64,000 nt of DNA from Stenotrophomonas africana (GTDB lineage Bacteria > Pseudomonadota > Gammaproteobacteria > Xanthomonadales > Xanthomonadaceae). A program made the translations under genes and the position numbers. Every line of letters starts with the position of its first letter. The first letter of the stretch is position 1. Shown in pieces: positions 1-64,000 of this stretch. The notes under the pieces are model-generated. The model ran no database searches. It worked only from the letters and a program-made list of their open reading frames with translations, and had not been told where the DNA came from. The stretch spans positions 186,001 to 250,000 of the forward strand of contig NZ_JABEME010000001.1 in assembly GCF_013004645.1 (NCBI RefSeq), written 5' to 3'.

Positions 1-1265
1 TGGCCGACGTGCTTGCCGCCAGCGATGGCCTGGAACTGACCGACAGCCCGGACGACGCCGACGTCATCCTGGTCAACACCTGCTCCATCCGCGAAAAAGC
101 GCAGGAGAAGGTGTTCAGCCAGCTGGGCGTGTGGAAGGGCCTGAAGAACAAGGGCCGCGAGGTCATCATCGGCGTGGGCGGCTGCGTTGCCTCGCAGGAA
201 GGCGAAGCGATCATCAAGCGCGCGCCGTTCGTCGACCTGGTGTTCGGCCCGCAGACCCTGCACCGCCTGCCGGAGCTGATCCGCGCCCGGCGTGAGCAGA
301 AGCGTCCGCAGGTAGACATCAGCTTCCCCGAGATCGAGAAGTTCGACCGCCTGCCGGAACCGCGCGCCGAAGGCGCTTCGGCGTTCGTGTCGATCATGGA
401 AGGCTGTTCCAAGTACTGCTCGTTCTGCGTGGTGCCCTACACCCGCGGCACCGAAGTCAGCCGCCCGTTCGAGGACGTGGTGGTGGAGGTGGCGCAGTTG
501 GCTGCACAGGGCGTGCGCGAGATCAACCTGCTCGGCCAGAACGTCAACGCCTATCGTGGTCCCTATGGCGACGGCGAGTTCGCCGACCTCGGCCTGCTGA
601 TCCGTACCATCGCCGAGATCGATGGGGTCGGCCGCATCCGCTTCACCACCTCGCACCCGCTGGAATTCAGCGACTCGCTGATCGACGCGTTCCGCGACGT
701 CCCGCAGCTGGCCAACTTCCTGCATCTGCCGGTGCAGGCCGGCAGCGACCGCGTGCTGTCGGCGATGAAGCGTGGTTACACCGCGCTGGAATTCAAGTCG
801 AAGATCCGCAAGCTGCGCGCGGTGCGCCCGGACATCTCGATCAGCTCGGACTTCATCGTCGGCTTCCCCGGCGAGACCGATGCCGACTTCGAGAAGACCA
901 TGAAGCTGATCGAGGACATCGGCTTCGACCACAGCTTCTCCTTCATCTATTCGCGTCGCCCGGGCACCCCGGCTGCGGACCTGGAGGACACCATCAGCGA
1001 TGCCGAGAAGCACGCGCGCCTGTCGCGCCTGCAGGAGCGCATCAATGCGCATGCCGCCGGCATTTCCGAGAAGATGGTCGGCACCGTGCAGACCGTGCTG
1101 GTGGAAGGGCCCTCGCGCAAGAACCCGAACGAGCTGACCGGCAAGACCGAGAACATGCGTTCGGTGAACTTCCCGGCGCCGGCACGCCTGATCGGCCAGT
1201 TCGTGGACGTGGTGATCACCGAAGCGCTGACCAATTCGCTGCGCGCGCGGGTGGTGGCGGAATAA
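1..1265 (+). CDS. miaB: tRNA-2-methylthio-N6-dimethylallyladenosine synthase MiaB (5' end cut)
   Basis: This radical-SAM enzyme adds a methylthio group to C2 of N6-isopentenyl-adenosine 37 in tRNAs that read codons starting with U. The gene is cut by the window edge: the first two bases look like the end of an ATG codon and the reading frame runs from base 3, so at least the N-terminal few dozen residues are missing. The N-terminal UPF0004 cluster-binding cysteines are visible in NTCSIREKA and GGCVAS. The radical-SAM CxxxCxxC motif is in [10 protein letters not shown], with its cysteine codons at 405, 417 and 426. The last 60 or so residues form the TRAM RNA-binding domain. The gene converges on the ABC exporter operon, with a cluster of stem-loops between them. 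The assignment is secure; the MtaB and RimO relatives fit the motifs less well. Confidence 0.95.
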
Positions 1266-1268
1266 GGT

Positions 1269-1364
1269 GTGCCGACCAACGGTCGGCACCCACCGGAATT
1301 GATGCCGACCAACGGTCGGCACCTGCCGGGGTAGTTGTGCATGCCGACCGTTGGTCGGCATGCA
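1269..1364. repeat. Cluster of three SMAG-type stem-loops
   Basis: Three short palindromes lie between convergent miaB and the ABC permease gene. Two share the arm TGCCGACC around an AAC loop (1269-1289 and 1303-1321). The third (1338-1364) has 12-bp arms around GTT and is headed by GTAG at 1331. The GTAG head followed by a stem-loop is the signature of the S. maltophilia SMAG family. The position suggests bidirectional transcription termination or mRNA 3'-end protection, which is inference. Confidence 0.8.
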
Positions 1365-2477
1365 TTAATCCAATCGTTTGCGGAAACGCAGGATCGCCAA
1401 CGTCATCATCACCACGATGAAGGCCAGCAGCGCCAGCGCGTCGTGCCACAGCTCCCACAGCGAGGCGCCGCGCAGCATGATGCCGCGCACCAGGCGCAGG
1501 AAGTGGGTCAGCGGCAGCACTTCGGCCAGCCATTGCACCGGCCGCGGCATGCCCGCGAACGGGAACATGAAGCCCGACAGCAGGATCGACGGCAGAAACA
1601 GGAACAGCGTCATCTGCATCGCCTGGAACTGCGAGCGTGCGCGCGTGGAGATCAGCAGCCCCAGCGCCAGGTTGGCCAATACCAGCAGCACCGCGGCCAG
1701 ATAGATGTCCAGCAGGCTGCCGCGGATCGGCACCTGGAACAGCCAGGTGCCCAGCACCAGCACCAGGGTGGTCTGCAGCAGGCCGATGGCTGCATAGGGC
1801 AGCACCTTGCCGACCATCAGTTCGCTGCGCGACACCGGCGTGGCGATCAGCAGTTCCATGTTGCCGCGCTCGCGTTCGCGCACCACCGCCACCGCCGTGA
1901 ACATCACCAGGGTCATGGTCAGGATCACCCCGATCAAGCCCGGCACGATGTTCACCGCCGAGCGCCGCTGCGGGTTGTAGAAGCTGGTCACGCTGACAGG
2001 ACCACTGGCGATGCTGCCTTCGCGCAGGGGACGGGTGTTGCTGGTCGGGCGCATATCCAGCGGCACCTGCGCCAGCTGGATCGCTGCGCTCTGCACCACG
2101 GTGTCGCTGCCATCGACCAGTACCTGCACCGCTTCGCGACCGTCGAAGCGGCGACGTTCGAAGTCGGCTGGCACCACGATGCCGACACTGATCTCGCCAC
2201 GGCGCAGCGCCTGCATCAGCTGGTCGGGCGTATAGGCTTCGCTGCGCGGCGTGATCACGCCGGTGGCGACCATGTCCTGCACCACCGCGCGCGAGGCGGC
2301 ACTGTTGGCCTGGTCGGCGACACCGGCGTCGAGGTGGCGCAGGTTGAGATTGATCGCATAGCCGAACAGCAGCAGCTGCATCACCGGAATGCCGACGATC
2401 ATCGCCAGCGTGATGCGGTCGCGGCGCAGCTGCCGCAGCTCCTTGAGCATGATCGCCCACAGCCGGCGCAGGTTCAT
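1365..2477 (-). CDS. ABC-2 type transporter permease (YbhS/YbhR-like)
   Basis: This is the 370-residue integral membrane subunit of an ABC exporter. It has one N-terminal transmembrane segment (about residues 20-42), a periplasmic loop of roughly 130 residues, and a block of five or so hydrophobic segments in the C-terminal half, the usual ABC-2 arrangement. I chose the ATG at 2477 because it overlaps the ATPase stop by 4 bp and gives the family N-terminus MNLRRLWAIMLKEL; the frame stays open upstream but only over the ATPase gene. E. coli ybhGFSR has two permeases, but only one is seen here, so it probably works as a homodimer. The substrate is not evident; relatives act on drugs and other hydrophobic compounds. 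Confidence 0.88.
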   Translation of the reverse strand: MNLRRLWAIMLKELRQLRRDRITLAMIVGIPVMQLLLFGYAINLNLRHLDAGVADQANSAASRAVVQDMVATGVITPRSEAYTPDQLMQALRRGEISVGIVVPADFERRRFDGREAVQVLVDGSDTVVQSAAIQLAQVPLDMRPTSNTRPLREGSIASGPVSVTSFYNPQRRSAVNIVPGLIGVILTMTLVMFTAVAVVRERERGNMELLIATPVSRSELMVGKVLPYAAIGLLQTTLVLVLGTWLFQVPIRGSLLDIYLAAVLLVLANLALGLLISTRARSQFQAMQMTLFLFLPSILLSGFMFPFAGMPRPVQWLAEVLPLTHFLRLVRGIMLRGASLWELWHDALALLAFIVVMMTLAILRFRKRLD

Positions 2478-3397
2478 GCCGCCGGCTCCCGGCCTCGCCC
2501 GCGGGTAGCAGCGACGAACACGTCTTCCAGATTCGGCGCCACCGCCTCGATGTGAGCCTGCGGATCGGCGCTGACCAGCGCGCGCCGCACCGCTGGCGTA
2601 TCGGCGGCCCCCTCGCTGCACAACACGCGCAGCTGGGTACCGATCTGCGCCACGCTCAGCACGCCGGGCAGCTCGGACAGTGCGCGGCTGGCCTGGCGCG
2701 GCTGCGCCGACGTGACCTGCAACGTGCGGCCGTCCAGCCGTGCACACAGCTCGGCCGGCGTGCCATCGGCGACCAGCGCACCACGATCCAGGATCGCCAG
2801 CCGGTGGCAGCGCTCGGCCTCGTCCATGTAGTGGGTCGATACCAACACGGTGGTACCGGCGTCGGCAAGTTCAAACAGGGCCTCCCAGAAATCGCGGCGC
2901 GATTCAGGATCGACCGCGCTGGTCGGCTCGTCCAGGAACAGCAGTTCGGGCGAATGCACCACGGCCCCCGCCAGGGCGAGGCGCTGCTTCTGCCCACCAC
3001 TGAGCGTGCCGGCCAGTTGTGGTTGGCGGTCCTGCAACCGGTACTGCTGCAGCAAACTATCGACCCGCTGCCGGGCCTGCGCGCGTGGCAGGTCCTGGAT
3101 GGCGGCGAGGAACTCCAGGTTCTCGCGTACCGACAGGTCTTCGTACAGCGAAAAGCGCTGGGTCATGTAGCCGATGCGCCGGCGCAGCGCTTCGGCCTGC
3201 TCGGGAACCGCCAAGCCCAGCACCTCGATCTGCCCGGCGCTCGGTTCCAGCAGGCCGCACAGCATGCGGATGGTGGTCGACTTGCCCGACCCGTTCGGGC
3301 CCAGGAAGCCATAGACCTGCCCACGCGGCACGGTCAGGTCGACATTGTCCACGGCCAGCAGATCGCCGAAGCGGCGGGTCAGGCCCTGCGCATGCAC
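2474..3397 (-). CDS. ABC transporter ATP-binding protein (YbhF-like)
   Basis: This is the cytoplasmic ATPase that powers the neighbouring ABC-2 permease. The 307 residues show Walker A GPNGSGKST near residue 34, the signature LSGGQKQRLALA near 133, Walker B LLFLDEPTS and the switch histidine in STHYMDEAE. A C-terminal extension of about 80 residues follows, typical of DrrA/YbhF-type exporters. The first in-frame start is GTG at 3397. The frame is open a little further back to a CTG overlapping the adaptor stop, so translation may begin some eight residues earlier. The operon order is adaptor, ATPase, permease, with overlaps or near-overlaps. Confidence 0.92.
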   Translation of the reverse strand: MHAQGLTRRFGDLLAVDNVDLTVPRGQVYGFLGPNGSGKSTTIRMLCGLLEPSAGQIEVLGLAVPEQAEALRRRIGYMTQRFSLYEDLSVRENLEFLAAIQDLPRAQARQRVDSLLQQYRLQDRQPQLAGTLSGGQKQRLALAGAVVHSPELLFLDEPTSAVDPESRRDFWEALFELADAGTTVLVSTHYMDEAERCHRLAILDRGALVADGTPAELCARLDGRTLQVTSAQPRQASRALSELPGVLSVAQIGTQLRVLCSEGAADTPAVRRALVSADPQAHIEAVAPNLEDVFVAATRGRGREPAA

Positions 3398-3417
3398 CGC
3401 GATGTCCGCACCGGTGT

Positions 3418-4374
3418 TCAGAAGCGCACCTGCACCGGCAGCCCGGCCGGCAGCTTCTGCATGTCGGTGGCTTCGGTCACTTCGATTTCAGCCAGGTAGC
3501 TCAGGCGCTCGACGTCGTCGCCGGTCAGCGCGTAGTACGGGGTGAACGTCGGTTCGCTGCGGATCGATCGCACGCGCCCTTTCAGCACCGTGCTCCGACC
3601 CTCCAGCTGTATCTGCGCGGCCTGACCGACCTTTACCTGCAGGCGCAGCGGCTGCGGCAGGTAGACGCGCGCATAGGGACGCTCACCGACCAGCATCACC
3701 GCCAACGGCGCACCGATCGGCGCCTGGTCGCCCTGCCGGTAGGGCAAGGCATCGACCACACCATCGCGCGGTGCACGCAGCCGCAGCTTCTGCAGGTTCA
3801 CGCCCTGCACCACCTGCTGCGCGCGCGCGGCATCGGCCGCGGCCTTGCCCTGGGTGATGTCCTGTGCACGGCTGCCGTGCACCCGCTCCAGCCAAGCCTG
3901 CTCGGCCGCGCGCGCACTGGCCTCGGCGTTGCCGGCGGCGGCCCGCGCACGGTCCAGTTCAGCAGCAGCGACCAGCTGCTGGCGTGCCAGCGGCTGCACC
4001 CGGCGATAGTAGGCGCTGGCTTCGACGGCCTGGGCGCGAAGCGCGGCGAGCTGGGCCTGGGCCTGGGCAATCTGTTCGTCGCGCGGGCCGATCTCCAGCG
4101 CTTCCAGCTGTGCCTGCGCGCGCAGCGTATCGGCCTGTGCGGCAGCGAACTGTGCGTCGCCACGGGCGGGATCAAGCTGCATCAACACGGTGCCCGCCTT
4201 GACCGGCTGACCTTCGCGCACCTCCACTGCAGCGATCACTTCGGCCGCCGGTGCCGGCACCGTGATCCGGTCCCACTCCAGCGTTCCCAGCGCAGTCGGC
4301 GTTGACTGCCCACACCCCGCCAGCAGGCCGATGCCCACCAGTCCGATTCCACGCATCCCGTTGCCGATGCCCAT
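3418..4374 (-). CDS. HlyD-family membrane-fusion lipoprotein (YbhG-like adaptor)
   Basis: This is the periplasmic adaptor of the ABC exporter encoded just downstream. The 318-residue product begins with a short hydrophobic stretch ending in LLAGC, a lipobox, so it is probably a lipoprotein rather than an inner-membrane-anchored HlyD protein. Next come a biotinyl-lipoyl half-domain (EVREGQPVKAG), a long Ala/Gln-rich coiled-coil hairpin (about residues 75-190), the second lipoyl half (LRAPRDGVVDAL) and a beta-barrel domain. The start is either ATG at 4374 or ATG at 4356; the latter gives the compact lipoprotein signal MRGIGLVGIGLLAGC. Homologous adaptors join ABC-2 exporters to an outer-membrane channel; no TolC-like gene is nearby. 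Confidence 0.88.
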   Translation of the reverse strand: MGIGNGMRGIGLVGIGLLAGCGQSTPTALGTLEWDRITVPAPAAEVIAAVEVREGQPVKAGTVLMQLDPARGDAQFAAAQADTLRAQAQLEALEIGPRDEQIAQAQAQLAALRAQAVEASAYYRRVQPLARQQLVAAAELDRARAAAGNAEASARAAEQAWLERVHGSRAQDITQGKAAADAARAQQVVQGVNLQKLRLRAPRDGVVDALPYRQGDQAPIGAPLAVMLVGERPYARVYLPQPLRLQVKVGQAAQIQLEGRSTVLKGRVRSIRSEPTFTPYYALTGDDVERLSYLAEIEVTEATDMQKLPAGLPVQVRF

Positions 4375-4856
4375 GCCATCCCCTCCAGCGACGGCGACAC
4401 GGTGCCATGTGCCCCGTGCACCCTCAATGATTCCGATCAGCCCTGACGGTTTTTTCACCACGTGCGGGCAAGCCTTTTGCTGCAAGGCTCCGCACCACCT
4501 ATCCACAGGTTGATTCGGCATCATTCCACAACCGTTGTGGAAATCCGGCAGGACGTGGCGTTGTTGCTCGCCCGGCAACGAAACCTGCACTGCCATCACG
4601 ATGAATGCTCCCGTGCAGGCCACCCGCGGCCGTGCTGCGGCAGCGACGAGCGACCATGACGCTTTTTTCACCAGGACCTCATGGGCCTTGTGGCACAAGC
4701 ATTGCGAAGGTCTATCCACAGGTTTCCGCGCGCCCCGTCCACACCGGGTGTGGAAAACGCTGTATCGACCGTCTGCTGGCCGTGTGCCCCGCACGCGCGC
4801 TACCCTTGTCCTCCCTGAATACACTGCGGTGGTAGGCGTCCGCCCCACCCCAAGCA
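4375..4856. other. 482-bp gap between exporter adaptor and ybeZ, rich in DnaA-box-like sites
   Basis: I find no convincing gene here. The stretch holds two copies of CTATCCACA (4499-4507 and 4712-4720), each one base from the DnaA-box consensus. It also holds TGTGGAAAA at 4749-4757, whose complement TTTTCCACA fits TTWTNCACA exactly, and the near-match TGTGGAAAT at 4536-4544. Each CTATCCACA is followed some 17-20 bases later by a small palindrome with the same core: TTCCACAA-CCG-TTGTGGAA (4524-4542) and TCCACAC-CGG-GTGTGGA (4738-4754 region). The promoter of ybeZ must also be here, but I cannot place it with confidence. Confidence 0.55.
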
Positions 4857-5843
4857 ATGAAAAGCATCGATCATCGAGACTTCACCCTGTCGCCGGAAGA
4901 CAACGAGCGGCTGGCCAACCTGTGCGGCCCCTTCGATGGCCATCTGCGCCAGATAGAGCTGAAGCTCGGCGTGGAGATCGCCAATCGTGGCTTCGTATTC
5001 CGCATCAGCGGGCCCAACGAGGCCATCGTCGAGGCGCAGAAGCTGGTTGAAGCGCTGTACGCCGAAGCCGCCGAAACCACCTTCGACAACCACGCCATCC
5101 ATCTGCGCCTGGCGCAGGCCAATGTCGATCAGATCGCCGAGCGCTCCTATGAAGCGCAGGACGTGGCGATCAAGGTCAAGCGCGGCACGGTGCGCGGCCG
5201 CGGCGCCAACCAGGGCCGCTACCTGCACCAGATCGCCACCCACGACATCAACTTCGGCATCGGCCCGGCCGGTACCGGCAAGACCTTCCTGGCCGTGGCC
5301 AGCGCGGTCGAAGCACTGAACGAATCGCGGGTGCAGCGCCTGATCCTGGTGCGTCCGGCGGTGGAGGCCGGCGAGAAGCTGGGCTTCCTGCCCGGCGACC
5401 TGAGCCAGAAGGTCGATCCCTACCTGCGACCGCTGTACGACGCCCTGTACGAGATGATGGGCGTGGAGAAAGTGGTCAAGCTGCTGGAGAAGAACGTCAT
5501 CGAGATCGCGCCGCTGGCCTACATGCGCGGCCGCACGCTCAACGATGCGTTCGTGATCCTGGACGAAGCACAGAACACCACCATCGAGCAGATGAAGATG
5601 TTCCTGACCCGCCTGGGTTACGGCTCCACTGCGGTGGTCACCGGTGACCTGACCCAGACCGACCTGCCCAAGCACGTGAAGTCCGGCCTGCGCGACGCCA
5701 TCGACGTGCTGCGTGAAGTCGAGGGCGTCAGCTTCACCTTCTTCGAATCCCGTGACGTGGTCCGCCACCCGCTGGTCGCGCGCATCGTGAGCGCCTACGA
5801 CCGCCGCGACCTGCATCAGATCCAACCAGGAGCAACTCCATGA
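4857..5843 (+). CDS. ybeZ: PhoH-like ATPase YbeZ
   Basis: This is a 328-residue cytoplasmic P-loop NTPase of the PhoH family, which works with the endoribonuclease YbeY in rRNA maturation and ribosome quality control. An N-terminal KH-like region (about residues 20-75) is followed by Walker A GPAGTGKT at 136-143 and Walker B VILDEAQN, then GDLTQTDLP, a conserved PhoH-core motif. The ATG at 4857 is the first start after the stop-rich gap and gives the normal family length. The stop overlaps the ybeY start by 4 bp (ATGA), which implies translational coupling. Despite the family name, nothing in the sequence ties it to phosphate control. Confidence 0.94.
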
Positions 5844-6325
5844 CCCGTGGCCCCGTGCGACTGGACGTCGCCGTCAGTTATGCCCTGCCACGTGCCGGCC
5901 TGCCGGCGGCAGTGAGCTTCCGCAAGTGGGTGGCCGCCGCGCTGAAGGGCCGCATCCGCGAGGCCGATCTGGCCATCCGCGTGGTCGATACCAAGGAAGG
6001 ACAGTCGCTGAACCGCCATTACCGCGGCAAGGACTACGCGACCAACGTGCTCAGCTTCCCGGCCGAAGTGCCCGAAGGCCTGCCCAAGGGCGTCAAGTTC
6101 CCGCTGCTGGGTGACCTGGTGATCTGCGCACCGGTGGTGGCACGGGAGGCCGACGAGCAGGGCAAGGCGCTCAACGCCCACTACGCGCACTTGACCGTGC
6201 ACGGCGTACTGCACCTGCTCGGCTGGGACCACGAGGATGACAAGGAAGCCGAGGCGATGGAGCAGCTCGAGCGCGACATCCTGGCCGAGCTCGGCATCGC
6301 CGATCCCTACGCGGGCGAGCGCTGA
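5840..6325 (+). CDS. ybeY: Endoribonuclease YbeY
   Basis: This metal-dependent single-strand endoribonuclease is needed for 16S rRNA 3'-end processing and decay of defective 70S ribosomes. It has 161 residues. The zinc motif [11 protein letters not shown] is at 121-131 and has all three histidine ligands; the conserved segment [10 protein letters not shown] is at 65-74. It overlaps ybeZ by 4 bp in the order found across Gram-negative bacteria (ybeZ-ybeY-ybeX). Here ybeX (corC) follows only after three extra genes. Confidence 0.95.
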
Positions 6326-6373
6326 CACCGGGTTCTGTTCCGAACCCACGCACTCACGGAAGAGGAGCGCAGC

Positions 6374-6982
6374 ATGACCCTGGCCGCACTTGTGCTTGCC
6401 GCGCTACTGCAGTCCGCGGCAGGCCGGATGCCCGATCCTGACCGTCCCTCACCGTTCCCCACCAGCGACAGCGAGGCCGACATCGCCGCAAAGATCGCCG
6501 AACTACGGGCGTTCTTCGGCAGCAGCGAGCGCGACACCCGCAATATCGTCGCCACTGCCCAGCAACGGGCGCTGATCGAGCGCCTGGAAGCGCGGCACGC
6601 GGCACGTCTGGCCGGCATCTGGGTGGACAATGCGAGGGGCTGGACCGTTGTGGTGCGACTGACAGGCGCCGCAGCCGAGGCCGATGAGACACATCCAGGG
6701 GCGGATGGCCCGCAACGCGTGCGCTACATCACCGGCGCCGCGATGACCGAAGCGGAGATGCAGCGCCGCCTGCACGCACAGCGGGACTGGCTGCTGGCCC
6801 AGCTGCCCGACCTGTTCGGCTATAGCCTGGACGTCAAGGCCGGAGAGCTGGAGGTTGAGCTGCGGGATACCCCAGCCAACCGCGCGACGGCGGCGGGCGT
6901 ACGCGACCACCTGCAGGTGCAGCTGGGCTACCCGGTCAGGCTGCGCTGGTACCCAGCGACCACGCGCTGGAATCCGCCTTGA
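6374..6982 (+). CDS. Putative exported protein of unknown function
   Basis: I do not recognise this 202-residue protein. It starts with a short hydrophobic N-terminus (MTLAALVLAALLQSAAG) that reads as a Sec signal peptide. A mostly helical, charged region follows, with RDTRNIVATAQQRALIERLE around residues 55-75, and then an alternating beta-like second half (GWTVVVRLTG, VEVELRD). There are no cysteines or obvious catalytic motifs. An AGAGGAGCG Shine-Dalgarno lies just before the ATG at 6374. It sits between ybeY and corC on the same strand, and the 48-bp gap to ybeY suggests co-transcription. It is probably a periplasmic protein. Confidence 0.65.
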   Translation: MTLAALVLAALLQSAAGRMPDPDRPSPFPTSDSEADIAAKIAELRAFFGSSERDTRNIVATAQQRALIERLEARHAARLAGIWVDNARGWTVVVRLTGAAAEADETHPGADGPQRVRYITGAAMTEAEMQRRLHAQRDWLLAQLPDLFGYSLDVKAGELEVELRDTPANRATAAGVRDHLQVQLGYPVRLRWYPATTRWNPP

Positions 6983-7057
6983 CTGCGCCCGGGCTGGAAC
7001 GCCCGCCCATGCGCTGCGCTATTGTTCAACACCGGCCAGGACGCGGAAGGAAAAAGG

Positions 7058-7669
7058 ATGAACCCAGGGTACGGTTTCACGACGATCATGGTGGCTGCCG
7101 GTCTTTTCGCCACTCTCTTGGTGCTGGGCGCGCATGCCGTGCGCCGTGTCAGTGCACGCGACCCCAGCGGGCGGCACTGGCTGCTGCGCACGCTGGCACT
7201 GCTGTCACCGGCGTGCGTCATTGCCAGTCTGGCGGTCGGCGTGATCGGGCCTCACCTGCTGCTGCAGCGGCACGGGATGAGCACCACGATGGGCCTGGTG
7301 ACGAGCGCGCTGCTGCTGATGCTGATGGGCGCGCTCACCGCGCCGGTGGCCTGGCGCGTGGTGGTCCAGCAGCGCCTGCGGCGCTCAGCGGCGACCCTGC
7401 CGTTCTTCCATGCGTCAACCGCCTCACTCTGGCTGTTGTACGCGCTCTGCGCGATGTACATGCCACTGGCGAAGGCCGCCGAACCGGCACTGATGCCCTG
7501 GTTCGAACAATCGGGCCTGCTGCCGTTGGCGGCCCGCGGATTGGTCACGGTCCTCCACGCTTCGATGCAGGCGGTGCTGCTCACCCTGCCGGTGATGGGG
7601 CTACGCGCCCTGCTGACCCGCGGCAGCCGCAGCAGCAAGGCTGAGAACCCGCCCCCGTCACCGTTATGA
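7058..7669 (+). CDS. Four-helix integral membrane protein, unknown function
   Basis: This 203-residue protein is not recognised. It has about four hydrophobic segments: near residues 6-25, 45-70, 80-105 and 125-180, the last broken in two. The C-terminus is polar and proline-rich. I chose the ATG at 7058 over the earlier in-frame ATG at 7022 because a purine-rich Shine-Dalgarno (GGAAGGAAAAAGG) directly precedes it and the translation then starts straight into a hydrophobic helix. It lies in the ybeY-corC interval with two other unknown envelope genes. Confidence 0.6.
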   Translation: MNPGYGFTTIMVAAGLFATLLVLGAHAVRRVSARDPSGRHWLLRTLALLSPACVIASLAVGVIGPHLLLQRHGMSTTMGLVTSALLLMLMGALTAPVAWRVVVQQRLRRSAATLPFFHASTASLWLLYALCAMYMPLAKAAEPALMPWFEQSGLLPLAARGLVTVLHASMQAVLLTLPVMGLRALLTRGSRSSKAENPPPSPL

Positions 7670-7696
7670 TGTCCGGCCCGCCTGCGGAACCTGCCC

Positions 7697-8254
7697 GTGT
7701 CCCTGCGTTGCTGCCTGCCCCTGCTGTGTGCCTTTGCGGTGCCTTCGGCCCTCGCCTCCAGTCTTGACCTGCCGGCCCTGATCGAATGCCGCCAGGGGGT
7801 GGCCGAGCAGGCCGCGCTGGCGCCGCTGCTGGCCGATCCGCTGAAAGCCGTGGCCCAGGGCCTGCAGCCGCTGCCGCAGGGCAACCAGTTCATGAGCGAG
7901 TACCGGCTGGCCAGCCCGATCACCGTCTTCGGGCAACAGACCGAGCGGGTGGCGGTGGCCGGCGCCAGCATCATGGCCGTCCTCGACCAGGCTGACCCAC
8001 GCCCGCTGGCAAAGCGCCTGGCACTGGAGACCGCCTACGACCAGGACGGCAAGTTCATGGCCGGCCGCGAGCTGGTCAGCCGCGACGTGACCGACCCGAA
8101 GACCGGCGAGGCCCAGATCGAGTCGATCATCCTCAGCGTCTCCACCGTGGCCTCCCACCCTGGCAAGACTCTGGCCGGCTGCACCTACAGCCTGGACCTG
8201 CCCGAGGAGGAGCCGGCCCCTACCGCCCCTGCCCCGGCCACCGGCAGTCACTGA
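7697..8254 (+). CDS. Putative periplasmic protein, unknown function
   Basis: The gene encodes 185 residues from a GTG start at 7697. The N-terminus MSLRCCLPLLCAFAVPSALA is a good signal peptide with cleavage near residue 21. The mature part has two cysteines (ECRQG and LAGCTYSL) that could form one disulfide, alternating strands, and a proline/alanine tail. I do not recognise the family. It is the third of three small unknown genes between ybeY and corC, 27 bp after the membrane-protein gene. Confidence 0.6.
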   Translation: MSLRCCLPLLCAFAVPSALASSLDLPALIECRQGVAEQAALAPLLADPLKAVAQGLQPLPQGNQFMSEYRLASPITVFGQQTERVAVAGASIMAVLDQADPRPLAKRLALETAYDQDGKFMAGRELVSRDVTDPKTGEAQIESIILSVSTVASHPGKTLAGCTYSLDLPEEEPAPTAPAPATGSH

Positions 8255-8318
8255 CAGGCCGTCACATCCTGCTAGACTTGGGCCAACGCCCGGCCTGCCG
8301 GGTGCCTTTTTTCCAGAG

Positions 8319-9200
8319 ATGTCAGAAGACGACAGTAGTAGCTCCCCTGCGGAGCACAGTGAAAAGAAGCGCGGCTGGCTTGAACGCCTGACCTCCGCCT
8401 TCTCCGGCGAACCCCATACCCGCGACGAGCTGGTCGCTGTCCTGCACACCGCGCAGGAAGAGGGTCTGATCGCCGCCGATACCCTGAAGATGATGGAAGG
8501 CGCCATTTCGGTGGCCGAGCTGACCGTGGGCGACGTGATGATTTCGCGCTCGCAGATGGTCTCGCTGCCGGTTGAAGCGCCCTTCCTGGAACTGATGAAG
8601 CAGGTGGTCGAATCCGGCCATTCACGCTTCCCGGTGCACGGCGAGAACAAGGACGACATCCTTGGCATCCTGCTGGCCAAGGATCTGCTGCGCGGTGTGG
8701 TTGCCGACAACGGTCCGGCCAACGTGCGCGAGCTGCTGCGCCCGGCGGTGCTGATTCCGGAGGCGAAGAAGCTCAACGTGCTGCTGAAGGAGTTCCGCCT
8801 GTCGCGCAACCACATGGCCATCGTGGTGGACGAGTACGGCGGTGTCGCCGGCCTGGTCACCATCGAGGACGTGCTGGAACAGATCGTCGGCGAAATCGAC
8901 GACGAGCATGACGAGGCTGAAGATCCCTCGGCGCAGATCGCCATCCAGTCCGACGGCCAGTACGTGGTCGACGCGCTGACCCCGATCGGCGACTTCAACG
9001 AGCGTTTCGGCGCGACGTTCTCCGACGAGGACTACGACACCATCGGCGGCCTGGTCACCGAGGCCGTGGGCCATCTGCCGGAAGTCGGTGACGAGCTGGC
9101 GCTGGACCGTTTCATGTTCCGCGTGGCCCGCGCCGATGCGCGCCGGGTACAGGCCTTCCACGTGACCGTGCTGCCGCCGGACGCGCAGGACGACGCTTGA
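8319..9200 (+). CDS. corC: CorC/YbeX-type CBS-domain protein, Mg2+/Co2+ efflux or ribosome-associated
   Basis: This 293-residue cytoplasmic protein has an acidic, serine-rich start. Two CBS motifs follow (VGDVMISRSQMVSLP near residue 70, and the second around 150-185 with HMAIVVDEYGGVAGLVTIED). A C-terminal CorC/HlyC transporter-associated domain ends it (about residues 205-285, with the YDTIGGLV motif). There are no membrane segments, so this is the soluble YbeX form. The ybeZ-ybeY-ybeX linkage is conserved in Proteobacteria. YbeX has been tied both to Mg/Co homeostasis and to ribosome metabolism. The stop overlaps the start of the next gene. Confidence 0.92.
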   Translation: MSEDDSSSSPAEHSEKKRGWLERLTSAFSGEPHTRDELVAVLHTAQEEGLIAADTLKMMEGAISVAELTVGDVMISRSQMVSLPVEAPFLELMKQVVESGHSRFPVHGENKDDILGILLAKDLLRGVVADNGPANVRELLRPAVLIPEAKKLNVLLKEFRLSRNHMAIVVDEYGGVAGLVTIEDVLEQIVGEIDDEHDEAEDPSAQIAIQSDGQYVVDALTPIGDFNERFGATFSDEDYDTIGGLVTEAVGHLPEVGDELALDRFMFRVARADARRVQAFHVTVLPPDAQDDA

Positions 9201-10453
9201 AGCGCCGCGGCCTGATCCTCATGGTGTGGCTGGCACTGTGCGTGCTGGCCATGGCCCTGCCGTTGGCCGCCTTCGCGCAGCCGGCGGCAGCCACGCCTGC
9301 ACCAACTGCACCCAGCGCCAGCACCGAGGTTCCTGCCCCGCGCATCGGCGTGGTGACCATGCAGCCGGGCACGGTGTTCTTCGAACGCTTCGGCCATGAC
9401 GCCATCGTGGTGCTTGATCCGGTCAGCGGCGAGGCAACTTCGTACAACTTCGGCTACTTCGACCCGTCCGAGGACGATTTCATCAGCCGCTTCGCACGCG
9501 GCGACATGATGTATTACCTGGTGGCGCTGCCGCTGCAGCAGGATCTGTCGTACTACGACGAGACCGGCCGCGGCGCCAGCGTGCAGTGGCTGGACCTGCG
9601 CCCCGACCAGGCACGTGCGCTGGCTGCAGATCTGGCCGAGCGGGCCAGGCCGGAAAACGCGCGCTACCACTACGACTACTACACCGCCAACTGCGCCACG
9701 ATGGTGCGCGACACCCTCGACAAAGCACTGGGTGGCGGCCTGCAGTCGCAGCTGGCCGGGCGCTCGCGTGGCAATACCTACCGCAGTGAATCGGTCCGCC
9801 TGGCGTCGCCGGCACCGTGGATGTGGCTGGGCTTCGATGTAGGCCTCGGACCGTTCGCCGACCAGCCGCTGTCGCGCTGGCAGGAAGCCTTCGTGCCGAT
9901 GCGCCTGGCCGATGCGCTGCGCCAGGCACGCAACAGCGACGGGCGTCCGCTGGTGCAGTCCGAACAGGAGCTGCTGCCGCACCGTATCGATCCGGAGCCG
10001 AAGGAGTTCGCACGCCGCTGGTGGCCGTGGCTGCTGTGCGGCCTGGTGATCGCCGCTGGCGTGCTGGCGCTGCGCAACCGCCCGCGCCTGCTGGCGGGGC
10101 TGGCACTGCCGTTCTGGCTGCTGTGCGCCCTGTTGGGTGGCGTGCTGGTGTTCCTGTGGGGCTTCAGCATCCACTACGCCGCCTGGGCCAACCGCAACCT
10201 GCTGCTGCTCTCGCCGCTGGCGGTGCTGCTGCTGCCGGGTGCGATCGCCCTGCTGCGCCGGCGCGTGCCGGGCCGCATGTTCAGGATCGTGCTGTGGCTG
10301 CTGGCGGTACAGGCAGTGGCCGCGCTGGTGCTGCACTGGCTGAGCCTGCAGGCACAGTACAACGTGCAGTGGATCGTGCTGCTGTTGCCGGTGCACGTGG
10401 CGCTGGCCTGGGTGCTCGGGCGCCGTCCTCACTTGTCCGAAACACAGCCCTGA
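9197..10453 (+). CDS. DUF4105 / Lnb N-terminal-domain membrane protein
   Basis: The gene encodes 418 residues. A signal-anchor (MKRRGLILMVWLALCVLAM) leads into a periplasmic DUF4105 domain (about 45-260). Candidate catalytic residues are the histidine in FERFGHDAIVV and the cysteine in YTANCATMVRDTLD, a Cys-His pair. Four to five transmembrane helices (about 275-410) follow. DUF4105 is the domain of Lnb, a lipoprotein N-acyl transacylase described in Bacteroidota and Bdellovibrio. The TTG start at 9197 overlaps the corC stop and supplies a basic signal-peptide head; ATG at 9224 would drop it. In enterics lnt follows ybeX, so an Lnb-like protein here is suggestive. Lipoprotein acylation is inference only. 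Confidence 0.78.
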   Translation: MKRRGLILMVWLALCVLAMALPLAAFAQPAAATPAPTAPSASTEVPAPRIGVVTMQPGTVFFERFGHDAIVVLDPVSGEATSYNFGYFDPSEDDFISRFARGDMMYYLVALPLQQDLSYYDETGRGASVQWLDLRPDQARALAADLAERARPENARYHYDYYTANCATMVRDTLDKALGGGLQSQLAGRSRGNTYRSESVRLASPAPWMWLGFDVGLGPFADQPLSRWQEAFVPMRLADALRQARNSDGRPLVQSEQELLPHRIDPEPKEFARRWWPWLLCGLVIAAGVLALRNRPRLLAGLALPFWLLCALLGGVLVFLWGFSIHYAAWANRNLLLLSPLAVLLLPGAIALLRRRVPGRMFRIVLWLLAVQAVAALVLHWLSLQAQYNVQWIVLLLPVHVALAWVLGRRPHLSETQP

Positions 10454-10459
10454 CGCACG

Positions 10460-11482
10460 ATGGCGGGCATGTCATTGCCCGCCTCCGCTTCCGCCCCTGC
10501 TTCGGCCAACCCCGCCTGCGTCATCAACTGCGTCCACTACGATGACGAAGGCAAACGCCACGACATCAGCCTGGACGCCATCAGCGATGTCATTGCCAGT
10601 GGCAATGGTTTCGTCTGGGTTGGCCTGTACGACCCCAACGACGATGTACTGCTGAAACTGCAGGAGGAATTCTGCCTGCACGACCTGGCCATCGAAGATG
10701 CGCGCAACGCGCACCAGCGGCCCAAGGTCGAGACCTACGGCAATTCGATGTTCGTGGTGGTGACCACCGCGCAGATGGTCGACGAGCGCATCCAGTACGG
10801 CGAAACCCATGCCTTCCTCGGCCCGCGCTTCCTGGTGACGGTGCGCCATGGCGCCTCGCTGTCCTACGCACCGGTGCGTGCGCGTGTCGAACGAGAGCCG
10901 CAGCTGCTGAAGATGGGCCCCTCGTACTGCCTGTACGCGGTGGCTGACTTCGTGGTCGACAACTACCTGCCGATCGTGCACCGCTTCCGCGACACCCTGG
11001 ACCTGCTGGAAAAGGACATCTTTGCGGACAACTACAAGCGCAGCACCGTGGTGCGGCTGTACGAACTCAAGCGCGAACTGAACAAGATGCGGATGGCGGT
11101 GGCGCCACTGCAGGATGTACTGGCGCAGCTGCGCCGCTACCAGGGCGAACTGATCCCCGACGAAGTGAAGCTGTACATCCGCGACGTGCACGACCATGCG
11201 GTACGCATCAGCGATGTGATCGACACCCTGCGCGAGATGCTGGGCACCGCACTGAGCGTCAACCTGTCGCTGGTGACGCTGGCGCAGGGCGAGACGGTCA
11301 AGCGCCTGGGTGCATGGGCGGCGCTACTGGCGGCGCCGACGCTGATCACCAGCTGGTACGGCATGAACTTCAGCCACATGCCGGAGTTGAACCAACCCTG
11401 GGCCTACCCGCTGATGATTGTTGGCGTGGGTGGCGTGTGCGTGGGCCTGTACCGGTTGTTCAAGCGCGCGAAGTGGTTGTAG
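10460..11482 (+). CDS. corA: CorA-family Mg2+/Co2+ transporter
   Basis: This is an inner-membrane divalent cation channel of the CorA family, 340 residues. A large soluble N-terminal alpha/beta funnel domain is followed by two C-terminal helices. The first helix ends with the family signature YGMNF (about residue 300), and the second carries the basic tail FKRAKWL. Starts at 10460 or 10469 are both possible. It follows the Lnb-like gene by 6 bp, so corC, the DUF4105 gene and corA look like one transcription unit of envelope and metal functions. The stop codon TAG is part of the GTAG head of a SMAG repeat. Confidence 0.94.
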   Translation: MAGMSLPASASAPASANPACVINCVHYDDEGKRHDISLDAISDVIASGNGFVWVGLYDPNDDVLLKLQEEFCLHDLAIEDARNAHQRPKVETYGNSMFVVVTTAQMVDERIQYGETHAFLGPRFLVTVRHGASLSYAPVRARVEREPQLLKMGPSYCLYAVADFVVDNYLPIVHRFRDTLDLLEKDIFADNYKRSTVVRLYELKRELNKMRMAVAPLQDVLAQLRRYQGELIPDEVKLYIRDVHDHAVRISDVIDTLREMLGTALSVNLSLVTLAQGETVKRLGAWAALLAAPTLITSWYGMNFSHMPELNQPWAYPLMIVGVGGVCVGLYRLFKRAKWL

Positions 11483-11598
11483 CGCGTATCGACCAACGGT
11501 CGATACCCACCACACCGGTATCGTGGCGCATGACCCGCATCTGGTAGCGCCGGCCGCTGGCCGGCAACCCGGTAATGCCGGCCAGCGGCCGGCACTAC
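11479..11598. repeat. SMAG stem-loops after corA
   Basis: The first unit has GTAG at 11479-11482, which supplies the corA stop, then a stem GTATCGACC-AAC-GGTCGATAC (11486-11506). A second unit has GTAG at 11544 and a GCCGGCC-GCT-GGCCGGC stem. An inverted partner ends in CTAC at 11595. Together they lie between convergent corA and the aldehyde dehydrogenase gene and could end transcription from both sides. Confidence 0.82.
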
Positions 11599-11607
11599 CG
11601 TTCGGGA

Positions 11608-12972
11608 TCAAGCCACGTAGACGGTCTTGATGTTCATGAACTCATGGATGCCATGGTCGGCCAGCTCCCGGCCGAAACCGGACTGCTTGCTGCCGCCGAA
11701 GGGCAGCCGCGCATCGCTCTTGACGATGGCGTTGACGAACGCGGCGCCGCATTCCATGCGCTGGGCGAAACGCTCACCGCGAACCGGGTCGCGCGTCCAC
11801 ACGCTGCCGCCCAGGCCGAAGCGGGTGTCGTTGGACACGCGCAGTGCCTCGGCCTCATCAGCAACCCGGATCACCGCAGCCACCGGGCCAAACAATTCCT
11901 CGTCATACGCCGGCATGCCCGGACCGACCTGATCGAGCACCGTGGCCGGATAGCCGGCATGCGTGCCCGCAATCGGCTCACCACCCACCAGCACCCGTGC
12001 GCCCTTGGCCACGCTGGCCTGCACCTGCTTGTGCAGTTCGTCGCGCAGGTCGGCACGGGCCATCGGCGCCAGCGTGGTACCGCGCTCGTCGGGATCACCG
12101 TACTGGCGCTCGGCCGCGGCTTCAACGAAGCGGCGGGTGAATTCATCGGCCACCGCATCGACCACGATGAAGCGCTTGGCCGCAATGCAGGTCTGCCCGC
12201 TGTTGTCGAAGCGCGACTTCACCGCCGCCGCCACGGTCTTGTCGAGATCGGCGTCATCGAGCACCACGAAGGCATCGCTGCCACCCAGCTCCATCACCGA
12301 CTTCTTCAGCTGGCTGCCGGCATTGGAGGCGATCGAGCGCCCTGCCCGCTCGCTGCCGGTCAGTGTCACCGCCTTCACCCGTGCGTCGCGCAGCACCTCG
12401 GCCGCCTGGTCGTTGTCGATGTGCAGCACGTCGAACACGCCATCAGGCAGGCCTCCGTCACGACACACCGCAAGGATCAGGTCAGCGCACTGCGGCACGT
12501 TGCTGGCGTGCTTGAGCAGGGCGACGTTGCCAGCCATGAACGCCGGGGCGAGGAAACGGAACACCTGCCAGATCGGGAAATTCCACGGCATCACCGCGAA
12601 CACGCAGCCGATCGGTTCATAGCGCACGTAACTGCGCTGGGCTTCGGTATCGATCAGCTGCGGCTTGAGATAGTCGGCCGCGTGGTCGGCGTAGTACTCG
12701 CAGGCGGCAGCGCACTTGTCGACCTCGGCCAGCGCCTCGGCCTTGAGCTTGCCCATCTCGTGCGTCATCGCCTGCTGCAGGTCGTCGCGACGCGTGCGCA
12801 GCTGCGCGGCGATCTGGCGAAGGACGGCGCCGCGATCCTGCAGCGAGCGATCGGCCCAGCCGGGGAAGGCATCGGCGGCGGCCTGCAGGCGCTGCTCGAT
12901 GTCAGCAGCGCCCATCAGTTCATGGCGGTAGGTCACCTGGCCGGTGGCCGGGTCGATGATCTCGACGGTCAT
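11608..12972 (-). CDS. NAD(P)-dependent succinate-semialdehyde dehydrogenase-like aldehyde dehydrogenase
   Basis: This is a 454-residue class ALDH enzyme, cytoplasmic. The catalytic glutamate is in MELGGSDAF (about residue 230) and the nucleophilic cysteine in NSGQTCIAAKR (about 264). The substrate-pocket segment PWNFPIWQVFR near 130 matches short succinate-semialdehyde dehydrogenases (GabD2/YneI type, about 455 residues) rather than the longer 480-500-residue types. The ATG at 12972 has a GGAGATC Shine-Dalgarno. It sits downstream of potIHG in the same direction, so oxidising succinate semialdehyde from putrescine/GABA to succinate is the most likely role. Confidence 0.85.
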   Translation of the reverse strand: MTVEIIDPATGQVTYRHELMGAADIEQRLQAAADAFPGWADRSLQDRGAVLRQIAAQLRTRRDDLQQAMTHEMGKLKAEALAEVDKCAAACEYYADHAADYLKPQLIDTEAQRSYVRYEPIGCVFAVMPWNFPIWQVFRFLAPAFMAGNVALLKHASNVPQCADLILAVCRDGGLPDGVFDVLHIDNDQAAEVLRDARVKAVTLTGSERAGRSIASNAGSQLKKSVMELGGSDAFVVLDDADLDKTVAAAVKSRFDNSGQTCIAAKRFIVVDAVADEFTRRFVEAAAERQYGDPDERGTTLAPMARADLRDELHKQVQASVAKGARVLVGGEPIAGTHAGYPATVLDQVGPGMPAYDEELFGPVAAVIRVADEAEALRVSNDTRFGLGGSVWTRDPVRGERFAQRMECGAAFVNAIVKSDARLPFGGSKQSGFGRELADHGIHEFMNIKTVYVA

Positions 12973-13055
12973 GGGGGATCTCCATCTGGAAGACCCCCAT
13001 TGTGCGCCGCTGTCCGTGAGCCGGGTGTTGCCGGCGCTGTCGACAGGCCGTGTAC

Positions 13056-13898
13056 TCAGCCGTTGTCCTGCCGCGCCAGCTGCAGGTCGCGCTGGCGCCG
13101 CTTCTCGGCGCGGGCGTTGATGTACCAGCCGATCACCGCAGCGATCGACACCGCCGACACCAGCAACGTGGCCAACGCGTTGATCTTCGGACTGATGCCC
13201 ATGCGCACCGAAGCGAACACCTTCATCGGCAGCGTGGTCGAGCCCGGCGTGGCGACGAAGCTGGCCACCACCACGTCATCCAGCGACAGAGTGAACGCCA
13301 GCAGCCAGCCCGCCACCAGCGCCGGCGCAATGATCGGCAGGGTGATGCGGCCGAACACGGTCAACCGACTGGCACCCAGATCCATCGCCGCTTCCTCCAG
13401 GGACAGGTCCATTTCCTGCAGGCGCGAAGACACCACCACGGTGACAAAGCACAGGGTGAAGGTGACGTGGGCGATCCAGATGGTGGCCAGGCCGCGCGCC
13501 GGGAACCCGGGAATCGCGCCCATCGAAGCCAGCAGCGCCATCAGCGAGAAGCCCAGGATCACATCCGGCATCACCAGCGGCGCGGTCACGAGCGCGCCGA
13601 ACAGCGGCTTACCGCGGAAGCGCTTGAAGCGGGTCATCACCATCGCCGCCAACGTGCCCAGCACGGTGGCCGTGCAGGCAGTCCAGAACGCCACCACCAG
13701 GCTGGTCCACATCGCATCCATCAGCGCGCGGTCGGCGAACAGGTCACTGTAGGCACGGGTGGAGAACCCGGCCCAGACCATCGCCAGCCGCGAGCTGTTG
13801 AACGAGTAGAACATCAGCAGCAGGATCGGCAGGTACAGGAAGGCGAAGCCGAGCAGCAGCACACCCAGCCCCAGGCCCTTTGCGCTACGCGGGCTCAT
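13056..13898 (-). CDS. potI: Putrescine ABC transporter permease PotI
   Basis: This is one of two inner-membrane channel subunits of a PotFGHI-type polyamine importer. It has 280 residues and about six transmembrane segments. The cytoplasmic EAA loop that docks on the ATPase is visible as EEAAMDLGASRLTVFGRITLP (first 20 residues given the same way by positions about 170-190). The ATG at 13898 overlaps the potH stop by 4 bp; the longer open frame upstream is only potH antisense to frame. It is the last transport gene of the potGHI unit, 83 bp before the aldehyde dehydrogenase gene. Confidence 0.93.
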   Translation of the reverse strand: MSPRSAKGLGLGVLLLGFAFLYLPILLLMFYSFNSSRLAMVWAGFSTRAYSDLFADRALMDAMWTSLVVAFWTACTATVLGTLAAMVMTRFKRFRGKPLFGALVTAPLVMPDVILGFSLMALLASMGAIPGFPARGLATIWIAHVTFTLCFVTVVVSSRLQEMDLSLEEAAMDLGASRLTVFGRITLPIIAPALVAGWLLAFTLSLDDVVVASFVATPGSTTLPMKVFASVRMGISPKINALATLLVSAVSIAAVIGWYINARAEKRRQRDLQLARQDNG

Positions 13899-14827
13899 GC
13901 TTGTTTCCCCTCCAGCAGGCGCTGCTGGGAACGGTTGAACAGCAGGATCGGCACCAGCAGCAACAGGATCATCGCCACCGCCATCGCCGAGGCGCCCGGC
14001 CAGTTGCGGTTGTTGAAGAACTCGTTCCACAGCTGGCGGCCCACCATCAGCGTTTCCGAGCCACCCAGCATTTCCGGGATCACGAATTCGCCGATCGCCG
14101 GAATCATCACCAGCATGCAGCCGGCGATGATGCCGGCCTTCGACAGCGGCAGGGTAATGCGCAGGAACGCCTGCCACGGCTTCGCACCAAGGTCGTAGGC
14201 GGCTTCCAGCAGCCGGTGGTCATGCTTGACCAGGTTGGCGTACAGCGGCAGCACCATGAACGGCAGGTAGCAGTAGACGATGCCGATGTAGGCCGCGGTG
14301 GGCGTGTCGATCAGCTGCAGCTTGGGCAGGCCCATCGACGTCATCAGCGTCTGCAGGCCGGTGAACTGCAGGAACTGGTCGAGCAGGCCGTTGCGGTCCA
14401 GGATCGCCTTCCACGCATACACGCGGATCAGGAACGAGGTCCACGACGGCAGCACCACCAGCATCATCGCCACGTTGCGCGCGGCCGGTGACAGGCGGGC
14501 GATGGCATAGGCCATCGGGTAGCCGATCAGCAGCGTGAAGAAGGTGGAGATGGCCGCGATCCTGATCGAGCTCAGGAACGCCTGCGCATAGATCGAATCG
14601 CGGAACAGCGCCAGGTAGTTTTCCAGGTTCAGCTTCAGCGAGAAGCCGCCGTCGGCGTACTGCAGCAGCCAGGTGTACGGCGGCGAGCCGACCCGGCTGA
14701 GCGAGAAGCTGATCATCAGCACGATCAGGAACGGCACCGCGAAGAACAGCAGCAGCCACAGATACGGAATGCCGATCACCGTGGCACGCAGCCCCGGCAG
14801 CCAGCGCTTCAGGCCGGCCGTGCTCAT
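13895..14827 (-). CDS. potH: Putrescine ABC transporter permease PotH
   Basis: This 310-residue integral membrane protein is the partner of PotI. It has about six hydrophobic helices, starting around residues 15-38. The EAA loop is in EAAYDLGAKPWQAFLRITLP near residue 210. The gene starts 4 bp inside the potG 3' end and its stop overlaps potI, so the three are translationally coupled. It is of the PotH/PotB branch of the polyamine transporter family; the PotF/PuuA context favours putrescine. Confidence 0.93.
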   Translation of the reverse strand: MSTAGLKRWLPGLRATVIGIPYLWLLLFFAVPFLIVLMISFSLSRVGSPPYTWLLQYADGGFSLKLNLENYLALFRDSIYAQAFLSSIRIAAISTFFTLLIGYPMAYAIARLSPAARNVAMMLVVLPSWTSFLIRVYAWKAILDRNGLLDQFLQFTGLQTLMTSMGLPKLQLIDTPTAAYIGIVYCYLPFMVLPLYANLVKHDHRLLEAAYDLGAKPWQAFLRITLPLSKAGIIAGCMLVMIPAIGEFVIPEMLGGSETLMVGRQLWNEFFNNRNWPGASAMAVAMILLLLVPILLFNRSQQRLLEGKQA

Positions 14828-15960
14828 GAGGTCAGCACCACGCCGTCGTTGTCACGCCAGTGCACCCACACCTCGTCGCCCCAGGTCAGGCCATCGCTGG
14901 CCCAGCGCTGCGAGTTGGCGAAGTTGGCCAGCACTTTGGCGCCGCTGGGCAGGCGCACGTGGTAGACCGAATGGCTGCCGAAGTAGGCGATGTCCTCGAT
15001 CACGCCCTGCGCCTTGTTGGTATGCCCTTCCGGCTCGTCCTTGCCGATCATCACCTTCTCGGGGCGCAGCGCGAACGCGACCGGCTGCCCTTCGTAACAG
15101 GTGATGCCATGGGCGATGTAGATCGGTGCCGGGAACAGCGGCGAGCGCACGGTCACGTATTCGGGCAGGTCCTCGTCGATCACCCCGTCAAACAGGTTGA
15201 CCGAACCGATGAACTCGGCGACGAAGCGGTTGGCCGGCTGCTCGTAGACCTCGTCCGGCTTGCCGACCTGCTGGATCCAGCCGGCATCCATCACCGCGAT
15301 GCGGGTGGCCATGGTCATCGCTTCTTCCTGGTCGTGGGTGACCATGACGCAGGTCACGCCCGACGATTCGATGATGCTGACCAGTTCCAGCTGCATCTGC
15401 GAGCGCAGCTTCTTGTCCAGCGCACCCATCGGTTCATCCAAAAGCAGCAGCTTCGGCCCCTTGGCCAGCGACCGCGCCAGCGCCACGCGCTGCTGCTGGC
15501 CGCCGGACAGCTGGTGCGGCTTGCGCTTGCCGAGGTGGCCCATCTGCACCAGGTCCAGCATTTCGCCGACGCGCTTGCTGATCGCGTCCTTGCCCAGTCC
15601 GTCCTGCTTCAGGCCGAAGGCAATGTTCTGCTCGACCGTCATGTGCGGGAACAGGGCGTAGGACTGGAACATCATGTTGACCGGCCGCTGGTACGGCGGC
15701 AGTGCGTCCAGGCGCTGGCCATCGAGGGTGATGCTGCCCTTGGTGGGCGTCTCGAAGCCGCCCAGGCAGCGCAGCAGGGTCGACTTGCCACTGCCGGAGC
15801 CACCGAGCAGGGCAAAGATCTCGCCCTTGCGCACGTCCAGGTTGACGTCGTCGACGGCGACGAAACCGTCGAATTCCTTGCGCAGGTCACGAATGGAGAG
15901 ATAGCCGGGCGCACCGGTCGTGTCGACGACGGCGGCTACCGGCTGGGCTTCAACGGGCAT
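14824..15960 (-). CDS. potG: Putrescine ABC transporter ATP-binding protein PotG
   Basis: This is the cytoplasmic ATPase of the polyamine importer, 378 residues. It has Walker A LLGGSGSGKST near residue 52, the signature [16 protein letters not shown] near 150, and Walker B LLLLDEPMGALD. A C-terminal TOBE regulatory domain follows (about 290-375). It is the first gene of the potGHI run. Its binding protein potF is not adjacent: a flavin monooxygenase gene on the opposite strand separates the two. Confidence 0.94.
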   Translation of the reverse strand: MPVEAQPVAAVVDTTGAPGYLSIRDLRKEFDGFVAVDDVNLDVRKGEIFALLGGSGSGKSTLLRCLGGFETPTKGSITLDGQRLDALPPYQRPVNMMFQSYALFPHMTVEQNIAFGLKQDGLGKDAISKRVGEMLDLVQMGHLGKRKPHQLSGGQQQRVALARSLAKGPKLLLLDEPMGALDKKLRSQMQLELVSIIESSGVTCVMVTHDQEEAMTMATRIAVMDAGWIQQVGKPDEVYEQPANRFVAEFIGSVNLFDGVIDEDLPEYVTVRSPLFPAPIYIAHGITCYEGQPVAFALRPEKVMIGKDEPEGHTNKAQGVIEDIAYFGSHSVYHVRLPSGAKVLANFANSQRWASDGLTWGDEVWVHWRDNDGVVLTS

Positions 15961-16233
15961 GGGGGCTCCGGGAGCGGGCGGTGGACAGCGGCCGCCATTC
16001 TAACGGCCGGGGGCCGCAGGGGATATGACGGGAGCAGGTGGAAGCGGCCGGAGGGGGGCCCCGGGGCCCCTAGGGGTGTCGGTTTTCCCCCGCCATGGTG
16101 GCCTGTGCGCTCGAAGGCCCCGGCTCCCCTGGACCATCCTGCGCCCGTCCCGGCCAGACACCACGGGCGACGGCCCGATCTGCAACGTTTTTCAGAACCG
16201 GATCTGTTGAAGGCCTGGGCCATTGCCCGCGCA

Positions 16234-17634
16234 ATGGCCCGGATCAAAGCCTTGCATGGACCCACACTGGTGATTTCTCCGGACAGCTCCTCCCCCTTCC
16301 CGCCCCGCCTGCCGGGCGCCCTGCCTGCAAGGCTGCCGCTGGTCATCATCGGCGCCGGCCAGGCCGGGTTGTCCCTCAGTGCGCTCCTGCAGGAGGCCGG
16401 CGTCGAGCATCGCGTGCTGGAGGCCGAAACCGTGGGCGCCAGCTGGCAGCGGCGCTGGGAGTCTTTCCAGACCAACACTGCCAACGCGACGATGGCCCTG
16501 CACGGTCATGCCTATGCCGGCGATGATCCGGAAGGCTTCATGGGGGCCCCGGAGGTGATCCGGCGGCTCCGCGACTATGCCGACGAGCGCGCGTTGCCGA
16601 TCAGCGAGGGGTGCGTGGTGCGCCAGGTCGCGCCTGAGTCCGGCGGCTATGCCATCGACAGCAGCCAGGGGCTGGTCCACGCCCGCGCGGTGGTGGTCGC
16701 CACCGGTGAATATCGCCGCGCGCGGATGCCCCGGGTGCCCTTCGCGCCCGCGTCAGGCCTCACCGTGCTGCACTCTGGGGACTACCGCAGTGCCCGCCAG
16801 CTGCCCGATGGCGCCGTGCTGGTCATCGGCGGTGGGCAGTCCGGCGCGCAGATCGCCCAGGATCTGCGCGACAGCGGTCGCAGCGTGTACTGGTCACTGG
16901 CCCAGCGTCATTCGCATACCCGCCGGCTGCGCGGCAAGGACTCGATGACCTGGTGGGACATGGCCGGGCGCATCCACCAGCATGTGAGTGAAGCGGCCGC
17001 CGTACTGGCCGGAGAACCGGATGCGCTGCGCAAGGCCCGCACCGCGGAGTTCCCGCTGATTTCCGGCAAAGGACGTGCTGGCCTGGGCAGCTCGATCAGC
17101 CTGCTGGCGATGCACCGCGCTGGCATCAGGTTGCTGGGCCGGTTGCAGGAATTCAGTGGAAACATCGCCCGCTTCGCCGATGTCCGTCCGCAGCTGCGCA
17201 CCGCGATCGAGGCGACACGGACCGAATATGCCTATCTCGATTCGCTGGCCAGCGCGTACTACGCAACGCGGCCCGAACCGCGCACCGACGATGCCCGCTA
17301 CATTCCCGAAGAGGTCTACCTGCACTGGGAGCCGGAACCGTCGCCGTGCGAGCTGGATCTGCAGGCCGCAGGCATCCGCTCGGTGGTGCTGGCCACCGGC
17401 TTCGTCGCCGAATGGCCGTGGCTGGACGTGCAGGGCGCGCTGGATGCACACGGTTATCCGCTCGGAGAGTTCGGCGTTTCACCGCAGCCAGGGTTGTTCT
17501 TCATCGGCATGCACAACCTGCAGCGGATGAGTTCATCGTTCCTGTGCAACGGCGGCCGCGATGCACGCGACCTGCTGCCGGCCATCCTGCAGCACCTGGG
17601 CCGAAGCGGGAGTACCGGCTCCGGCGCAGGGTAA
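16234..17634 (+). CDS. Flavin-containing NAD(P)/FAD-dependent monooxygenase
   Basis: This 466-residue cytoplasmic enzyme has two Rossmann folds: the FAD-binding VIIGAGQAGLS near residue 35 and the NADPH-binding VIGGGQSGAQ near 195. The ATG-type segment VVLATGF near 385 is typical of flavin monooxygenases and Baeyer-Villiger/CzcO-like enzymes. The frame stays open far upstream only because potG is on the other strand. ATG at 16234 is the first good start after the gap; GTG at 16270 would also keep the FAD motif. The substrate is unknown. It lies inside the pot region but on the opposite strand, between potG and potF, so a role in amine metabolism is possible but unproven. Confidence 0.8.
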   Translation: MARIKALHGPTLVISPDSSSPFPPRLPGALPARLPLVIIGAGQAGLSLSALLQEAGVEHRVLEAETVGASWQRRWESFQTNTANATMALHGHAYAGDDPEGFMGAPEVIRRLRDYADERALPISEGCVVRQVAPESGGYAIDSSQGLVHARAVVVATGEYRRARMPRVPFAPASGLTVLHSGDYRSARQLPDGAVLVIGGGQSGAQIAQDLRDSGRSVYWSLAQRHSHTRRLRGKDSMTWWDMAGRIHQHVSEAAAVLAGEPDALRKARTAEFPLISGKGRAGLGSSISLLAMHRAGIRLLGRLQEFSGNIARFADVRPQLRTAIEATRTEYAYLDSLASAYYATRPEPRTDDARYIPEEVYLHWEPEPSPCELDLQAAGIRSVVLATGFVAEWPWLDVQGALDAHGYPLGEFGVSPQPGLFFIGMHNLQRMSSSFLCNGGRDARDLLPAILQHLGRSGSTGSGAG

Positions 17635-17672
17635 GGGAGCCGCCGGGCAAGGCCCGACGGCGCCAGACCGGC

Positions 17673-18782
17673 TCAGCGGCCGGTCTTCACCTCGGTCCAC
17701 AGCCGGGTGTAGAGCTTGTCGGTCTCCGGCGTGTTGATCGAATAGGTGAACATCTTCTCGGCCACGTCGGCCGGCGGGTAGATGGTCGGATCGGTCCGGA
17801 TCGCCTCGTCCACCAGCGGGGTCGCGGTCGGCACCGGGTTGGCGTAGTGGATGAAGTTGGTGTTGGCCGCGGCAACCTTCGGCTGCAGCAGGTAGTTGAT
17901 GAACGCGTAAGCGGCTTCCGGATGCTTGGCATCCTTCGGGATCGCCAGCATGTCGAACCACTGCGGAGCGCCTTCCTTCGGGATCGAATAGGCCACGTGC
18001 ACGCCATTACTGGCTTCCTCGGCGCGGTCGCGGGCCTGGATGATGTCACCCGACCAGCCGACCACCAGGCAGGTACCACCGTTGGCCAGCGACCCCACGT
18101 ACTGCGAGGAGTGGAAATTCTGCACGTAAGGGCGGATCGACTTCAGCAGGTCGGCCGCCTTCTGCAGCTCGGCCGGGTCACCGCTGTGCGGGTCCAGGCC
18201 CAGGTAATGCAGCGCGATCGGGATCATGTCGGCCGGTGTGTCCAGGATGGTCACGCCGCAGTCCTTCATCTTGCTGATGTTCTCCGGCTTGAACACCAGG
18301 TCCCAGCTGTTGGCGATGTCGGTGCTGCCGCCAAAGCGCTGCTTCAGCATCTTCACGTTGTAGCCGATGCCGGTGGTGCCGATCATGTACGGCACGCCGT
18401 ACTGGTTGCCCGGGTCCTGGGTGGCGATGCGCTTCATCACCGCCGGATCGAGATTGGCCAGGTTCGGGATCTTGCTCTTGTCCAGCGGCAGGAACACGCC
18501 GGCCTGGATCTGGCGGCCGAAGAAGTTCAGGGTCGGCACCACCACGTCGTAGCCGCTGTTGCCGGCCAGCAGCTTGGTCTCGACCATCTCATCACTGTCG
18601 AACACATCGTAGGTCACCTTGATGCCGCTCTCCTTCTCGAAGGTCGGGATGGTGTCCTCGGCGATGTAATCGCTGTAGTTGTAGACGTTCAGGACCTGGC
18701 TGTCCTGCGCGCCGCCGTTGCCACCGCTGCAGGCGGCGAGCATGGCAGAGGCCAGGCTGAGCGTGAGGATACGCAGCTTCAT
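17673..18782 (-). CDS. potF: Putrescine-binding periplasmic lipoprotein PotF
   Basis: This is the solute-binding protein of the polyamine ABC importer, 369 residues. The N-terminus ends in the lipobox LAAC, so it is lipid-anchored rather than free in the periplasm. The mature start VLNVYNYSDYIAEDTIPTFE is diagnostic for PotD/PotF proteins. Bacterial spermidine/putrescine-binding domain type 1 covers the rest, with YMIGTTGIGYN near residue 135. It is separated from potGHI by the monooxygenase gene, and lies 91 bp downstream of puuA in the same direction, so it may be transcribed with the puuDA pair. Confidence 0.93.
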   Translation of the reverse strand: MKLRILTLSLASAMLAACSGGNGGAQDSQVLNVYNYSDYIAEDTIPTFEKESGIKVTYDVFDSDEMVETKLLAGNSGYDVVVPTLNFFGRQIQAGVFLPLDKSKIPNLANLDPAVMKRIATQDPGNQYGVPYMIGTTGIGYNVKMLKQRFGGSTDIANSWDLVFKPENISKMKDCGVTILDTPADMIPIALHYLGLDPHSGDPAELQKAADLLKSIRPYVQNFHSSQYVGSLANGGTCLVVGWSGDIIQARDRAEEASNGVHVAYSIPKEGAPQWFDMLAIPKDAKHPEAAYAFINYLLQPKVAAANTNFIHYANPVPTATPLVDEAIRTDPTIYPPADVAEKMFTYSINTPETDKLYTRLWTEVKTGR

Positions 18783-18873
18783 CGGGTGCTCCAGAATGCG
18801 GAAAGGGGGGCCAGCGGGGCCGGCAACGGGTGCCAGCCTACCCCCCGGCGGCGGATTTTTCTATTCCAGATGC

Positions 18874-20271
18874 TCAGACGTTCAGCAGCAGGAACTCGCG
18901 CTCCCACGAGCTGATGACGCGGAAGAAGGTCTCGTATTCCTTGCGCTTGACCGAAATGTAGGCGCGGCAGAAGCGCTCGCCCAGCAGCGCCTGCAGCTCG
19001 CTGCACTGCTCCAGTCCGTCCAGCGCCTCGCCCAGCGAGCGCGGCAGGTTGTAGCCCAGTTCCTTGGCACTGCCGGTCACCGGCGCGTCCGGTGCCAAGC
19101 GCTCGCGGATGCCCAGCAGGCCGCAGGCCAGGGTCGCCGCCATCGCCAGGTAGGGATTGGCGTCGGAACCGGCGAAACGGCTTTCCACGCGCATGTTCTC
19201 CGGCGTGTCCAGCGGCACGCGCAGCCCGCAGGTGCGATTGTCATAGCCCCAGTGCACGTTGCTCGGCGAGACCTCGCCGAACACCAGCCGCCGATAGGAA
19301 TTCACGTTCGGCGCGAAGAAGGCCATCGCCTGCGGCACGTACTTCTGCAGGCCGCCCAGGTAGTGGCCGAACACCGGGCTGAACTCGCCCTCGGCATCGG
19401 TCTCACCGGCGAACACATTGCTGCCATCGCTCACCCGCACCAGGCTCTGGTGGATGTGCATGGCGCTGCCCGGCTCGTTCTCCATCGGCTTGGCCAGGAA
19501 CGTGGCATACACCCCGTGGCGCATCGCCGCCTCGCGCATGGTGCGCTTGAACAGGAACACCTGGTCGGCCAGGTCCATCGCATCGGCATGGGTGAAGTTG
19601 ACCTCCAGCTGCGCTGCGCCGGATTCGTGGATCAGCGTGTCCACGTCCAGTTTCATCGCATCGGCGTAGTCGTACATCAGGTCGAGGATCGGGTCGAATT
19701 CGTTGACCGCGTCGATCGAGTACGACTGCCGCGCGGTTTCCGGCCGCCCGGAGCGGCCGGCCGGTGGCAGCAGCGGGAAGTCCGGGTCGGTATTCTTCTG
19801 TACCAGGAAGAACTCCAGCTCCGGCGCCACCACCGGGCGCAGGCCCAGCTCGGCGTAGGCCGCCAGCACGCGGCGCAACACATTGCGCGGCGCCAGTTCG
19901 TGCGGCTCACCGTTCTTGGTGTAGCAATCGTGGATGATCTGCGCGGTGGCATCGGCCGCCCACGGCACCATGCGCACCGTGTCCGGATCGGGGCGCAGCA
20001 TCATGTCCGAGTCCGACGGCGAGGTGAGGTCGTAGTAATCGTCAGGGAACTCGCCGGTGACGGTGGTGGCGAAGATGCCTTCGGGCAGCCGCGTACCGTA
20101 ATCATGCGAGAACTTGTCGGCGGGAATGATCTTGCCACGCGCGTTGCCGGTGATGTCCGGCACCAGGCACTCGACCTCGGTGATGCGCCGTTCCTTCAGC
20201 CAGCGCAGCAGGCTGCTTTCCTGCGGTGCGGGGGGCGTGGCCGTCTTTCGCGGGCGCGTTCGGGAACTCAT
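18874..20271 (-). CDS. puuA: Gamma-glutamylputrescine synthetase (glutamine synthetase family)
   Basis: It ligates glutamate to putrescine with ATP, the first step of the Puu pathway. The 465 residues have a glutamine synthetase fold. The beta-grasp N-domain covers about residues 20-115. The catalytic domain shows PELEFFLV (metal-binding glutamates), GAAQLEVNFTHAD and NEPGSAMHIHQSL (histidine of the ammonia/ATP site). The chosen ATG at 20271 overlaps the puuD stop by 4 bp; the longer frame upstream belongs to puuD. The neighbours puuD, puuB, potF and the dehydrogenase support the putrescine role over true glutamine synthetase. Confidence 0.9.
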   Translation of the reverse strand: MSSRTRPRKTATPPAPQESSLLRWLKERRITEVECLVPDITGNARGKIIPADKFSHDYGTRLPEGIFATTVTGEFPDDYYDLTSPSDSDMMLRPDPDTVRMVPWAADATAQIIHDCYTKNGEPHELAPRNVLRRVLAAYAELGLRPVVAPELEFFLVQKNTDPDFPLLPPAGRSGRPETARQSYSIDAVNEFDPILDLMYDYADAMKLDVDTLIHESGAAQLEVNFTHADAMDLADQVFLFKRTMREAAMRHGVYATFLAKPMENEPGSAMHIHQSLVRVSDGSNVFAGETDAEGEFSPVFGHYLGGLQKYVPQAMAFFAPNVNSYRRLVFGEVSPSNVHWGYDNRTCGLRVPLDTPENMRVESRFAGSDANPYLAMAATLACGLLGIRERLAPDAPVTGSAKELGYNLPRSLGEALDGLEQCSELQALLGERFCRAYISVKRKEYETFFRVISSWEREFLLLNV

Positions 20272-21029
20272 CGGGAATCCAGTCGGTTCTGTTGGTGCTG
20301 CCGGCAAGCTTGGCCGAACGCACGGAAAATAGCGTGATAGAACGGCGCCTGCATGACACGCCACTCCGGGTGCCACTGTACGCCGAGCACGAAACCATGG
20401 TGCAGGCTGCGCGCCGCCTCGACCAGCCCATCATCTGCCACGGCCTCGACCTGCAGGCCCTGCGCGAGGCGGGCAATGCCCTGCCCGTGCACCGAATTGA
20501 CCTGTGCGCGGTCACTGTCGTGCCACTGCGCCAGCCAGCCATCGGCGACCAGGGTGACCGCGTGGGCCGGCCCGTACTGCACCTCCACCGGCGCCTGTGG
20601 GTCTTCGCGATGGTCAGTCAGGCCAGGCACCGCGTGTACCTGCGGATGCAGGCTGCCCCCCAGCGCGACGTTCAGTTCCTGGAAGCCGCGGCAGATCGCC
20701 AGTACCGGCAGGTCCAGCGCCAGCGCCTCGCGCAGCAGCGCGAACGCATTGGCATCACGGGCCGGGTCATGCGGATTGCCCGGCCAGCTGCGGCCGCCCT
20801 CGTAATGCTGCGGTTCGATGTTGCTGACCGCGCCGGTCAACAGCAGGCCATCAAGCCCCTGCAGCCAGTCGCCAGCCGGCAAGGGAGGCTGCAGGCTCGG
20901 CAGTACCACCGGGGTCACTTCGGCGGCCTCGGCCAGCGCGCGCACGTACTTCTCGCCAGCCACCGCGAAACGGTGGTGGCCGAGCACGGTACTGTCGGTG
21001 GGCAGGCCCACCCAGGGCAGGCGGCGCAT
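20268..21029 (-). CDS. puuD: Gamma-glutamyl-GABA hydrolase (class I glutamine amidotransferase-like)
   Basis: This enzyme cleaves gamma-glutamyl-GABA to glutamate and GABA. The 253-residue protein carries the peptidase C26 catalytic triad: nucleophile cysteine in AICRGFQELNV (about residue 114), and histidine and glutamate in GVQWHPEW (about 222). It is the first gene of the puuDA unit and faces puuB divergently across 161 bp. The match to PuuD is good in length and motifs. Confidence 0.9.
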   Translation of the reverse strand: MRRLPWVGLPTDSTVLGHHRFAVAGEKYVRALAEAAEVTPVVLPSLQPPLPAGDWLQGLDGLLLTGAVSNIEPQHYEGGRSWPGNPHDPARDANAFALLREALALDLPVLAICRGFQELNVALGGSLHPQVHAVPGLTDHREDPQAPVEVQYGPAHAVTLVADGWLAQWHDSDRAQVNSVHGQGIARLAQGLQVEAVADDGLVEAARSLHHGFVLGVQWHPEWRVMQAPFYHAIFRAFGQACRQHQQNRLDSR

Positions 21030-21190
21030 GGGAAAACTCCTTGGCGTGCGAACACGTTACCCGCCGGCCAACGAAGGCGGCAAGTCTTCGCCATCACGCC
21101 ACGGCTGTCACGCATCGGCGAGACTACGCGGGTGAATGCTGATCGTTCTCCCCCGCTCCCCCCTCCCGCACTGCGCCCGCGAGGCCTGCA

Positions 21191-22468
21191 GTGAGTGCCG
21201 CCTTCCCGCCCAGCTGGTATGCCTACAGCCTGCCCGAACCGCCCGCACTGCCCTCGCTGCAGGGTGAGGTTCAGGCCGATGTCGCAGTGCTCGGCGCGGG
21301 TTATGCCGGCCTGACCGCCGCACTTGAACTGGCTACGCGTGGCCAGCGCGTGGTGGTACTGGACGCGCAGCGGATCGGTTGGGGCGCGTCCGGTCGCAAT
21401 GGTGGCCAGGCGCTGGTCGGCTATGGCTGCGAGGTGGACGAACTGGAGCGTCAGCTCGGTCGTGATGATGCGCGCCACCTGTTCGACTGGTCACGCGACG
21501 CGGTGCAGGCAATGCGCACACGTATCGATCGCCACGGCATCGACTGCCATTGGGTGGAAGGCCACGCCAGCGTCGCGATCCGCGAACGCCATGAGCGCGA
21601 CCTGCGGGCCAACTGCGAGCATCTGCAACGCCACTACGACTACCCCATGCAGTGGTGGGATCGTGATGCCCTGCGCGCACAGCTGGACAGCCCACGCTAC
21701 CGCGCCGCGATGTTCGATCCGCTCAGCGCGCACCTGCAGCCCCTGGCCTATGCCCGCGGGCTGGCCGATGCCGCGCGTGCGGCCGGCGTGGTGATCCACG
21801 AGAACTCCGCAGTGACCCGCGTGCAGCGCGGAACGCAGCCCACCCTGCATACCGCGCAGGGAAGCGTGCGCGCCGCGCATCTTGTGGTGGCTGGCAACGC
21901 CTGGCTGCAGGGCCTGCTACCCGAGCTGGAACGGCGGATCATGCCGGTCGGCACCTATATCGGCGCCAGCGCGCCGCTGGGTGCCGAGCGCGCCCGCGCC
22001 CTGATCGGCAACAACATGGCCGTGGCCGACACCGCCTGGGCACTGGACTACTTCCGTCTCAGCCACGACCACCGCCTGCTGTTTGGTGGCCGCGCCAGCT
22101 ACTCGGCACTGCCCCCGCCCGGCCTGCGCGGCGTGATGCAGCGACGTATGCACGAAGTCTTCCCGCAGCTGGCCGACGTGGCACTGGAGCAGGTCTGGGG
22201 CGGTTATGTGGACATCACCCGTAACCGCGCCCCGCATTGGGGCCGGCTGGACGGCAACCTGTACTTCGCACAAGGGTTCTCCGGCCATGGGGTGGCCGCC
22301 GCCGGGCTGGCCGGGGAGGTGATCGCCGCCGCCATTGCAGGCCAGAGCGAGCGCCTGGACGTGTTCCAGCGCCTGCGGCATGCCCCCTTCCCCGGCGGTC
22401 GGCTGCTGCGGATGCCGCTGCTGGTGGCGGCAATGTCGTGGTACAAGCTGCGGGATGCGTTGTGGTGA
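21191..22468 (+). CDS. puuB: Gamma-glutamylputrescine oxidase (FAD-dependent)
   Basis: It oxidises gamma-glutamylputrescine to the aminobutyraldehyde with release of ammonia and peroxide. The 425-residue DAO-family flavoprotein has the dinucleotide motif VLGAGYAGLTAALEL near residue 33, the covalent-type segment GWGASGRNGGQ near 64, and the C-terminal FAD-contact FSGHGVAAAGLAGE near 360. It starts at GTG 21191, divergently from puuD. The motifs fit PuuB/OrdL oxidases well; other amine oxidases of the DAO group cannot be fully excluded. Confidence 0.88.
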   Translation: MSAAFPPSWYAYSLPEPPALPSLQGEVQADVAVLGAGYAGLTAALELATRGQRVVVLDAQRIGWGASGRNGGQALVGYGCEVDELERQLGRDDARHLFDWSRDAVQAMRTRIDRHGIDCHWVEGHASVAIRERHERDLRANCEHLQRHYDYPMQWWDRDALRAQLDSPRYRAAMFDPLSAHLQPLAYARGLADAARAAGVVIHENSAVTRVQRGTQPTLHTAQGSVRAAHLVVAGNAWLQGLLPELERRIMPVGTYIGASAPLGAERARALIGNNMAVADTAWALDYFRLSHDHRLLFGGRASYSALPPPGLRGVMQRRMHEVFPQLADVALEQVWGGYVDITRNRAPHWGRLDGNLYFAQGFSGHGVAAAGLAGEVIAAAIAGQSERLDVFQRLRHAPFPGGRLLRMPLLVAAMSWYKLRDALW

Positions 22469-22534
22469 GCTGATCAGGGATCACACCAAGTCAGCTCCCT
22501 CGGAAACTGTGAAACCCGTCGCCACGGGAAATCA

Positions 22535-22550
22535 TGTGATGATTTTCTCA
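22535..22550 (+). promoter_or_regulatory. Candidate Clp/CRP-type operator
   Basis: TGTGA-TGATTT-TCTCA matches the CRP/Clp core TGTGA-N6-TCACA at 9 of 10 positions. It overlaps a small palindrome, AAATCA-TGTGA-TGATTT. It lies about 120 bp before the first MASE1 gene. In Xanthomonads, Clp recognises this site and is released from DNA by cyclic-di-GMP. One mismatch and the lack of a placed promoter keep confidence low. Confidence 0.4.
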
Positions 22551-22670
22551 CTTGCCCGGCGCTGCGCTGAGGTGATTGCATAATCGAACGCGTGTCGATA
22601 CCGTCGGTAAGAACCGGGTCCCGCGGCGAATGGATGCTGACAGGGAACGTACTGTGAAGGGGTAGTGCGA

Positions 22671-24275
22671 TTGAACTGGTGGAATGAAGGCCTGCAGCTG
22701 AAGTTGCGCATCCATCCGGCAGGACTTGCCCTGGCTGTGCTGTATGCCATTGCCTGTTGGGCCACCCGCCAGTTGTCCCTTGATCAGTTCTATCTGCCCG
22801 CTGGTGTACGCGTGGCTGCGGTACTGCTCTGTCCTCCTCGGCTTTGGCCCTATCTCCTGCTGGGCGAGTACGCCTATTTCGCACAGATGCGAGTGCCGAT
22901 GATCGAACGGTACGGGCTGACATGGGTCATTCTCGGCTCGGTCTTCCAGATGCCGGTTGTAATGACGATCGTCTATCTCCATCGCAATGTAATCTCGGCA
23001 GTAAAGAACGCTTGGCTCATCTCGATTGCTGCCTTCGCTGCAGTTTCCGTCACACTGATCAACCTGCTTCTGGCGAACTCCCTCTGGCCAACACCTCCCG
23101 CTTTTCCGCTGCTGACCGGAATCGTCCGCCTGGTAGTAGGTGACTTCATCGGCATACTCACGTTTGCGCCGCTTGTGCTGCTGTGGTCGCGAGGCAAGGC
23201 TGAAGTGCAGGTCCGAAAACGGGATATCGCACAGATGGCAGGAGCACTTGCGCTGATGGTCGTGTTCGGCCTTTGGGCTGCGGACGTACCTGCTGATGCA
23301 GTGACGACAAAAGTATCCCTGCAACTCCTCATGGCGCTTCCCGCCGTTCTTCTCACATGCGTGTACGGGTGGCGGGGCGCCGCTATCGGCGTGCCGACCC
23401 TGAACATGATTATCGGTCTGACAACACCCTCATCTCACCCTGAGTCATTCGATCCTGCATCGTTCGCGACCCAGCAGATCATGGCCGTCACGGGCGCAGC
23501 ACTGCTCATACTGGGCTCCCGGATCACTCACTACTATCACCGTTATCGACTGCGGGAGGTCGGCGAGAAAAATGCCATCAGACTTGCTCGGAGCTCCCAT
23601 GTCGCCAGTGAGCTGGATCTCCGCGAACGCGCGTTGCATCTGCGGAAGCTTGGGGATGGCATAGATCATGCGCTTGACGAGGTGATCAACTGGCTTACTG
23701 CACAAGGCCATCATGCGATTGCGGAGAGCCTTGTACATGTGGCGTCGATTCATTCGCGCCAGTTCCGCGAGCAGACAAGCATGATTTATCCGACCGCCCT
23801 GGAGCAGCTCGGCCTTTATGTTGCCCTCCGAGCAGGTGGCGTTCGCGAAGCATGGGAAAAAACGGCTCGCGTAGCCAATCCGTCGTTGCTTGGCGACCCC
23901 TGTCAACTCAGTGTCGGACTGCAGCTTGCTGCCTACCGCACTGTGATAGATGCGGTGTCACTGCTGATCCAGGGTGAAACGGGACAGATCCACGTGCGGG
24001 CGCGTTGCGGACGGATGGGTTCGCATCGTGGAATCCTGATAGCGGTGTCAATGCTGGATCAACATCAACGCCTTTCGGACACGACCGTCGCCGCCGCGAT
24101 GGAAAGACTGGCCGGCAGGACGCTTGCCTACGGCGGCACACTGAAATGCAACCGAAATCGCATCGTGCTGGCAATGAAGGAAACGGGTGCAGCCGCTCCT
24201 CTGGATGCTTTTTCATCACATGCCCGGAACAGCCTTTCGGGACTCGAAGCGGGTCCCTCACGCGCTCAGGCTTGA
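22671..24275 (+). CDS. MASE1-domain membrane protein with degenerate histidine-kinase-like C-terminus (copy 1)
   Basis: This is a predicted membrane sensor of 534 residues. Eight or so hydrophobic segments in the first 280 residues match MASE1, with the family core LPAGVRVAAVLLCPPRLWPY near residue 45. The C-terminal 250 residues resemble the dimerisation and ATPase regions of NarX/DesK-like kinases: IYPTALEQLGLYVAL looks like an X-box and QLAAYRTVIDAVSLL like an N-box region. The N-box asparagine and both glycine boxes are missing, so ATP use is doubtful. I prefer TTG at 22671 over GTG at 22665: AAGGGG lies 8 nt before it, and it aligns with the paralogue's TTG start. It is AT-richer than its neighbours. 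Confidence 0.75.
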   Translation: MNWWNEGLQLKLRIHPAGLALAVLYAIACWATRQLSLDQFYLPAGVRVAAVLLCPPRLWPYLLLGEYAYFAQMRVPMIERYGLTWVILGSVFQMPVVMTIVYLHRNVISAVKNAWLISIAAFAAVSVTLINLLLANSLWPTPPAFPLLTGIVRLVVGDFIGILTFAPLVLLWSRGKAEVQVRKRDIAQMAGALALMVVFGLWAADVPADAVTTKVSLQLLMALPAVLLTCVYGWRGAAIGVPTLNMIIGLTTPSSHPESFDPASFATQQIMAVTGAALLILGSRITHYYHRYRLREVGEKNAIRLARSSHVASELDLRERALHLRKLGDGIDHALDEVINWLTAQGHHAIAESLVHVASIHSRQFREQTSMIYPTALEQLGLYVALRAGGVREAWEKTARVANPSLLGDPCQLSVGLQLAAYRTVIDAVSLLIQGETGQIHVRARCGRMGSHRGILIAVSMLDQHQRLSDTTVAAAMERLAGRTLAYGGTLKCNRNRIVLAMKETGAAAPLDAFSSHARNSLSGLEAGPSRAQA

Positions 24276-24391
24276 ACGACAAGGTCTACTGACTTCTGTT
24301 TCGATAGCGGGCATTCCCCCCCTGAGCGTGACCGCAGAAACGTGCAAGCGGTTTTGATCGCTCGCACGCCTCAAGCCCTCCGGTCCGGGCG

Positions 24392-24838
24392 CTACGGTGT
24401 TTCGACAGACCAGATGTCGCCATCCGCGGTGGCATACCGCACCAGTACCACGTCCTGCGCACGATACACCTCGGAACGCTTTGCACTGGATGGGACAGTG
24501 AGTCGCTGACCGGGAAGCGAAACAAGTGCTGCGGACTTGCCGGCAGGCAATGCAAAGTACGCACCCGCGGCATTGCCGATGATCAGCTTCACCTGACCGG
24601 TCAGATCGTTGACTTGCAGGTAGACCATGCCATCGCGTTGGAAGGCATACACCTGCCAAGCGGGATCGGCGCTGATGTCTGCGGCAGCAGGGTTGGTTTC
24701 ACCAAGGCCTGCCTTCGAAACTGCGGCACTTGCCAAGGGACTGCCGTGGTAGTCACCGCCCCCTTTATCACCCGCGAATACCGGAGCTGCGGCGAACAAT
24801 GTTGCCCCGGCTACAACACCAACAAGTATGGATCGCAC
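24392..24838 (-). CDS. Small exported protein between the two MASE1 genes
   Basis: This 148-residue protein has a clear signal peptide (MRSILVGVVAGATLFAAAPV, cleaved near FAG). The mature region has no cysteines, a Gly/Ala-rich start, and a beta-rich body with VYAFQRDGMVYLQVNDLTG and a basic YRAQDVVLVRYAT segment. The start is GTG at 24838, with a strong AGGAGG 5-6 nt before it; the open frame upstream has no better start. It is antisense to, and flanked by, two paralogous MASE1 genes. The family is unknown to me; a periplasmic ligand or partner of the MASE1 sensors is a guess from position only. Confidence 0.7.
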   Translation of the reverse strand: MRSILVGVVAGATLFAAAPVFAGDKGGGDYHGSPLASAAVSKAGLGETNPAAADISADPAWQVYAFQRDGMVYLQVNDLTGQVKLIIGNAAGAYFALPAGKSAALVSLPGQRLTVPSSAKRSEVYRAQDVVLVRYATADGDIWSVETP

Positions 24839-25087
24839 AATGACCTCCTGGTCGGGATAAGAGCAGACAACCTCGAAACGATAGTAGCGTCTTCCCGCCA
24901 CAACAAAGTGATTGACGGATAATCCGGACGATTTAGTTTCATTCGTGCACCCCTCTCCCCTTCCCCCCTGCCCGCACCATGTCATCTGCAGAAGAAGGAG
25001 GATGCTGATTGCGCCTGCGACGATCTAGTGGATAGTGTCCAGTAGCGGGCCAGCGGTAGCTGAGCGCGAGCAAGGGAGGCTTGTTTT

Positions 25088-26641
25088 TTGGACCGATTCA
25101 AGAAGGCAATTGAACTGAGCTTCCGGATCCGGCCGGTCGGGATCACACTCGCGGCCGCCTATGCCTTGAGCTGCCTCGCCTCGCGCCAATTCTCGCTTGA
25201 TCAGTTCTTCCTGCCCGCAGGCATCCGGGCAGCAGCACTGCTGATCGTCCCGCCCCGCTTGTGGCCCTACCTTTTGCTGGGGGAGTACGCATACTTCGCA
25301 ACACTGCGCATCCCCATGATCGACAGCTATGGCTTGGCCTGGGTCATTCTGGCCTCGACGCTTCTGATGCCGATGGCGATGCTGGTAGTCCACCTTCACC
25401 TCAGGAGAATGCCGTCCGACGCAGCCACCGGCCTCTGGCTGCTGTCGTTGTCGATCTGCACGGCACTGTTCGTCCCGGCTCTCAACCTGAGCATTTCATA
25501 TGTCCTCTGGTCGAATCCTCCGCCGAGCAACCTGCTGGACGCGGTCGACCGAACGATCTTTGGTCACTTCGCGGCCATCATTACCCTGCTCCCACTGGCC
25601 TTCCTTTGGGCGCAGCGGCACGTGGATCCCAGTTGGAGCACTCGCTTTGTCGCGCCTACAGCTGCGGCGATCCTGGCGATGCTGATATTGGGGTTGGGCA
25701 TGCAACTGACGGACAGCAGCGCCCATACCACCCGCACACATCTTGTCCTTCTGTCGGCCCTGCCTGCCATCGCCCTGACCTTCATGCATGGCTGGCGCGG
25801 CGCGGCCATCGCAATTCCGCTGTTGAATCTCCCACTCCACGGCGCTACGCCCAGCACCGGCCTGCCCTCCTCTTTCGACCTCGGTACGTTCGCCACCCAA
25901 CAGAACATGGCTGTGATCAGCGTCGCGTTGCTCGCACTCGGATCCAGCATCAGCTATCACCATCAACGCGCGCGGGCCCGTTGGCAGGCTGAACGGAACG
26001 CCCTGCGCCTGGCACGCAGCTCCCACCAGACCAGCGAGCGCGAGCTGCGTGAACGGGCCGCCCATCTGAAGCATCTGGGCGAGGGCATGGACAGTTCGCT
26101 CAGCGAGATGGTCAGCTGGCTGAAGGCTCAGGGCCATCATGCCGTGGCGAACAGCCTGCAACACGCGTCATCCGTGCACTCACGCCTGTTCCGCGAGCAG
26201 GCCAGCATGGTCTACCCCACCGGACTGGAGCAGGTCGGGTTGTACATCGCCCTGCGCGCAGGCGGCGCATGCGAGATCTGGAACAACACGCATCGCGTCA
26301 TTCCGCCCAGGCTGGCGGGGAACCCCTGCCTGCTGTCCGTGGATCTGCAACTGGCCATCTACCGCTCCTTGATCGAGGCGGTGTCACTGCTGCTGGAGCT
26401 GGAGACCGGGCAGGTCTGCGTGCGTGCCCGAAGTGGCCGAGCGGGCGGACGTCGCGGCATCGTTGCTGTCGTGAGCCTGCTCGACCGTGGTTGCACGCTG
26501 TCGGCACGCACCACCGACCAGGCCGTCGAGCGCCTGGCCGGTCGAATGCTTGCCTACGGCGGTACAGTTCACTGCCGGGGCAACCGGCTGCGACTGGCCC
26601 TGCATGAATCGATCACCCACGCGGCGCCCGCGGCGGCCTGA
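25088..26641 (+). CDS. MASE1-domain membrane protein with degenerate kinase-like C-terminus (copy 2)
   Basis: This is a 517-residue paralogue of the gene at 22671, clearly similar from end to end, with matching blocks such as PPRLWPYLLLGEYAYFA and RSSH near residue 305. It has the same plan: MASE1 membrane half, short linker, and a helical tail with VYPTGLEQVGLYIALRAGG and YRSLIEAVSLLLELETGQV. It keeps the glutamate of the N-box region but not the asparagine, and lacks the glycine boxes. The start is TTG at 25088 with AAGGGAGG 8 nt upstream. Unlike copy 1, its base composition matches the chromosome, so the two copies may not have the same history. Confidence 0.77.
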   Translation: MDRFKKAIELSFRIRPVGITLAAAYALSCLASRQFSLDQFFLPAGIRAAALLIVPPRLWPYLLLGEYAYFATLRIPMIDSYGLAWVILASTLLMPMAMLVVHLHLRRMPSDAATGLWLLSLSICTALFVPALNLSISYVLWSNPPPSNLLDAVDRTIFGHFAAIITLLPLAFLWAQRHVDPSWSTRFVAPTAAAILAMLILGLGMQLTDSSAHTTRTHLVLLSALPAIALTFMHGWRGAAIAIPLLNLPLHGATPSTGLPSSFDLGTFATQQNMAVISVALLALGSSISYHHQRARARWQAERNALRLARSSHQTSERELRERAAHLKHLGEGMDSSLSEMVSWLKAQGHHAVANSLQHASSVHSRLFREQASMVYPTGLEQVGLYIALRAGGACEIWNNTHRVIPPRLAGNPCLLSVDLQLAIYRSLIEAVSLLLELETGQVCVRARSGRAGGRRGIVAVVSLLDRGCTLSARTTDQAVERLAGRMLAYGGTVHCRGNRLRLALHESITHAAPAAA

Positions 26642-26675
26642 CACGGAATCTGGCGCGGCGCGCAACGTTCGCCGC

Positions 26676-26702
26676 TAAAGTTACACCCGAAACCGCCGCT
26701 AT
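26676..26702 (+). promoter_or_regulatory. FliA (sigma-28) type promoter for the GGDEF response regulator
   Basis: TAAAGTTA (26676-26683), then exactly 11 bases, then GCCGCTAT (26695-26702) closely matches the sigma-28 consensus TAAAGTTT-N11-GCCGATAA. A transcript would start near 26710, about a dozen bases before the GTG start of the downstream diguanylate cyclase. This points to control with the flagellar regulon. Confidence 0.65.
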
Positions 26703-26721
26703 CCGTGCCGAGCCCTCCTTC

Positions 26722-28080
26722 GTGAGCCACCGCATCATGCCCGTCCTGCCGCAGGCCGCCGTCGATGGCGACCTGGCCGATCCGTTGCCACAGCGGATCC
26801 TGCTGGTCGAAAATTCCCGTGCGTTCACCGGCATGCTGCGCGAAGCCATCGAGCAGCGCCTGGAACTGCCGGTGGTGATCGCCTCTACCCTCGCCGAGGC
26901 CGACCGCCTGCTCAACGAAGGCGGCGGCTGGTTCCTGGTGCTGACCGGGTTGGTGCTGGCCGACGGCGACCGCGATGCGGTGGTCGAGTTCTTCCTCAAG
27001 CGCGACCTGCCAACGGTGGTGGTCAGCGGCGTGTACGACGAGGACCTGCGCAAGCGCGTGCTGCAGCAGCAGATCATCGACTATGTGCTGAAGAACACCC
27101 CCGGCAGCATCGACTACCTGGTGTGGCTGGTGCAGCGGCTGGAACGCAACCGCCGCATCGCCGCGCTGGTGGTGGACGATTCGCCATCCGCGCGTGGCTA
27201 CGCTGCGGCCCTGCTGCGCATGTACGGCCATGAGGTGCATGAAGCCGCCGACGGCAACGAGGGCCTGGCTGCCATCGAGGCGCATCCGGCAATCCGCCTG
27301 GCGGTGGTCGACCAGGAAATGCCCGGCATGCAGGGCGTGGAGTTCACCCGCCGCCTGCGTACCCTGCGCTCGCGCGACAAGGTGGCGGTGATCGGCATCT
27401 CCGGCAATACCGATGCCTCGCTGATCCCACGCTTCCTGAAGAACGGCGCCAACGACTTCCTGCGAAAGCCGTTCTCGCGCGAGGAATTCTTCTGCCGTGT
27501 CTCGCAGAACGTGGACCAGCTGGAACTGATTGGCACCCTGCAGGATCTGGCCACCCGCGACTTCCTGACCGGCCTGCCCAACCGCCGCTGTTTCCTGGAG
27601 CAGAGCCAGCGCCAGCTGCCGCAGCTGCAGCTGCATGGCCAGTGCGTGGCGGTGGCGATGATCGACATCGACCACTTCAAGCACATCAATGACACCCACG
27701 GCCATGAAGCCGGCGACGATGCACTGCGGGCAGTGGCCGGCGCGGTGGCTGCACATGCACGCAGCCAGGACCTGATCGCACGCTTCGGTGGCGAGGAGTT
27801 CTGCCTGCTGGTGCCGGACATGGAACAGGACGAGGCGCTGCTGTACTTCGAGGAACTGCGCCAGCGCATCGCCGCATTGGAAGTGGACATCGGCAGCGCT
27901 ACCCTGCGCATGACCGTGAGCATCGGCCTGTGCTGCCTGCGCCCGCAGCGCGATGCACTGCACCGGTTGATCTCCGAGGCCGACCGCCAGCTGTACCTGG
28001 CCAAGGCCGGTGGCCGCAACCGGGTCAGCTGCACCACGGTGGCCAGCCCGCTGCGCCCGCGCGAGCCTGCCCTGCCCTGA
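26722..28080 (+). CDS. Response-regulator diguanylate cyclase, REC-REC-GGDEF
   Basis: This cytoplasmic enzyme is predicted to make cyclic-di-GMP from two GTP. It has 452 residues. The first receiver (about 25-140) is degenerate: the acidic pair is E30-N31 and the phospho-acceptor position is T75. The second receiver (147-260) is intact, with D152-D153, D197 and K249. The GGDEF domain has the active GGEEF at 356-360 and an inhibitory-site RSQD at 347-350, five residues before it, so product feedback is expected. The start is GTG 26722 or ATG 26737. No cognate kinase is adjacent. The FliA-type promoter and the hemerythrin gene downstream suggest a link to motility and oxygen. Confidence 0.9.
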
Positions 28081-28090
28081 CCGGCCCGCT

Positions 28091-28104
28091 TTGATCCAGA
28101 TCAA
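28091..28104 (+). promoter_or_regulatory. FNR/Anr-type box upstream of bacteriohemerythrin
   Basis: TTGATCCAGATCAA is a perfect match to the FNR consensus TTGAT-N4-ATCAA. A weak -10 (TACAGT, 28127-28132) is placed so that the box centre would be 41.5 bp before a start near 28139, the class II activator position. It implies induction of the hemerythrin gene under low oxygen. Confidence 0.7.
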
Positions 28105-28165
28105 CGCCGCACCCGCGCGGCGGCTCTACAGTCGGCCCCGACATACGCATGAAGGGGAGCCGGGG

Positions 28166-28627
28166 ATGGCACTACTGGTCTGGCAGGACGATCTGAACAT
28201 CGGCATCGATGTGATCGACCAACAACACCGCCGCATCATCGAGATGCTCAACCACCTGCACGTGGCCCAGGCCAGCATGCAGCGTGCGGCAGTGGGTGAA
28301 GTGATCGACGAGGTGGTGGACTACACCATGTCGCACTTCGCGTTCGAAGAGGAGCTGATGGAGGAAGCGGGCTACCCGTTCTGTGCCGCGCACAAGCGCG
28401 TGCATGAGGTCTTCATCAAGCGGGTTTCGGAATACCGCATGCGCTTCCAGGCCGGCGAGGACATCAGCGACGAGCTGCGCACCATGCTCTCGCGCTGGCT
28501 GTTCAACCACATCCGCGGTGATGACCAGGCCTATGCCGAACAGGTCAAGGCGCACTTGAACCAGTTCGCCCGCGAACACCAGGGCGGCGGTTGGCTGGGG
28601 CGCACGCTCAAGCGCTTCTTTGGTTGA
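28166..28627 (+). CDS. Bacteriohemerythrin
   Basis: This is a 153-residue soluble O2-binding di-iron protein. All seven family ligands are present at the expected spacing: H21, H57, E61, H76, H80, H115 and D120. The ATG at 28166 follows a GGGGAGCCGGGG ribosome site and gives the family start [19 protein letters not shown]. The longer frame upstream has no domain sequence. The FNR-type box 60 bp upstream suggests expression when oxygen falls. Its 3' end overlaps the convergent MFS gene by 20 bp. Confidence 0.92.
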
Positions 28628-29909
28628 GCCTCAGTGCGCGCCGGTGTAGTGCCACCAGCGCGCACAGGGTCGCCACCGCGGTCAGGCACAGGTAGTAGCC
28701 CACCGCGACCAGGCCGAAGCGTTCAGCCAGCCAGGTGGCCAGGTACGGCGCCGGTGCCGCGCCGAGGATGCCGGCCAGGTTGAATGACAGCGAGGCGCCG
28801 GTGTAGCGCACCTCCACCGGGTAGATCTCGGCCAGGAAGGTGCCGCAGGGGCCGTAGGTCAGGCCCATCAGGAACAGGCCCAGGCACAGGAAGCCAGTGA
28901 CCAGCCACGGGCTGTGCGGCTGGAACAGCGGTGCGAACAGCACGCCGAAGCCGACGATCAGTACGCTGGCGACGATCATCGTGCGCCGCGTGCCCCAACG
29001 GTCGCCATAGCGCGCCGACAGCGGAATACCCAGCGCGAAGAACAGCATGCCGGCCATCTGCATCAGCAGGAACTGCTCGCGGCTGTAGCCCAGCACCGCA
29101 GTTCCGTGGCCCAGGCTGAACACCGTCATCAGGTAGAACAGCACAAAGGTGGCGAAGGCACCGAGGGTGCCCAGCAGCATCGGCACCGGATGGTCACGCA
29201 GCACCGTCCACATCGGCAGCCGCACCGGCGCCTTGCGCTCCAGCGCCTTCCTGAAATCGGGCGTCTCGTGGATGTTCAGGCGCACCCACAGGCCAAGGCC
29301 GACCAGCAGCGCGCTGGCCACGAACGGAATGCGCCAGCCCCACTGCAGAAAGTCGTCCTGGCTCAGGCAGCGGCCGAGCACGAGGAAGATGCCGGCCGAC
29401 AGCAGGAAGCCGAGCGGTGCGCCCAGCTGCGGGAACATGCCGTACCAGGCCCGCTTGCCCGGCGGCGCGTTCTCAGTGGCCAGCAACACCGCCCCGCCCC
29501 ACTCGCCGCCCAGCCCCAGGCCCTGGCCGAAGCGGCACAGCGCCAGCAACGCGGGGGCCCACAGCCCGATCTGGGCATGGGTGGGCAGCAGGCCGATCAG
29601 CACCGTGGACAGGCCCATGGTCAGCAGCGCGGCCACCAGCGTGGCCTTGCGGCCGATACGGTCACCGAAGTGGCCGAACACTGCCGAGCCCACCGGGCGC
29701 GCGATGAACGCGACCGCAAACGTTGCCAGTGACTGCAGCAGCGCCGCCTGTTCGCTGCTGTCCGGGAAGAACAGGTGCGGGAACACCAGCACCGCCGCCG
29801 TGGCGTAGATGTAGAAATCGAAGAATTCAATGGTGGTGCCGATCAGGCTGGCCAGCAGGACTCGACTGGGGGAATTCACGGGCGGCGCGGCAGCGGTGAT
29901 CGTCGACAT
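28608..29909 (-). CDS. MFS transporter, metabolite:H+ symporter (MHS) family
   Basis: This 433-residue inner-membrane protein has about 12 transmembrane helices. MHS hallmarks include [13 protein letters not shown] in helix 1, the loop [14 protein letters not shown], and [20 protein letters not shown] near residue 130. Relatives move organic acids, proline-betaine or shikimate; the substrate here cannot be read from the sequence. ATG at 29909 starts a compact N-terminus ([14 protein letters not shown]); the open frame before it is unlike any MHS protein. It stands alone, convergent with the hemerythrin gene. Confidence 0.85.
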
Positions 29910-30041
29910 CGGCAACACGGGTAACGGCGGATCGCCCGATTCTGCCACGGGCCGACGGCCGCACGGGGCGATGGTTTCAGCCGACACCGATGCCAACGAA
30001 ATTTTTCGGGCCGCCCGCTAGGCTGCGCCACCGGTCCCTGC

Positions 30042-30698
30042 ATGGATGCTTTGCCGATGACTGCAGTCGCGCTGTCGTGGTCCGATTCGCCGAAGCTGCC
30101 GCGCATGGCGGCATGGCTGGTGGTGCTGCTGGTGCATGGGTTGATGGCAGTGTGGCTGCTGGGCAGTGGCAGGATGACGCTGCACAGCGACGAAGCTGCC
30201 AGGATTTCATTGCGCTGGTTACCGCCGGAGCAACCCGCGGCGGTACAACCACACCCGGCGCTGCCCTCCGCATCGGCGGCGCGACCAGCCGCATCGACAG
30301 CGCCACGTCCGGCCCCGGCCGCACCCACGGATGCCATCGCGCCCGCGTCAGAGGAACCGCCTGCAACGGCGCCACTGTTGCTGGGCCTGCCTGCGGGCAG
30401 CATCGATGGCGGTGACGGCATCAGCGCAGCGGGCGTGGCCCCGCGCCTGATCGGTCGGCGCGAGGTCCATCCCGCGTTCGGGCCGCGCCGCAATTACTTC
30501 CGGATCCGTCGGCAGATGAGCCCCGAGCAGATCGTGCATGGCGTGGCGCAGCTGCTGGGCTTGTGGCCACCCGGATACACCGTCGACCCGTGCGAGCTGG
30601 GCAAGCAGGACATGGACTATTTCCAGAACGCGGTCGAAGAAGCCGATCGCGACGTGCTGCGTGCGGCAGTGCTGCAGGTGAGTGCCCGCTGCCGGTAG
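30042..30698 (+). CDS. Membrane-anchored protein with Pro/Ala-rich linker, unknown function
   Basis: The gene encodes 218 residues (or 213 if ATG 30057 is used). One transmembrane helix lies near residues 23-42. A linker rich in Pro and Ala (about 60-120) follows, then a C-terminal globular part with RRNYFRIRRQMSPEQIVHGVAQLLGL. Two cysteines (DPCELG and the last-but-one residue) might pair. The design recalls periplasmic proteins held to the inner membrane, but I recognise no family. The stop TAG is again inside a GGTAGCGGG context. It stands alone between two divergent or convergent neighbours. Confidence 0.6.
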   Translation: MDALPMTAVALSWSDSPKLPRMAAWLVVLLVHGLMAVWLLGSGRMTLHSDEAARISLRWLPPEQPAAVQPHPALPSASAARPAASTAPRPAPAAPTDAIAPASEEPPATAPLLLGLPAGSIDGGDGISAAGVAPRLIGRREVHPAFGPRRNYFRIRRQMSPEQIVHGVAQLLGLWPPGYTVDPCELGKQDMDYFQNAVEEADRDVLRAAVLQVSARCR

Positions 30699-30711
30699 CG
30701 GGCACGCCTTT

Positions 30712-30775
30712 GTAGAATCGAGCCATGCTCGACTGCGCTTCGCCAGATGCAGCCGAGCATGGCTCGGCTCTGCAA
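30712..30775. repeat. SMAG pair
   Basis: GTAG at 30712 heads a TCGAGC-CAT-GCTCGA stem. An inverted second unit, AGCCGAGC-ATG-GCTCGGCT, lies at 30751-30769. The pair sits between the convergent anchored-protein gene and puuC-like ALDH gene and probably works as a bidirectional terminator. Confidence 0.8.
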
Positions 30776-30805
30776 AGAGCGAACAGCGGTCAAGCAGCCA
30801 CGTGG

Positions 30806-32302
30806 TTACAACTGGATCCAGGTAGCCTTGATCTCGCTGTACTTGTCGAACGCATGCAGTGACTTGTCCCGCCCATTGCCGGACTGCTTGTAACCACCAA
30901 ACGGCGCGGTCATGTCACCGCCATCCCAGCCATTCACCCATACGCTGCCCGCGCGCAACTGTCGCGCGACCCGATGGGCGCGGCCCAGGTCACGTGTCCA
31001 CAGGCCCGCGGCCAGTCCGTAGCGGCTGTCATTGGCCAGGCGCACGGCTTCGGCCTCGTCGTCGAAGCCGAGTACAGCCAGCACCGGCCCGAATACCTCC
31101 TCACGTGCCAAGGCCTGCTCCGGGCGCACCCGGTCGAACACGGTGGGTTGCACGTAGCAACCGCCGGCCTCCACCTCGGCACGATGGCCGCCCAGCAACA
31201 GGCGGGCGCCCTCACCTTCGGCCCGCGCGATATCGGCCAGCACCTTGTCCACGTGCGCGGCATCCACCAGTGCGCCCATCGGTGCATCCGCCTCCAAAGG
31301 GTGCCGCGGTTGCATGCGCTGGCCGTAGGCAATTACCTGGTGCACGAAGTCCTCGCGGATCGAGCGTTGCACAAGCAGTCGCGAGCCAGCGGTACAGACT
31401 TCACCCTGGTTGAAGAAGATGCCCTGTGCCACGGCCTTGGCGGCGGCGTCCAGATCGGGAGCATCGGCGAACACTACGTGCGGGCTCTTGCCACCGCATT
31501 CCAGCCAGACCCGCTTGAGGTTGGATCGCCCGGAATACTCCAGCAGCTTCGCGCCGGTGGCAGTGGAACCGGTGAAGGCCAGCACGTCCACATCCATGTG
31601 CAGCGCCAGCGGTTCGCCGACGCGCGCGCCATGGCCCGGCAGCACGTTCAGTACGCCCTCCGGCAGGCCCGCCTCGGCGGCCAGCGCCGCCAACCGCAGC
31701 GCACTCAGCGGTGACCGCTCAGAAGGCTTGAGCACCACCGAGTTGCCCATCGCCAATGCAGGCGCGATCTTCCAGCACGCCATCAACAGCGGGAAATTCC
31801 ACGGCACGATGGCCGCCACTACCCCAGCGGCCTCGCGCGTGACCAGCCCCAGCTCGTGCGGGCCGGTGGGTGCGACCTCACCGTACAGCTTGTCCACCGC
31901 TTCGGCGGTCCAGCTCAGGCAGCGCACCACGCCGGGCAGGTCGATACGGCGCGCGTCACGCACCGGCTTGCCCATGTCCAGGGTTTCCAGCAGGGCCAGC
32001 TCATCGGCGTGCGCGTCCACCAATGCCGCCAGCGCCAGCAACACGCGCTTGCGATGGGCCGGGCTTGCCTGCGACCAGTGGCCCGCCTCGAAGCTGCGCC
32101 GCGCTGCCAGTACCGCGCGCTCGACATCCTGCGCGTCGCAGTCGGCAACCGCCCCCAGCACGCGACCGTCGATCGGGCTGATGCAGTCGAAGCGGGCGCC
32201 GCTGGCGGCATCGACATAGCGGCCGTCGATGAAGGCCTGGCCCGGCATCGACAGCTGGAGGGCCAGCGCCTGCCAGTGGCTGCGGTCGGGGAAATCGGCC
32301 AT
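30806..32302 (-). CDS. puuC: Gamma-glutamyl-gamma-aminobutyraldehyde dehydrogenase-like ALDH
   Basis: This is a 498-residue NAD(P)-dependent aldehyde dehydrogenase. It has the N-terminal oligomerisation strand FIDGRYVDAASG, cofactor segment IVPWNFPLLMACWKIAPALA, catalytic glutamate in LECGGKSPHVV (about residue 264) and catalytic cysteine in NQGEVCTAGSR (about 298). The length and ending YSEIKATWIQL match PuuC-type enzymes that oxidise gamma-glutamyl-aminobutyraldehyde, and also 3-aminopropanal-type substrates. I prefer ATG at 32302 to ATG at 32317 because MADFPDRSHW resembles PuuC starts. It is divergent from the transaminase gene, with 104 bp between. Confidence 0.84.
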   Translation of the reverse strand: MADFPDRSHWQALALQLSMPGQAFIDGRYVDAASGARFDCISPIDGRVLGAVADCDAQDVERAVLAARRSFEAGHWSQASPAHRKRVLLALAALVDAHADELALLETLDMGKPVRDARRIDLPGVVRCLSWTAEAVDKLYGEVAPTGPHELGLVTREAAGVVAAIVPWNFPLLMACWKIAPALAMGNSVVLKPSERSPLSALRLAALAAEAGLPEGVLNVLPGHGARVGEPLALHMDVDVLAFTGSTATGAKLLEYSGRSNLKRVWLECGGKSPHVVFADAPDLDAAAKAVAQGIFFNQGEVCTAGSRLLVQRSIREDFVHQVIAYGQRMQPRHPLEADAPMGALVDAAHVDKVLADIARAEGEGARLLLGGHRAEVEAGGCYVQPTVFDRVRPEQALAREEVFGPVLAVLGFDDEAEAVRLANDSRYGLAAGLWTRDLGRAHRVARQLRAGSVWVNGWDGGDMTAPFGGYKQSGNGRDKSLHAFDKYSEIKATWIQL

Positions 32303-32406
32303 GGGAAGCTCCAACATTCAACGAGTCCTGGTTATACCGGGGCCGCCGCGACTCCGCCGTGACGCAGCTGCGCTACATTCATCGCATCGGACCCGATGGA
32401 GCTGGC

Positions 32407-33759
32407 ATGAAGCGTCCCGAAAGCGACCTGCACGACCTGGCCACCCAGCGCCCCGAGTCACTGGACGCGTACTGGATGCCGTTCACCGCCAACCGCCAGT
32501 TCAAGGCTGCGCCGCGTGTGCTGGTGCGTGCCGAGGGCATGCACTACGAGGATGTCGACGGTCGCCAGATCCTCGACGGCACCGCCGGCCTGTGGTGCTG
32601 CAACGCCGGCCACGCGCGCCCACGTATCGTCGAGGCCATCGTCGAGCAGGCACGCACGCTCGACTACTCGCCGGCCTTCCAGATGGGCTCGCCGCCGGCC
32701 TTCGCGCTGGCGCAGCGACTGGCCGCACTGGCTCCGGGCCCGCTCAACCATGTGTTCTTCACCAGCTCCGGCTCCGAGGCGGTGGATACCACGATGAAGA
32801 TCGTGCTGGCCTACCACCGCCAGCGTGGCGAGGGCCAGCGCACGCGCTTCATCAGCCGCGAGAAGGCTTACCACGGGGTCGGCTTCGGCGGCATGGCGCT
32901 GGGTGGGCTGCCCAACAACCGCAAGTCGTTCGGCCTGCAGCTGGGCGGCGTGGACTACCTTCGGCACACCCTGGACCTGCCACGCAATGCATTCAGCAAG
33001 GGTCTGCCGCGCCAGGGTGCGGAACTGGCCGACGACCTTGAGCGGCTGATTGCGCTGCACGACGCTTCGACAATCGCCGCCGTATTCGTCGAACCCATTG
33101 CCGGCTCCGCCGGGGTGATCCTGCCCGCACCGGGTTATCTGCAGCGACTGCGCGAGCTGTGCGACCAGCACGGCATCCTGCTGGTGTTCGACGAGGTCAT
33201 CACCGGCTTCGGCCGCGTCGGCATGCCGTTCGCCGCGCAGCGCTTCGGGGTCACCCCGGATCTGCTGACCTTCGCCAAGGCGGTCAGCAACGGCGCGGTA
33301 CCGCTGGGTGGGGTACTAGCCAGCGACGCCGTGCATGCAACCCTGATGCAGGCACCGCCACAGGCCATCGAGCTGTTCCATGGCTATACCTGTTCGGGGC
33401 ATCCGCTGGCCTGTGCAGCGGCGCTGGCCACGCTGGAGGTCTATGCCGAGGAGCGCCTGTTCGAGCGTGCCATCGAGCTGGGCGAATACTGGCAGGAACG
33501 GCTGCATGCGCTGCAGGGCCTGCCCAACGTGATCGACATCCGCAACTTCGGGCTGGTCGGCGCGGTCGAGCTGGCACCGCGCCGCGACGCCCCCGGCAGC
33601 CGCGGCTACGAAGTGTTCCGGCGCTGCTTCCACGACGGCCGGCTGCTGGTGCGCTGCACCGGCGACATCATCGCGCTGTCGCCGCCGCTGATCGTGGACA
33701 AGGCACAGATCGATCAGATCACCGGCACCTTGGGCGAGATGATCCGGGCCACCGCCTGA
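32407..33759 (+). CDS. Class III omega-amino acid:pyruvate aminotransferase (beta-alanine/GABA/putrescine type)
   Basis: This is a 450-residue PLP enzyme. The N-terminal part LDAYWMPFTANRQFK is the hallmark of beta-alanine:pyruvate transaminases (BauA type). PLP-binding features are FTSSGSEAVDTTMK near residue 115, the aspartate in LLVFDEVITGFGR, and the Schiff-base lysine in TFAKAVSNGAVPLGG (about 288). The start is ATG 32407; upstream in-frame ATG 32359 precedes no ribosome site. Divergent to puuC. A likely role is removing the amino group from beta-alanine, GABA or a diamine in polyamine breakdown, with pyruvate as acceptor. Specificity is not fixed by sequence alone. Confidence 0.86.
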   Translation: MKRPESDLHDLATQRPESLDAYWMPFTANRQFKAAPRVLVRAEGMHYEDVDGRQILDGTAGLWCCNAGHARPRIVEAIVEQARTLDYSPAFQMGSPPAFALAQRLAALAPGPLNHVFFTSSGSEAVDTTMKIVLAYHRQRGEGQRTRFISREKAYHGVGFGGMALGGLPNNRKSFGLQLGGVDYLRHTLDLPRNAFSKGLPRQGAELADDLERLIALHDASTIAAVFVEPIAGSAGVILPAPGYLQRLRELCDQHGILLVFDEVITGFGRVGMPFAAQRFGVTPDLLTFAKAVSNGAVPLGGVLASDAVHATLMQAPPQAIELFHGYTCSGHPLACAAALATLEVYAEERLFERAIELGEYWQERLHALQGLPNVIDIRNFGLVGAVELAPRRDAPGSRGYEVFRRCFHDGRLLVRCTGDIIALSPPLIVDKAQIDQITGTLGEMIRATA

Positions 33760-33816
33760 GCCCGGGCCGGCGGTGGCGAGCGGGTACAATGGGCGGTTCC
33801 GCTCCTGCTCGCTGCC

Positions 33817-34701
33817 GTGCCCATGGATATCGTCGTCAAAGAAGAACTCAAGGCCTACATCGACCCGCTCACCGCGGACGAACATGACGCGCTGGAGCGC
33901 AGCATCCTGGCCGAAGGCTGCCGCGATGCGCTGGTGCTGTGGGGTGATGTGCTGGTCGATGGCCACAACCGTTTCGGTATCTGCCAGAAGCATGGCTTGC
34001 CGTTCAATACCGTGCAGAACACCCGCTTCCAGAGCATGGAAGATGTGCACCTGTGGATGATCGAGCAGCACCTTGGCCGCCGCAGCGTGTCCGACTTCCA
34101 ACGAGGCGTACTGGCGCTGCGCAAGCGCGACATCCTGGCCGCCCGTAAGCAGGTCGAACAGGCCCAGCTGCAGCGCGAGAGCGACGGCACCGCCGAAGCC
34201 GTCGAGGACGCGGGTGAAGACAGCCCGCCGTGGGAGCCGGCACCGAAGATCAGCCGCGCCGAGCTGGCCCGCGAGGCCAAGCTGAGCACCAGCCAGGTCG
34301 GCATGATCGAACGCATCCACGCCCAGGCCGCGGCCGAGGTGGTGGAAGCGGTGAAGGCCGGCGTGATCTCGATCAGCGCTGCCGCTGCCGTGGCCGACCT
34401 GCCGGAAGACGAGCAGCGCGCCGCTGCCGCCGGTGGCAAGGATGAGCTGAAGCAGGCCGCCAAGCGCGTGCGCGAGTCCAAGCGCAAGCCGCGCGCACCG
34501 AAGCCGGAAGCAGCCGAGATGGACTTCGAGGAAGCGGACGAAGAGCAGATCGCCAGCCGCGACGCCGAGGTGCTGTCGGCACTGGAGCAGCTGGGCGAGG
34601 ATGCCCCGGCGCTGCGCCGCCGCGTGGTCGCGCTGACCCGCGAGAACGACACCCTGCGCGCGCAGCTGGCGGCGTTGCGCAAACAGCTGGAAGCGATGTA
34701 A
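33817..34701 (+). CDS. Orphan ParB/Srx-domain DNA-binding-like protein
   Basis: This 294-residue soluble protein has a ParB N-terminal-type domain (about 10-95) with VDGHNRFGICQKHGLPF. A helix-turn-helix-like segment follows (ISRAELAREAKLSTSQVGMI, near 145-165), then an Ala-rich helical region and a C-terminal coiled coil (about 245-290). There is no parA nearby, so it is not a chromosome partition pair; relatives are annotated as plasmid replication/partition-related proteins. The start is GTG 33817 or ATG 33823; the second gives MDIVVKEEL. Function unknown; nucleoid binding or transcription control is plausible. Confidence 0.75.
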   Translation: MPMDIVVKEELKAYIDPLTADEHDALERSILAEGCRDALVLWGDVLVDGHNRFGICQKHGLPFNTVQNTRFQSMEDVHLWMIEQHLGRRSVSDFQRGVLALRKRDILAARKQVEQAQLQRESDGTAEAVEDAGEDSPPWEPAPKISRAELAREAKLSTSQVGMIERIHAQAAAEVVEAVKAGVISISAAAAVADLPEDEQRAAAAGGKDELKQAAKRVRESKRKPRAPKPEAAEMDFEEADEEQIASRDAEVLSALEQLGEDAPALRRRVVALTRENDTLRAQLAALRKQLEAM

Positions 34702-34720
34702 CAGCTCGCGCCACGCCGCT

Positions 34721-34788
34721 GTAGAGCCGAGCCCATGCTCGGCTGCTCCTGCCGCGCGCGAGGCAGCCGAGCGCGGGCTCGGCTCTAC
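34721..34788. repeat. SMAG inverted pair
   Basis: GTAG at 34721 heads an AGCCGAGC-CCAT-GCTCGGCT stem. The mirror unit AGCCGAGC-GCGG-GCTCGGCT ends in CTAC at 34785. The two heads point away from each other, the usual dimer form of this family. It lies between two genes on the plus strand. Confidence 0.85.
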
Positions 34789-34824
34789 AGACGGGCGTCA
34801 CCGGGCTCCGGTTAGACTCGTGCC

Positions 34825-36111
34825 ATGACGCCTGCCCACGATCCGCGCCGCGCTCAGCTGCGGCGCCTGAAAGCCCTCGCGCTGGGCCTGTTGCTGTTGA
34901 TGCTGGCCGGTTTCGCGGTCAGCCACTGGCAGGGCGAACGCGGCATCTGGGCCTGGGTCTCGGCCTTCTGCGAAGCAGCGGCCGTGGGCGCACTGGCCGA
35001 CTGGTTCGCAGTCGTCGCGCTGTTCCGGCGGCCGATGGGGCTGCCGATCCCGCATACGGCAATCATCCCGCGCAGCAAGGAACGCATCGGCGACAGCCTC
35101 GCCCTGTTCGTGCGCGACCAGTTCCTGGAACCACAGGTGCTGCTGGCAAAGCTGCAGGTGTTCGATCCGGCCAGCCGCCTCGGCAGCTGGCTGGCCGACC
35201 CGGCGCGCTCACGGATGCTGGCCGACATGGCCCGCGGCTGGGCGCTGCAGGCGCTGGATTTCTTCGACGAAACTGCCGTACGCCGGCAGCTGCACGCCTT
35301 CGTGGTGCAGCAGCTGAGGCAGTGGAATGCCGCCGCCACCGCCGGTGAGCTGCTGGCCCTGCTGACCGCCGACGGACGCCACCAGCGCGTGCTGGACGAA
35401 GGCCTGCAGCGGCTGGGGCGCTGGCTGGAGCAGCCGGAGGTGAAGGAACGCGCCTCGCAGCTGATCGTGCGTTACATCCAGCGCGAGTGGCCGACGCTGT
35501 CGAGCACGGTGAACTGGGTCAAGCCGATCGACGAGATCGGTGACAGCCTGGCCGAGCGCCTGGCGCGGGCGGTGCTGGAAGAACTGCAGCAGGTGCTGGC
35601 CGAGCCGCAGCATCCGCTGCGCCAGGATTACGAGAGCTGGCTGCAGAACTACGTGCAGCGCCTGCGCGAGGACCCGGCCCTGGCCGAACGCATCGAACAG
35701 CTCAAGCAGGAAATGATCGACCACCCGGCCTTGCAGGACTACGTGCAGGGGCTGTGGGCGCGCATCCATGCCAGCCTGCGCGCCGATCTGCAGCGTGAGG
35801 ATTCGGCGCTGGTCGGCCACGTGCAGCGCAGCCTGGCCTCGCTGGGTAGCAGCCTGCAGGCCGACCCGGCCCTGCGCGATGCGCTGAACCAGCATCTGCT
35901 GGAGGGCGCCCAGCGCCTGACCGGCCGCCTGCGCGAGGGCGTGACCACGCATATCGCGCAGACCGTGAAGAGCTGGGACGAACGTCACCTGGTCGAGCAG
36001 CTGGAACTGAGCGTGGGTCGCGACCTGCAGTTCATCCGCTTCAACGGCACCCTGGTGGGTGGCCTGATCGGCCTGCTGCTGCACGCGGCGACCGTGGTGT
36101 TCAGGTTCTAG
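34825..36111 (+). CDS. DUF445 family membrane protein (YjiN-like)
   Basis: This 428-residue protein has a hydrophobic segment at about 17-33, the family core AVGALADWFAVVALFRRP near residue 52, and a long helical middle with many charged residues. A final transmembrane helix (GTLVGGLIGLLLHAATVVF) sits at the very C-terminus. This hairpin-with-large-insert plan is DUF445/YjiN. The role is unknown in the family. It stands alone, flanked by SMAG repeats before and a Fur-box region after. Confidence 0.85.
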   Translation: MTPAHDPRRAQLRRLKALALGLLLLMLAGFAVSHWQGERGIWAWVSAFCEAAAVGALADWFAVVALFRRPMGLPIPHTAIIPRSKERIGDSLALFVRDQFLEPQVLLAKLQVFDPASRLGSWLADPARSRMLADMARGWALQALDFFDETAVRRQLHAFVVQQLRQWNAAATAGELLALLTADGRHQRVLDEGLQRLGRWLEQPEVKERASQLIVRYIQREWPTLSSTVNWVKPIDEIGDSLAERLARAVLEELQQVLAEPQHPLRQDYESWLQNYVQRLREDPALAERIEQLKQEMIDHPALQDYVQGLWARIHASLRADLQREDSALVGHVQRSLASLGSSLQADPALRDALNQHLLEGAQRLTGRLREGVTTHIAQTVKSWDERHLVEQLELSVGRDLQFIRFNGTLVGGLIGLLLHAATVVFRF

Positions 36112-36154
36112 GCCCAGCTGCGCCATCAGGATCGTCACGCTTGATTCATAAAAT

Positions 36155-36173
36155 GCGAATGCCTATCATTTAC
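36155..36173 (+). promoter_or_regulatory. Candidate Fur box
   Basis: GCGAATGCCTATCATTTAC agrees with the 19-bp Fur consensus at 12 positions by hand count. It lies about 180 bp before the DUF3649-PepSY-DUF3325 operon, a gene set usually tied to siderophore uptake. The remaining bases from 36174 to 36354 show no convincing gene. Confidence 0.5.
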
Positions 36174-36354
36174 TGATCGGTTGTGCGCTTAGCCAAAGGG
36201 TACGGAGACGTGCCCATCGCCCGTGTACATCCCCGACCTCTGGGCCGCCCGTCCGCGCGGGCCGTGCCTCGTCGGTGGGACACGCTGGGCAACATGCGCA
36301 GGGCGCAAGGGGCCGCGGACGCGTTCCATCCCTTCTCCAACCTGCAGGACCTCC

Positions 36355-36669
36355 GTGGACCGCTCGCCCGCAACCGCCAGCCCCCGCACCTACTTCTCCA
36401 ACCCGCGCTGGGGCGTGCTGTCACGCTCGTTGGCTGCGATCTTTGGTGGCTATGCACTGGCTTCGGCCACCAGCGTGTTCTGCGCAGTGGCGCTGCCTGG
36501 CGCACGCGGGCAGACCGTGCTGACCGGCATGCTGCTGGCCATTCTGGTTGCCGCCTGCGCGGCGTTGTGGGCGTTCGCCACCCGCAGCGCGCTGCGCGCC
36601 TGGGTCGGCATCCTCGCCCCCACCCTGCTGATGGTGGCCATCGCGCGCCTGATGGGGGCCTGGGCATGA
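36355..36669 (+). CDS. DUF3649 small membrane protein
   Basis: This 104-residue protein has three hydrophobic segments (about 25-45, 52-70 and 78-100) and few charges. The family DUF3649 commonly precedes a PepSY protein and a DUF3325 protein in iron-uptake loci, exactly the order here. GTG at 36355 gives a short polar N-terminus before the first helix; the open frame before it lacks membrane sequence. The stop overlaps the next start by 4 bp. Confidence 0.75.
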   Translation: MDRSPATASPRTYFSNPRWGVLSRSLAAIFGGYALASATSVFCAVALPGARGQTVLTGMLLAILVAACAALWAFATRSALRAWVGILAPTLLMVAIARLMGAWA

Positions 36670-38303
36670 AGAACGGATTCCGCCAGTCGATGGCCTGGCT
36701 GCACACCTGGACCGGACTGCTGGTCGGCTGGTTGCTGCTGCTGATTTTCATGGCCGGCACCGCCAGCTACTACCGCGAGGAAATCAGCCGCTGGATGCGT
36801 CCCGAGCTGCCATCCAGCAACGTCAGCATCGACGTGGCCGCGCAGCGCGCCGTGGATTACCTGCAGGCCAATGCGGCGCAGGCCGAGAACTGGTTCGTCA
36901 CCCTGCCGCAGCCGCGCAACCCGGCGATGCAGATGTTCTGGCGGCTGCCCCCGGAGCTGGCCGACCCCAGCCGTGGCCGTCGTGGTGGCTTCGGCGATGC
37001 CACGCTGGACCCGAATACCGGCCAGGCACTGAAGGCGCGCGAAACGCGGGGCGGTGATTTCTTCTACCGCCTGCATTTCGACCTGCACTACATCCCGGTG
37101 CTGTGGGCGCGCTACCTGGTTGGCTTCTGCGCGATGTTCATGCTGGTGGCGATCATCACCGGCGTCATCACCCACAAGAAAATCTTCAAGGACTTCTTCA
37201 CCTTCCGCAAGGACAAGGGCCTGCGCTCCTGGCTCGATTTCCACAACGTCAGCGCAGTGATGGCCCTGCCCTACCACGCGATGATCACCTACACCGGCAT
37301 CGTCACCCTGATGGTCATGTACCTGCCCTGGGGCGTGAAAGTCGCCTACCCACAGGACGAGGACCAGTTCTTCTTCGAGGCCTTCGGTGGCATGCCGGAG
37401 GTGACCGCACCGGCCGAAGGCCGCGCGACCCCGCTGCCGATCGCACAGCTGCTGGACAGCGCACGCGCGCATTGGCACGGCGTGGAAGTGGCCGGCTTCA
37501 CCGTGTCCAACCCGGGTGCGGCCAATGCGGTGATCGACATCCGCCAGCGCGACGGCAAGCGCCTGTCCACCGACACCCCGGCCGTGCGCTACGACATGGT
37601 CAGCGGTGCGCTGCTGGAAGAGACGCCACCGTCGGGCGGAGCTACCGCGACCCGTGGCGTGCTGTATGGCCTGCACCTGGCCCGCTTCGCCGACTGGGGC
37701 CTGCGTGCACTGTTCTTCCTGTCCGGCCTGGTCGGCTGCCTGATGGTCGCCAGCGGTGTGGTGCTGTGGGCGGTGAAGGAACGCCCGAAGCATGCCAAGA
37801 GCGGCCGCACCGGCTTCGGCCTGCGCCTGGTCGATGCGCTGAACATCGGCACCGTGGCCGGCCTGCCGATTGCCTTTGCCGCCTACTTCTGGGGCAACCG
37901 CCTGCTGCCACTGGACATCGCCGAGCGCGCGAGTGCGGAAGCCAACGTGTTCTTCTATGCCTGGGGCGCGGCCCTGCTGGCCGCCTTCATCTGGCCCAAG
38001 CGGATGATGTGGGCGTGGCAGCTGTACCTGGGCGCAGCCGCGTTCGCACTGGTGCCGGTGGTCAATGCCCTGACCACGCACGCGCATCTGGGCATCACCC
38101 TGCGCAGTGGTGACTGGGTGTTGGCTGGTGTCGATCTGTCGATGATCGCCTTCGGTGCGATGCTGGCGTTGTGCGGCTGGCGCATGCAGCACTGGACGCC
38201 ACCACTGTCTGCTGCCGAGAAGAAGAAGCGTGCGGCGGCTGCGGCGGCGCCCAAGGCACCGGTCGAAGCGGCGGACGCTGCCGAAGCGGAGGCCAGCGCA
38301 TGA
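36666..38303 (+). CDS. PepSY-associated transmembrane protein (PiuB-like, iron uptake)
   Basis: This 545-residue inner-membrane protein has an N-terminal helix with the motif MAWLHTWTGLLVGWLLLLIF, a periplasmic PepSY-type region (about 40-130), and further helices near 145-170, 195-220, 345-375, 395-415, 425-445 and 460-500. The pair of histidines HLHFDLHY/YRLHFDLH near 135 is typical of PiuB/YqiF-like proteins thought to reduce or release iron from siderophores in the periplasm. The C-terminal tail is Ala/Glu-rich. It is coupled by 4-bp overlaps to both neighbours. Iron control is inferred from the Fur box. Confidence 0.85.
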   Translation: MKNGFRQSMAWLHTWTGLLVGWLLLLIFMAGTASYYREEISRWMRPELPSSNVSIDVAAQRAVDYLQANAAQAENWFVTLPQPRNPAMQMFWRLPPELADPSRGRRGGFGDATLDPNTGQALKARETRGGDFFYRLHFDLHYIPVLWARYLVGFCAMFMLVAIITGVITHKKIFKDFFTFRKDKGLRSWLDFHNVSAVMALPYHAMITYTGIVTLMVMYLPWGVKVAYPQDEDQFFFEAFGGMPEVTAPAEGRATPLPIAQLLDSARAHWHGVEVAGFTVSNPGAANAVIDIRQRDGKRLSTDTPAVRYDMVSGALLEETPPSGGATATRGVLYGLHLARFADWGLRALFFLSGLVGCLMVASGVVLWAVKERPKHAKSGRTGFGLRLVDALNIGTVAGLPIAFAAYFWGNRLLPLDIAERASAEANVFFYAWGAALLAAFIWPKRMMWAWQLYLGAAAFALVPVVNALTTHAHLGITLRSGDWVLAGVDLSMIAFGAMLALCGWRMQHWTPPLSAAEKKKRAAAAAAPKAPVEAADAAEAEASA

Positions 38304-38629
38304 TGCTGCTGGCGTTGACCCTGTCGTTCTCCGCGTTCACCGCGCTGTCGATGGCGATGGAAAAGCACCAGCACGACCTGTACGGCAAGGCGGCAGCCCC
38401 CGCGGCACGGCGCACGCAGTGGCGGGCGCTGGGCTGGGCCCTGCTGACGGTGGCGTTCGCGCTGTGCGTGGCCGACCACGGCTGGGCGATGGGCCCGGTG
38501 CTGTGGCTGGGCGCGATGACCGTGGGCGGCGTGGTGCTGTCGTTCGGGCTGTACCCGTACCGACCGAAATGGATCGCGCCACTGGCGATCGCGCTGCCGG
38601 TGGCCGGGCTGCTGGTGGCGTTGGTGTAG
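38300..38629 (+). CDS. DUF3325 small membrane protein
   Basis: This 109-residue protein has three to four hydrophobic helices and the family motif ALSMAMEKHQHDLYG near residue 16. It is the third member of the DUF3649-PepSY-DUF3325 set. ATG at 38300 overlaps the PepSY stop by 4 bp; a second ATG follows at once at 38303. The stop TAG lies in a GTAG tetranucleotide at 38626, as in SMAG heads. Confidence 0.75.
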   Translation: MMLLALTLSFSAFTALSMAMEKHQHDLYGKAAAPAARRTQWRALGWALLTVAFALCVADHGWAMGPVLWLGAMTVGGVVLSFGLYPYRPKWIAPLAIALPVAGLLVALV

Positions 38630-38642
38630 CAGAGCCATCGGG

Positions 38643-38677
38643 GTCGGATCCCCTGCGATTCGCGCAGGAGATCCGAC
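38643..38677. terminator. Strong hairpin between convergent DUF3325 and rlmKL genes
   Basis: The arms GTCGGATC-C-CCTGCG and CGCAGG-A-GATCCGAC pair over 14 bases with one opposed mismatch, around a five-base loop. No T-run follows on either strand. The position between two converging genes favours a bidirectional terminator or 3'-end stabiliser. Confidence 0.6.
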
Positions 38678-38690
38678 GCCGGACGTCGAC

Positions 38691-40829
38691 TTACCCCAAC
38701 CGCTTCAATTCCCACGCGCGGTGGATGCGCGCGTTGCGCTCGAAGTCCGGGCCGATGGTGCGCGCGGTGATCTCGCGGCACTGGGCGAATTCGGCGATGG
38801 CGTTTTCTTCCAGCTTGAAGCGGCGGAAGTTGTTGGAGAAGTACAGCACGCCGCCGGGCGCCAGCCGCGCCACGGCTGCACGCAGCAGCTTGATCTGCTC
38901 GCGCTGCACGTCGAAGTCATCGGCGCGCGCCGAGTTGGAGAACGTCGGCGGATCGCAGAAGATCACGTCGTACTGGCCACGGTCACCCTCCAGCCAGGCC
39001 ATCGCATCGGCCTGCACCAGAAGGTGCTGGTTACCGCCCTGCCCGTTCAACGCCAGGTTGTCGTAGCACCACTGCAGATAGGTGGCCGACAGGTCGACGC
39101 TGGTGGTGCTGGCGGCGCCAGCCACGGCCGCCTGCACGCTGGCCACGCCGGTGTAGCAGAACAGGTTGAGGAAACGCTTGCCACGCGCCTGCTCGGCCAT
39201 CATCCGGCGCAGCGGGCGGTGGTCGAGGAACAGGCCGGTGTCCAGGTAGTCGAACAGATTCACCTGCAGCAGCGCGTTGTTCTCGCGCACCACGATGAAC
39301 TCATCGCGCTGCTCGAAGCGTCCGTACTTGCTGCCGCCCTTGCCGCGCTCGCGCGACTTCATCGAGACCTGCTCCGGCGGCACGCCGAACACCTCACGCG
39401 CGGCCGCCAGCAGTTCGTTGCGGCGACGGCGCACGTCGTTCTCGGGAATTGCAGCCGGTGCAGCGTATTCCTGCACGTGCAGGAAGGTACGGCGCTTGCC
39501 ACCGTCTTCCTCGTAGACGTCGATGGCGGCCGCGTACTCCGGCAGATCGGCGTCATAGGCGCGGAAGCAGGTGATGTCCTCGCGGGCACGCCAGCTCTTG
39601 AACTTCTTCAGGTTCTTGCGCAGGCGGTTGGCCACCATCTGCGCACCTTCGCTCAACTCGCGCGGCTGCGCCGGGTCACGGCCCGGCACGGCGATCGGGT
39701 CGCAGACGATCAGCGCACATTCCAAGGCACCGTTGAACATCTGGTACTTCTTGCCGGCACGCAGGCCGGTGGCGAAGGCCAGTTCGTCGTTGCCGCACAG
39801 CAGGCTGGCGCGCCACTGCGGCACCGCCTTCTGCAGGGCATTGCCCAGTGCACGGTACAGCGCCGGATCGGCGGCCAGGCGTTCGTCGTACGGCGGGTTG
39901 CAGACCACCGCACCGATCTCCTGTTCCGGCGCGGCCAGGTCGGCCACATCGGCGCGGGTGAAGCGGATCGCGTGGGCGACGCCCGCGACCTCGGCATTCT
40001 CGCGTGCCGCCTGGATCGCGGTCGGGTCGATGTCGCTGCCGTGGATGACCGGCTTCAGCGCGGCCAGGCCTGCGGCCTCACGATCACGCGCTTCGCTCTG
40101 GATGGCCTTCCAGGCGGCCTTGTCGAAGCCCAGCCAGCGGCTCGGCGGCAGGCTGCCATGGCGCATCAGGCCAGGGGCAACGTCGGCAGCCATCAGCGCG
40201 CCTTCGATCAGCAGGGTGCCGCTGCCGCACATCGGGTCCAGCAGGCCACCACCGGCAGCGTGCAGGCGCGGCCACTGCGCGCGCAGCAGCAGCGCGGCGG
40301 CCAGGTTTTCCTTCAGCGGTGCCTCGTGGGCGGCACCACGCCAGCCACGGCGATGCAGCGGGCCGCCGCCGAGATCGATCGACAGCGAGGCACGGCCCTT
40401 GCGCAGCGACAGGTTGACGCGCACATCGGGCAGATCGGTGTTGACCGAGGGGCGTTCCAGTCCCTCATCGCGCATTCGGTCGACGATGGCGTCCTTGATC
40501 CGCTGGGCGGCAAAGCGGGCGTGGGTGATCTTGTCGCCGGACACATGTGCGTCCACCGCCAGGGTCATCTCCGGCTTGATGTGCTCATGCCACGGCAGCG
40601 CACGCACGCCGTCGTACAGGGCCTGCTCGTCCGGGCACTCGAACTCATCGATCGGCCACAGCACACGGCTGGCCAGGCGCGACCACATCACGATCCGCAG
40701 CGCCTGCTCCAGTTCGCCCTCGGCGTTGACGCCGGCAATGGTGGCAGTGGCCTTGCCAAGGCCCAGGGCCGACAGTTCATCGGCAAGCAGGTATTCCAGG
40801 CCCTTGGCGCAGGAGACGAAGAATTTCAC
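38691..40829 (-). CDS. rlmL: Bifunctional 23S rRNA (m2G2445/m7G2069) methyltransferase RlmKL
   Basis: It methylates G2445 (N2) and G2069 (N7) of 23S rRNA using SAM. The 712 residues have an N-terminal THUMP domain (about 1-160), the RlmL methyltransferase with [11 protein letters not shown] near 200 and catalytic NPPYDERL near 310, and the RlmK methyltransferase with [16 protein letters not shown] near 555 and [10 protein letters not shown] near 635. The start is GTG 40829, giving [14 protein letters not shown], the family N-terminus. It is a solitary gene. Confidence 0.94.
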
Positions 40830-40974
40830 GGGATCGGTTCGCAGGTGGTCGGGCGCGGCACTGGGGCCGGGCCGGTCGGAAAGGAGGGCCGCAAGCACGG
40901 CCGGCAGGCCCGCGCCGGGGGCGGCGGGGCTGCCATTGTAGTCAATGCGGGCGGGCGCGCCGTGCGCCCGGGCT

Positions 40975-41502
40975 TCACAGTTGCCGCAGCAGGCGCTCGA
41001 AGGCCTGCGCGGAGGCCTCCACGTGGCGTTCCAGGCGGTGGCCGTCGTCGACCAGCAGCAGCTGCGCCGAACGCGCCTGCGCCCAGGCGATCACCCCGGC
41101 GGCCGGGACCACATCATCATGCCAGGCCTGCACCACGGTGGTTGGCACGGCAGCGGCATCCAGCGCCGGCATCGGGCCCATGGTGGTCGGCGGCACCATC
41201 AGGAACAGGCCGGCCACCGGCACCTGCAGCGAGGCGATGGCGGAGATGTAAGCGCCCAGGCTGGAGCCGGCCAGCACCACCGGGCCCTGTTGGGCGGCGA
41301 TGGCGGTGCGTTCCACCAGGCGCTGCAGCCGGGTGCGCACGTCGCCTACCCGGCTGACCTCGCTCATCGCGTCCAGGTCGGTGTAGTCCGGGCGCTCATG
41401 GGTCCAGCCCAGGCGCTGCGCCACATCGGCCAGCGCGGTGACCTTGGTCGCCTCCGGGCCGCTCTCGAAACCGTGGGACAGGATGCAGTGGCCGCGGCTC
41501 AT
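40975..41502 (-). CDS. Small alpha/beta-hydrolase (YqiA-like esterase)
   Basis: This 175-residue cytoplasmic hydrolase has the strand and oxyanion segment [11 protein letters not shown] near residue 10, nucleophile serine in [10 protein letters not shown] near 75, aspartate in [10 protein letters not shown] near 130, and histidine in [10 protein letters not shown] near 155. The ATG at 41502 gives the expected short YqiA/UPF0227-like size. Substrate unknown. It is divergent from the AmpD-family gene across 72 bp. Confidence 0.82.
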
Positions 41503-41574
41503 GCGCGCGCTCCGTGGGAGCGGGTCGGCGAGGAAAGGGAAGGCAGGTTCATGCCGCAATGCTAGCATCGCCGG

Positions 41575-42141
41575 ATGTCCAACCCGCTCCTGCCCGGCCT
41601 GCAGCTGCAGCCCCTGCCCTACGAAGACCGCCTGCCGCTGCGCGACCCGGCCACGCTGGAGATGGTGGTGATCCACTGCACCGAGCTGCCGGATCTGGCG
41701 ATGGCCCGCGAGTACGGCGAGCGTGTGCTGTACGACAGTGGTGCCGGCAACAGCGGGCATTTCTACATCGACCGCGATGGCAGCGTGGTGCAGTACGTGG
41801 CGCCGGAACGGGTGGCCCACCACGTGCGCGGCATGAACGCACATACGCTGGGCATCGAACTGGTCAATACCGGGCGCTACCCGCACTGGTTCGACAGCCG
41901 CCACCAGGCGATGGACGAGCCGTACACCGAAGCACAGTTGCAGGCGCTGGAGCAGCTGCTGCAGGCGCTGGTGGCACGCTATCCGTCGCTGCAGCGAATT
42001 GCCGGGCATGACCAGCTGGATCGGGAGCAGGTGCCGGCCAGCGATGACCCGACGCTGATGGTGGCGCGCAAGCGTGATCCGGGGCCGTTGTTCCCGTGGG
42101 CGCGGGTGCTGGCGAAGGTGCCACTGCAGCCGGTTGGGTAA
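41575..42141 (+). CDS. N-acetylmuramoyl-L-alanine amidase, AmpD family
   Basis: This 188-residue zinc amidase (Amidase_2) splits the muramyl-peptide bond during cell-wall recycling. Zinc and catalytic features are VIHCTE near residue 33, the segment HFYIDRDGSVVQYV, GIELVN near 95, and the C-terminal GHDQLDREQVPASDDP with the second and third ligands. It has no signal peptide, so it is probably cytoplasmic. In S. maltophilia loss of an AmpD amidase derepresses the L1/L2 beta-lactamases. Which of the several AmpD homologues this is cannot be decided here. Confidence 0.84.
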   Translation: MSNPLLPGLQLQPLPYEDRLPLRDPATLEMVVIHCTELPDLAMAREYGERVLYDSGAGNSGHFYIDRDGSVVQYVAPERVAHHVRGMNAHTLGIELVNTGRYPHWFDSRHQAMDEPYTEAQLQALEQLLQALVARYPSLQRIAGHDQLDREQVPASDDPTLMVARKRDPGPLFPWARVLAKVPLQPVG

Positions 42142-42206
42142 GCGGCAGGGCTGCGCCCTGCCCCGCAGAAGCAACGTCAACGTCAAGAGCTCGCATTCCG
42201 AGGGAT

Positions 42207-42308
42207 GGCGGGGTGGGGCCGGTTGCGGGGGACGCCGTAAACCCGTCCATGGGGGCTTGGCCGCGGCATCCATGCCGCGGACACCCCCGCAACCGGACCC
42301 ACCCCGCC
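42207..42308. repeat. Long cruciform repeat, copy A
   Basis: Outer arms of 25 bases (42207-42231 against 42284-42308) pair with one mismatch. Inside is a second hairpin, CCGCGGCAT-CC-ATGCCGCGG (42261-42280). Between the first outer arm and the inner hairpin lies an unpaired core beginning ACGCCGTAAACC and ending CATGGGGGCT. The same core and plan recur at 50081-50170 with different arm sequences. It is non-coding and lies just after the amidase gene. Confidence 0.75.
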
Positions 42309-42336
42309 TTCGACAGATTTCTGCCGCTGTTGGTGG

Positions 42337-42407
42337 GTGCCGACCGTTGGTCGGCACGGGGTCGAATCGATCGGAGGGTGCCTTTGTCGCGTCGAGCCAT
42401 GCTCGAC
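42337..42407. repeat. SMAG-type stem-loops after the amidase gene
   Basis: GTGCCGACC-GTT-GGTCGGCAC is at 42337-42357 and GTCGAGC-CAT-GCTCGAC at 42391-42407. They lie between the convergent amidase and sulfurtransferase genes, after the long cruciform repeat. Confidence 0.75.
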
Positions 42408-42426
42408 TGCTTTTTGCTCGGATCGC

Positions 42427-43329
42427 TCAGGCGCCGGTTGCCACCGGGCGGCTGCTGTCGCTCACCCATCCGCTCCACGAATCGGCATAGATGCGTGCGC
42501 CGGACAGGCCCGCCGCTTCCATCGCCAGCAGCAGGTGGCAGGCGGTCACGCCGGAGCCGCACATCAGCACCACCTGCTGCGGATCACGGTTGCCGATCAC
42601 GCCCTGCAGTTCGGCGCGCAGTTCCTGTGCATCACGCAGGCGGCCGTCGGCGACGTTCAACGCAAACGGGCGGTTGACCGCGCCGGGTACGTGGCCGGCG
42701 ACCGGGTCCAGCGGCTCGACTTCGCCGCGGAAGCGCTCGCCCGCGCGTGCGTCGACCAGCCAACCCGGCGCGTGCTTCAGGCGTGCGCTGATTTCATCGG
42801 CATTGGCAATCTGGGTGGTGTCGAAACGGCCCGGGTAAGCCGGCAGCGCGGTCACCTCACCCTGCCCCGTCGCCAAAGGATGTCCTGCGGCCTGCCACGC
42901 GGCGATGCCACCATCAAGCACGGCCACCTTGCGGTGCCCGATCAGGCGCAGCAGCCACCACAGGCGCGAGGCGGCCATGCTGCCGTCGCTGCCGTCGTAG
43001 ACCACCACCTGGGTATCGGGGCCGATGCCCCACTGCCCCAGCCTTGCGGCAAAGGCATCGCTGTCCGGCAGCGGATGACGGCCGTGGCCGCTGCGGGTCA
43101 GATCCGACAGGTCCCGATTCAGATCGGCATACACCGCGCCCGGAACATGCCCCGCCAGATACTGGCCGCTTCCCGCCTGCGGATCAGCCAGTGAGGACCG
43201 CGCATCGACCACGCGCACCGCGGTGCTGGCGGTAGCGCGCGCGTCGACCACGCGGACGCCCTCGCCCAACGCGGCGGCCAGGGTGGCGACATCGACCAGG
43301 GTGGTCCACGGCGGATCGATCGGCTTCAT
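42427..43329 (-). CDS. sseA: 3-mercaptopyruvate sulfurtransferase
   Basis: It moves sulfur from 3-mercaptopyruvate to cyanide or other thiol acceptors. The 300 residues make two rhodanese domains. The C-terminal active loop is CGSGVTA (about residue 241), the mercaptopyruvate version rather than the CRKGVT rhodanese type. The N-terminal domain carries an odd tandem repeat: VRVVDAR occurs at about 25 and again 13 residues later, which adds residues just before the normal start of the fold. The start overlaps the end of the DUF1289-Nudix gene by 4 bp, so the two are coupled. Confidence 0.9.
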   Translation of the reverse strand: MKPIDPPWTTLVDVATLAAALGEGVRVVDARATASTAVRVVDARSSLADPQAGSGQYLAGHVPGAVYADLNRDLSDLTRSGHGRHPLPDSDAFAARLGQWGIGPDTQVVVYDGSDGSMAASRLWWLLRLIGHRKVAVLDGGIAAWQAAGHPLATGQGEVTALPAYPGRFDTTQIANADEISARLKHAPGWLVDARAGERFRGEVEPLDPVAGHVPGAVNRPFALNVADGRLRDAQELRAELQGVIGNRDPQQVVLMCGSGVTACHLLLAMEAAGLSGARIYADSWSGWVSDSSRPVATGA

Positions 43330-44138
43330 TGCACTTGCTCCAGGCGGCGACGCAGGTTGTAGAGAATGGCGGCGGTCGCGCCCCAGATGCGCTGGCCAGG
43401 CCAGCCATATTCGAGAACGTGGCGGATGCGGCCGCGGTGATTGATTTCGACCTGGCGCAGGTTGTCTGCGGCCATCAGGTAATCCAGCGGCACCTCGAAC
43501 ACCTCGGCCACTTCGCTGGGCTGCGGCACCGGTACGAAGTCCGGATCGACGACGGCCACCACCGGCGTGACCCGGTAGCCAGTGATCGTCACAAAAGGAT
43601 CGAGATAGCCCAGCGCCTGCACCTGGCCGGGCGCCAGTGCGATTTCTTCCTGGCTCTCGCGCAGCGCCGCCGCCAGTGCATCACGGTCGCTGGGTTCGGT
43701 GCGGCCACCAGGGAAGCCGACCTGGCCACCATGGGTGCGCAGGGTTTCGGTGCGACGGGTGAGGATGACCTGTGCGCCGTTGGCGCGCGGCACGATGCCG
43801 GCCAGTACGGCGGCTTCCACAGGTGGCCCCGGCGGCAGCAGGTCACTCAGTTCGCTGCGGTTCCAGCCGTCGCCGGCCGGCGGCTCGGCCAACGGATGCA
43901 GCGCGCGCATCAAGCGTTCGTGATCGGCCAGCGAGCCGCGCAGTGATTGCTGCAGCTGTTCACGCAGGGGTTGCACGCGATGCAGGACGCGGCTGCGTTC
44001 CTCGTTGCTCATCGACGACCACCGTGCGATTTCATCGATGTGCCGCCCGCAGCCGGCGCATTGCCGGTCCGGATCCAGCGTGCACACTCCGATGCAGGGA
44101 CTTGCGACAACACGCGCCGTTTCTTCCATTGTTTGCAC
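43326..44138 (-). CDS. DUF1289 - Nudix hydrolase fusion (CoA pyrophosphatase-like)
   Basis: This 270-residue protein is made of two parts. The first 60 residues are a DUF1289 cysteine module (SPCIGVCTLDPDRQCAGC) that probably binds a metal or iron-sulfur centre. From about residue 100 a Nudix domain follows: VILTRRTETLRTHGGQVGFP and the Nudix box GGRTEPSDRDALAAALRESQEEIAL type segment, with REx2EE in place. It most resembles CoA pyrophosphatases (NudL). The glycine after EE is alanine here. Starts at 44138 or 44129 are possible. DUF1289 is more often a stand-alone small protein. It is upstream of, and coupled to, sseA. Confidence 0.82.
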   Translation of the reverse strand: MQTMEETARVVASPCIGVCTLDPDRQCAGCGRHIDEIARWSSMSNEERSRVLHRVQPLREQLQQSLRGSLADHERLMRALHPLAEPPAGDGWNRSELSDLLPPGPPVEAAVLAGIVPRANGAQVILTRRTETLRTHGGQVGFPGGRTEPSDRDALAAALRESQEEIALAPGQVQALGYLDPFVTITGYRVTPVVAVVDPDFVPVPQPSEVAEVFEVPLDYLMAADNLRQVEINHRGRIRHVLEYGWPGQRIWGATAAILYNLRRRLEQVQ

Positions 44139-44196
44139 CCGGCAACAGTAGCGCGATCGGGCGGAATTTGCGCGGGGTGCCCGGACGGACGGCAGC

Positions 44197-44279
44197 GTCG
44201 ACTGTCAGTCGACTCGCGCGCGGAGCGCGGGCGTTTCCCCGATGTGACCCAAGAGCAGTCGACTGACAGTCGACTCTAC
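44197..44279. repeat. SMAG-type inverted pair
   Basis: GTCGACT-GTC-AGTCGAC is at 44197-44213 and AGTCGACT-GAC-AGTCGACT, ending in CTAC, is at 44257-44279. They lie between the FKBP gene and the DUF1289-Nudix gene, both on the minus strand. Confidence 0.75.
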
Positions 44280-44294
44280 CGTCAGGAACTGCAC

Positions 44295-44330
44295 AAACAA
44301 AAACGCGCCGGTGGAATCACCGGCGCGTTT
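44295..44330 (-). terminator. Rho-independent terminator of the FKBP gene
   Basis: On the minus strand the 13-bp arms (44318-44330 and 44301-44313) around a four-base loop are followed by TTTTTGTTTG. It lies 17 bp beyond the stop codon and is a textbook intrinsic terminator. Confidence 0.88.
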
Positions 44331-44346
44331 CGTTTACGGCTTCGAT

Positions 44347-45048
44347 TTACTTGACGCTGACCAGCTTGATCTCGAACTGCACAGCCACGTTCGGCGGGAA
44401 CGGGGTGCGCGGGTCGGCACCGTAGGCCTGGTCCGGCGGCAGGGTGACTTCCCACTTCGAGCCTGCCGGCATCTGCAGCAGGGTCTCGCGCATGGCCTTC
44501 ATTTCGACTTCGCTGACCTTGATCGACGGAATCTGCTGGGCCGGGCGGGCTTCGGTCGGGCGCTGGCCGTACGGGAACGGACCGGCCACTTCCAGCTGCA
44601 CGGTGCTGGCCTGGGTCGGCTTGGCACCCTTGCCGGCTTCGATCACGCGGTACTGGACGCCGCTCGGCAGCGACTGCACGCCGGCCTTGGCCTTGTTCGC
44701 CGCGATGAACTGATCGCTCTTGGTCTTGTTTTCGGCAGCAGCCTTTTCGTACTCGGCCTTGGCAGCCTGGGCACGGCCCTGCTCGCGCTTCTGGAACGCT
44801 TCAACGGCCGGCTTCAGCTGCTCGGCGGTGATCGCCGGCTGCTTCTTGGCGTAGGCATCCTGCAGGCCCTTCACCACCGAGTTGATGTCCAGCTGCTCAC
44901 CACGACCGGTCAGCTCCGCCAGGTTGTTGCCGTAGTCGTAACCGAAGTAGTAGCTCAGCTTGCCCTTTTCGGACGCGATGTCCTGGGCGAAGGCATTGCC
45001 CGTCAGGGCCAGGGCCGCGACGGCGACCGCGATAGAACGCAACTTCAT
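44347..45048 (-). CDS. FKBP-type peptidyl-prolyl cis-trans isomerase, periplasmic
   Basis: This 233-residue exported foldase has a signal peptide (MKLRSIAVAVAALALTGNAFA). Next is a helical dimerisation domain of the Mip/FkpA kind (about 25-125, with YYFGYDYGNNLAEL), then an FKBP domain (about 135-230). The FKBP part is variant: PPDQAYGADPRTPFPPNVAVQFEIKLV is present, but the usual VIPGW/YTG active-site strands are changed to VAGPFPYGQRP and the segment around IKVSEVE, so isomerase activity may be weak. I chose ATG 45048 for its signal peptide and GGAGAA ribosome site. Confidence 0.87.
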   Translation of the reverse strand: MKLRSIAVAVAALALTGNAFAQDIASEKGKLSYYFGYDYGNNLAELTGRGEQLDINSVVKGLQDAYAKKQPAITAEQLKPAVEAFQKREQGRAQAAKAEYEKAAAENKTKSDQFIAANKAKAGVQSLPSGVQYRVIEAGKGAKPTQASTVQLEVAGPFPYGQRPTEARPAQQIPSIKVSEVEMKAMRETLLQMPAGSKWEVTLPPDQAYGADPRTPFPPNVAVQFEIKLVSVK

Positions 45049-45215
45049 CAAACAGTTCTCCAGGGGTGGTAACTCAGGGACGTTCTGCGCCGCCCTGAGG
45101 CGACGGGTTAGGATAACGGGCACAACGTGTAACCGCTACTCACGATGCAGGCTATGACCCGTCTGCGTTCGCGGAGTTCAATATCACTTTTTTTTAACGT
45201 TCCAGGAGTTTCCCC

Positions 45216-45998
45216 GTGGCCGATGCCCTGATCGCTGTCACCGACGACGGCGCCATCCGCACCGTGACCGTCCAGCGCCCGGACAAGCTCAACGCCCTCA
45301 ATGCCGCGACCCTGCAGGCCCTGGCCGATGCCTTCGGCGAGGCCGCGGCCGACCCGGACGTGCGCGTGGTGGTGCTAACCGGTGCCGGCCCGAAGGCGTT
45401 CGTGGCCGGGGCCGACATCGCCGAGATGAACACACTCAGTGCGGTTCAGGGACGTGATTTCTCCCTGCTCGGCCAAGCGCTGATGCGCCAGATCGAGCGC
45501 ATGCCCAAGCCGGTGATCGCGCGCGTGAACGGCTTCGCCCTGGGCGGCGGCCTGGAGCTGGCGATGGCCTGCCACCTGCGCATCGCGGCCGATACGGCCA
45601 AGGTCGGGCAGCCGGAGATCAATCTCGGCCTGATTCCCGGCTTCGGCGGCAGCCAGCGCCTGCTGCGCCTGTGCGGCCGCGCCGCCACCCTGGAGCTGTG
45701 CCTGCTGGGTGCACCGATCAACGCCGCGCGTGCGCTGGAACTGGGCATCGTCAACGAGGTGGTGCCGGCCGACGCGCTGGACAACCGTGTGCAGGACGTC
45801 GCCCGCCAGCTGGCACGCTCTGCGCCGCTGGCCCTGCGTGGCCTGCTTGATGCCGTGCACGTGGGTGGCGAATGCAGCCTGGAGGCAGGGCTGGAGTACG
45901 AAAGCGCGCAGTTCGGCCTGCTGTTCGCCACCGAGGACATGCGCGAAGGCACCAGCGCGTTCCTGCAGCGCCGTCCGCCGGCCTTCCAGAACCGCTGA
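45216..45998 (+). CDS. Enoyl-CoA hydratase/isomerase family protein
   Basis: This 260-residue crotonase-fold enzyme hydrates trans-2-enoyl-CoA. The oxyanion hole is in KAFVAGADIAEM (about residue 62-73), and both catalytic glutamates are in place: GGGLELAMACH (about 112) and GQPEINLGLIPGFGG (about 132). It starts at GTG 45216 with CCAGGAG 9 nt upstream. It heads a plus-strand unit with a small basic protein and nth. Which fatty or amino acid pathway it serves cannot be told. Confidence 0.88.
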   Translation: MADALIAVTDDGAIRTVTVQRPDKLNALNAATLQALADAFGEAAADPDVRVVVLTGAGPKAFVAGADIAEMNTLSAVQGRDFSLLGQALMRQIERMPKPVIARVNGFALGGGLELAMACHLRIAADTAKVGQPEINLGLIPGFGGSQRLLRLCGRAATLELCLLGAPINAARALELGIVNEVVPADALDNRVQDVARQLARSAPLALRGLLDAVHVGGECSLEAGLEYESAQFGLLFATEDMREGTSAFLQRRPPAFQNR

Positions 45999-46002
45999 CG
46001 CC

Positions 46003-46356
46003 ATGGCATCCCGACCCAACCCCGCGCAGCTGTTTGCCCGGGTCCAGGCAGACGATCTCGATGGCGCCCTGCAGGCCGGGCTGATGGACTATGTCGCCCG
46101 CGCCGACGACGCACAGTTGCTGCCCGGTCACCCGGAACTCCCGCAGCGGTTGCAGCAGGCCCAGCGGCAGCTTCAGGCCGCCTGGGCGGCCCGCGAACGC
46201 TACCGCGCCCGCGCGGTGCGACTGGCCCGCCGCGAAGCCGAACGCGACGCGCGGCGCACGCCGGCCCCGGCGCCGGACGTGAAGCCTACCCTGCCCGCCG
46301 CAGCGGCCGCCATCCTCGCCCGGGCCAAGGCCCGCGCCAGCGGCAAGGAGCAGTAA
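46003..46356 (+). CDS. Small basic Ala/Arg-rich protein, unknown function
   Basis: This 117-residue protein, not recognised, is mainly helical with a run of RARAVRLARREAERDARR-like basic residues near 70-88 and an Ala-rich tail. It has no signal peptide and no cysteine. It starts 4 bp after the hydratase stop, and its TAA shares a base with the nth start (TAATG). The frame upstream of ATG 46003 lies only over the hydratase gene. Nucleic-acid binding is possible given the charge, but this is a guess. Confidence 0.65.
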   Translation: MASRPNPAQLFARVQADDLDGALQAGLMDYVARADDAQLLPGHPELPQRLQQAQRQLQAAWAARERYRARAVRLARREAERDARRTPAPAPDVKPTLPAAAAAILARAKARASGKEQ

Positions 46357-47048
46357 TGGCCACCACGAAGAAGACTGCACGCGCCCCGGCGCGGCGTGGC
46401 GGCACGATGCCGCGCGCCGACGTGGTGGAGATGTTCACCCGCCTGCGCGAACTCAACCCGCACCCGAAGACCGAACTGGAATACAGCTCGCCGTTCGAGC
46501 TGCTGGTAGCGGTAGCGTTGTCGGCACAGGCCACCGATGTCGGCGTCAACAAGGCCACGCGCCGTTTGTTCCCGGTGGCCAACACGCCGGCGAAGATCCT
46601 CGCCCTGGGCGAAGACGGCCTGAAGCAGTACATCGCCACCATCGGTCTGTTCAACGCCAAGGCGAAGAACGTGATCGCCACCTGCGCGATCCTGCTGGAG
46701 AAGCACGGCGGTGAAGTGCCGCGCGATCGGGATGAACTGGAAGCGCTGCCGGGCGTGGGCCGCAAGACCGCCAACGTGGTGCTCAACACTGCATTCGGTG
46801 AGCCGGTGATGGCGGTGGACACGCACATCTTCCGCGTCTCCAACCGCACCGGTCTGGCACCAGGCAAGAACGTGCGCGACGTGGAAGACAAGCTGGTGAA
46901 GGTGATTCCGGCCGAGTTCCTGCTCGACGCGCATCACTGGCTGATCCTGCATGGGCGTTATGTGTGCAAGGCGCGCAAGCCGGATTGCCCGGGCTGCGTG
47001 ATCGCCGACCTGTGCCGGTTCAAGGAAAAGACCACGGCAGAGGCGTGA
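46356..47048 (+). CDS. nth: Endonuclease III
   Basis: This base-excision DNA glycosylase/AP lyase acts on oxidised pyrimidines. The 230 residues have an extra basic head of about 20, a helix-hairpin-helix with catalytic lysine in LPGVGRKTANVVL (about residue 133), catalytic aspartate in AVDTHIFRV (about 151), and four cysteines in CKARKPDCPGCVIADLC for the 4Fe-4S cluster. It is the last gene of the unit and is followed by a strong terminator. Confidence 0.95.
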   Translation: MATTKKTARAPARRGGTMPRADVVEMFTRLRELNPHPKTELEYSSPFELLVAVALSAQATDVGVNKATRRLFPVANTPAKILALGEDGLKQYIATIGLFNAKAKNVIATCAILLEKHGGEVPRDRDELEALPGVGRKTANVVLNTAFGEPVMAVDTHIFRVSNRTGLAPGKNVRDVEDKLVKVIPAEFLLDAHHWLILHGRYVCKARKPDCPGCVIADLCRFKEKTTAEA

Positions 47049-47071
47049 CTGCGTTCATGGTGTGACAGAAC

Positions 47072-47105
47072 AAAGACGGCGGGCACAAGGCCCGCCGTCT
47101 TTGCT
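47072..47105 (+). terminator. Terminator after nth
   Basis: AAAGACGGCGGGC (47072-47084) pairs with GCCCGCCGTCTTT (47090-47102) around ACAAG. The symmetric A and T ends let it act on both strands, serving nth and the convergent porin gene. Confidence 0.85.
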
Positions 47106-47129
47106 TGTAGACAAGGGTGCTTCAGGAGA

Positions 47130-48362
47130 TCAGAACGACAGGTCGCCCCAGACGCCGAATTCCTTGGTCTTGTCGTTCTTCTTGTCGCCGGCGTTGGCCA
47201 GGTGCGTGTACTTGTACACGGTCGACAGCTTGAGGTTCTTCATGACCGGGAACTCGACGCCGACGTTCCAGTACTTGTCGCTCAGGGTCGGGTCCAAGGT
47301 CTTGCTGACGTCGGTGTCATCGTAACGACCGAACACGTTGATGCCGCCGTCGGTGACGCGCACGCTGCCCCACACCGACCAGCCGCTGGTCTTGTCGGTG
47401 GCAACGGTCAGCACGTTGTTGAGGTTCTTGGCCTGGAAGTACTCGCCACCGACGCGGAAGTTGCTGTCGGCGTAGGCCACCATCGCGTTGGCGCGGGTGT
47501 AGGTGTTCTCGGCGCTCTGGATGTCGGTTTCCTTGCCCAGCTTGCCGCTGTAGCCGCCGACGGCGACCACGAAGTTCTCGTTCGGGGTGTAGGCCACGCG
47601 GCCTTCCACGTCCATGCCCTTGCTGCGGGTCGGGTTCTTGTAGCCGGCGCCGGACACGACCGACACGGCGTAGTTGAAGTTGTTGCCCAGGTTGCCGAAG
47701 CCATGCAGGCCCCAGTCGGACGAGTTGCCGTACTTCAGGCGGTCGGTCAGGGTGTTCTCGACATAGCGCATGCCGTAGAACTTCTCGACGTACGGGATCC
47801 ACGGCATGTCGGCGGCACCGACGCGCAGGTTGAAGGCCGGGTCGAAGCTGCCCTGCACGTAGGCCTTCTTGACGAACAGTTCGGTGTTGCCGATGGCCGA
47901 GCTGTACTGGAAGTCGGTGGTCAGGTTGGCCGACCAGATGTCGTTGAACTTGTGGTCGACGGTCAGGTAGAAGCGCTTGACGTCCAGACCGGTGCCGCTG
48001 GCGGCGGTGTCCTTGCCGTTGCTGGTCTTGTCGATGTTGGTCAGGTCGAAGAACATGCGACCGCCAATCTTGTTGTCATTGACCAGCTTGGCCAGCTTGT
48101 CGACGCTGGTCTGGGTCTTCTGCGCACCTTCCAGGGCCTGGGCCTGGGTGATGTTCACTTCGGACTGCGCGTCGGACTGCGCCTGCAGCGCCTGCGAATC
48201 GTTCTGCAACTGCTGGACCTGGGCCTGCAGCGCAGCGATCTGTGCCTGCAGCTGCTGCAGCTGTGCCTGGGATACGCCCGAGCTGGCGGGGGCTGCGAAG
48301 GCGTCGGCGGAAACCAGACCGAGGCTTGCAACGACCGCGGCGGCGAGCAAATGGGAACGCAT
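47130..48362 (-). CDS. Phosphate-selective porin (OprO/OprP family)
   Basis: This 410-residue outer-membrane beta-barrel channel has a signal peptide (MRSHLLAAAVVASLGLVSAD, cleaved after AFA). A coiled-coil region rich in Gln (about 30-90) follows, then a barrel with alternating strands ending in FGVWGDLSF, whose terminal phenylalanine is the outer-membrane insertion signal. The N-terminal coiled coil plus barrel is the OprO/OprP plan for phosphate or polyphosphate uptake. A perfect Pho box upstream and the pst genes next door support the phosphate role. The start is ATG 48362 with GGAGAAATCC before it. Confidence 0.87.
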   Translation of the reverse strand: MRSHLLAAAVVASLGLVSADAFAAPASSGVSQAQLQQLQAQIAALQAQVQQLQNDSQALQAQSDAQSEVNITQAQALEGAQKTQTSVDKLAKLVNDNKIGGRMFFDLTNIDKTSNGKDTAASGTGLDVKRFYLTVDHKFNDIWSANLTTDFQYSSAIGNTELFVKKAYVQGSFDPAFNLRVGAADMPWIPYVEKFYGMRYVENTLTDRLKYGNSSDWGLHGFGNLGNNFNYAVSVVSGAGYKNPTRSKGMDVEGRVAYTPNENFVVAVGGYSGKLGKETDIQSAENTYTRANAMVAYADSNFRVGGEYFQAKNLNNVLTVATDKTSGWSVWGSVRVTDGGINVFGRYDDTDVSKTLDPTLSDKYWNVGVEFPVMKNLKLSTVYKYTHLANAGDKKNDKTKEFGVWGDLSF

Positions 48363-48451
48363 TTTGGATTTCTCCAGAGGGTTGGAATGGCTTGGGCAGA
48401 ACGCCACGCCGGCAGGCCGGTCAAGCGTTTTGCGAACGTTCCGTTAAAACC

Positions 48452-48469
48452 ATGACAGCCGAATGACAG
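48452..48469 (-). promoter_or_regulatory. Pho box of the porin gene
   Basis: Read on the minus strand this is CTGTCAT-TCGG-CTGTCAT: two identical 7-bp PhoB repeats with the required 4-bp gap. It lies about 90 bp before the porin start codon and is the best Pho box in the window. Confidence 0.88.
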
Positions 48470-48913
48470 ATTGAGCACAAACCACAGATTTCTTCGTGCG
48501 GTCATGCGTACGACTCATTTGTGGCCACATGCGTGTCGATGCCTTGTGGCACAGGGCGTCACGTATCAGCGTCCCGGCCCGGGCCGATCGCCGCGCAGCC
48601 CTGACCTGCATCGATGGTTTCGTGTGGATGACGCGGCATCACTGCGGAATGCCGGGCCGGGACGGCATGACGACCACAGCGGACAGGTCATCAGCGACAT
48701 ATAGAACGTGATCGCAACCGGCTTACGTCCGTGTCCGGCGCAATGGTCATCACGTTGCCCGCGGTACGCAGAACCTTCACGCCCCTGCTGTACGGGCGCC
48801 GGGCAGCGCTGTAACGGCTGCGTCATACAACGGTCCCTGCGTTGTCATCGAACCGTTATGGAATGTGCGCCGGGCGGGTAACCCCGCATCCCAATCAACC
48901 CAGGAGCCACCCC
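48470..48913. other. Gap between porin and first pstS, with divergent control sites
   Basis: I see no gene. The left end holds the porin Pho box. A perfect 10-bp palindrome TGTGGCCACA lies at 48520-48529 and a CGGCCCGGGCCG palindrome near 48570. The right end holds weak Pho-box-like repeats before pstS: CTGTAAC-GGCT-GCGTCAT at 48809-48826 and TTGTCAT-CGAA-CCGTTAT at 48842-48859. Confidence 0.5.
48809..48859 (+). promoter_or_regulatory. Degenerate Pho boxes upstream of first pstS
   Basis: Two sites with PhoB-type spacing (7-4-7) occur: CTGTAAC-GGCT-GCGTCAT and TTGTCAT-CGAA-CCGTTAT. Each has one good and one poor half. They lie 55-105 bp before the pstS start. Confidence 0.6.
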
Positions 48914-49930
48914 GTGATCCACGCCTTCAAGTCGCGCGTTGCCGTTGCCGTCTTCGCAGCGTCGTCCGTGTTCGCCGCCAACGCCGCTGAAATCACCGGC
49001 GCGGGCGCCTCGTTCATCTACCCGGTGATGTCGAAGTGGTCGGCCGACTACAACGCCGCCACCAGCAACAAGGTCAACTACCAGTCGATCGGTTCCGGCG
49101 GCGGCATTGCGCAGATCAAGGCCAAGACCGTTGATTTCGGCTCGTCCGACGCCCCGCTGAAGCCGGAAGAACTGGCGGCGTCGGGCCTGGCGCAGTTCCC
49201 CTCGGTGATCGGCGGCGTGGTGCCGGTGGTCAACGTGGCCGGCATCGCCCCGGGCGCGCTGAAGCTGGACGGCACCGTGCTGGCCAACATCTTTCTGGGC
49301 AAGATCAAGACCTGGAACGACCCGGCCATCGCCGCGCTGAACCCGGGCGTGACGCTGCCGAGCGCCAAGATCACCGTCGTGCACCGTTCGGACGGCTCGG
49401 GCACCACCTTCAACTTCGTCAACTACCTGTCCAAGGTCAGCCCGGAGTGGAAGAGCTCGGTCGGTGAAGGCACCTCGGTCCAGTGGCCGGCCGGCATCGG
49501 CGGCAAGGGCAACGAAGGCGTTGCTGCCTACGTGAAGCAGATCAAGGGCGGCATCGGCTACGTCGAACTGTCCTATGCGCTGCAGAACAAGCTGTCGTAC
49601 ACCGCGATGAAGAATGCCGCCGGCCGCTTCGTGCAGCCGAGCGACACCTCGTTCGCCGCCGCCGCTGCCAGCGCCGACTGGGCCAGCGCCAAGGACTTCT
49701 ACCTGGTGATGACCAACGCCCCGGGCGCCGAGTCCTGGCCGATCACCGCCACCAACTTCATCCTGGTGCACAAGAAGCCGAAGAACGCTGCCAACGGCAA
49801 GGCCACCCAGGAGTTCTTCCGTTGGGTCTACAAGAGCGGCGACGCCCAGGCCCGCCAGCTGGACTACGTGCCGCTGCCGGACAGCCTGGTCCGCCAGATC
49901 GAGACCTACTGGTCGCAGAACCTGAAGTAA
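48914..49930 (+). CDS. pstS: Phosphate-binding protein PstS, soluble periplasmic copy
   Basis: This 338-residue high-affinity phosphate receptor is for the Pst ABC importer. It has a Sec signal peptide (about residues 1-23) without a lipobox cysteine, then the PstS start EITGAGASFIYPVMSKW. Phosphate-contact segments are GSGGGIAQI, VDFGSSDAPL and HRSDGSGTTFNF. I chose GTG 48914 because AGGAGCC lies before it and the signal peptide starts there. It is the first of two tandem paralogues; strong hairpins downstream suggest it is transcribed largely alone. Confidence 0.94.
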   Translation: MIHAFKSRVAVAVFAASSVFAANAAEITGAGASFIYPVMSKWSADYNAATSNKVNYQSIGSGGGIAQIKAKTVDFGSSDAPLKPEELAASGLAQFPSVIGGVVPVVNVAGIAPGALKLDGTVLANIFLGKIKTWNDPAIAALNPGVTLPSAKITVVHRSDGSGTTFNFVNYLSKVSPEWKSSVGEGTSVQWPAGIGGKGNEGVAAYVKQIKGGIGYVELSYALQNKLSYTAMKNAAGRFVQPSDTSFAAAAASADWASAKDFYLVMTNAPGAESWPITATNFILVHKKPKNAANGKATQEFFRWVYKSGDAQARQLDYVPLPDSLVRQIETYWSQNLK

Positions 49931-49948
49931 GCGTTCCCCCGCAGGAAC

Positions 49949-50027
49949 GGGATCGGCGGGTCCTCTCTCCCCCGCCGATCCCGCCCAGGGCGCGAGATCC
50001 TCGAGATCTCGCGCTCATCTTGTTTTT
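49949..50027 (+). terminator. Double terminator after first pstS
   Basis: The first hairpin has 12-bp perfect arms, GGGATCGGCGGG at 49949-49960 with its complement at 49971-49982. The second has 10-bp perfect arms (49990-49999 and 50005-50014) around CTCGA, and a TCATCTTGTTTTT tail follows. Confidence 0.82.
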
Positions 50028-50080
50028 GGGGGATTGGTCGTGAAGAGCGCTGCGCTTCCAATCTACTGCCCGGATTCGGC

Positions 50081-50170
50081 GCAGGGCCCAGCCCGGGACA
50101 CGCCGTAAACCCGTCCATGGGGGCTCGATCGCGCCATCCATGGCGCGAACGGTCCCGGGCTGGGCCCTGC
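50081..50170. repeat. Long cruciform repeat, copy B
   Basis: Perfect 19-bp outer arms (50081-50099 and 50152-50170) enclose a hairpin TCGCGCCAT-CC-ATGGCGCGA (50129-50148). The stretch at 50100-50125 is identical to that at 42232-42257 of copy A, while the arms of both stems differ yet still pair. Confidence 0.78.
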
Positions 50171-50238
50171 ACCGACTCTGGACGGTTCATCGGGGCGCGG
50201 TGGGGTCATGGAAGGCAGGAGCAAAGGCAGGAGCGTTT

Positions 50239-50336
50239 GTAGAGCCGAGCCCATGCTCGGCTGGGTGCTGGAGCGTGCGGACCAACGGTCCGCACCTACC
50301 GGGGGCAGGGAGCAGTCGAGCATGGCTCGACTCTAC
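50239..50336. repeat. Three SMAG-type stem-loops
   Basis: Units are GTAG + AGCCGAGC-CCAT-GCTCGGCT (50239-50262), GTGCGGACC-AAC-GGTCCGCAC + CTAC (50275-50299), and AGTCGAGC-ATG-GCTCGACT + CTAC (50314-50336). Three different stem sequences lie side by side, so more than one repeat subfamily has settled here. Confidence 0.85.
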
Positions 50337-50444
50337 AAGGGCCAACCGGCCGTCATATCGGTGCGCAGATTGGGGGTTTCCGGGCACCTGCCCGATTGGT
50401 GCCAACGCTGTGAAACCCTTGTCAGAACGTGATCCAGGGCACCT

Positions 50445-50482
50445 CTGTCATGGTCGTAATACGGCTGTAACAAAAACATCAT
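50445..50482 (+). promoter_or_regulatory. Two Pho boxes upstream of second pstS
   Basis: CTGTCAT-GGTC-GTAATAC (50445-50462) and CTGTAAC-AAAA-ACATCAT (50465-50482) each follow the 7-4-7 PhoB rule, with a strong first half. They end 52 bp before the start codon. Confidence 0.75.
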
Positions 50483-50534
50483 TTCATAGCCGCATCCGCC
50501 GACGCCGTCGGCTCTACCCCGCTATGGAGTGACC

Positions 50535-51623
50535 ATGAAACTGCACTCGGCCGGCCTTGCCGCCCTTTCCCTGGCCATCGCCCTGGGCCTGTCGGCCTGC
50601 GGTGGCGACAAGCAGGCAGCGCAGCAGCCGGCTGCCGACGGTGCCGCCGCTCCGGCCGCTGCCGGTGCCAAGGTGACCGCCGAAGTGTCCGGTGCCGGCG
50701 CTTCCTTCATCTTCCCGCTGGTCTCCAAGTGGTCGGCTGACTACAACGCCAGCACTGGCGCCAAGATCAACTACCAGTCGATCGGCTCGGGCGGCGGTAT
50801 CGCCCAGATCAAGGCCGGCACCGTCGACTTCGGTTCCTCCGACAAGCCGCTGAGCAGCGAAGAGCTGGCCCAGGCCGGCCTGGCCCAGTTCCCGTCCGCC
50901 ATCGGCGGCGTGGTGCCGGTGGTCAACATCGAAGGCCTGGAAGCCGGCAAGCTGCGCCTGAGCGGCGCCCTGCTGGCCGACATCTTCCTGGGCAAGGTCA
51001 AGACCTGGAACGACCCGGCCATCGTCGCCGCCAACCCGGGCGTGAAGCTGCCGGAAGGCAAGATCACCCTGGTTCACCGTTCGGACGGTTCGGGCACCAC
51101 CTTCAACTTCTCCAACTACCTGTCCAAGGTCAGCCCGGAGTGGAAGAGCAAGGTCGGCGAAGGCACCTCGGTGCAGTGGCCGGACGGTGTTGGTGGCAAG
51201 GGCAACGAAGGCGTTGCTTCCTACGTGAAGCAGATCAAGGGCTCCATCGGCTACGTCGAACTGGCCTACGCGCTGCAGAACGGCATGCCGTACACCGCCA
51301 TGCAGAACGCGGCCGGCAACTGGGTCGAGCCGAGCGCGGAAACCTTCGCCGCCGCGGCCGCCAGCGCCGACTGGGCCAGCGCCAAGGACTTCAACCTGGT
51401 CATCACCAACGCCCCGGGCGAGCAGGCGTGGCCGATCACCGCCACCAACTTCATGCTGATGCAGAAGCAGCCGAAGGACGCCAAGCGCAACCAGGACACC
51501 CTGGCCTTCTTCAAGTGGGCCTTCGAAAACGGCCAGGCCCAGGCCAACGAGCTGCACTACGTGCCGCTGCCGGCCGAACTGGTCAAGCAGATCGAGGCCT
51601 ACTGGGCGACCGACCTGAAGTGA
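50535..51623 (+). CDS. pstS: Phosphate-binding protein PstS, lipoprotein copy
   Basis: This 362-residue paralogue of the preceding gene has long identical runs such as ADYNA and VHRSDGSGTTFNF. It has a lipobox (LGLSAC at about residue 22) and an Ala/Pro/Gln-rich spacer of about 25 residues before the binding domain. It is therefore predicted to be tethered to a membrane, while copy 1 is free. I chose ATG 50535 over GTG 50529 for its lipoprotein signal. It heads the pstCAB-phoU unit, with a hairpin before pstC. Confidence 0.93.
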   Translation: MKLHSAGLAALSLAIALGLSACGGDKQAAQQPAADGAAAPAAAGAKVTAEVSGAGASFIFPLVSKWSADYNASTGAKINYQSIGSGGGIAQIKAGTVDFGSSDKPLSSEELAQAGLAQFPSAIGGVVPVVNIEGLEAGKLRLSGALLADIFLGKVKTWNDPAIVAANPGVKLPEGKITLVHRSDGSGTTFNFSNYLSKVSPEWKSKVGEGTSVQWPDGVGGKGNEGVASYVKQIKGSIGYVELAYALQNGMPYTAMQNAAGNWVEPSAETFAAAAASADWASAKDFNLVITNAPGEQAWPITATNFMLMQKQPKDAKRNQDTLAFFKWAFENGQAQANELHYVPLPAELVKQIEAYWATDLK

Positions 51624-51632
51624 TGGACACGA

Positions 51633-51657
51633 CGGTGCCCGCCCCGCGCGGGCACCG
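51633..51657 (+). terminator. Hairpin between pstS and pstC (attenuator-like)
   Basis: CGGTGCCCGC (51633-51642) pairs with GCGGGCACCG (51648-51657) around a five-base loop, with no clear T-run. Such hairpins after binding-protein genes commonly lower expression of the transporter genes or protect the upstream message. Confidence 0.6.
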
Positions 51658-51705
51658 CCTCTTCCACGCCGTGCCGCCCCGCCCCTTCCTGGCCCTGCCG
51701 TCCCC

Positions 51706-52674
51706 ATGAATGCCATCGCCCAGCCTGTAGCAGCCCCGTCCACGCGTGATACGCGTGATGCCCGCAACGACAAACTGTTCCGATGGGTGCTGGTCGGCAC
51801 CGTCATCTTCGTCCTGATCGCCCTTGCCTGCGCCGCGCTGTCGATGCTGTGGGGCGGCCGCCATGCCCTGCAGATGCAGGGCCTGAGCTTCTTCTTCTCT
51901 GCCGACTGGAATCCGGTCGAAAACAAGTTCGGCGCCCTCGCCCCGATCTACGGCACCCTGGTCACCGCGCTCATCGCGATGGTCATCGCCGTGCCGGTCA
52001 GCTTCGGCATCGCCTTCTTTCTCACCGAAGTCGCGCCGCGCTGGCTGCGTGGCCCGGTCGGTACCGCCATCGAACTGCTGGCCGGCATTCCCTCGATCAT
52101 CTACGGCATGTGGGGCCTGTTCGTGCTGGTACCGGTGATGACCGAGTACGTCACCCCGTTCCTCAACGAGACCCTGGGCGAATGGCCGATCATCGGCCCG
52201 ATGTTCCAGGGCCCGCCGCTCGGCATCGGCATGCTCACCGCCGGTTTCGTGCTGGCCATCATGGTCATTCCGTTCATCTCCTCGGTGATGCGCGAAGTGT
52301 TCCTGACCGTGCCGACGCGCCTGAAGGAATCGGCCTACGCGCTGGGCTCCACCAAGTGGGAAGTGAGCTGGGACATCGTCCTGCCCTACACCCGCTCGGC
52401 GGTGATCGGCGGCATCTTCCTCGGCCTCGGCCGCGCCCTGGGCGAAACGATGGCGGTGGCCTTCGTGATCGGCAACAGCGTGCGCCTGTCGCCGTCGCTG
52501 CTGGAACCGGGCACCACCATCGCCGCGCTGATCGCCAACGATTTCGGCGAAGCCACTGAAACCTACCGCTCGGCGCTGCTGCTGCTCGGCTTCGTCCTCT
52601 TCATCGTCACCTTCGTGGTGCTGGCCATCGCCCGCCTGATGCTGATGCGCCTGTCCCGCAAGGAGGGCAACTGA
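51706..52674 (+). CDS. pstC: Phosphate ABC transporter permease PstC
   Basis: This is one of the two inner-membrane subunits of the Pst importer. It has 322 residues and about six transmembrane helices, starting near residue 26. PstC marks are LAGIPSIIYGMWGLFVLVP near 125 and the EAA loop KESAYALGSTKWEVSWDIVLP type segment near 205, followed by GLGRALGETMAVAFVIGN. The stop shares its last base with the pstA start. Confidence 0.95.
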   Translation: MNAIAQPVAAPSTRDTRDARNDKLFRWVLVGTVIFVLIALACAALSMLWGGRHALQMQGLSFFFSADWNPVENKFGALAPIYGTLVTALIAMVIAVPVSFGIAFFLTEVAPRWLRGPVGTAIELLAGIPSIIYGMWGLFVLVPVMTEYVTPFLNETLGEWPIIGPMFQGPPLGIGMLTAGFVLAIMVIPFISSVMREVFLTVPTRLKESAYALGSTKWEVSWDIVLPYTRSAVIGGIFLGLGRALGETMAVAFVIGNSVRLSPSLLEPGTTIAALIANDFGEATETYRSALLLLGFVLFIVTFVVLAIARLMLMRLSRKEGN

Positions 52675-53537
52675 TGTCCACCACCGCTGATTCGCTGTAC
52701 CTTCGCCGCCGCATCGGCAACGTCGTTGCGATCACCGCTTCCTGCGCCACCGCGCTGTTCGGCCTGTTCTTCCTTGGCTGGATCCTGTTCACCCTGGCCT
52801 CGAAAGGCCTGGCCGGCATCAACTGGGATCTGTTCACCAAGATGACGCCGCCGCCGATGCAGGAAGGCGGCCTTGCCAACGCCTTCTTCGGCAGTGCAGT
52901 GATGTGTGCGCTGGCGATCGGCATCGGCACCCCGCTGGGCGTGCTGGCCGGTACCTGGCTGGCCGAGTACGGCAACGCCCGCAAGGCCGGCACCGTGGTC
53001 CGCTTCGTCAACGACATCCTGCTGTCGGCCCCGTCCATCGTGCTCGGCCTGTTCGTCTACACCCTGTACGTGATGCAGACCGGCGGCAACTTCTCGGCGT
53101 TCGCCGGTGCCCTGTCGCTGGCCTTCATCGTGCTGCCGGTGGTGGTGCGCACCACCGACGAGATGCTGCGCCTGGTGCCCTCGCAGATGCGTGAAGCGGC
53201 CCTGTCGCTGGGCATCCCGCAGTGGAAGGTGATCGTGCAGGTGCTGTACCGCAGTGCCTCGGCCGGCATCATCACCGGCATCCTGCTGGCGCTGGCCCGC
53301 ATCTCCGGCGAGACCGCGCCGCTGCTGTTCACCGCCTTCGGCAACCAGTACTGGAACAACAACATCTTCCAGCCGATGGCCTCGGTGCCGGTGGTGATGA
53401 ACCAGTTCGCCGGCAGCCCGTATGAATCCTGGCAGGTCCTGGCCTGGGCCGGTGCCCTGGTGCTGACTGTCTTCGTGTTGCTGGTCAGCCTTGCCGCCCG
53501 CGGCATCCTGCTGCGCAACCGTATCTCCCATGACTGA
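52674..53537 (+). CDS. pstA: Phosphate ABC transporter permease PstA
   Basis: This is the second inner-membrane subunit of the Pst importer, 287 residues. It has six helices and the conserved [19 protein letters not shown] near residue 118, the EAA-type [20 protein letters not shown] near 180, and [21 protein letters not shown] near 208. Its TGATG junction with pstC implies coupling. Confidence 0.95.
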
Positions 53538-53556
53538 CCTTTCCGTGGATAACGCC

Positions 53557-54387
53557 ATGAACGACCTTTCCAACGCCGTGCCGATGCAGCGCATCGCCGT
53601 GCCGTCCTCGCACGAGAGCCTGCACACGCCGTCGCCGGTGAAGCTGGCTGCGCGTGGACTGGACTTCTACTACGACAAGTTCCACGCCCTGAAGGGCATC
53701 AACCTGGAGATTCCGGAAAAGCGCGTGACCGCGCTGATCGGCCCCTCCGGTTGCGGCAAGTCGACCCTGCTGCGCATCTTCAACCGCATCTACGCGCTGT
53801 ACCCGAAGCTGGAAGCGCGCGGTGAAGTGCTGCTGGACGGCGAGAACATCCTGTCGCCGAAGTACCCGATGAACCGCCTGCGCAGCAAGGTCGGCATGGT
53901 GTTCCAGAAGCCGGTGCCGTTCCCGATGACCATCTTCGAGAACGTCGCCTACGGCATCCGCCACCACGAGAAGCTGAGCAAGGCCGACATGGCCGACCGC
54001 GTCGAGCAGGCGCTGCGCCAGGGCGCGCTGTGGGACGAAGTGAAGGACAAGCTGGGGCAGAGCGCGCTGGGCCTGTCCGGTGGCCAGCAGCAGCGTCTGT
54101 GCATCGCCCGTGCCGTGGCGCTGCGCCCGTCGGTGCTGCTGCTGGACGAGCCGACCTCGGCGCTGGACCCGATCTCGACCAGCCGCATCGAGCAGTTGGT
54201 GGAAGAGCTCAAGCACGAGTACACCATCGTCATCGTCACCCACAACATGCAGCAGGCCGCGCGCGTGTCCGACTACACCGCCTTCATGTACCTGGGCGAC
54301 CTGATCGAGCATGACCGCACCGAAGTGATCTTCTCGCAGCCGTCGCAGCGGCAGACCGAAGACTACATTACCGGTCGCTTCGGCTGA
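53557..54387 (+). CDS. pstB: Phosphate ABC transporter ATP-binding protein PstB
   Basis: This 276-residue ATPase energises PstCA. It has Walker [18 protein letters not shown] near residue 62, the signature [16 protein letters not shown] near 167, Walker [16 protein letters not shown], and switch histidine in [17 protein letters not shown], a PstB-specific stretch. ATG 53530, overlapping pstA by 8 bp, is an alternative start that would add nine residues. SMAG repeats follow before phoU. Confidence 0.95.
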
Positions 54388-54393
54388 AACGCC

Positions 54394-54449
54394 AGTCGAG
54401 CGTGGCTCGGCTCTACAGACAACGCCAGTCGAGCATGGCTCGACTCTAC
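54394..54449. repeat. Two SMAG stem-loops between pstB and phoU
   Basis: AGTCGAGC-GTG-GCTCGGCT + CTAC and AGTCGAGC-ATG-GCTCGACT + CTAC stand head to tail inside what should be one operon. They leave 14 bp before the phoU start. They may tune phoU relative to the transporter genes. Confidence 0.85.
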
Positions 54450-54463
54450 AGAGTGGAACAACC

Positions 54464-55171
54464 ATGAACCTTCCCAACGACCACATCGTCAAGAGCTACG
54501 ACGAAGAGCAGCAGCGCCTGGTGGCCGAAATCGTGCGCATGGGCGAGATGGCCGTCGCCCAGCTCGAAGCGGCGATGGACGTGATCGAGAAGCGCGACGA
54601 GAACGCTGCCCATCGCATCATCGCCAACGACGAAGCGATCGATGCGCTTGAGCAGCAGATCAGCCACGACGTGATGCGCCTGGCGCTGCGTGGCCCGATG
54701 GCGCGCGACCTGCGCGAGATCCTGGCGGGCCTGCGCATCCCGGCCGACATCGAACGCATCGGTGACTATGCAGCGAACGTGGCCAAGCGTTCGATCGCGC
54801 TGGGCAAGGTGCCCCCGCTTCCGCAGATCCAGGGCCTGCGTGCGCTGGGCCGCCTGGCCGCGCAGCAGGTGCGCCGCGCCATTGCCGCCTACCGCGACAA
54901 CGACGCCGATGCCGCGCTGGAACTGCGCGAGGACGATGCCCGCCTGGACGCGCAGTACACCGCGCTGTTCCGTGAGCTGCTGACCTACATGATGGAAGAC
55001 CCGCGCAACATCACCCCGTGCACGCACCTGCTGTTCATGGCCAAGAACCTGGAGCGCGTGGGCGACCACGCCACCAACATCGCCGAGAACGTCTGGTTCC
55101 TGGTGCACGGCGAGCAGCCGCTGCCGCCGCGCGAGAAGCGCGACGAGACCTCCAGCACCGGGCAGATCTGA
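54464..55171 (+). CDS. phoU: Phosphate-signalling regulator PhoU
   Basis: This 235-residue cytoplasmic protein helps PstSCAB hold PhoR in the off state when phosphate is ample. It is a pair of three-helix bundles, each with the metal-binding E/DxxxD motif: ADIERIGDYAAN near residue 98 and KNLERVGDHATN near 198. It ends the pst operon and is followed by an intrinsic terminator. Confidence 0.95.
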   Translation: MNLPNDHIVKSYDEEQQRLVAEIVRMGEMAVAQLEAAMDVIEKRDENAAHRIIANDEAIDALEQQISHDVMRLALRGPMARDLREILAGLRIPADIERIGDYAANVAKRSIALGKVPPLPQIQGLRALGRLAAQQVRRAIAAYRDNDADAALELREDDARLDAQYTALFRELLTYMMEDPRNITPCTHLLFMAKNLERVGDHATNIAENVWFLVHGEQPLPPREKRDETSSTGQI

Positions 55172-55205
55172 CGCTGCACTGCAACACCAGAGTTGGATCC
55201 AGGGT

Positions 55206-55239
55206 GGCCGCTGTCCTTGTGACGGCGGCCTTATTTTTT
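55206..55239 (+). terminator. Intrinsic terminator after phoU
   Basis: GGCCGC (55206-55211) pairs with GCGGCC (55225-55230), followed by TTATTTTTT. It separates the Pho operon from the ribosomal-peptide operon downstream. Confidence 0.8.
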
Positions 55240-55428
55240 GGGGTGTTCCCCCGCATTGTGGGCGCCGGACTTGCCCGGTGCGAACCTGCCGGATGCTTCT
55301 GTAACAAACCTCACGAAAATTTGAGTTCTTGGCGAGGATTCGTTGAGTAGGATCGCTGCACCATCGTTTCCACCGGCATCCCTGCCGGCCACCCGGGCAC
55401 CCGCCCACACCACCCAGGAGCACGACCG

Positions 55429-55785
55429 ATGAGCAGTTCCAACAAGACCCTGTCCCTGCTGACTGCTACCGCCCTGGCCGCCGGCCTGGGCATGACCGCC
55501 AGTGCCTCGGCCCTGAGCATGAGCGACCTCGCCCAGGGCTACCTGGTGGCCGGACAGGCAGCCAAGGCCAGTACCGACGCCAAGGCCGCCGACACCAAGA
55601 TGGCCGCTGACGCGACCAAGCATGCCGAAGGCAAGTGTGGCGCCGACGGCAAGACTGCCGAAGGCAAGTGTGGCGCCGACAAGGGCAAGGCTGCCGGTGC
55701 GGCAGCTGGCGCCAAGGCCAAGACCGGCGACAAGAAGGCGGCCGAAGGCAAGTGTGGCGAAGGCAAGTGCGGTGCCAAGCACTGA
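55429..55785 (+). CDS. hvfA: HvfA/BufA-type RiPP metallophore precursor with four EGKCG motifs
   Basis: This 118-residue exported precursor has a Sec signal peptide at about 1-28, then [12 protein letters not shown], a segment seen in HvfA proteins. A Lys/Ala-rich body carries EGKCG at 67-71, 78-82, 106-110 and 111-115. The only four cysteines are 70, 81, 109 and 114, one in each motif. In HvfA and bufferin systems a DUF692 oxidase with a DUF2063 partner converts such cysteines to oxazolone-thioamide or thiooxazole groups that bind copper. Here those partners follow at once. A 24-bp stretch (55624-55647) is repeated exactly at 55657-55680, so the motif has grown by duplication. The actual modification and metal are inferred. 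Confidence 0.87.
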
Positions 55786-56647
55786 CGTCCGCGCCAGCGT
55801 CGTCAGCCCGCGGTCGCCGCTTCGTGCGGCGGCCGCAGGGTTGGGGCTGCGCCGGGCGCTGTTGCAGGAGCTGCGTGATGCACCGGCCGGCGACTTCGAT
55901 TTCCTCGAATGCGCACCGGAGAACTGGATTCACGTCGGCGGTCCCGCCGGTGATGCACTGGCCGAACTGGCGCAGCGCCATCCGTTGAGCTGCCACGGCC
56001 TGTCGTTGTCGCTGGGCGGCAGCGCGCCGCTGGACACCCGTCTGCTGGAACAGATCGGCCAGTTCCTGGAGAAGCACCGCGTGCCGCTGTATAGCGAGCA
56101 CCTGAGCTACTGCAGCGACGACGGACACCTGTACGACCTGCTGCCGATTCCGTTCACCGACGAAGCAGTGCGCCATACCGCCGCACGCATCGCCCGCGTG
56201 CAGGACCTGCTGGGTCGCCGCATCGCGGTGGAAAACGTGTCCTACTACCTGGCACCGGAACCGGCGATGGACGAACTGGCCTTCACCCTTGCCGTGCTCG
56301 CCGAGGCCGACTGTGACCTGTTGCTGGACGTCAACAACGTCTACGTCAACGCCTGCAACCATGGCTACGACGCCGACACTTTCATTGCCGGGCTGCCCGC
56401 TGAGCGCATCGTCTGCCTGCACGTGGCCGGGCACCTGGACGAGGCACCGGACCTGAAGATCGATACCCATGGCAGCGCGGTGATCGATCCCGTCTGGGAC
56501 CTGTTGGCGCGTACCTACGCGCGCATCGGCCCACGCCCCACCCTGCTCGAACGCGATTTCAATTTCCCGCCCTATGCAGAACTGCAGGGCGAACTGCAGA
56601 CCATCCGCCGCCTGCAGACCGCACACGCCGGGGCTGCACATGGCTGA
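55772..56647 (+). CDS. hvfB: DUF692 MNIO-type RiPP maturase (HvfB/BufB)
   Basis: This is a multinuclear non-heme iron oxidase expected to modify the cysteines of the upstream precursor. It has 291 residues and a TIM-barrel. Metal-ligand and active-site motifs of DUF692 are all visible: PENW near residue 51, [10 protein letters not shown] near 75, SEHLSY near 107, ENVSYY near 158, [17 protein letters not shown] near 190, HVAGH near 222, DTHG near 235 and ERDFNFP near 268. GTG 55772 is the only start that gives a normal N-terminus; it lies 14 bp inside hvfA, implying translational coupling. It overlaps hvfC by 8 bp. Confidence 0.9.
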
Positions 56648-57395
56648 CGCCACCGACACCCTGCGCGCGCAGCAGCACGCGTTCACTGCCCATCTGCGCG
56701 ATCCGGAGAGCGTGCCGCCACCGGCCGGCCTGGAGCCACGCAGGGTGGCGGTGTACCAACGGCTGCTGTTCAACAATCTGCTCGGCCTGTTGAGCAACGG
56801 CTTCCCGGTCTGCATGCGCCTGCTCGGCGAACCGGCCTGGAGCGGACTGGTGCGCCAGTACTTCGCGACCCATCGCTGCCAGACGCCGCTGTTCACCGAA
56901 CTGGCCGCCGAATTCGTGGAGTGGCTGCAGGCGCAGCCACAGCTGCCGCACCCGGCGTTGGCCGAACTTGCTCATTACGAATGGGTGGAAACCGCGCTGT
57001 ACCAGCTTCCTGCCGAGCCGCTGCCGGTGCCAGGTGACATCGACCCGCTGCGGGTGCCGCTGCAGCGCTCGCCGCTGGCGTGGCCGCTGCTGTACCGGTG
57101 GCCCGTGCACCGGCTTGGTGCCGAGGACGCACCGTCACAACCGCCGGCCGAACCGACCGGCCTGCTGGTCCGTCGCGAGGCCGATGGCGAGGTGCGCTTT
57201 GCCGTACTCAGCCGACTGGCGGTGTACCTGCTGTCCAGCATCGGCGAACACCCCGGCCTCGATGGCCATGCCTACCTGCAGCAGCTAGCTGCTGCGCACG
57301 GCCTGGCCGATGACGCGCTGGCCCTACCCGGTGCTGCGCTGCTGCAACAGTTCCTGCAGGCCAGCGTGATCGGCCCGCTCGCAGTCCCCAGCTGA
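56640..57395 (+). CDS. hvfC: DUF2063 RiPP maturation partner (HvfC/BufC)
   Basis: This 251-residue cytoplasmic protein is thought to bind the precursor and present it to the DUF692 oxidase. The DUF2063 core runs over about 5-95, with [23 protein letters not shown] near 35, followed by a C-terminal domain of about 110 residues with [14 protein letters not shown] and a winged-helix-like end. ATG 56640 lies 8 bp inside hvfB; the earlier in-frame ATG lies only over hvfB sequence. DUF692 plus DUF2063 pairs are the defining core of these peptide-modifying loci. Confidence 0.88.
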
Positions 57396-57420
57396 CGCCC
57401 CTTCCCCCGGAGAACCACCT

Positions 57421-57942
57421 ATGAACCTCCCGACCCTGGCCACCGCGCGCGGCCAGCTGGACCGTCTCGCCCCCTGGTTGGCCCCGCTCGGCCTGCGCCT
57501 GCTGCTGGCCTGGGAATTCTTCGAATCCGGCCGCGAGAAACTGCACGGCCAGAACTGGTTCGCCGATCTGCAGGACGCCTTCCCGTTCCCGTTCGACCAG
57601 CTGCCGGCCGCCCTGAACTGGCAGCTCGCCACCTGGTTCGAACTGATCGGCGCGGCCTGCCTGCTGGTTGGCTTCGGCACCCGGTTTGCCGCAGCCAGCC
57701 TGCTGGTGCTGACCATTGTGGCGACCTATGCAGTGCATTGGCCGATGGAGTGGAACTCGCTGGCCGACCTCGCCATGGGCTATGCGATCACTGACCAGGG
57801 CTTCGGCAACTTCAAGCTGCCGGTGCTGTTCATGGCGATGCTGCTGCCACTGATCTTCACCGGCGCCGGCAGACTGAGCGTGGATGCATGGTTGGCGCGG
57901 TGGTCTCCCTCGGCCACACCTGCGCGGCCAGCGGTTCGGTAG
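57421..57942 (+). CDS. hvfX: DoxX-family membrane protein (HvfX/BufD)
   Basis: This 173-residue inner-membrane protein has four helices (near 22-40, 65-85, 90-110 and 135-155). The first carries [21 protein letters not shown], the DoxX/HvfX start. It closes the precursor-oxidase-partner-DoxX order known from Haemophilus hvf and Caulobacter buf operons. Its exact task is unsettled; redox supply or metal handling has been suggested for the family. The stop TAG is inside a GTAG repeat head. Confidence 0.85.
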
Positions 57943-57962
57943 GTGTCGACCTTGGTCGACAC
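57939..57962. repeat. SMAG unit at the end of hvfX
   Basis: GTAG (57939-57942), whose TAG is the hvfX stop codon, is followed by GTGTCGACC-TT-GGTCGACAC. It is probably also the 3' end signal of the operon. Confidence 0.82.
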
Positions 57963-58023
57963 ACGCCCACGCCGGGAACCCATGCACAGAAGGCTGGCCG
58001 GGCACTCAGGGTCGCTCTGCTAG

Positions 58024-58683
<660 letters not shown>

Positions 58684-58702
58684 GCCAGCCAACGGCGCAA
58701 CC

Positions 58703-58776
58703 GCATCCACGCAGTGCGGACCAACGGTCCGCACCCACCACTCACCGAACGGTGGATTCACGCCATGCGTGGATGC
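58703..58776. repeat. Nested palindrome between rnt and the sensor cyclase
   Basis: A GTGCGGACC-AAC-GGTCCGCAC hairpin (58714-58734) lies inside an outer inverted repeat, GCATCCACGCA (58703-58713) against TGCGTGGATGC (58766-58776). The outer pair ends 3 bp from the convergent gene. It is probably a two-way terminator. Confidence 0.6.
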
Positions 58777-58778
58777 AA

Positions 58779-61700
58779 TCAACCAATGCTCGTACGATCC
58801 CGGCCGTCGCTCTTGGCGCGGTACAGCGCGCGGTCGGCACGCTGGTACAGCAGCGCCGGGGTGCGGTCATCGGCATCCAGTTCCACCAGGCCGGCGCTGA
58901 AGGTCACGCGCAGGCCGGCCACGCCGGCCCAGTCGGGATGGTCATGGAACAGGCCGCGCAGGCGCGCGCACAGCTGTGCGGCTTCCTCCAGGCGGGTGTC
59001 GTTGAGCAGCAGCGCGAACTCTTCGCCACCGGTCCGCGCCGGCAGGTCCGAATCGCGGCTGGCGGCGGCGATCAGCCTCGCCACCTGCACCAGCACCGCA
59101 TCGCCGATGCTGTGGCTGTGGCGATCGTTGACGTCCTTGAAGTGGTCGATGTCCAGCACCACCAGGCACAGCGGATGACCACTGCGCTGCGCACGCGCGA
59201 AGTCGCGGGCCAGGGTTTCATCGAAGGCACGGCGGTTGGCCAGGCCGGTCAGCGCATCCTCGCGGGCCTGCCGTTCGAAGGCCTCGGCCTGGCGTGCCAG
59301 ACGCTCGGCCAGTTCGGTCTTTTCCTGGTTCAGCGCCTGCAGGTGCACGGTCTTGGCCTGCAGGTCGAAGGTGGCTTCATCCACCCGCCGCGCCAGGCGC
59401 AGGTTGCTGGCCTTCAACTGCTGCAGCAGCAGGCGGTACAGCGCCACCAGCCCGGCCAGCAGCAACAGGCCACCCAGCACCTGCACGCTGCGTCGCTGCC
59501 ACCAGAACGGCTCCACGGTGAAGCTCCATACCGCCTCCTGCTGGCCCCAGCTGCCACCCGGATGGGCAGCGGCCACGTGCAGGGTGTAGTCGCCCGGCGG
59601 CAGGCCGACGAACTCCACGCTGCGCTGCGGGCCGCGTTCGACCCATCCCGCATCCAGGCCGTCCAGCCGCGTGCGGTAGCGGATCCGGTCAGACATCAGG
59701 TAGCTCAAGCCGACGTAGCTCACCGTCAAGCGGCGGCCGCCGGGAATGTAGTTCCGGTCCGGACCTTCCCAATGCACCGGTGCACCATCCACCTGCACGC
59801 TTTCAATCGCTGCCGGCGGTGAAAGGCGCTCGCGGAAGCGTTGCAGGCGTTGCGGGTCGACGGTGCTCAGGCCTCCGGCGGTGACCACCCAGAACGTGCC
59901 GTCCTGGCGCAGGATGGCCGATGGCCCGGAGCTGCCGTTGGCCTGCGCGTTGGCCATCCCGTCGATCTCGTTGTAGCGCTCCACCACCACCCGCGGTGCG
60001 CGGCCATCGGCCACGGCATTGAGGGTCGCCATGTCGGTGCGCAGCACGCCGCGGTTGCTGCTGATCCACACGTTGCCAAGACGATCCGGCACCAGCTGGA
60101 ACACCGCATCCACCGGCATGCCCTGCTCCAGCCCCACCCGCGCCAGCGTGCCGTTCCGCCAGCGGTACAGGCCACGGTCACTGCTGATCCACATCGCGTC
60201 GCCCAGCTGGTGGAAACCGAACACACTGCGGCCCCCGCCCAGCGGCGCCAGATCGATCGACTGCACGTGGTCACCGCGCAGCACGCGGATTCCCTCGATG
60301 GTGCCGATCCACAGGTTGCCCTGATGATCGTGCTCAAGCGCGGTGATCAGGCCACCGGGCATCCCCGCAATGTCTGATACCTGCACGCGGTCGCCATCGA
60401 TGCGCACCACGCCCTTCTGCGTGCCGGCCCAGACCACGCCCTGCGGGTCCACGCTGATCGCGCGGATGTTGCCGCCCGGCATGCCATCGGCTGCGGCATA
60501 GTTGTGCCGCAGCCGGCCATCACGGCCAAGACGGTAGACGCCATCGCCGAACGTTCCGACCCACAGGTCACCGTCCGGGCCCTGCGCCAGGCTGAGCACC
60601 GAAGGTGCCTTGCCGCCGCGGTTGTGCAGCGGCATCGCGCGGAAGCGGCCATCGGTGGTCTGCAGGTCGAGGCCGCTGGCACTGCCGACCCACAGCTGGC
60701 GGTCGCGGTCCTCGAACACGGTGCGCACATAGTCGCCACTGAGGCCATCGCGCTCGGTGTAGCTGCTGAACAGTGTTTCGCGCAGGCGGTACAGGCCACC
60801 ATTGGCACCCACCCAGATGCTGCCTTCGGCGTCCTCGCGCAGGCTGACCACGCGCCCACCCGGCAGGTTCAGGCCCGCCGGCAGCCGCTCCAGGCCATGT
60901 GCGGAGATCCGCAGCAGGCCCTGGTTCTCGGTGCCCAGCCACAGGTCACCGTGGCGGTCCTGCAGCATCGAGGTCATGTGCAGCTGGCCCGGCAGACGGT
61001 GCATCAACACCAGCTGGTCATCCTCCACCCGGTACAGGCGCTCGCCGGCGACGATCCACAGCGCGCCATCCGGAGCGCGGTACGGCCACGACAGCCCACT
61101 GCCGGCGCCCAGCCCCCAGGCTGCAGGGGCCCGCTTGAGCACGCCGTCGTTGTCGCGCAGCACCAGCCCGTCCAGCGTGCCGGCCCAGACCCGGTCCTGC
61201 GCATCAACCACCAGCTTGGTGAAGCTCATCGCCATCGGCAGGTCGGCCGCCGGCGCCTGGTAGACGATGCCGGTGTCCGGTGTCAGATAGCCGATGCCCT
61301 TGCCTTCATACAGCAACCACAGACGGCCCTGGCTGTCCATCTGCATGGACTGGATCAGCACCTGCGGGGTATCGGCCCGATGCTCCCAGACACGCCACTG
61401 CCCATCGTTGCCGCGGTGGCTGACGTTGCCGCGCGAATCACTGATCCACAAACCACCCTGGCGGTCGACCAGCAGCGCGCCGATGCCGTTGTCGCGCAGG
61501 CCCGGGCGGGTGCTGCGGTCGAACACGGTGAAATCGAGGCCGTTGTAACGCACCAGGCCTTCCCAGGTGGCGAACCACAGGTGGCCTTCGGGGGTCTGCG
61601 CGATGTCGCGCAGCGAGTTGTGCGGCAGGCCGTTGCGCGACGTCCATACATCGATAGCGTAGTCGCGCAGCGGCGGAGCCCCCTCCTGCGCTGCCAACGG

Positions 61701-61805
61701 CAGTGCAAGGGCCAGCAGCAGCCACAGCAGCCCCTGCCGCAGCGCCCGCCTGAATCCCGATACGTGGCACTCCACCCAGCGCCCGTTGCCCCCCTGTCCG
61801 CCCAT
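58779..61805 (-). CDS. Periplasmic beta-propeller sensor diguanylate cyclase (Reg_prop-Y_Y_Y-GGDEF)
   Basis: This 1008-residue inner-membrane enzyme has a signal peptide or anchor near residues 24-40. About 14 short propeller repeats of the type GxLWxGTxxGL follow (about 60-690), then a Y_Y_Y domain (about 700-790), a transmembrane helix near 805-825, a coiled coil and a GGDEF domain. The active site is GGEEF at 926-930, and the inhibitory-site RDSD sits at 917-920, so it should make cyclic-di-GMP under feedback. The propeller resembles carbohydrate- or oligomer-sensing hybrids. ATG 61805 and GTG 61775 are both possible starts. Upstream by 177 bp is a two-component pair on the same strand. 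Confidence 0.9.
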   Translation of the reverse strand: MGGQGGNGRWVECHVSGFRRALRQGLLWLLLALALPLAAQEGAPPLRDYAIDVWTSRNGLPHNSLRDIAQTPEGHLWFATWEGLVRYNGLDFTVFDRSTRPGLRDNGIGALLVDRQGGLWISDSRGNVSHRGNDGQWRVWEHRADTPQVLIQSMQMDSQGRLWLLYEGKGIGYLTPDTGIVYQAPAADLPMAMSFTKLVVDAQDRVWAGTLDGLVLRDNDGVLKRAPAAWGLGAGSGLSWPYRAPDGALWIVAGERLYRVEDDQLVLMHRLPGQLHMTSMLQDRHGDLWLGTENQGLLRISAHGLERLPAGLNLPGGRVVSLREDAEGSIWVGANGGLYRLRETLFSSYTERDGLSGDYVRTVFEDRDRQLWVGSASGLDLQTTDGRFRAMPLHNRGGKAPSVLSLAQGPDGDLWVGTFGDGVYRLGRDGRLRHNYAAADGMPGGNIRAISVDPQGVVWAGTQKGVVRIDGDRVQVSDIAGMPGGLITALEHDHQGNLWIGTIEGIRVLRGDHVQSIDLAPLGGGRSVFGFHQLGDAMWISSDRGLYRWRNGTLARVGLEQGMPVDAVFQLVPDRLGNVWISSNRGVLRTDMATLNAVADGRAPRVVVERYNEIDGMANAQANGSSGPSAILRQDGTFWVVTAGGLSTVDPQRLQRFRERLSPPAAIESVQVDGAPVHWEGPDRNYIPGGRRLTVSYVGLSYLMSDRIRYRTRLDGLDAGWVERGPQRSVEFVGLPPGDYTLHVAAAHPGGSWGQQEAVWSFTVEPFWWQRRSVQVLGGLLLLAGLVALYRLLLQQLKASNLRLARRVDEATFDLQAKTVHLQALNQEKTELAERLARQAEAFERQAREDALTGLANRRAFDETLARDFARAQRSGHPLCLVVLDIDHFKDVNDRHSHSIGDAVLVQVARLIAAASRDSDLPARTGGEEFALLLNDTRLEEAAQLCARLRGLFHDHPDWAGVAGLRVTFSAGLVELDADDRTPALLYQRADRALYRAKSDGRDRTSIG

Positions 61806-61982
61806 CAGTGCAGCGGCGGTGGCCAGATGCAGCCGCCGGAGCAGGCAGGGCGCGGGAACGGCCGGGCAGCGCGGAACGGCATGCCGGCGGGAACAGGCTG
61901 GCTCATCGACGGGAAACTTGGGAGTTGCGCAGATGATAGGCCAAACCCCGGCCCTGGCGTCACCGTTGGCCGGCGCGCGGAC

Positions 61983-63392
61983 TCAGCCGGCCCGGCCCGG
62001 AGGAACCACCTGCGCGCTGGCCGGCCACTGCACCACCGCCTCCAACCCACCTTCGGCGCGGTTGCGCAGCCACAGGCGAGCGCCGTCCTTCTCGGCCAGT
62101 GCGCGGGCGATGGTCAGGCCCAGCCCGGCACCGCCGGTTTCCCGCGAACGGGAGGTTTCCACCCGCACGAACGGGTCGAACACCGCCTCCAGCTGATCCT
62201 CGGCGAGGCCGGGACCGTCATCGGCCACCACTACGGTGATCGCACCGCCACTGCGCTCGACCCGTACACGCACCCGGTAGGCATACATCACCGCGTTATC
62301 CACCAGGTTGGAAAACAGGCGGTGCATGGCCAGCGGACGCAACATCAACACCGCTCCGCTGCCGCCTTCGAAGACGACATCACCGCCGCCCTCGGCCGTG
62401 TCTTCAACAATGCTCTCCAGCAGCGAATCCAGGTCCAGCGCGGCACGCTGTTCGGCGCTTTCGGCACTGCGGGCCAGCTCAAGGCCTTCGCGCACCAGTG
62501 CCTGCATTGCCGCCAGATCACCGATCAGGCGCTCGCGCAGCACTTCATCGCCGACGTTTTCCAGGCGCAGGCGCAGGCGGGTCAGCGGCGTCTGCAGGTC
62601 ATGGGTGATCGCCGCCAGCATCTGCGTGCGCTCAGCCAGATGCCGCTGCAGGCGGTGCTGCATGGCGTTGAAGGCTTCGGCGGCACGCTGCACCTCGCGC
62701 GGCCCGCGCAGGGGCAAGGGATCACGCTGCAGGTCATCGCCGAGGTCCTCGGCGGCAGCGGCCAGTTCCTGCAGCGGCGCGCTGGCCATGCGCGCGACGA
62801 TGTACGCCAGCACCGCAATCGCCAGCACCAGCAGGGTCAGGAACCATGGGTCCACGGCAAGGATGCCGTTGTGCGCCACGGCCGGTGAATCCAGTGCCAG
62901 CTTGAGCAGCGTACCGTCGTTGAGGGTCACGTCCACCGCACGGCACTTGGGTGGGATGAACGCCGGATCGCGTTCGCGCGGATGCCGGCGGTGCCCGGGC
63001 GGCGGTGGCGGCAGCAGATCCTGCAGCTTGGGAATGCACGAGCGGAACGAAGCAAAGTGCACGTGGGCGCGGGACACCGGCCCCGGACGGTCTTCCAGTA
63101 CCTCCATCAGCGCGGTGTCGGCGCGTCCCAGGCGAGCACCCGGCTGCAGCGCACGCACGCTCGGCCCGCCGATCTCGAGCAGGCGCTCGCGCAGCTCCGG
63201 ATTGCCATCGAGCAGGTTGACGTAGCCCTGCAGGCGGTCGGCGATGCGGTTCAGATTCTGCCGTTCGAACTCCTGCTGACGCTTGGAGGTGGCCAGCATG
63301 GTCGCGCCGATCGCGGCCACGCTCATGCCCAGCAGCAGGATCACGAACAACCGCCCGACCATCGAGGACAGGAAATGGCGCAGGCGCTTCAT
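61983..63392 (-). CDS. Sensor histidine kinase (HAMP-HisKA-HATPase)
   Basis: This 469-residue inner-membrane kinase has a first helix near 12-32. A periplasmic sensor of about 150 residues follows, with a proline-rich stretch (PPPPPGHRRHP) and two cysteines (RSCIPK, PPKCRAV). Then come a second helix near 180-205, HAMP to about 250, phospho-acceptor histidine in ITHDLQTPLTRL (about 265), N-box SNLVDNAVMYA, G1 VADDGPGLAED and G2 GAGLGLTIARAL. All kinase boxes are intact. It starts 6 bp after its response regulator. The signal is unknown. Confidence 0.92.
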   Translation of the reverse strand: MKRLRHFLSSMVGRLFVILLLGMSVAAIGATMLATSKRQQEFERQNLNRIADRLQGYVNLLDGNPELRERLLEIGGPSVRALQPGARLGRADTALMEVLEDRPGPVSRAHVHFASFRSCIPKLQDLLPPPPPGHRRHPRERDPAFIPPKCRAVDVTLNDGTLLKLALDSPAVAHNGILAVDPWFLTLLVLAIAVLAYIVARMASAPLQELAAAAEDLGDDLQRDPLPLRGPREVQRAAEAFNAMQHRLQRHLAERTQMLAAITHDLQTPLTRLRLRLENVGDEVLRERLIGDLAAMQALVREGLELARSAESAEQRAALDLDSLLESIVEDTAEGGGDVVFEGGSGAVLMLRPLAMHRLFSNLVDNAVMYAYRVRVRVERSGGAITVVVADDGPGLAEDQLEAVFDPFVRVETSRSRETGGAGLGLTIARALAEKDGARLWLRNRAEGGLEAVVQWPASAQVVPPGRAG

Positions 63393-63398
63393 CCAGGC

Positions 63399-64000
63399 TT
63401 ATTCCAGGTTCACCGACGAGGCCAGTACATAGCCTTCGTTGCGCACGGTCTTGATCAGGCCGTCCGGGCCACCGTCGTCACCCAGCTTGTTGCGCAGCCG
63501 GCTGACCTGCAGGTCGATGGCGCGGTCCTGCGCTTCGTAGTTGCGGCCACTGCTGAGCGCCACCAGCTGTTCGCGCGACAGCACCTTGTTGGCATGGGCG
63601 ATGAACACCCGCAACAGGCGGAACTCGGCGCCGGACAGCACCACTACGCGGTCGTCCGGATCCACCAGGTGGCGATGTTCCAGGTCGAACACCCAGCGCG
63701 AGAAACGTGCGCGCCGCACCGCCAGGGGTTCGAGATTGGCCGGCAGCGCCTCGGTCCGGCGCAGCACGTTGCGGATGCGCGCCAGCAGCTCGCGCGGTTC
63801 GAACGGCTTGGCCAGGTAGTCGTCGGCACCCATTTCCAGGCCCAGCACACGGTCGATCGGCTCGGCGCGTGCGGTCAGCATGATCACCGGCGTGTTCGAG
63901 CGCGCGCGCAGGTCGCGGCACAGGGTCAGGCCATCCTCACGCGGCAGGTTGAGGTCGAGCACGATCAGGTCCACGTGCTCACGGTCCAGCAGCTGGCGCA
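63399..64000 (-). CDS. OmpR-family response regulator (N-terminus cut by window edge)
   Basis: This is the DNA-binding partner of the kinase downstream. The receiver domain is cut at the right edge, so the first acidic pair is not visible; the phospho-acceptor aspartate in LIVLDLNLPREDG and lysine in DDYLAKPFEPREL are present. The C-terminal winged helix (about the last 100 residues) has LSGAEFRLLRVFIAHANKVLSREQL and the recognition-helix region AQDRAIDLQVSRLRNKLG. At least 200 residues are in the window. Target genes are unknown. Confidence 0.93.
   Translation of the reverse strand, partial: RQLLDREHVDLIVLDLNLPREDGLTLCRDLRARSNTPVIMLTARAEPIDRVLGLEMGADDYLAKPFEPRELLARIRNVLRRTEALPANLEPLAVRRARFSRWVFDLEHRHLVDPDDRVVVLSGAEFRLLRVFIAHANKVLSREQLVALSSGRNYEAQDRAIDLQVSRLRNKLGDDGGPDGLIKTVRNEGYVLASSVNLE

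Follow-up and report, generated by a model that had tools for sequence, protein, structure and literature searches.

The window analysed here is a stretch of 64,000 nucleotides from Stenotrophomonas africana. At positions 55429-57942, it carries on its forward strand genes for a precursor, an MNIO (DUF692) oxidase, a DUF2063-RRE partner and a DoxX protein, in that order. The first gene (55429-55785) encodes an HvfA-like precursor of 118 aa with four EGKCG motifs (NF050137, 33.9 bits; cut-off 19.5). The second (55772-56647) encodes an HvfB-family MNIO oxidase (PF05114, 336.3 bits; NF003818, 417 bits; cut-off 360), and its putative start is the GTG at 55772, near which there is no in-frame ATG. 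The third (56640-57395) encodes an HvfC-family partner made up of a DUF2063 domain and an NGO1945 C-terminal/RRE-type domain (NF050145, 258.5 bits; cut-off 142; PF09836, 93 bits; PF22106, 83 bits), and the fourth (57421-57942) an HvfX-family DoxX membrane protein (PF07681, 74 bits; NF050144, 156.4 bits; cut-off 80). A sequence-only reading had proposed a four-gene hvf-type operon with a four-EGKCG precursor, and the genes were found where it had placed them, with the expected domains matched. Its assignment to the hvf type was borne out by the NCBI models for HvfB, HvfC and HvfX, all matched over their cut-offs; with the HvfA-family domain included, NCBIfam models exceeded their cut-offs for all four products. 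The description of the genes as overlapping held for the first two junctions (14 bases for precursor/MNIO and 8 bases for MNIO/partner) but not for the partner and DoxX genes, which lie 25 bases apart. Outside the operon and on the same strand, phoU lies upstream (54464-55171; PF01895, 144.6 bits) and an RNase-T-type exonuclease gene downstream (58033-58683; PF00929, 75.9 bits).

The operon is an additional member of the known Buf_EGKCG/oxazolin (captophorin) family, a kind already well described. About 2,000 precursors of this family have been reported, mostly clustered with MNIO, DUF2063 and DoxX genes in varied combinations (PMC12452194), and DoxX/HvfX is usual in these clusters, not obligatory. 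By profile score, the locus precursor is of the HvfA family and is not HvfA itself, as it scored 24.6 bits against the HvfA equivalog NF050188, whose cut-off is 95. No paper on the Stenotrophomonas locus was found in the PMC literature among the matches listed, nor was a PMC report of modification or metal binding found for any Stenotrophomonas relative.

The closest described counterpart is hvfABCX of nontypeable Haemophilus influenzae (oxazolin), with an EGKCG precursor, an HvfB-family MNIO, an HvfC-family partner and an HvfX-family DoxX protein as here; HvfA has three repeat units (PMC13419390), whereas the locus precursor combines one tandem pair with two motifs that stand singly. Fontiphorin (fonABC, Fontimonas thermophila) and gonophorin (Neisseria gonorrhoeae) share EGKCG repeats and an MNIO with a PME1 partner; fon is described as precursor, MNIO and partner only (PMC13097082), whereas the locus also has DoxX. 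The mmr cluster for bulbicupramide in Microbulbifer likewise combines an EGKCG precursor with a conserved N-terminal region, an MNIO and a DUF2063 partner, and is conserved across its genus as the locus is in its own, but it belongs to a marine genus and its core is described as two-Cys cassettes (PMC12538549). Bufferin buf operons share a Sec-exported precursor, a related MNIO, a DUF2063 partner and DoxX (PMC12452194), but bufferin precursors are of the DUF2282 or 6/12-Cys kind and the locus precursor is of the EGKCG kind. The bufferin maturase model for BufB (NF050167) was not reached by the locus MNIO (264.8 bits vs 310). The Buf1 bufferin family was founded on Caulobacter. Caulobacter vibrioides is likewise named for Buf2, and bufferins are the Buf1 (DUF2282) or Buf2 families, separate from the EGKCG family (PMC12452194), so the earlier mention of Caulobacter buf as an EGKCG system has to be withdrawn. 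Membership of the locus in Buf1 was considered and rejected: the precursor had no match in the Pfam profile search, the genome had no DUF2282 (PF10048) match at E 0.001, and the MNIO fell below the BufB cut-off.

The precursor begins with a putative Sec-type signal peptide (55429-55512), recognised by eye from a Lys, a hydrophobic run and a cleavage site after ...SASA. Its four exact EGKCG motifs lie at 55627-55641, 55660-55674, 55744-55758 and 55759-55773, the last two in tandem; when its residues were shuffled 20,000 times, the motif appeared 0.00025 times on average and at most once. Several same-genus relatives have three EGKCG pairs, and the motifs are kept among relatives while the linkers vary. 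In vitro, FonBC modified a two-repeat substrate and not a one-repeat substrate (PMC13097082). Because two of the locus motifs are single, possibly not all four are modified. As a separate observation, many relatives at the phoU site (L035, L037-L040, L042, L044-L047, L049-L051, L053-L056 and L058) carry EF-hands between two EGKCG blocks, a layout that differs from the published one, in which the EF-hands are at the C-terminus.

The solved structures nearest by sequence were PDB 3bww for the MNIO (E 2.4e-79) and PDB 3dee for the partner (E 7.9e-9). LDVNN and DTHG segments are present in both the locus MNIO and PDB 3bww. HvfB requires N175, D242 and H244 for activity (PMC13419390), and the two segments hold putative counterparts of these residues, mapped here by motif. 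The locus MNIO also keeps an R27/R28 pair and an ERDFNFP segment, which by motif would correspond to the Arg pair and the Asp-Phe of the Lys-Cys MNIO group (PMC13097082). In the Haemophilus system, the active mixed-valent diiron state of HvfB requires HvfC, and HvfA without its signal sequence is modified poorly (PMC13419390). The reported products of fontiphorin, oxazolin and gonophorin are 5-thiooxazoles, and the class was named captophorins; copper binding was shown for fontiphorin and gonophorin (PMC13097082). For the Haemophilus product an oxazolone was originally proposed, but a 5-thiooxazole, with -4 Da per Cys, has since taken its place (PMC13097082), and the oxazolone that had been entertained as a cysteine product at the locus is superseded with it.

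An MNIO match was found in 80 of 91 Stenotrophomonas genomes and none in the other 11. The 80 comprise 78 genomes with a place of the first type, that of the locus, one with a second-type locus only (G089) and one with a 47-residue fragment (G076), the latter two standing outside the counts for the 78 loci. All 78 fetched first-type loci contain the partner, 77 an EGKCG-type precursor and 62 DoxX; the sole locus in which no precursor was found (L105) starts near a contig end. DoxX was not found in 16 of these 78 loci, namely 14 among the 23 divergent loci L083-L105, plus L073 and L074. Across the wider family, an MNIO match was obtained for 154 of 198 genomes. One record titled Bacillus subtilis SK7B5 (contig JAHREJ010000007.1) contains a locus of this Stenotrophomonas type (L160, with 85% MNIO identity) and is therefore probably mislabelled or contaminated.

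The 11 genomes with no MNIO match could be read as signs of a decaying cluster, an old operon kept without function, as could a stop flagged inside the matched MNIO stretch in 3 of the 78 places (G057, G029 and G027) and one stop in the aligned MNIO part of L097. However, the stops in G029 and G027 come after about 272 aligned residues, close to where the aligned part finishes, like a normal gene end, and G057 shows no stop in the aligned part. At the locus itself the frame is intact, and precursor motifs outlast varying linkers, so that decay is a highly improbable account of the operon.

The position directly behind phoU had been called unusual in the sequence-only reading. Among the 78 same-genus loci, phoU is the upstream neighbour in 73 and the exonuclease the downstream neighbour in 55; 52 loci have both and 76 at least one. 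For 31 of them (L004-L034) 1,500 bases were fetched per side, and an exonuclease not seen in these cannot be counted as absent. The two loci with neither neighbour are those of G001 and G002 (L100 and L101). All 24 examined loci from other genera of the family are flanked by phoU and/or the exonuclease, in an uneven sample of 25 family loci taken from among the closest matches; the remaining one, L036 (genome G057), is a short same-genus stretch with neither neighbour, and a longer stretch of the same genome (L085) has phoU. Since nearly all of the close relatives examined share the site, the phoU position is inherited and common among them, not unusual. The 51 named loci, also closest matches, had phoU and/or the exonuclease in 27, these being Stenotrophomonas, most Lysobacter, Luteimonas, Vulcaniibacterium and Pseudoxanthomonas; Arenimonas loci had the exonuclease only, and neither neighbour was seen for the Pseudomonas loci and for Lysobacter L182 and L210, which have the second-type order. 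The 28 loci taken from other class families had neither phoU nor the exonuclease within about 1,500 bases on each side.

A tree was built of 158 MNIOs, with identical sequences, those shorter than 240 aa and 24 of the 30 loci L005-L034 left out. On this tree, 5 changes account for the phoU/exonuclease label, compared with 51.7 on average after shuffling, and the label does not mark a single clade. The MNIOs of most of the divergent same-genus loci L095-L105 group with those of Luteimonas and Pseudoxanthomonas, not with the locus MNIO, at a support of 94, which is below the starred level. At this site, cassettes may therefore have been exchanged in situ or may descend from old copies by sorting. 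The site also exists without the operon. Fourteen genomes were searched (12 with no full MNIO match, plus G001 and G002), and the exonuclease was present in 13; phoU lies within about 220 bases of it in 5 of the 13 (L120, L121, L122, L130 and L131). L119 has only a 27-residue phoU-like tail, at a contig end, L128 has a phoU tail about 1.4 kb from the exonuclease, and no phoU was found within the fetched stretch in six of the 13.

Such proximity could mean that the operon is co-transcribed with phoU or regulated like it, in a link to phosphate starvation, which is favoured by the 73 same-genus loci, out of 78, that have phoU immediately upstream. However, phoU is followed by a terminator-like stem with a T run (55206-55230, forward strand; TTATTTTTTG comes after the stem), and the precursor gene has a conserved block of its own on its upstream side. 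The scan found 2 such stems in total, which does not exceed the 2.0 expected in shuffles; in the alignment it is kept in the relative L079 with changes on both paired sides. Furthermore, phoU was near none of the 14 second-type and none of the 28 other-family loci, within the fetched stretch, and phoU and the exonuclease are adjacent in five genomes that lack the operon. A functional phoU link was rejected, descent explaining the shared position, and we regard phosphate regulation as very unlikely.

The conserved block, TCACGAAA...GATTCGTTGAG (55311-55347, forward strand), is a candidate operon promoter region, judged by alignment and pattern counts. Its pattern, which was drawn from these loci, occurs in 48 of 55 close same-genus loci, the locus itself included, and in none of 23 divergent same-genus, 25 family, 14 second-type and 28 class loci; a similar strict pattern had one match in the genome. 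A sigma-70 promoter search gave no match in 54000-58700. An ECF-sigma promoter was also considered for the block but found no support: the pattern was absent from second-type, divergent and family loci, and a strict form of it occurred once in the genome.

The genome contains one more MNIO gene and one more DUF2063 gene, both in a second captophorin-type operon (L003:6300-9868; about 518300-521900 of G000:C1). Its order is DoxX, an EF-hand-fused precursor, MNIO, partner and a ferric-reductase-like membrane protein; in the precursor the EF-hands come after three EGKCG and one EGQCG, and the MNIO shows 64-65% identity. This operon is of the published EGKCG/EF-hand type. Both operons have EGKCG motifs, MNIO, partner and DoxX, whereas DoxX in first place, an EF-hand-fused precursor that lacks the GY motif described below, and a ferric-reductase-like protein in last place are found in the second alone. 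In the 91 genomes, 27 such lower-scoring places were listed, and in all 14 of the 27 that were examined DoxX, partner and ferric-reductase-like genes surround the MNIO gene and phoU is absent within the fetched stretch. A conserved TTTGTATC...ACTGTA box, possibly an operator, lies upstream of the DoxX gene of this operon (6300) and in L106-L118.

Comparison of precursors revealed a conserved L-x-x-G-Y motif (LAQGY at the locus) within an 11-residue stretch (55519-55551, forward strand) between signal peptide and core. When 86 distinct contexts were aligned on GY, 79 had L three residues before G, 57 had D or E before that L, and 70 had Q or S directly before G. Distinct precursors were counted if 25 or more residues preceded the core. 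A pre-core GY was found in all 73 first-type precursors of the genus (shuffles predict 6.3), in all 25 from the family (2.9 predicted), in 50 of 51 from named contigs (5.6 predicted; the exception, L210, belongs to the second type) and in 20 of 22 from the class (2.1 predicted); in the second-type precursors of the genus it was found in 0 of 14 (0.0 predicted). The same-genus set omits from the 78 loci one with no precursor, two duplicates and two that were too short, and the class set omits from 28 loci five with no precursor and one too short; the sets partly overlap, as some genomes are present both as named and as unnamed contigs, and relatives do not count as independent cases. Pseudomonas EF-hand precursors carry GY, and therefore EF-hands and the absence of GY are not coupled everywhere. 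Text searches of PMC for the GY motif gave no captophorin paper among the matches listed, sequences inside figures being outside their reach.

Junger et al. reportedly treated the signal peptide as leader-like in 2026. It is treated in this way in PMC13419390, and a conserved N-terminal region was reported for Microbulbifer precursors (PMC12538549). The L-x-x-G-Y motif may be part of the partner docking site. In a short FonA construct, no single pre-core residue was strictly needed (PMC13097082), which counts against any single pre-core residue being essential. The absence of GY from the second-type operon suggests two separately recognised pathways per cell. Taken further, gammaproteobacterial EGKCG precursors may have L-x-x-G-Y as a second docking element, read by the RRE domain of the partner and kept in the exported product, and many Stenotrophomonas genomes may have two mutually insulated captophorin pathways, one of GY-type at the phoU site, the other GY-less, of the EF-hand type and served by a separate partner; this extended proposal is tentative, and we hold it to be possible but somewhat doubtful.

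We consider it likely that the locus is a Stenotrophomonas captophorin (EGKCG/oxazolin-type) operon acting as follows. In the cytoplasm, the partner would dock the precursor via the signal peptide, and probably also via the adjoining LAQGY stretch, and would keep the iron centre of the MNIO active, in the mixed-valent state. That enzyme would then oxidise EGKCG cysteines to 5-thiooxazoles, with 4 H lost from each. The Sec system would export the modified peptide, the signal peptide being removed, and in the envelope the mercapto-oxazoles would bind Cu(I) and relieve stress from copper or related soft metals, with assistance from the DoxX protein. The chemistry and the roles of the partner and signal peptide are carried over from published relatives onto the gene content, order, family membership, residues and genus-wide conservation observed here. 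By this analogy, 5-thiooxazole formation at the locus is highly probable.

Copper buffering in the envelope is predicted with less assurance, as the somewhat more plausible function. The same chemistry might serve mainly against oxidative or gold/soft-metal stress, or in a redox role with DoxX. When copper was added, no protein of the related Microbulbifer cluster was detected; growth of E. coli with copper was only slightly improved, and the study hesitated to ascribe copper protection to the cluster (PMC12538549). Oxidative or other soft-metal stress therefore stays a live rival. Bufferin operons also go by the name of gold-induced genes, and elsewhere a DoxX homologue confers protection from oxidative or sulphur stress (PMC12452194). 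The characterised EGKCG products, however, bind copper (PMC13097082), and we judge a main role other than copper buffering to be unlikely.

With copper buffering as the preferred reading, a widely conserved copper-peptide pathway would be placed in Stenotrophomonas, where it has long been at one chromosomal site among close relatives. Stenotrophomonas is a hospital and soil genus. Substrate choice by captophorin enzymes is given as an open point in the captophorin papers, and the GY motif, together with two dissimilar precursor/partner pairs per genome, would offer a natural experiment on it.
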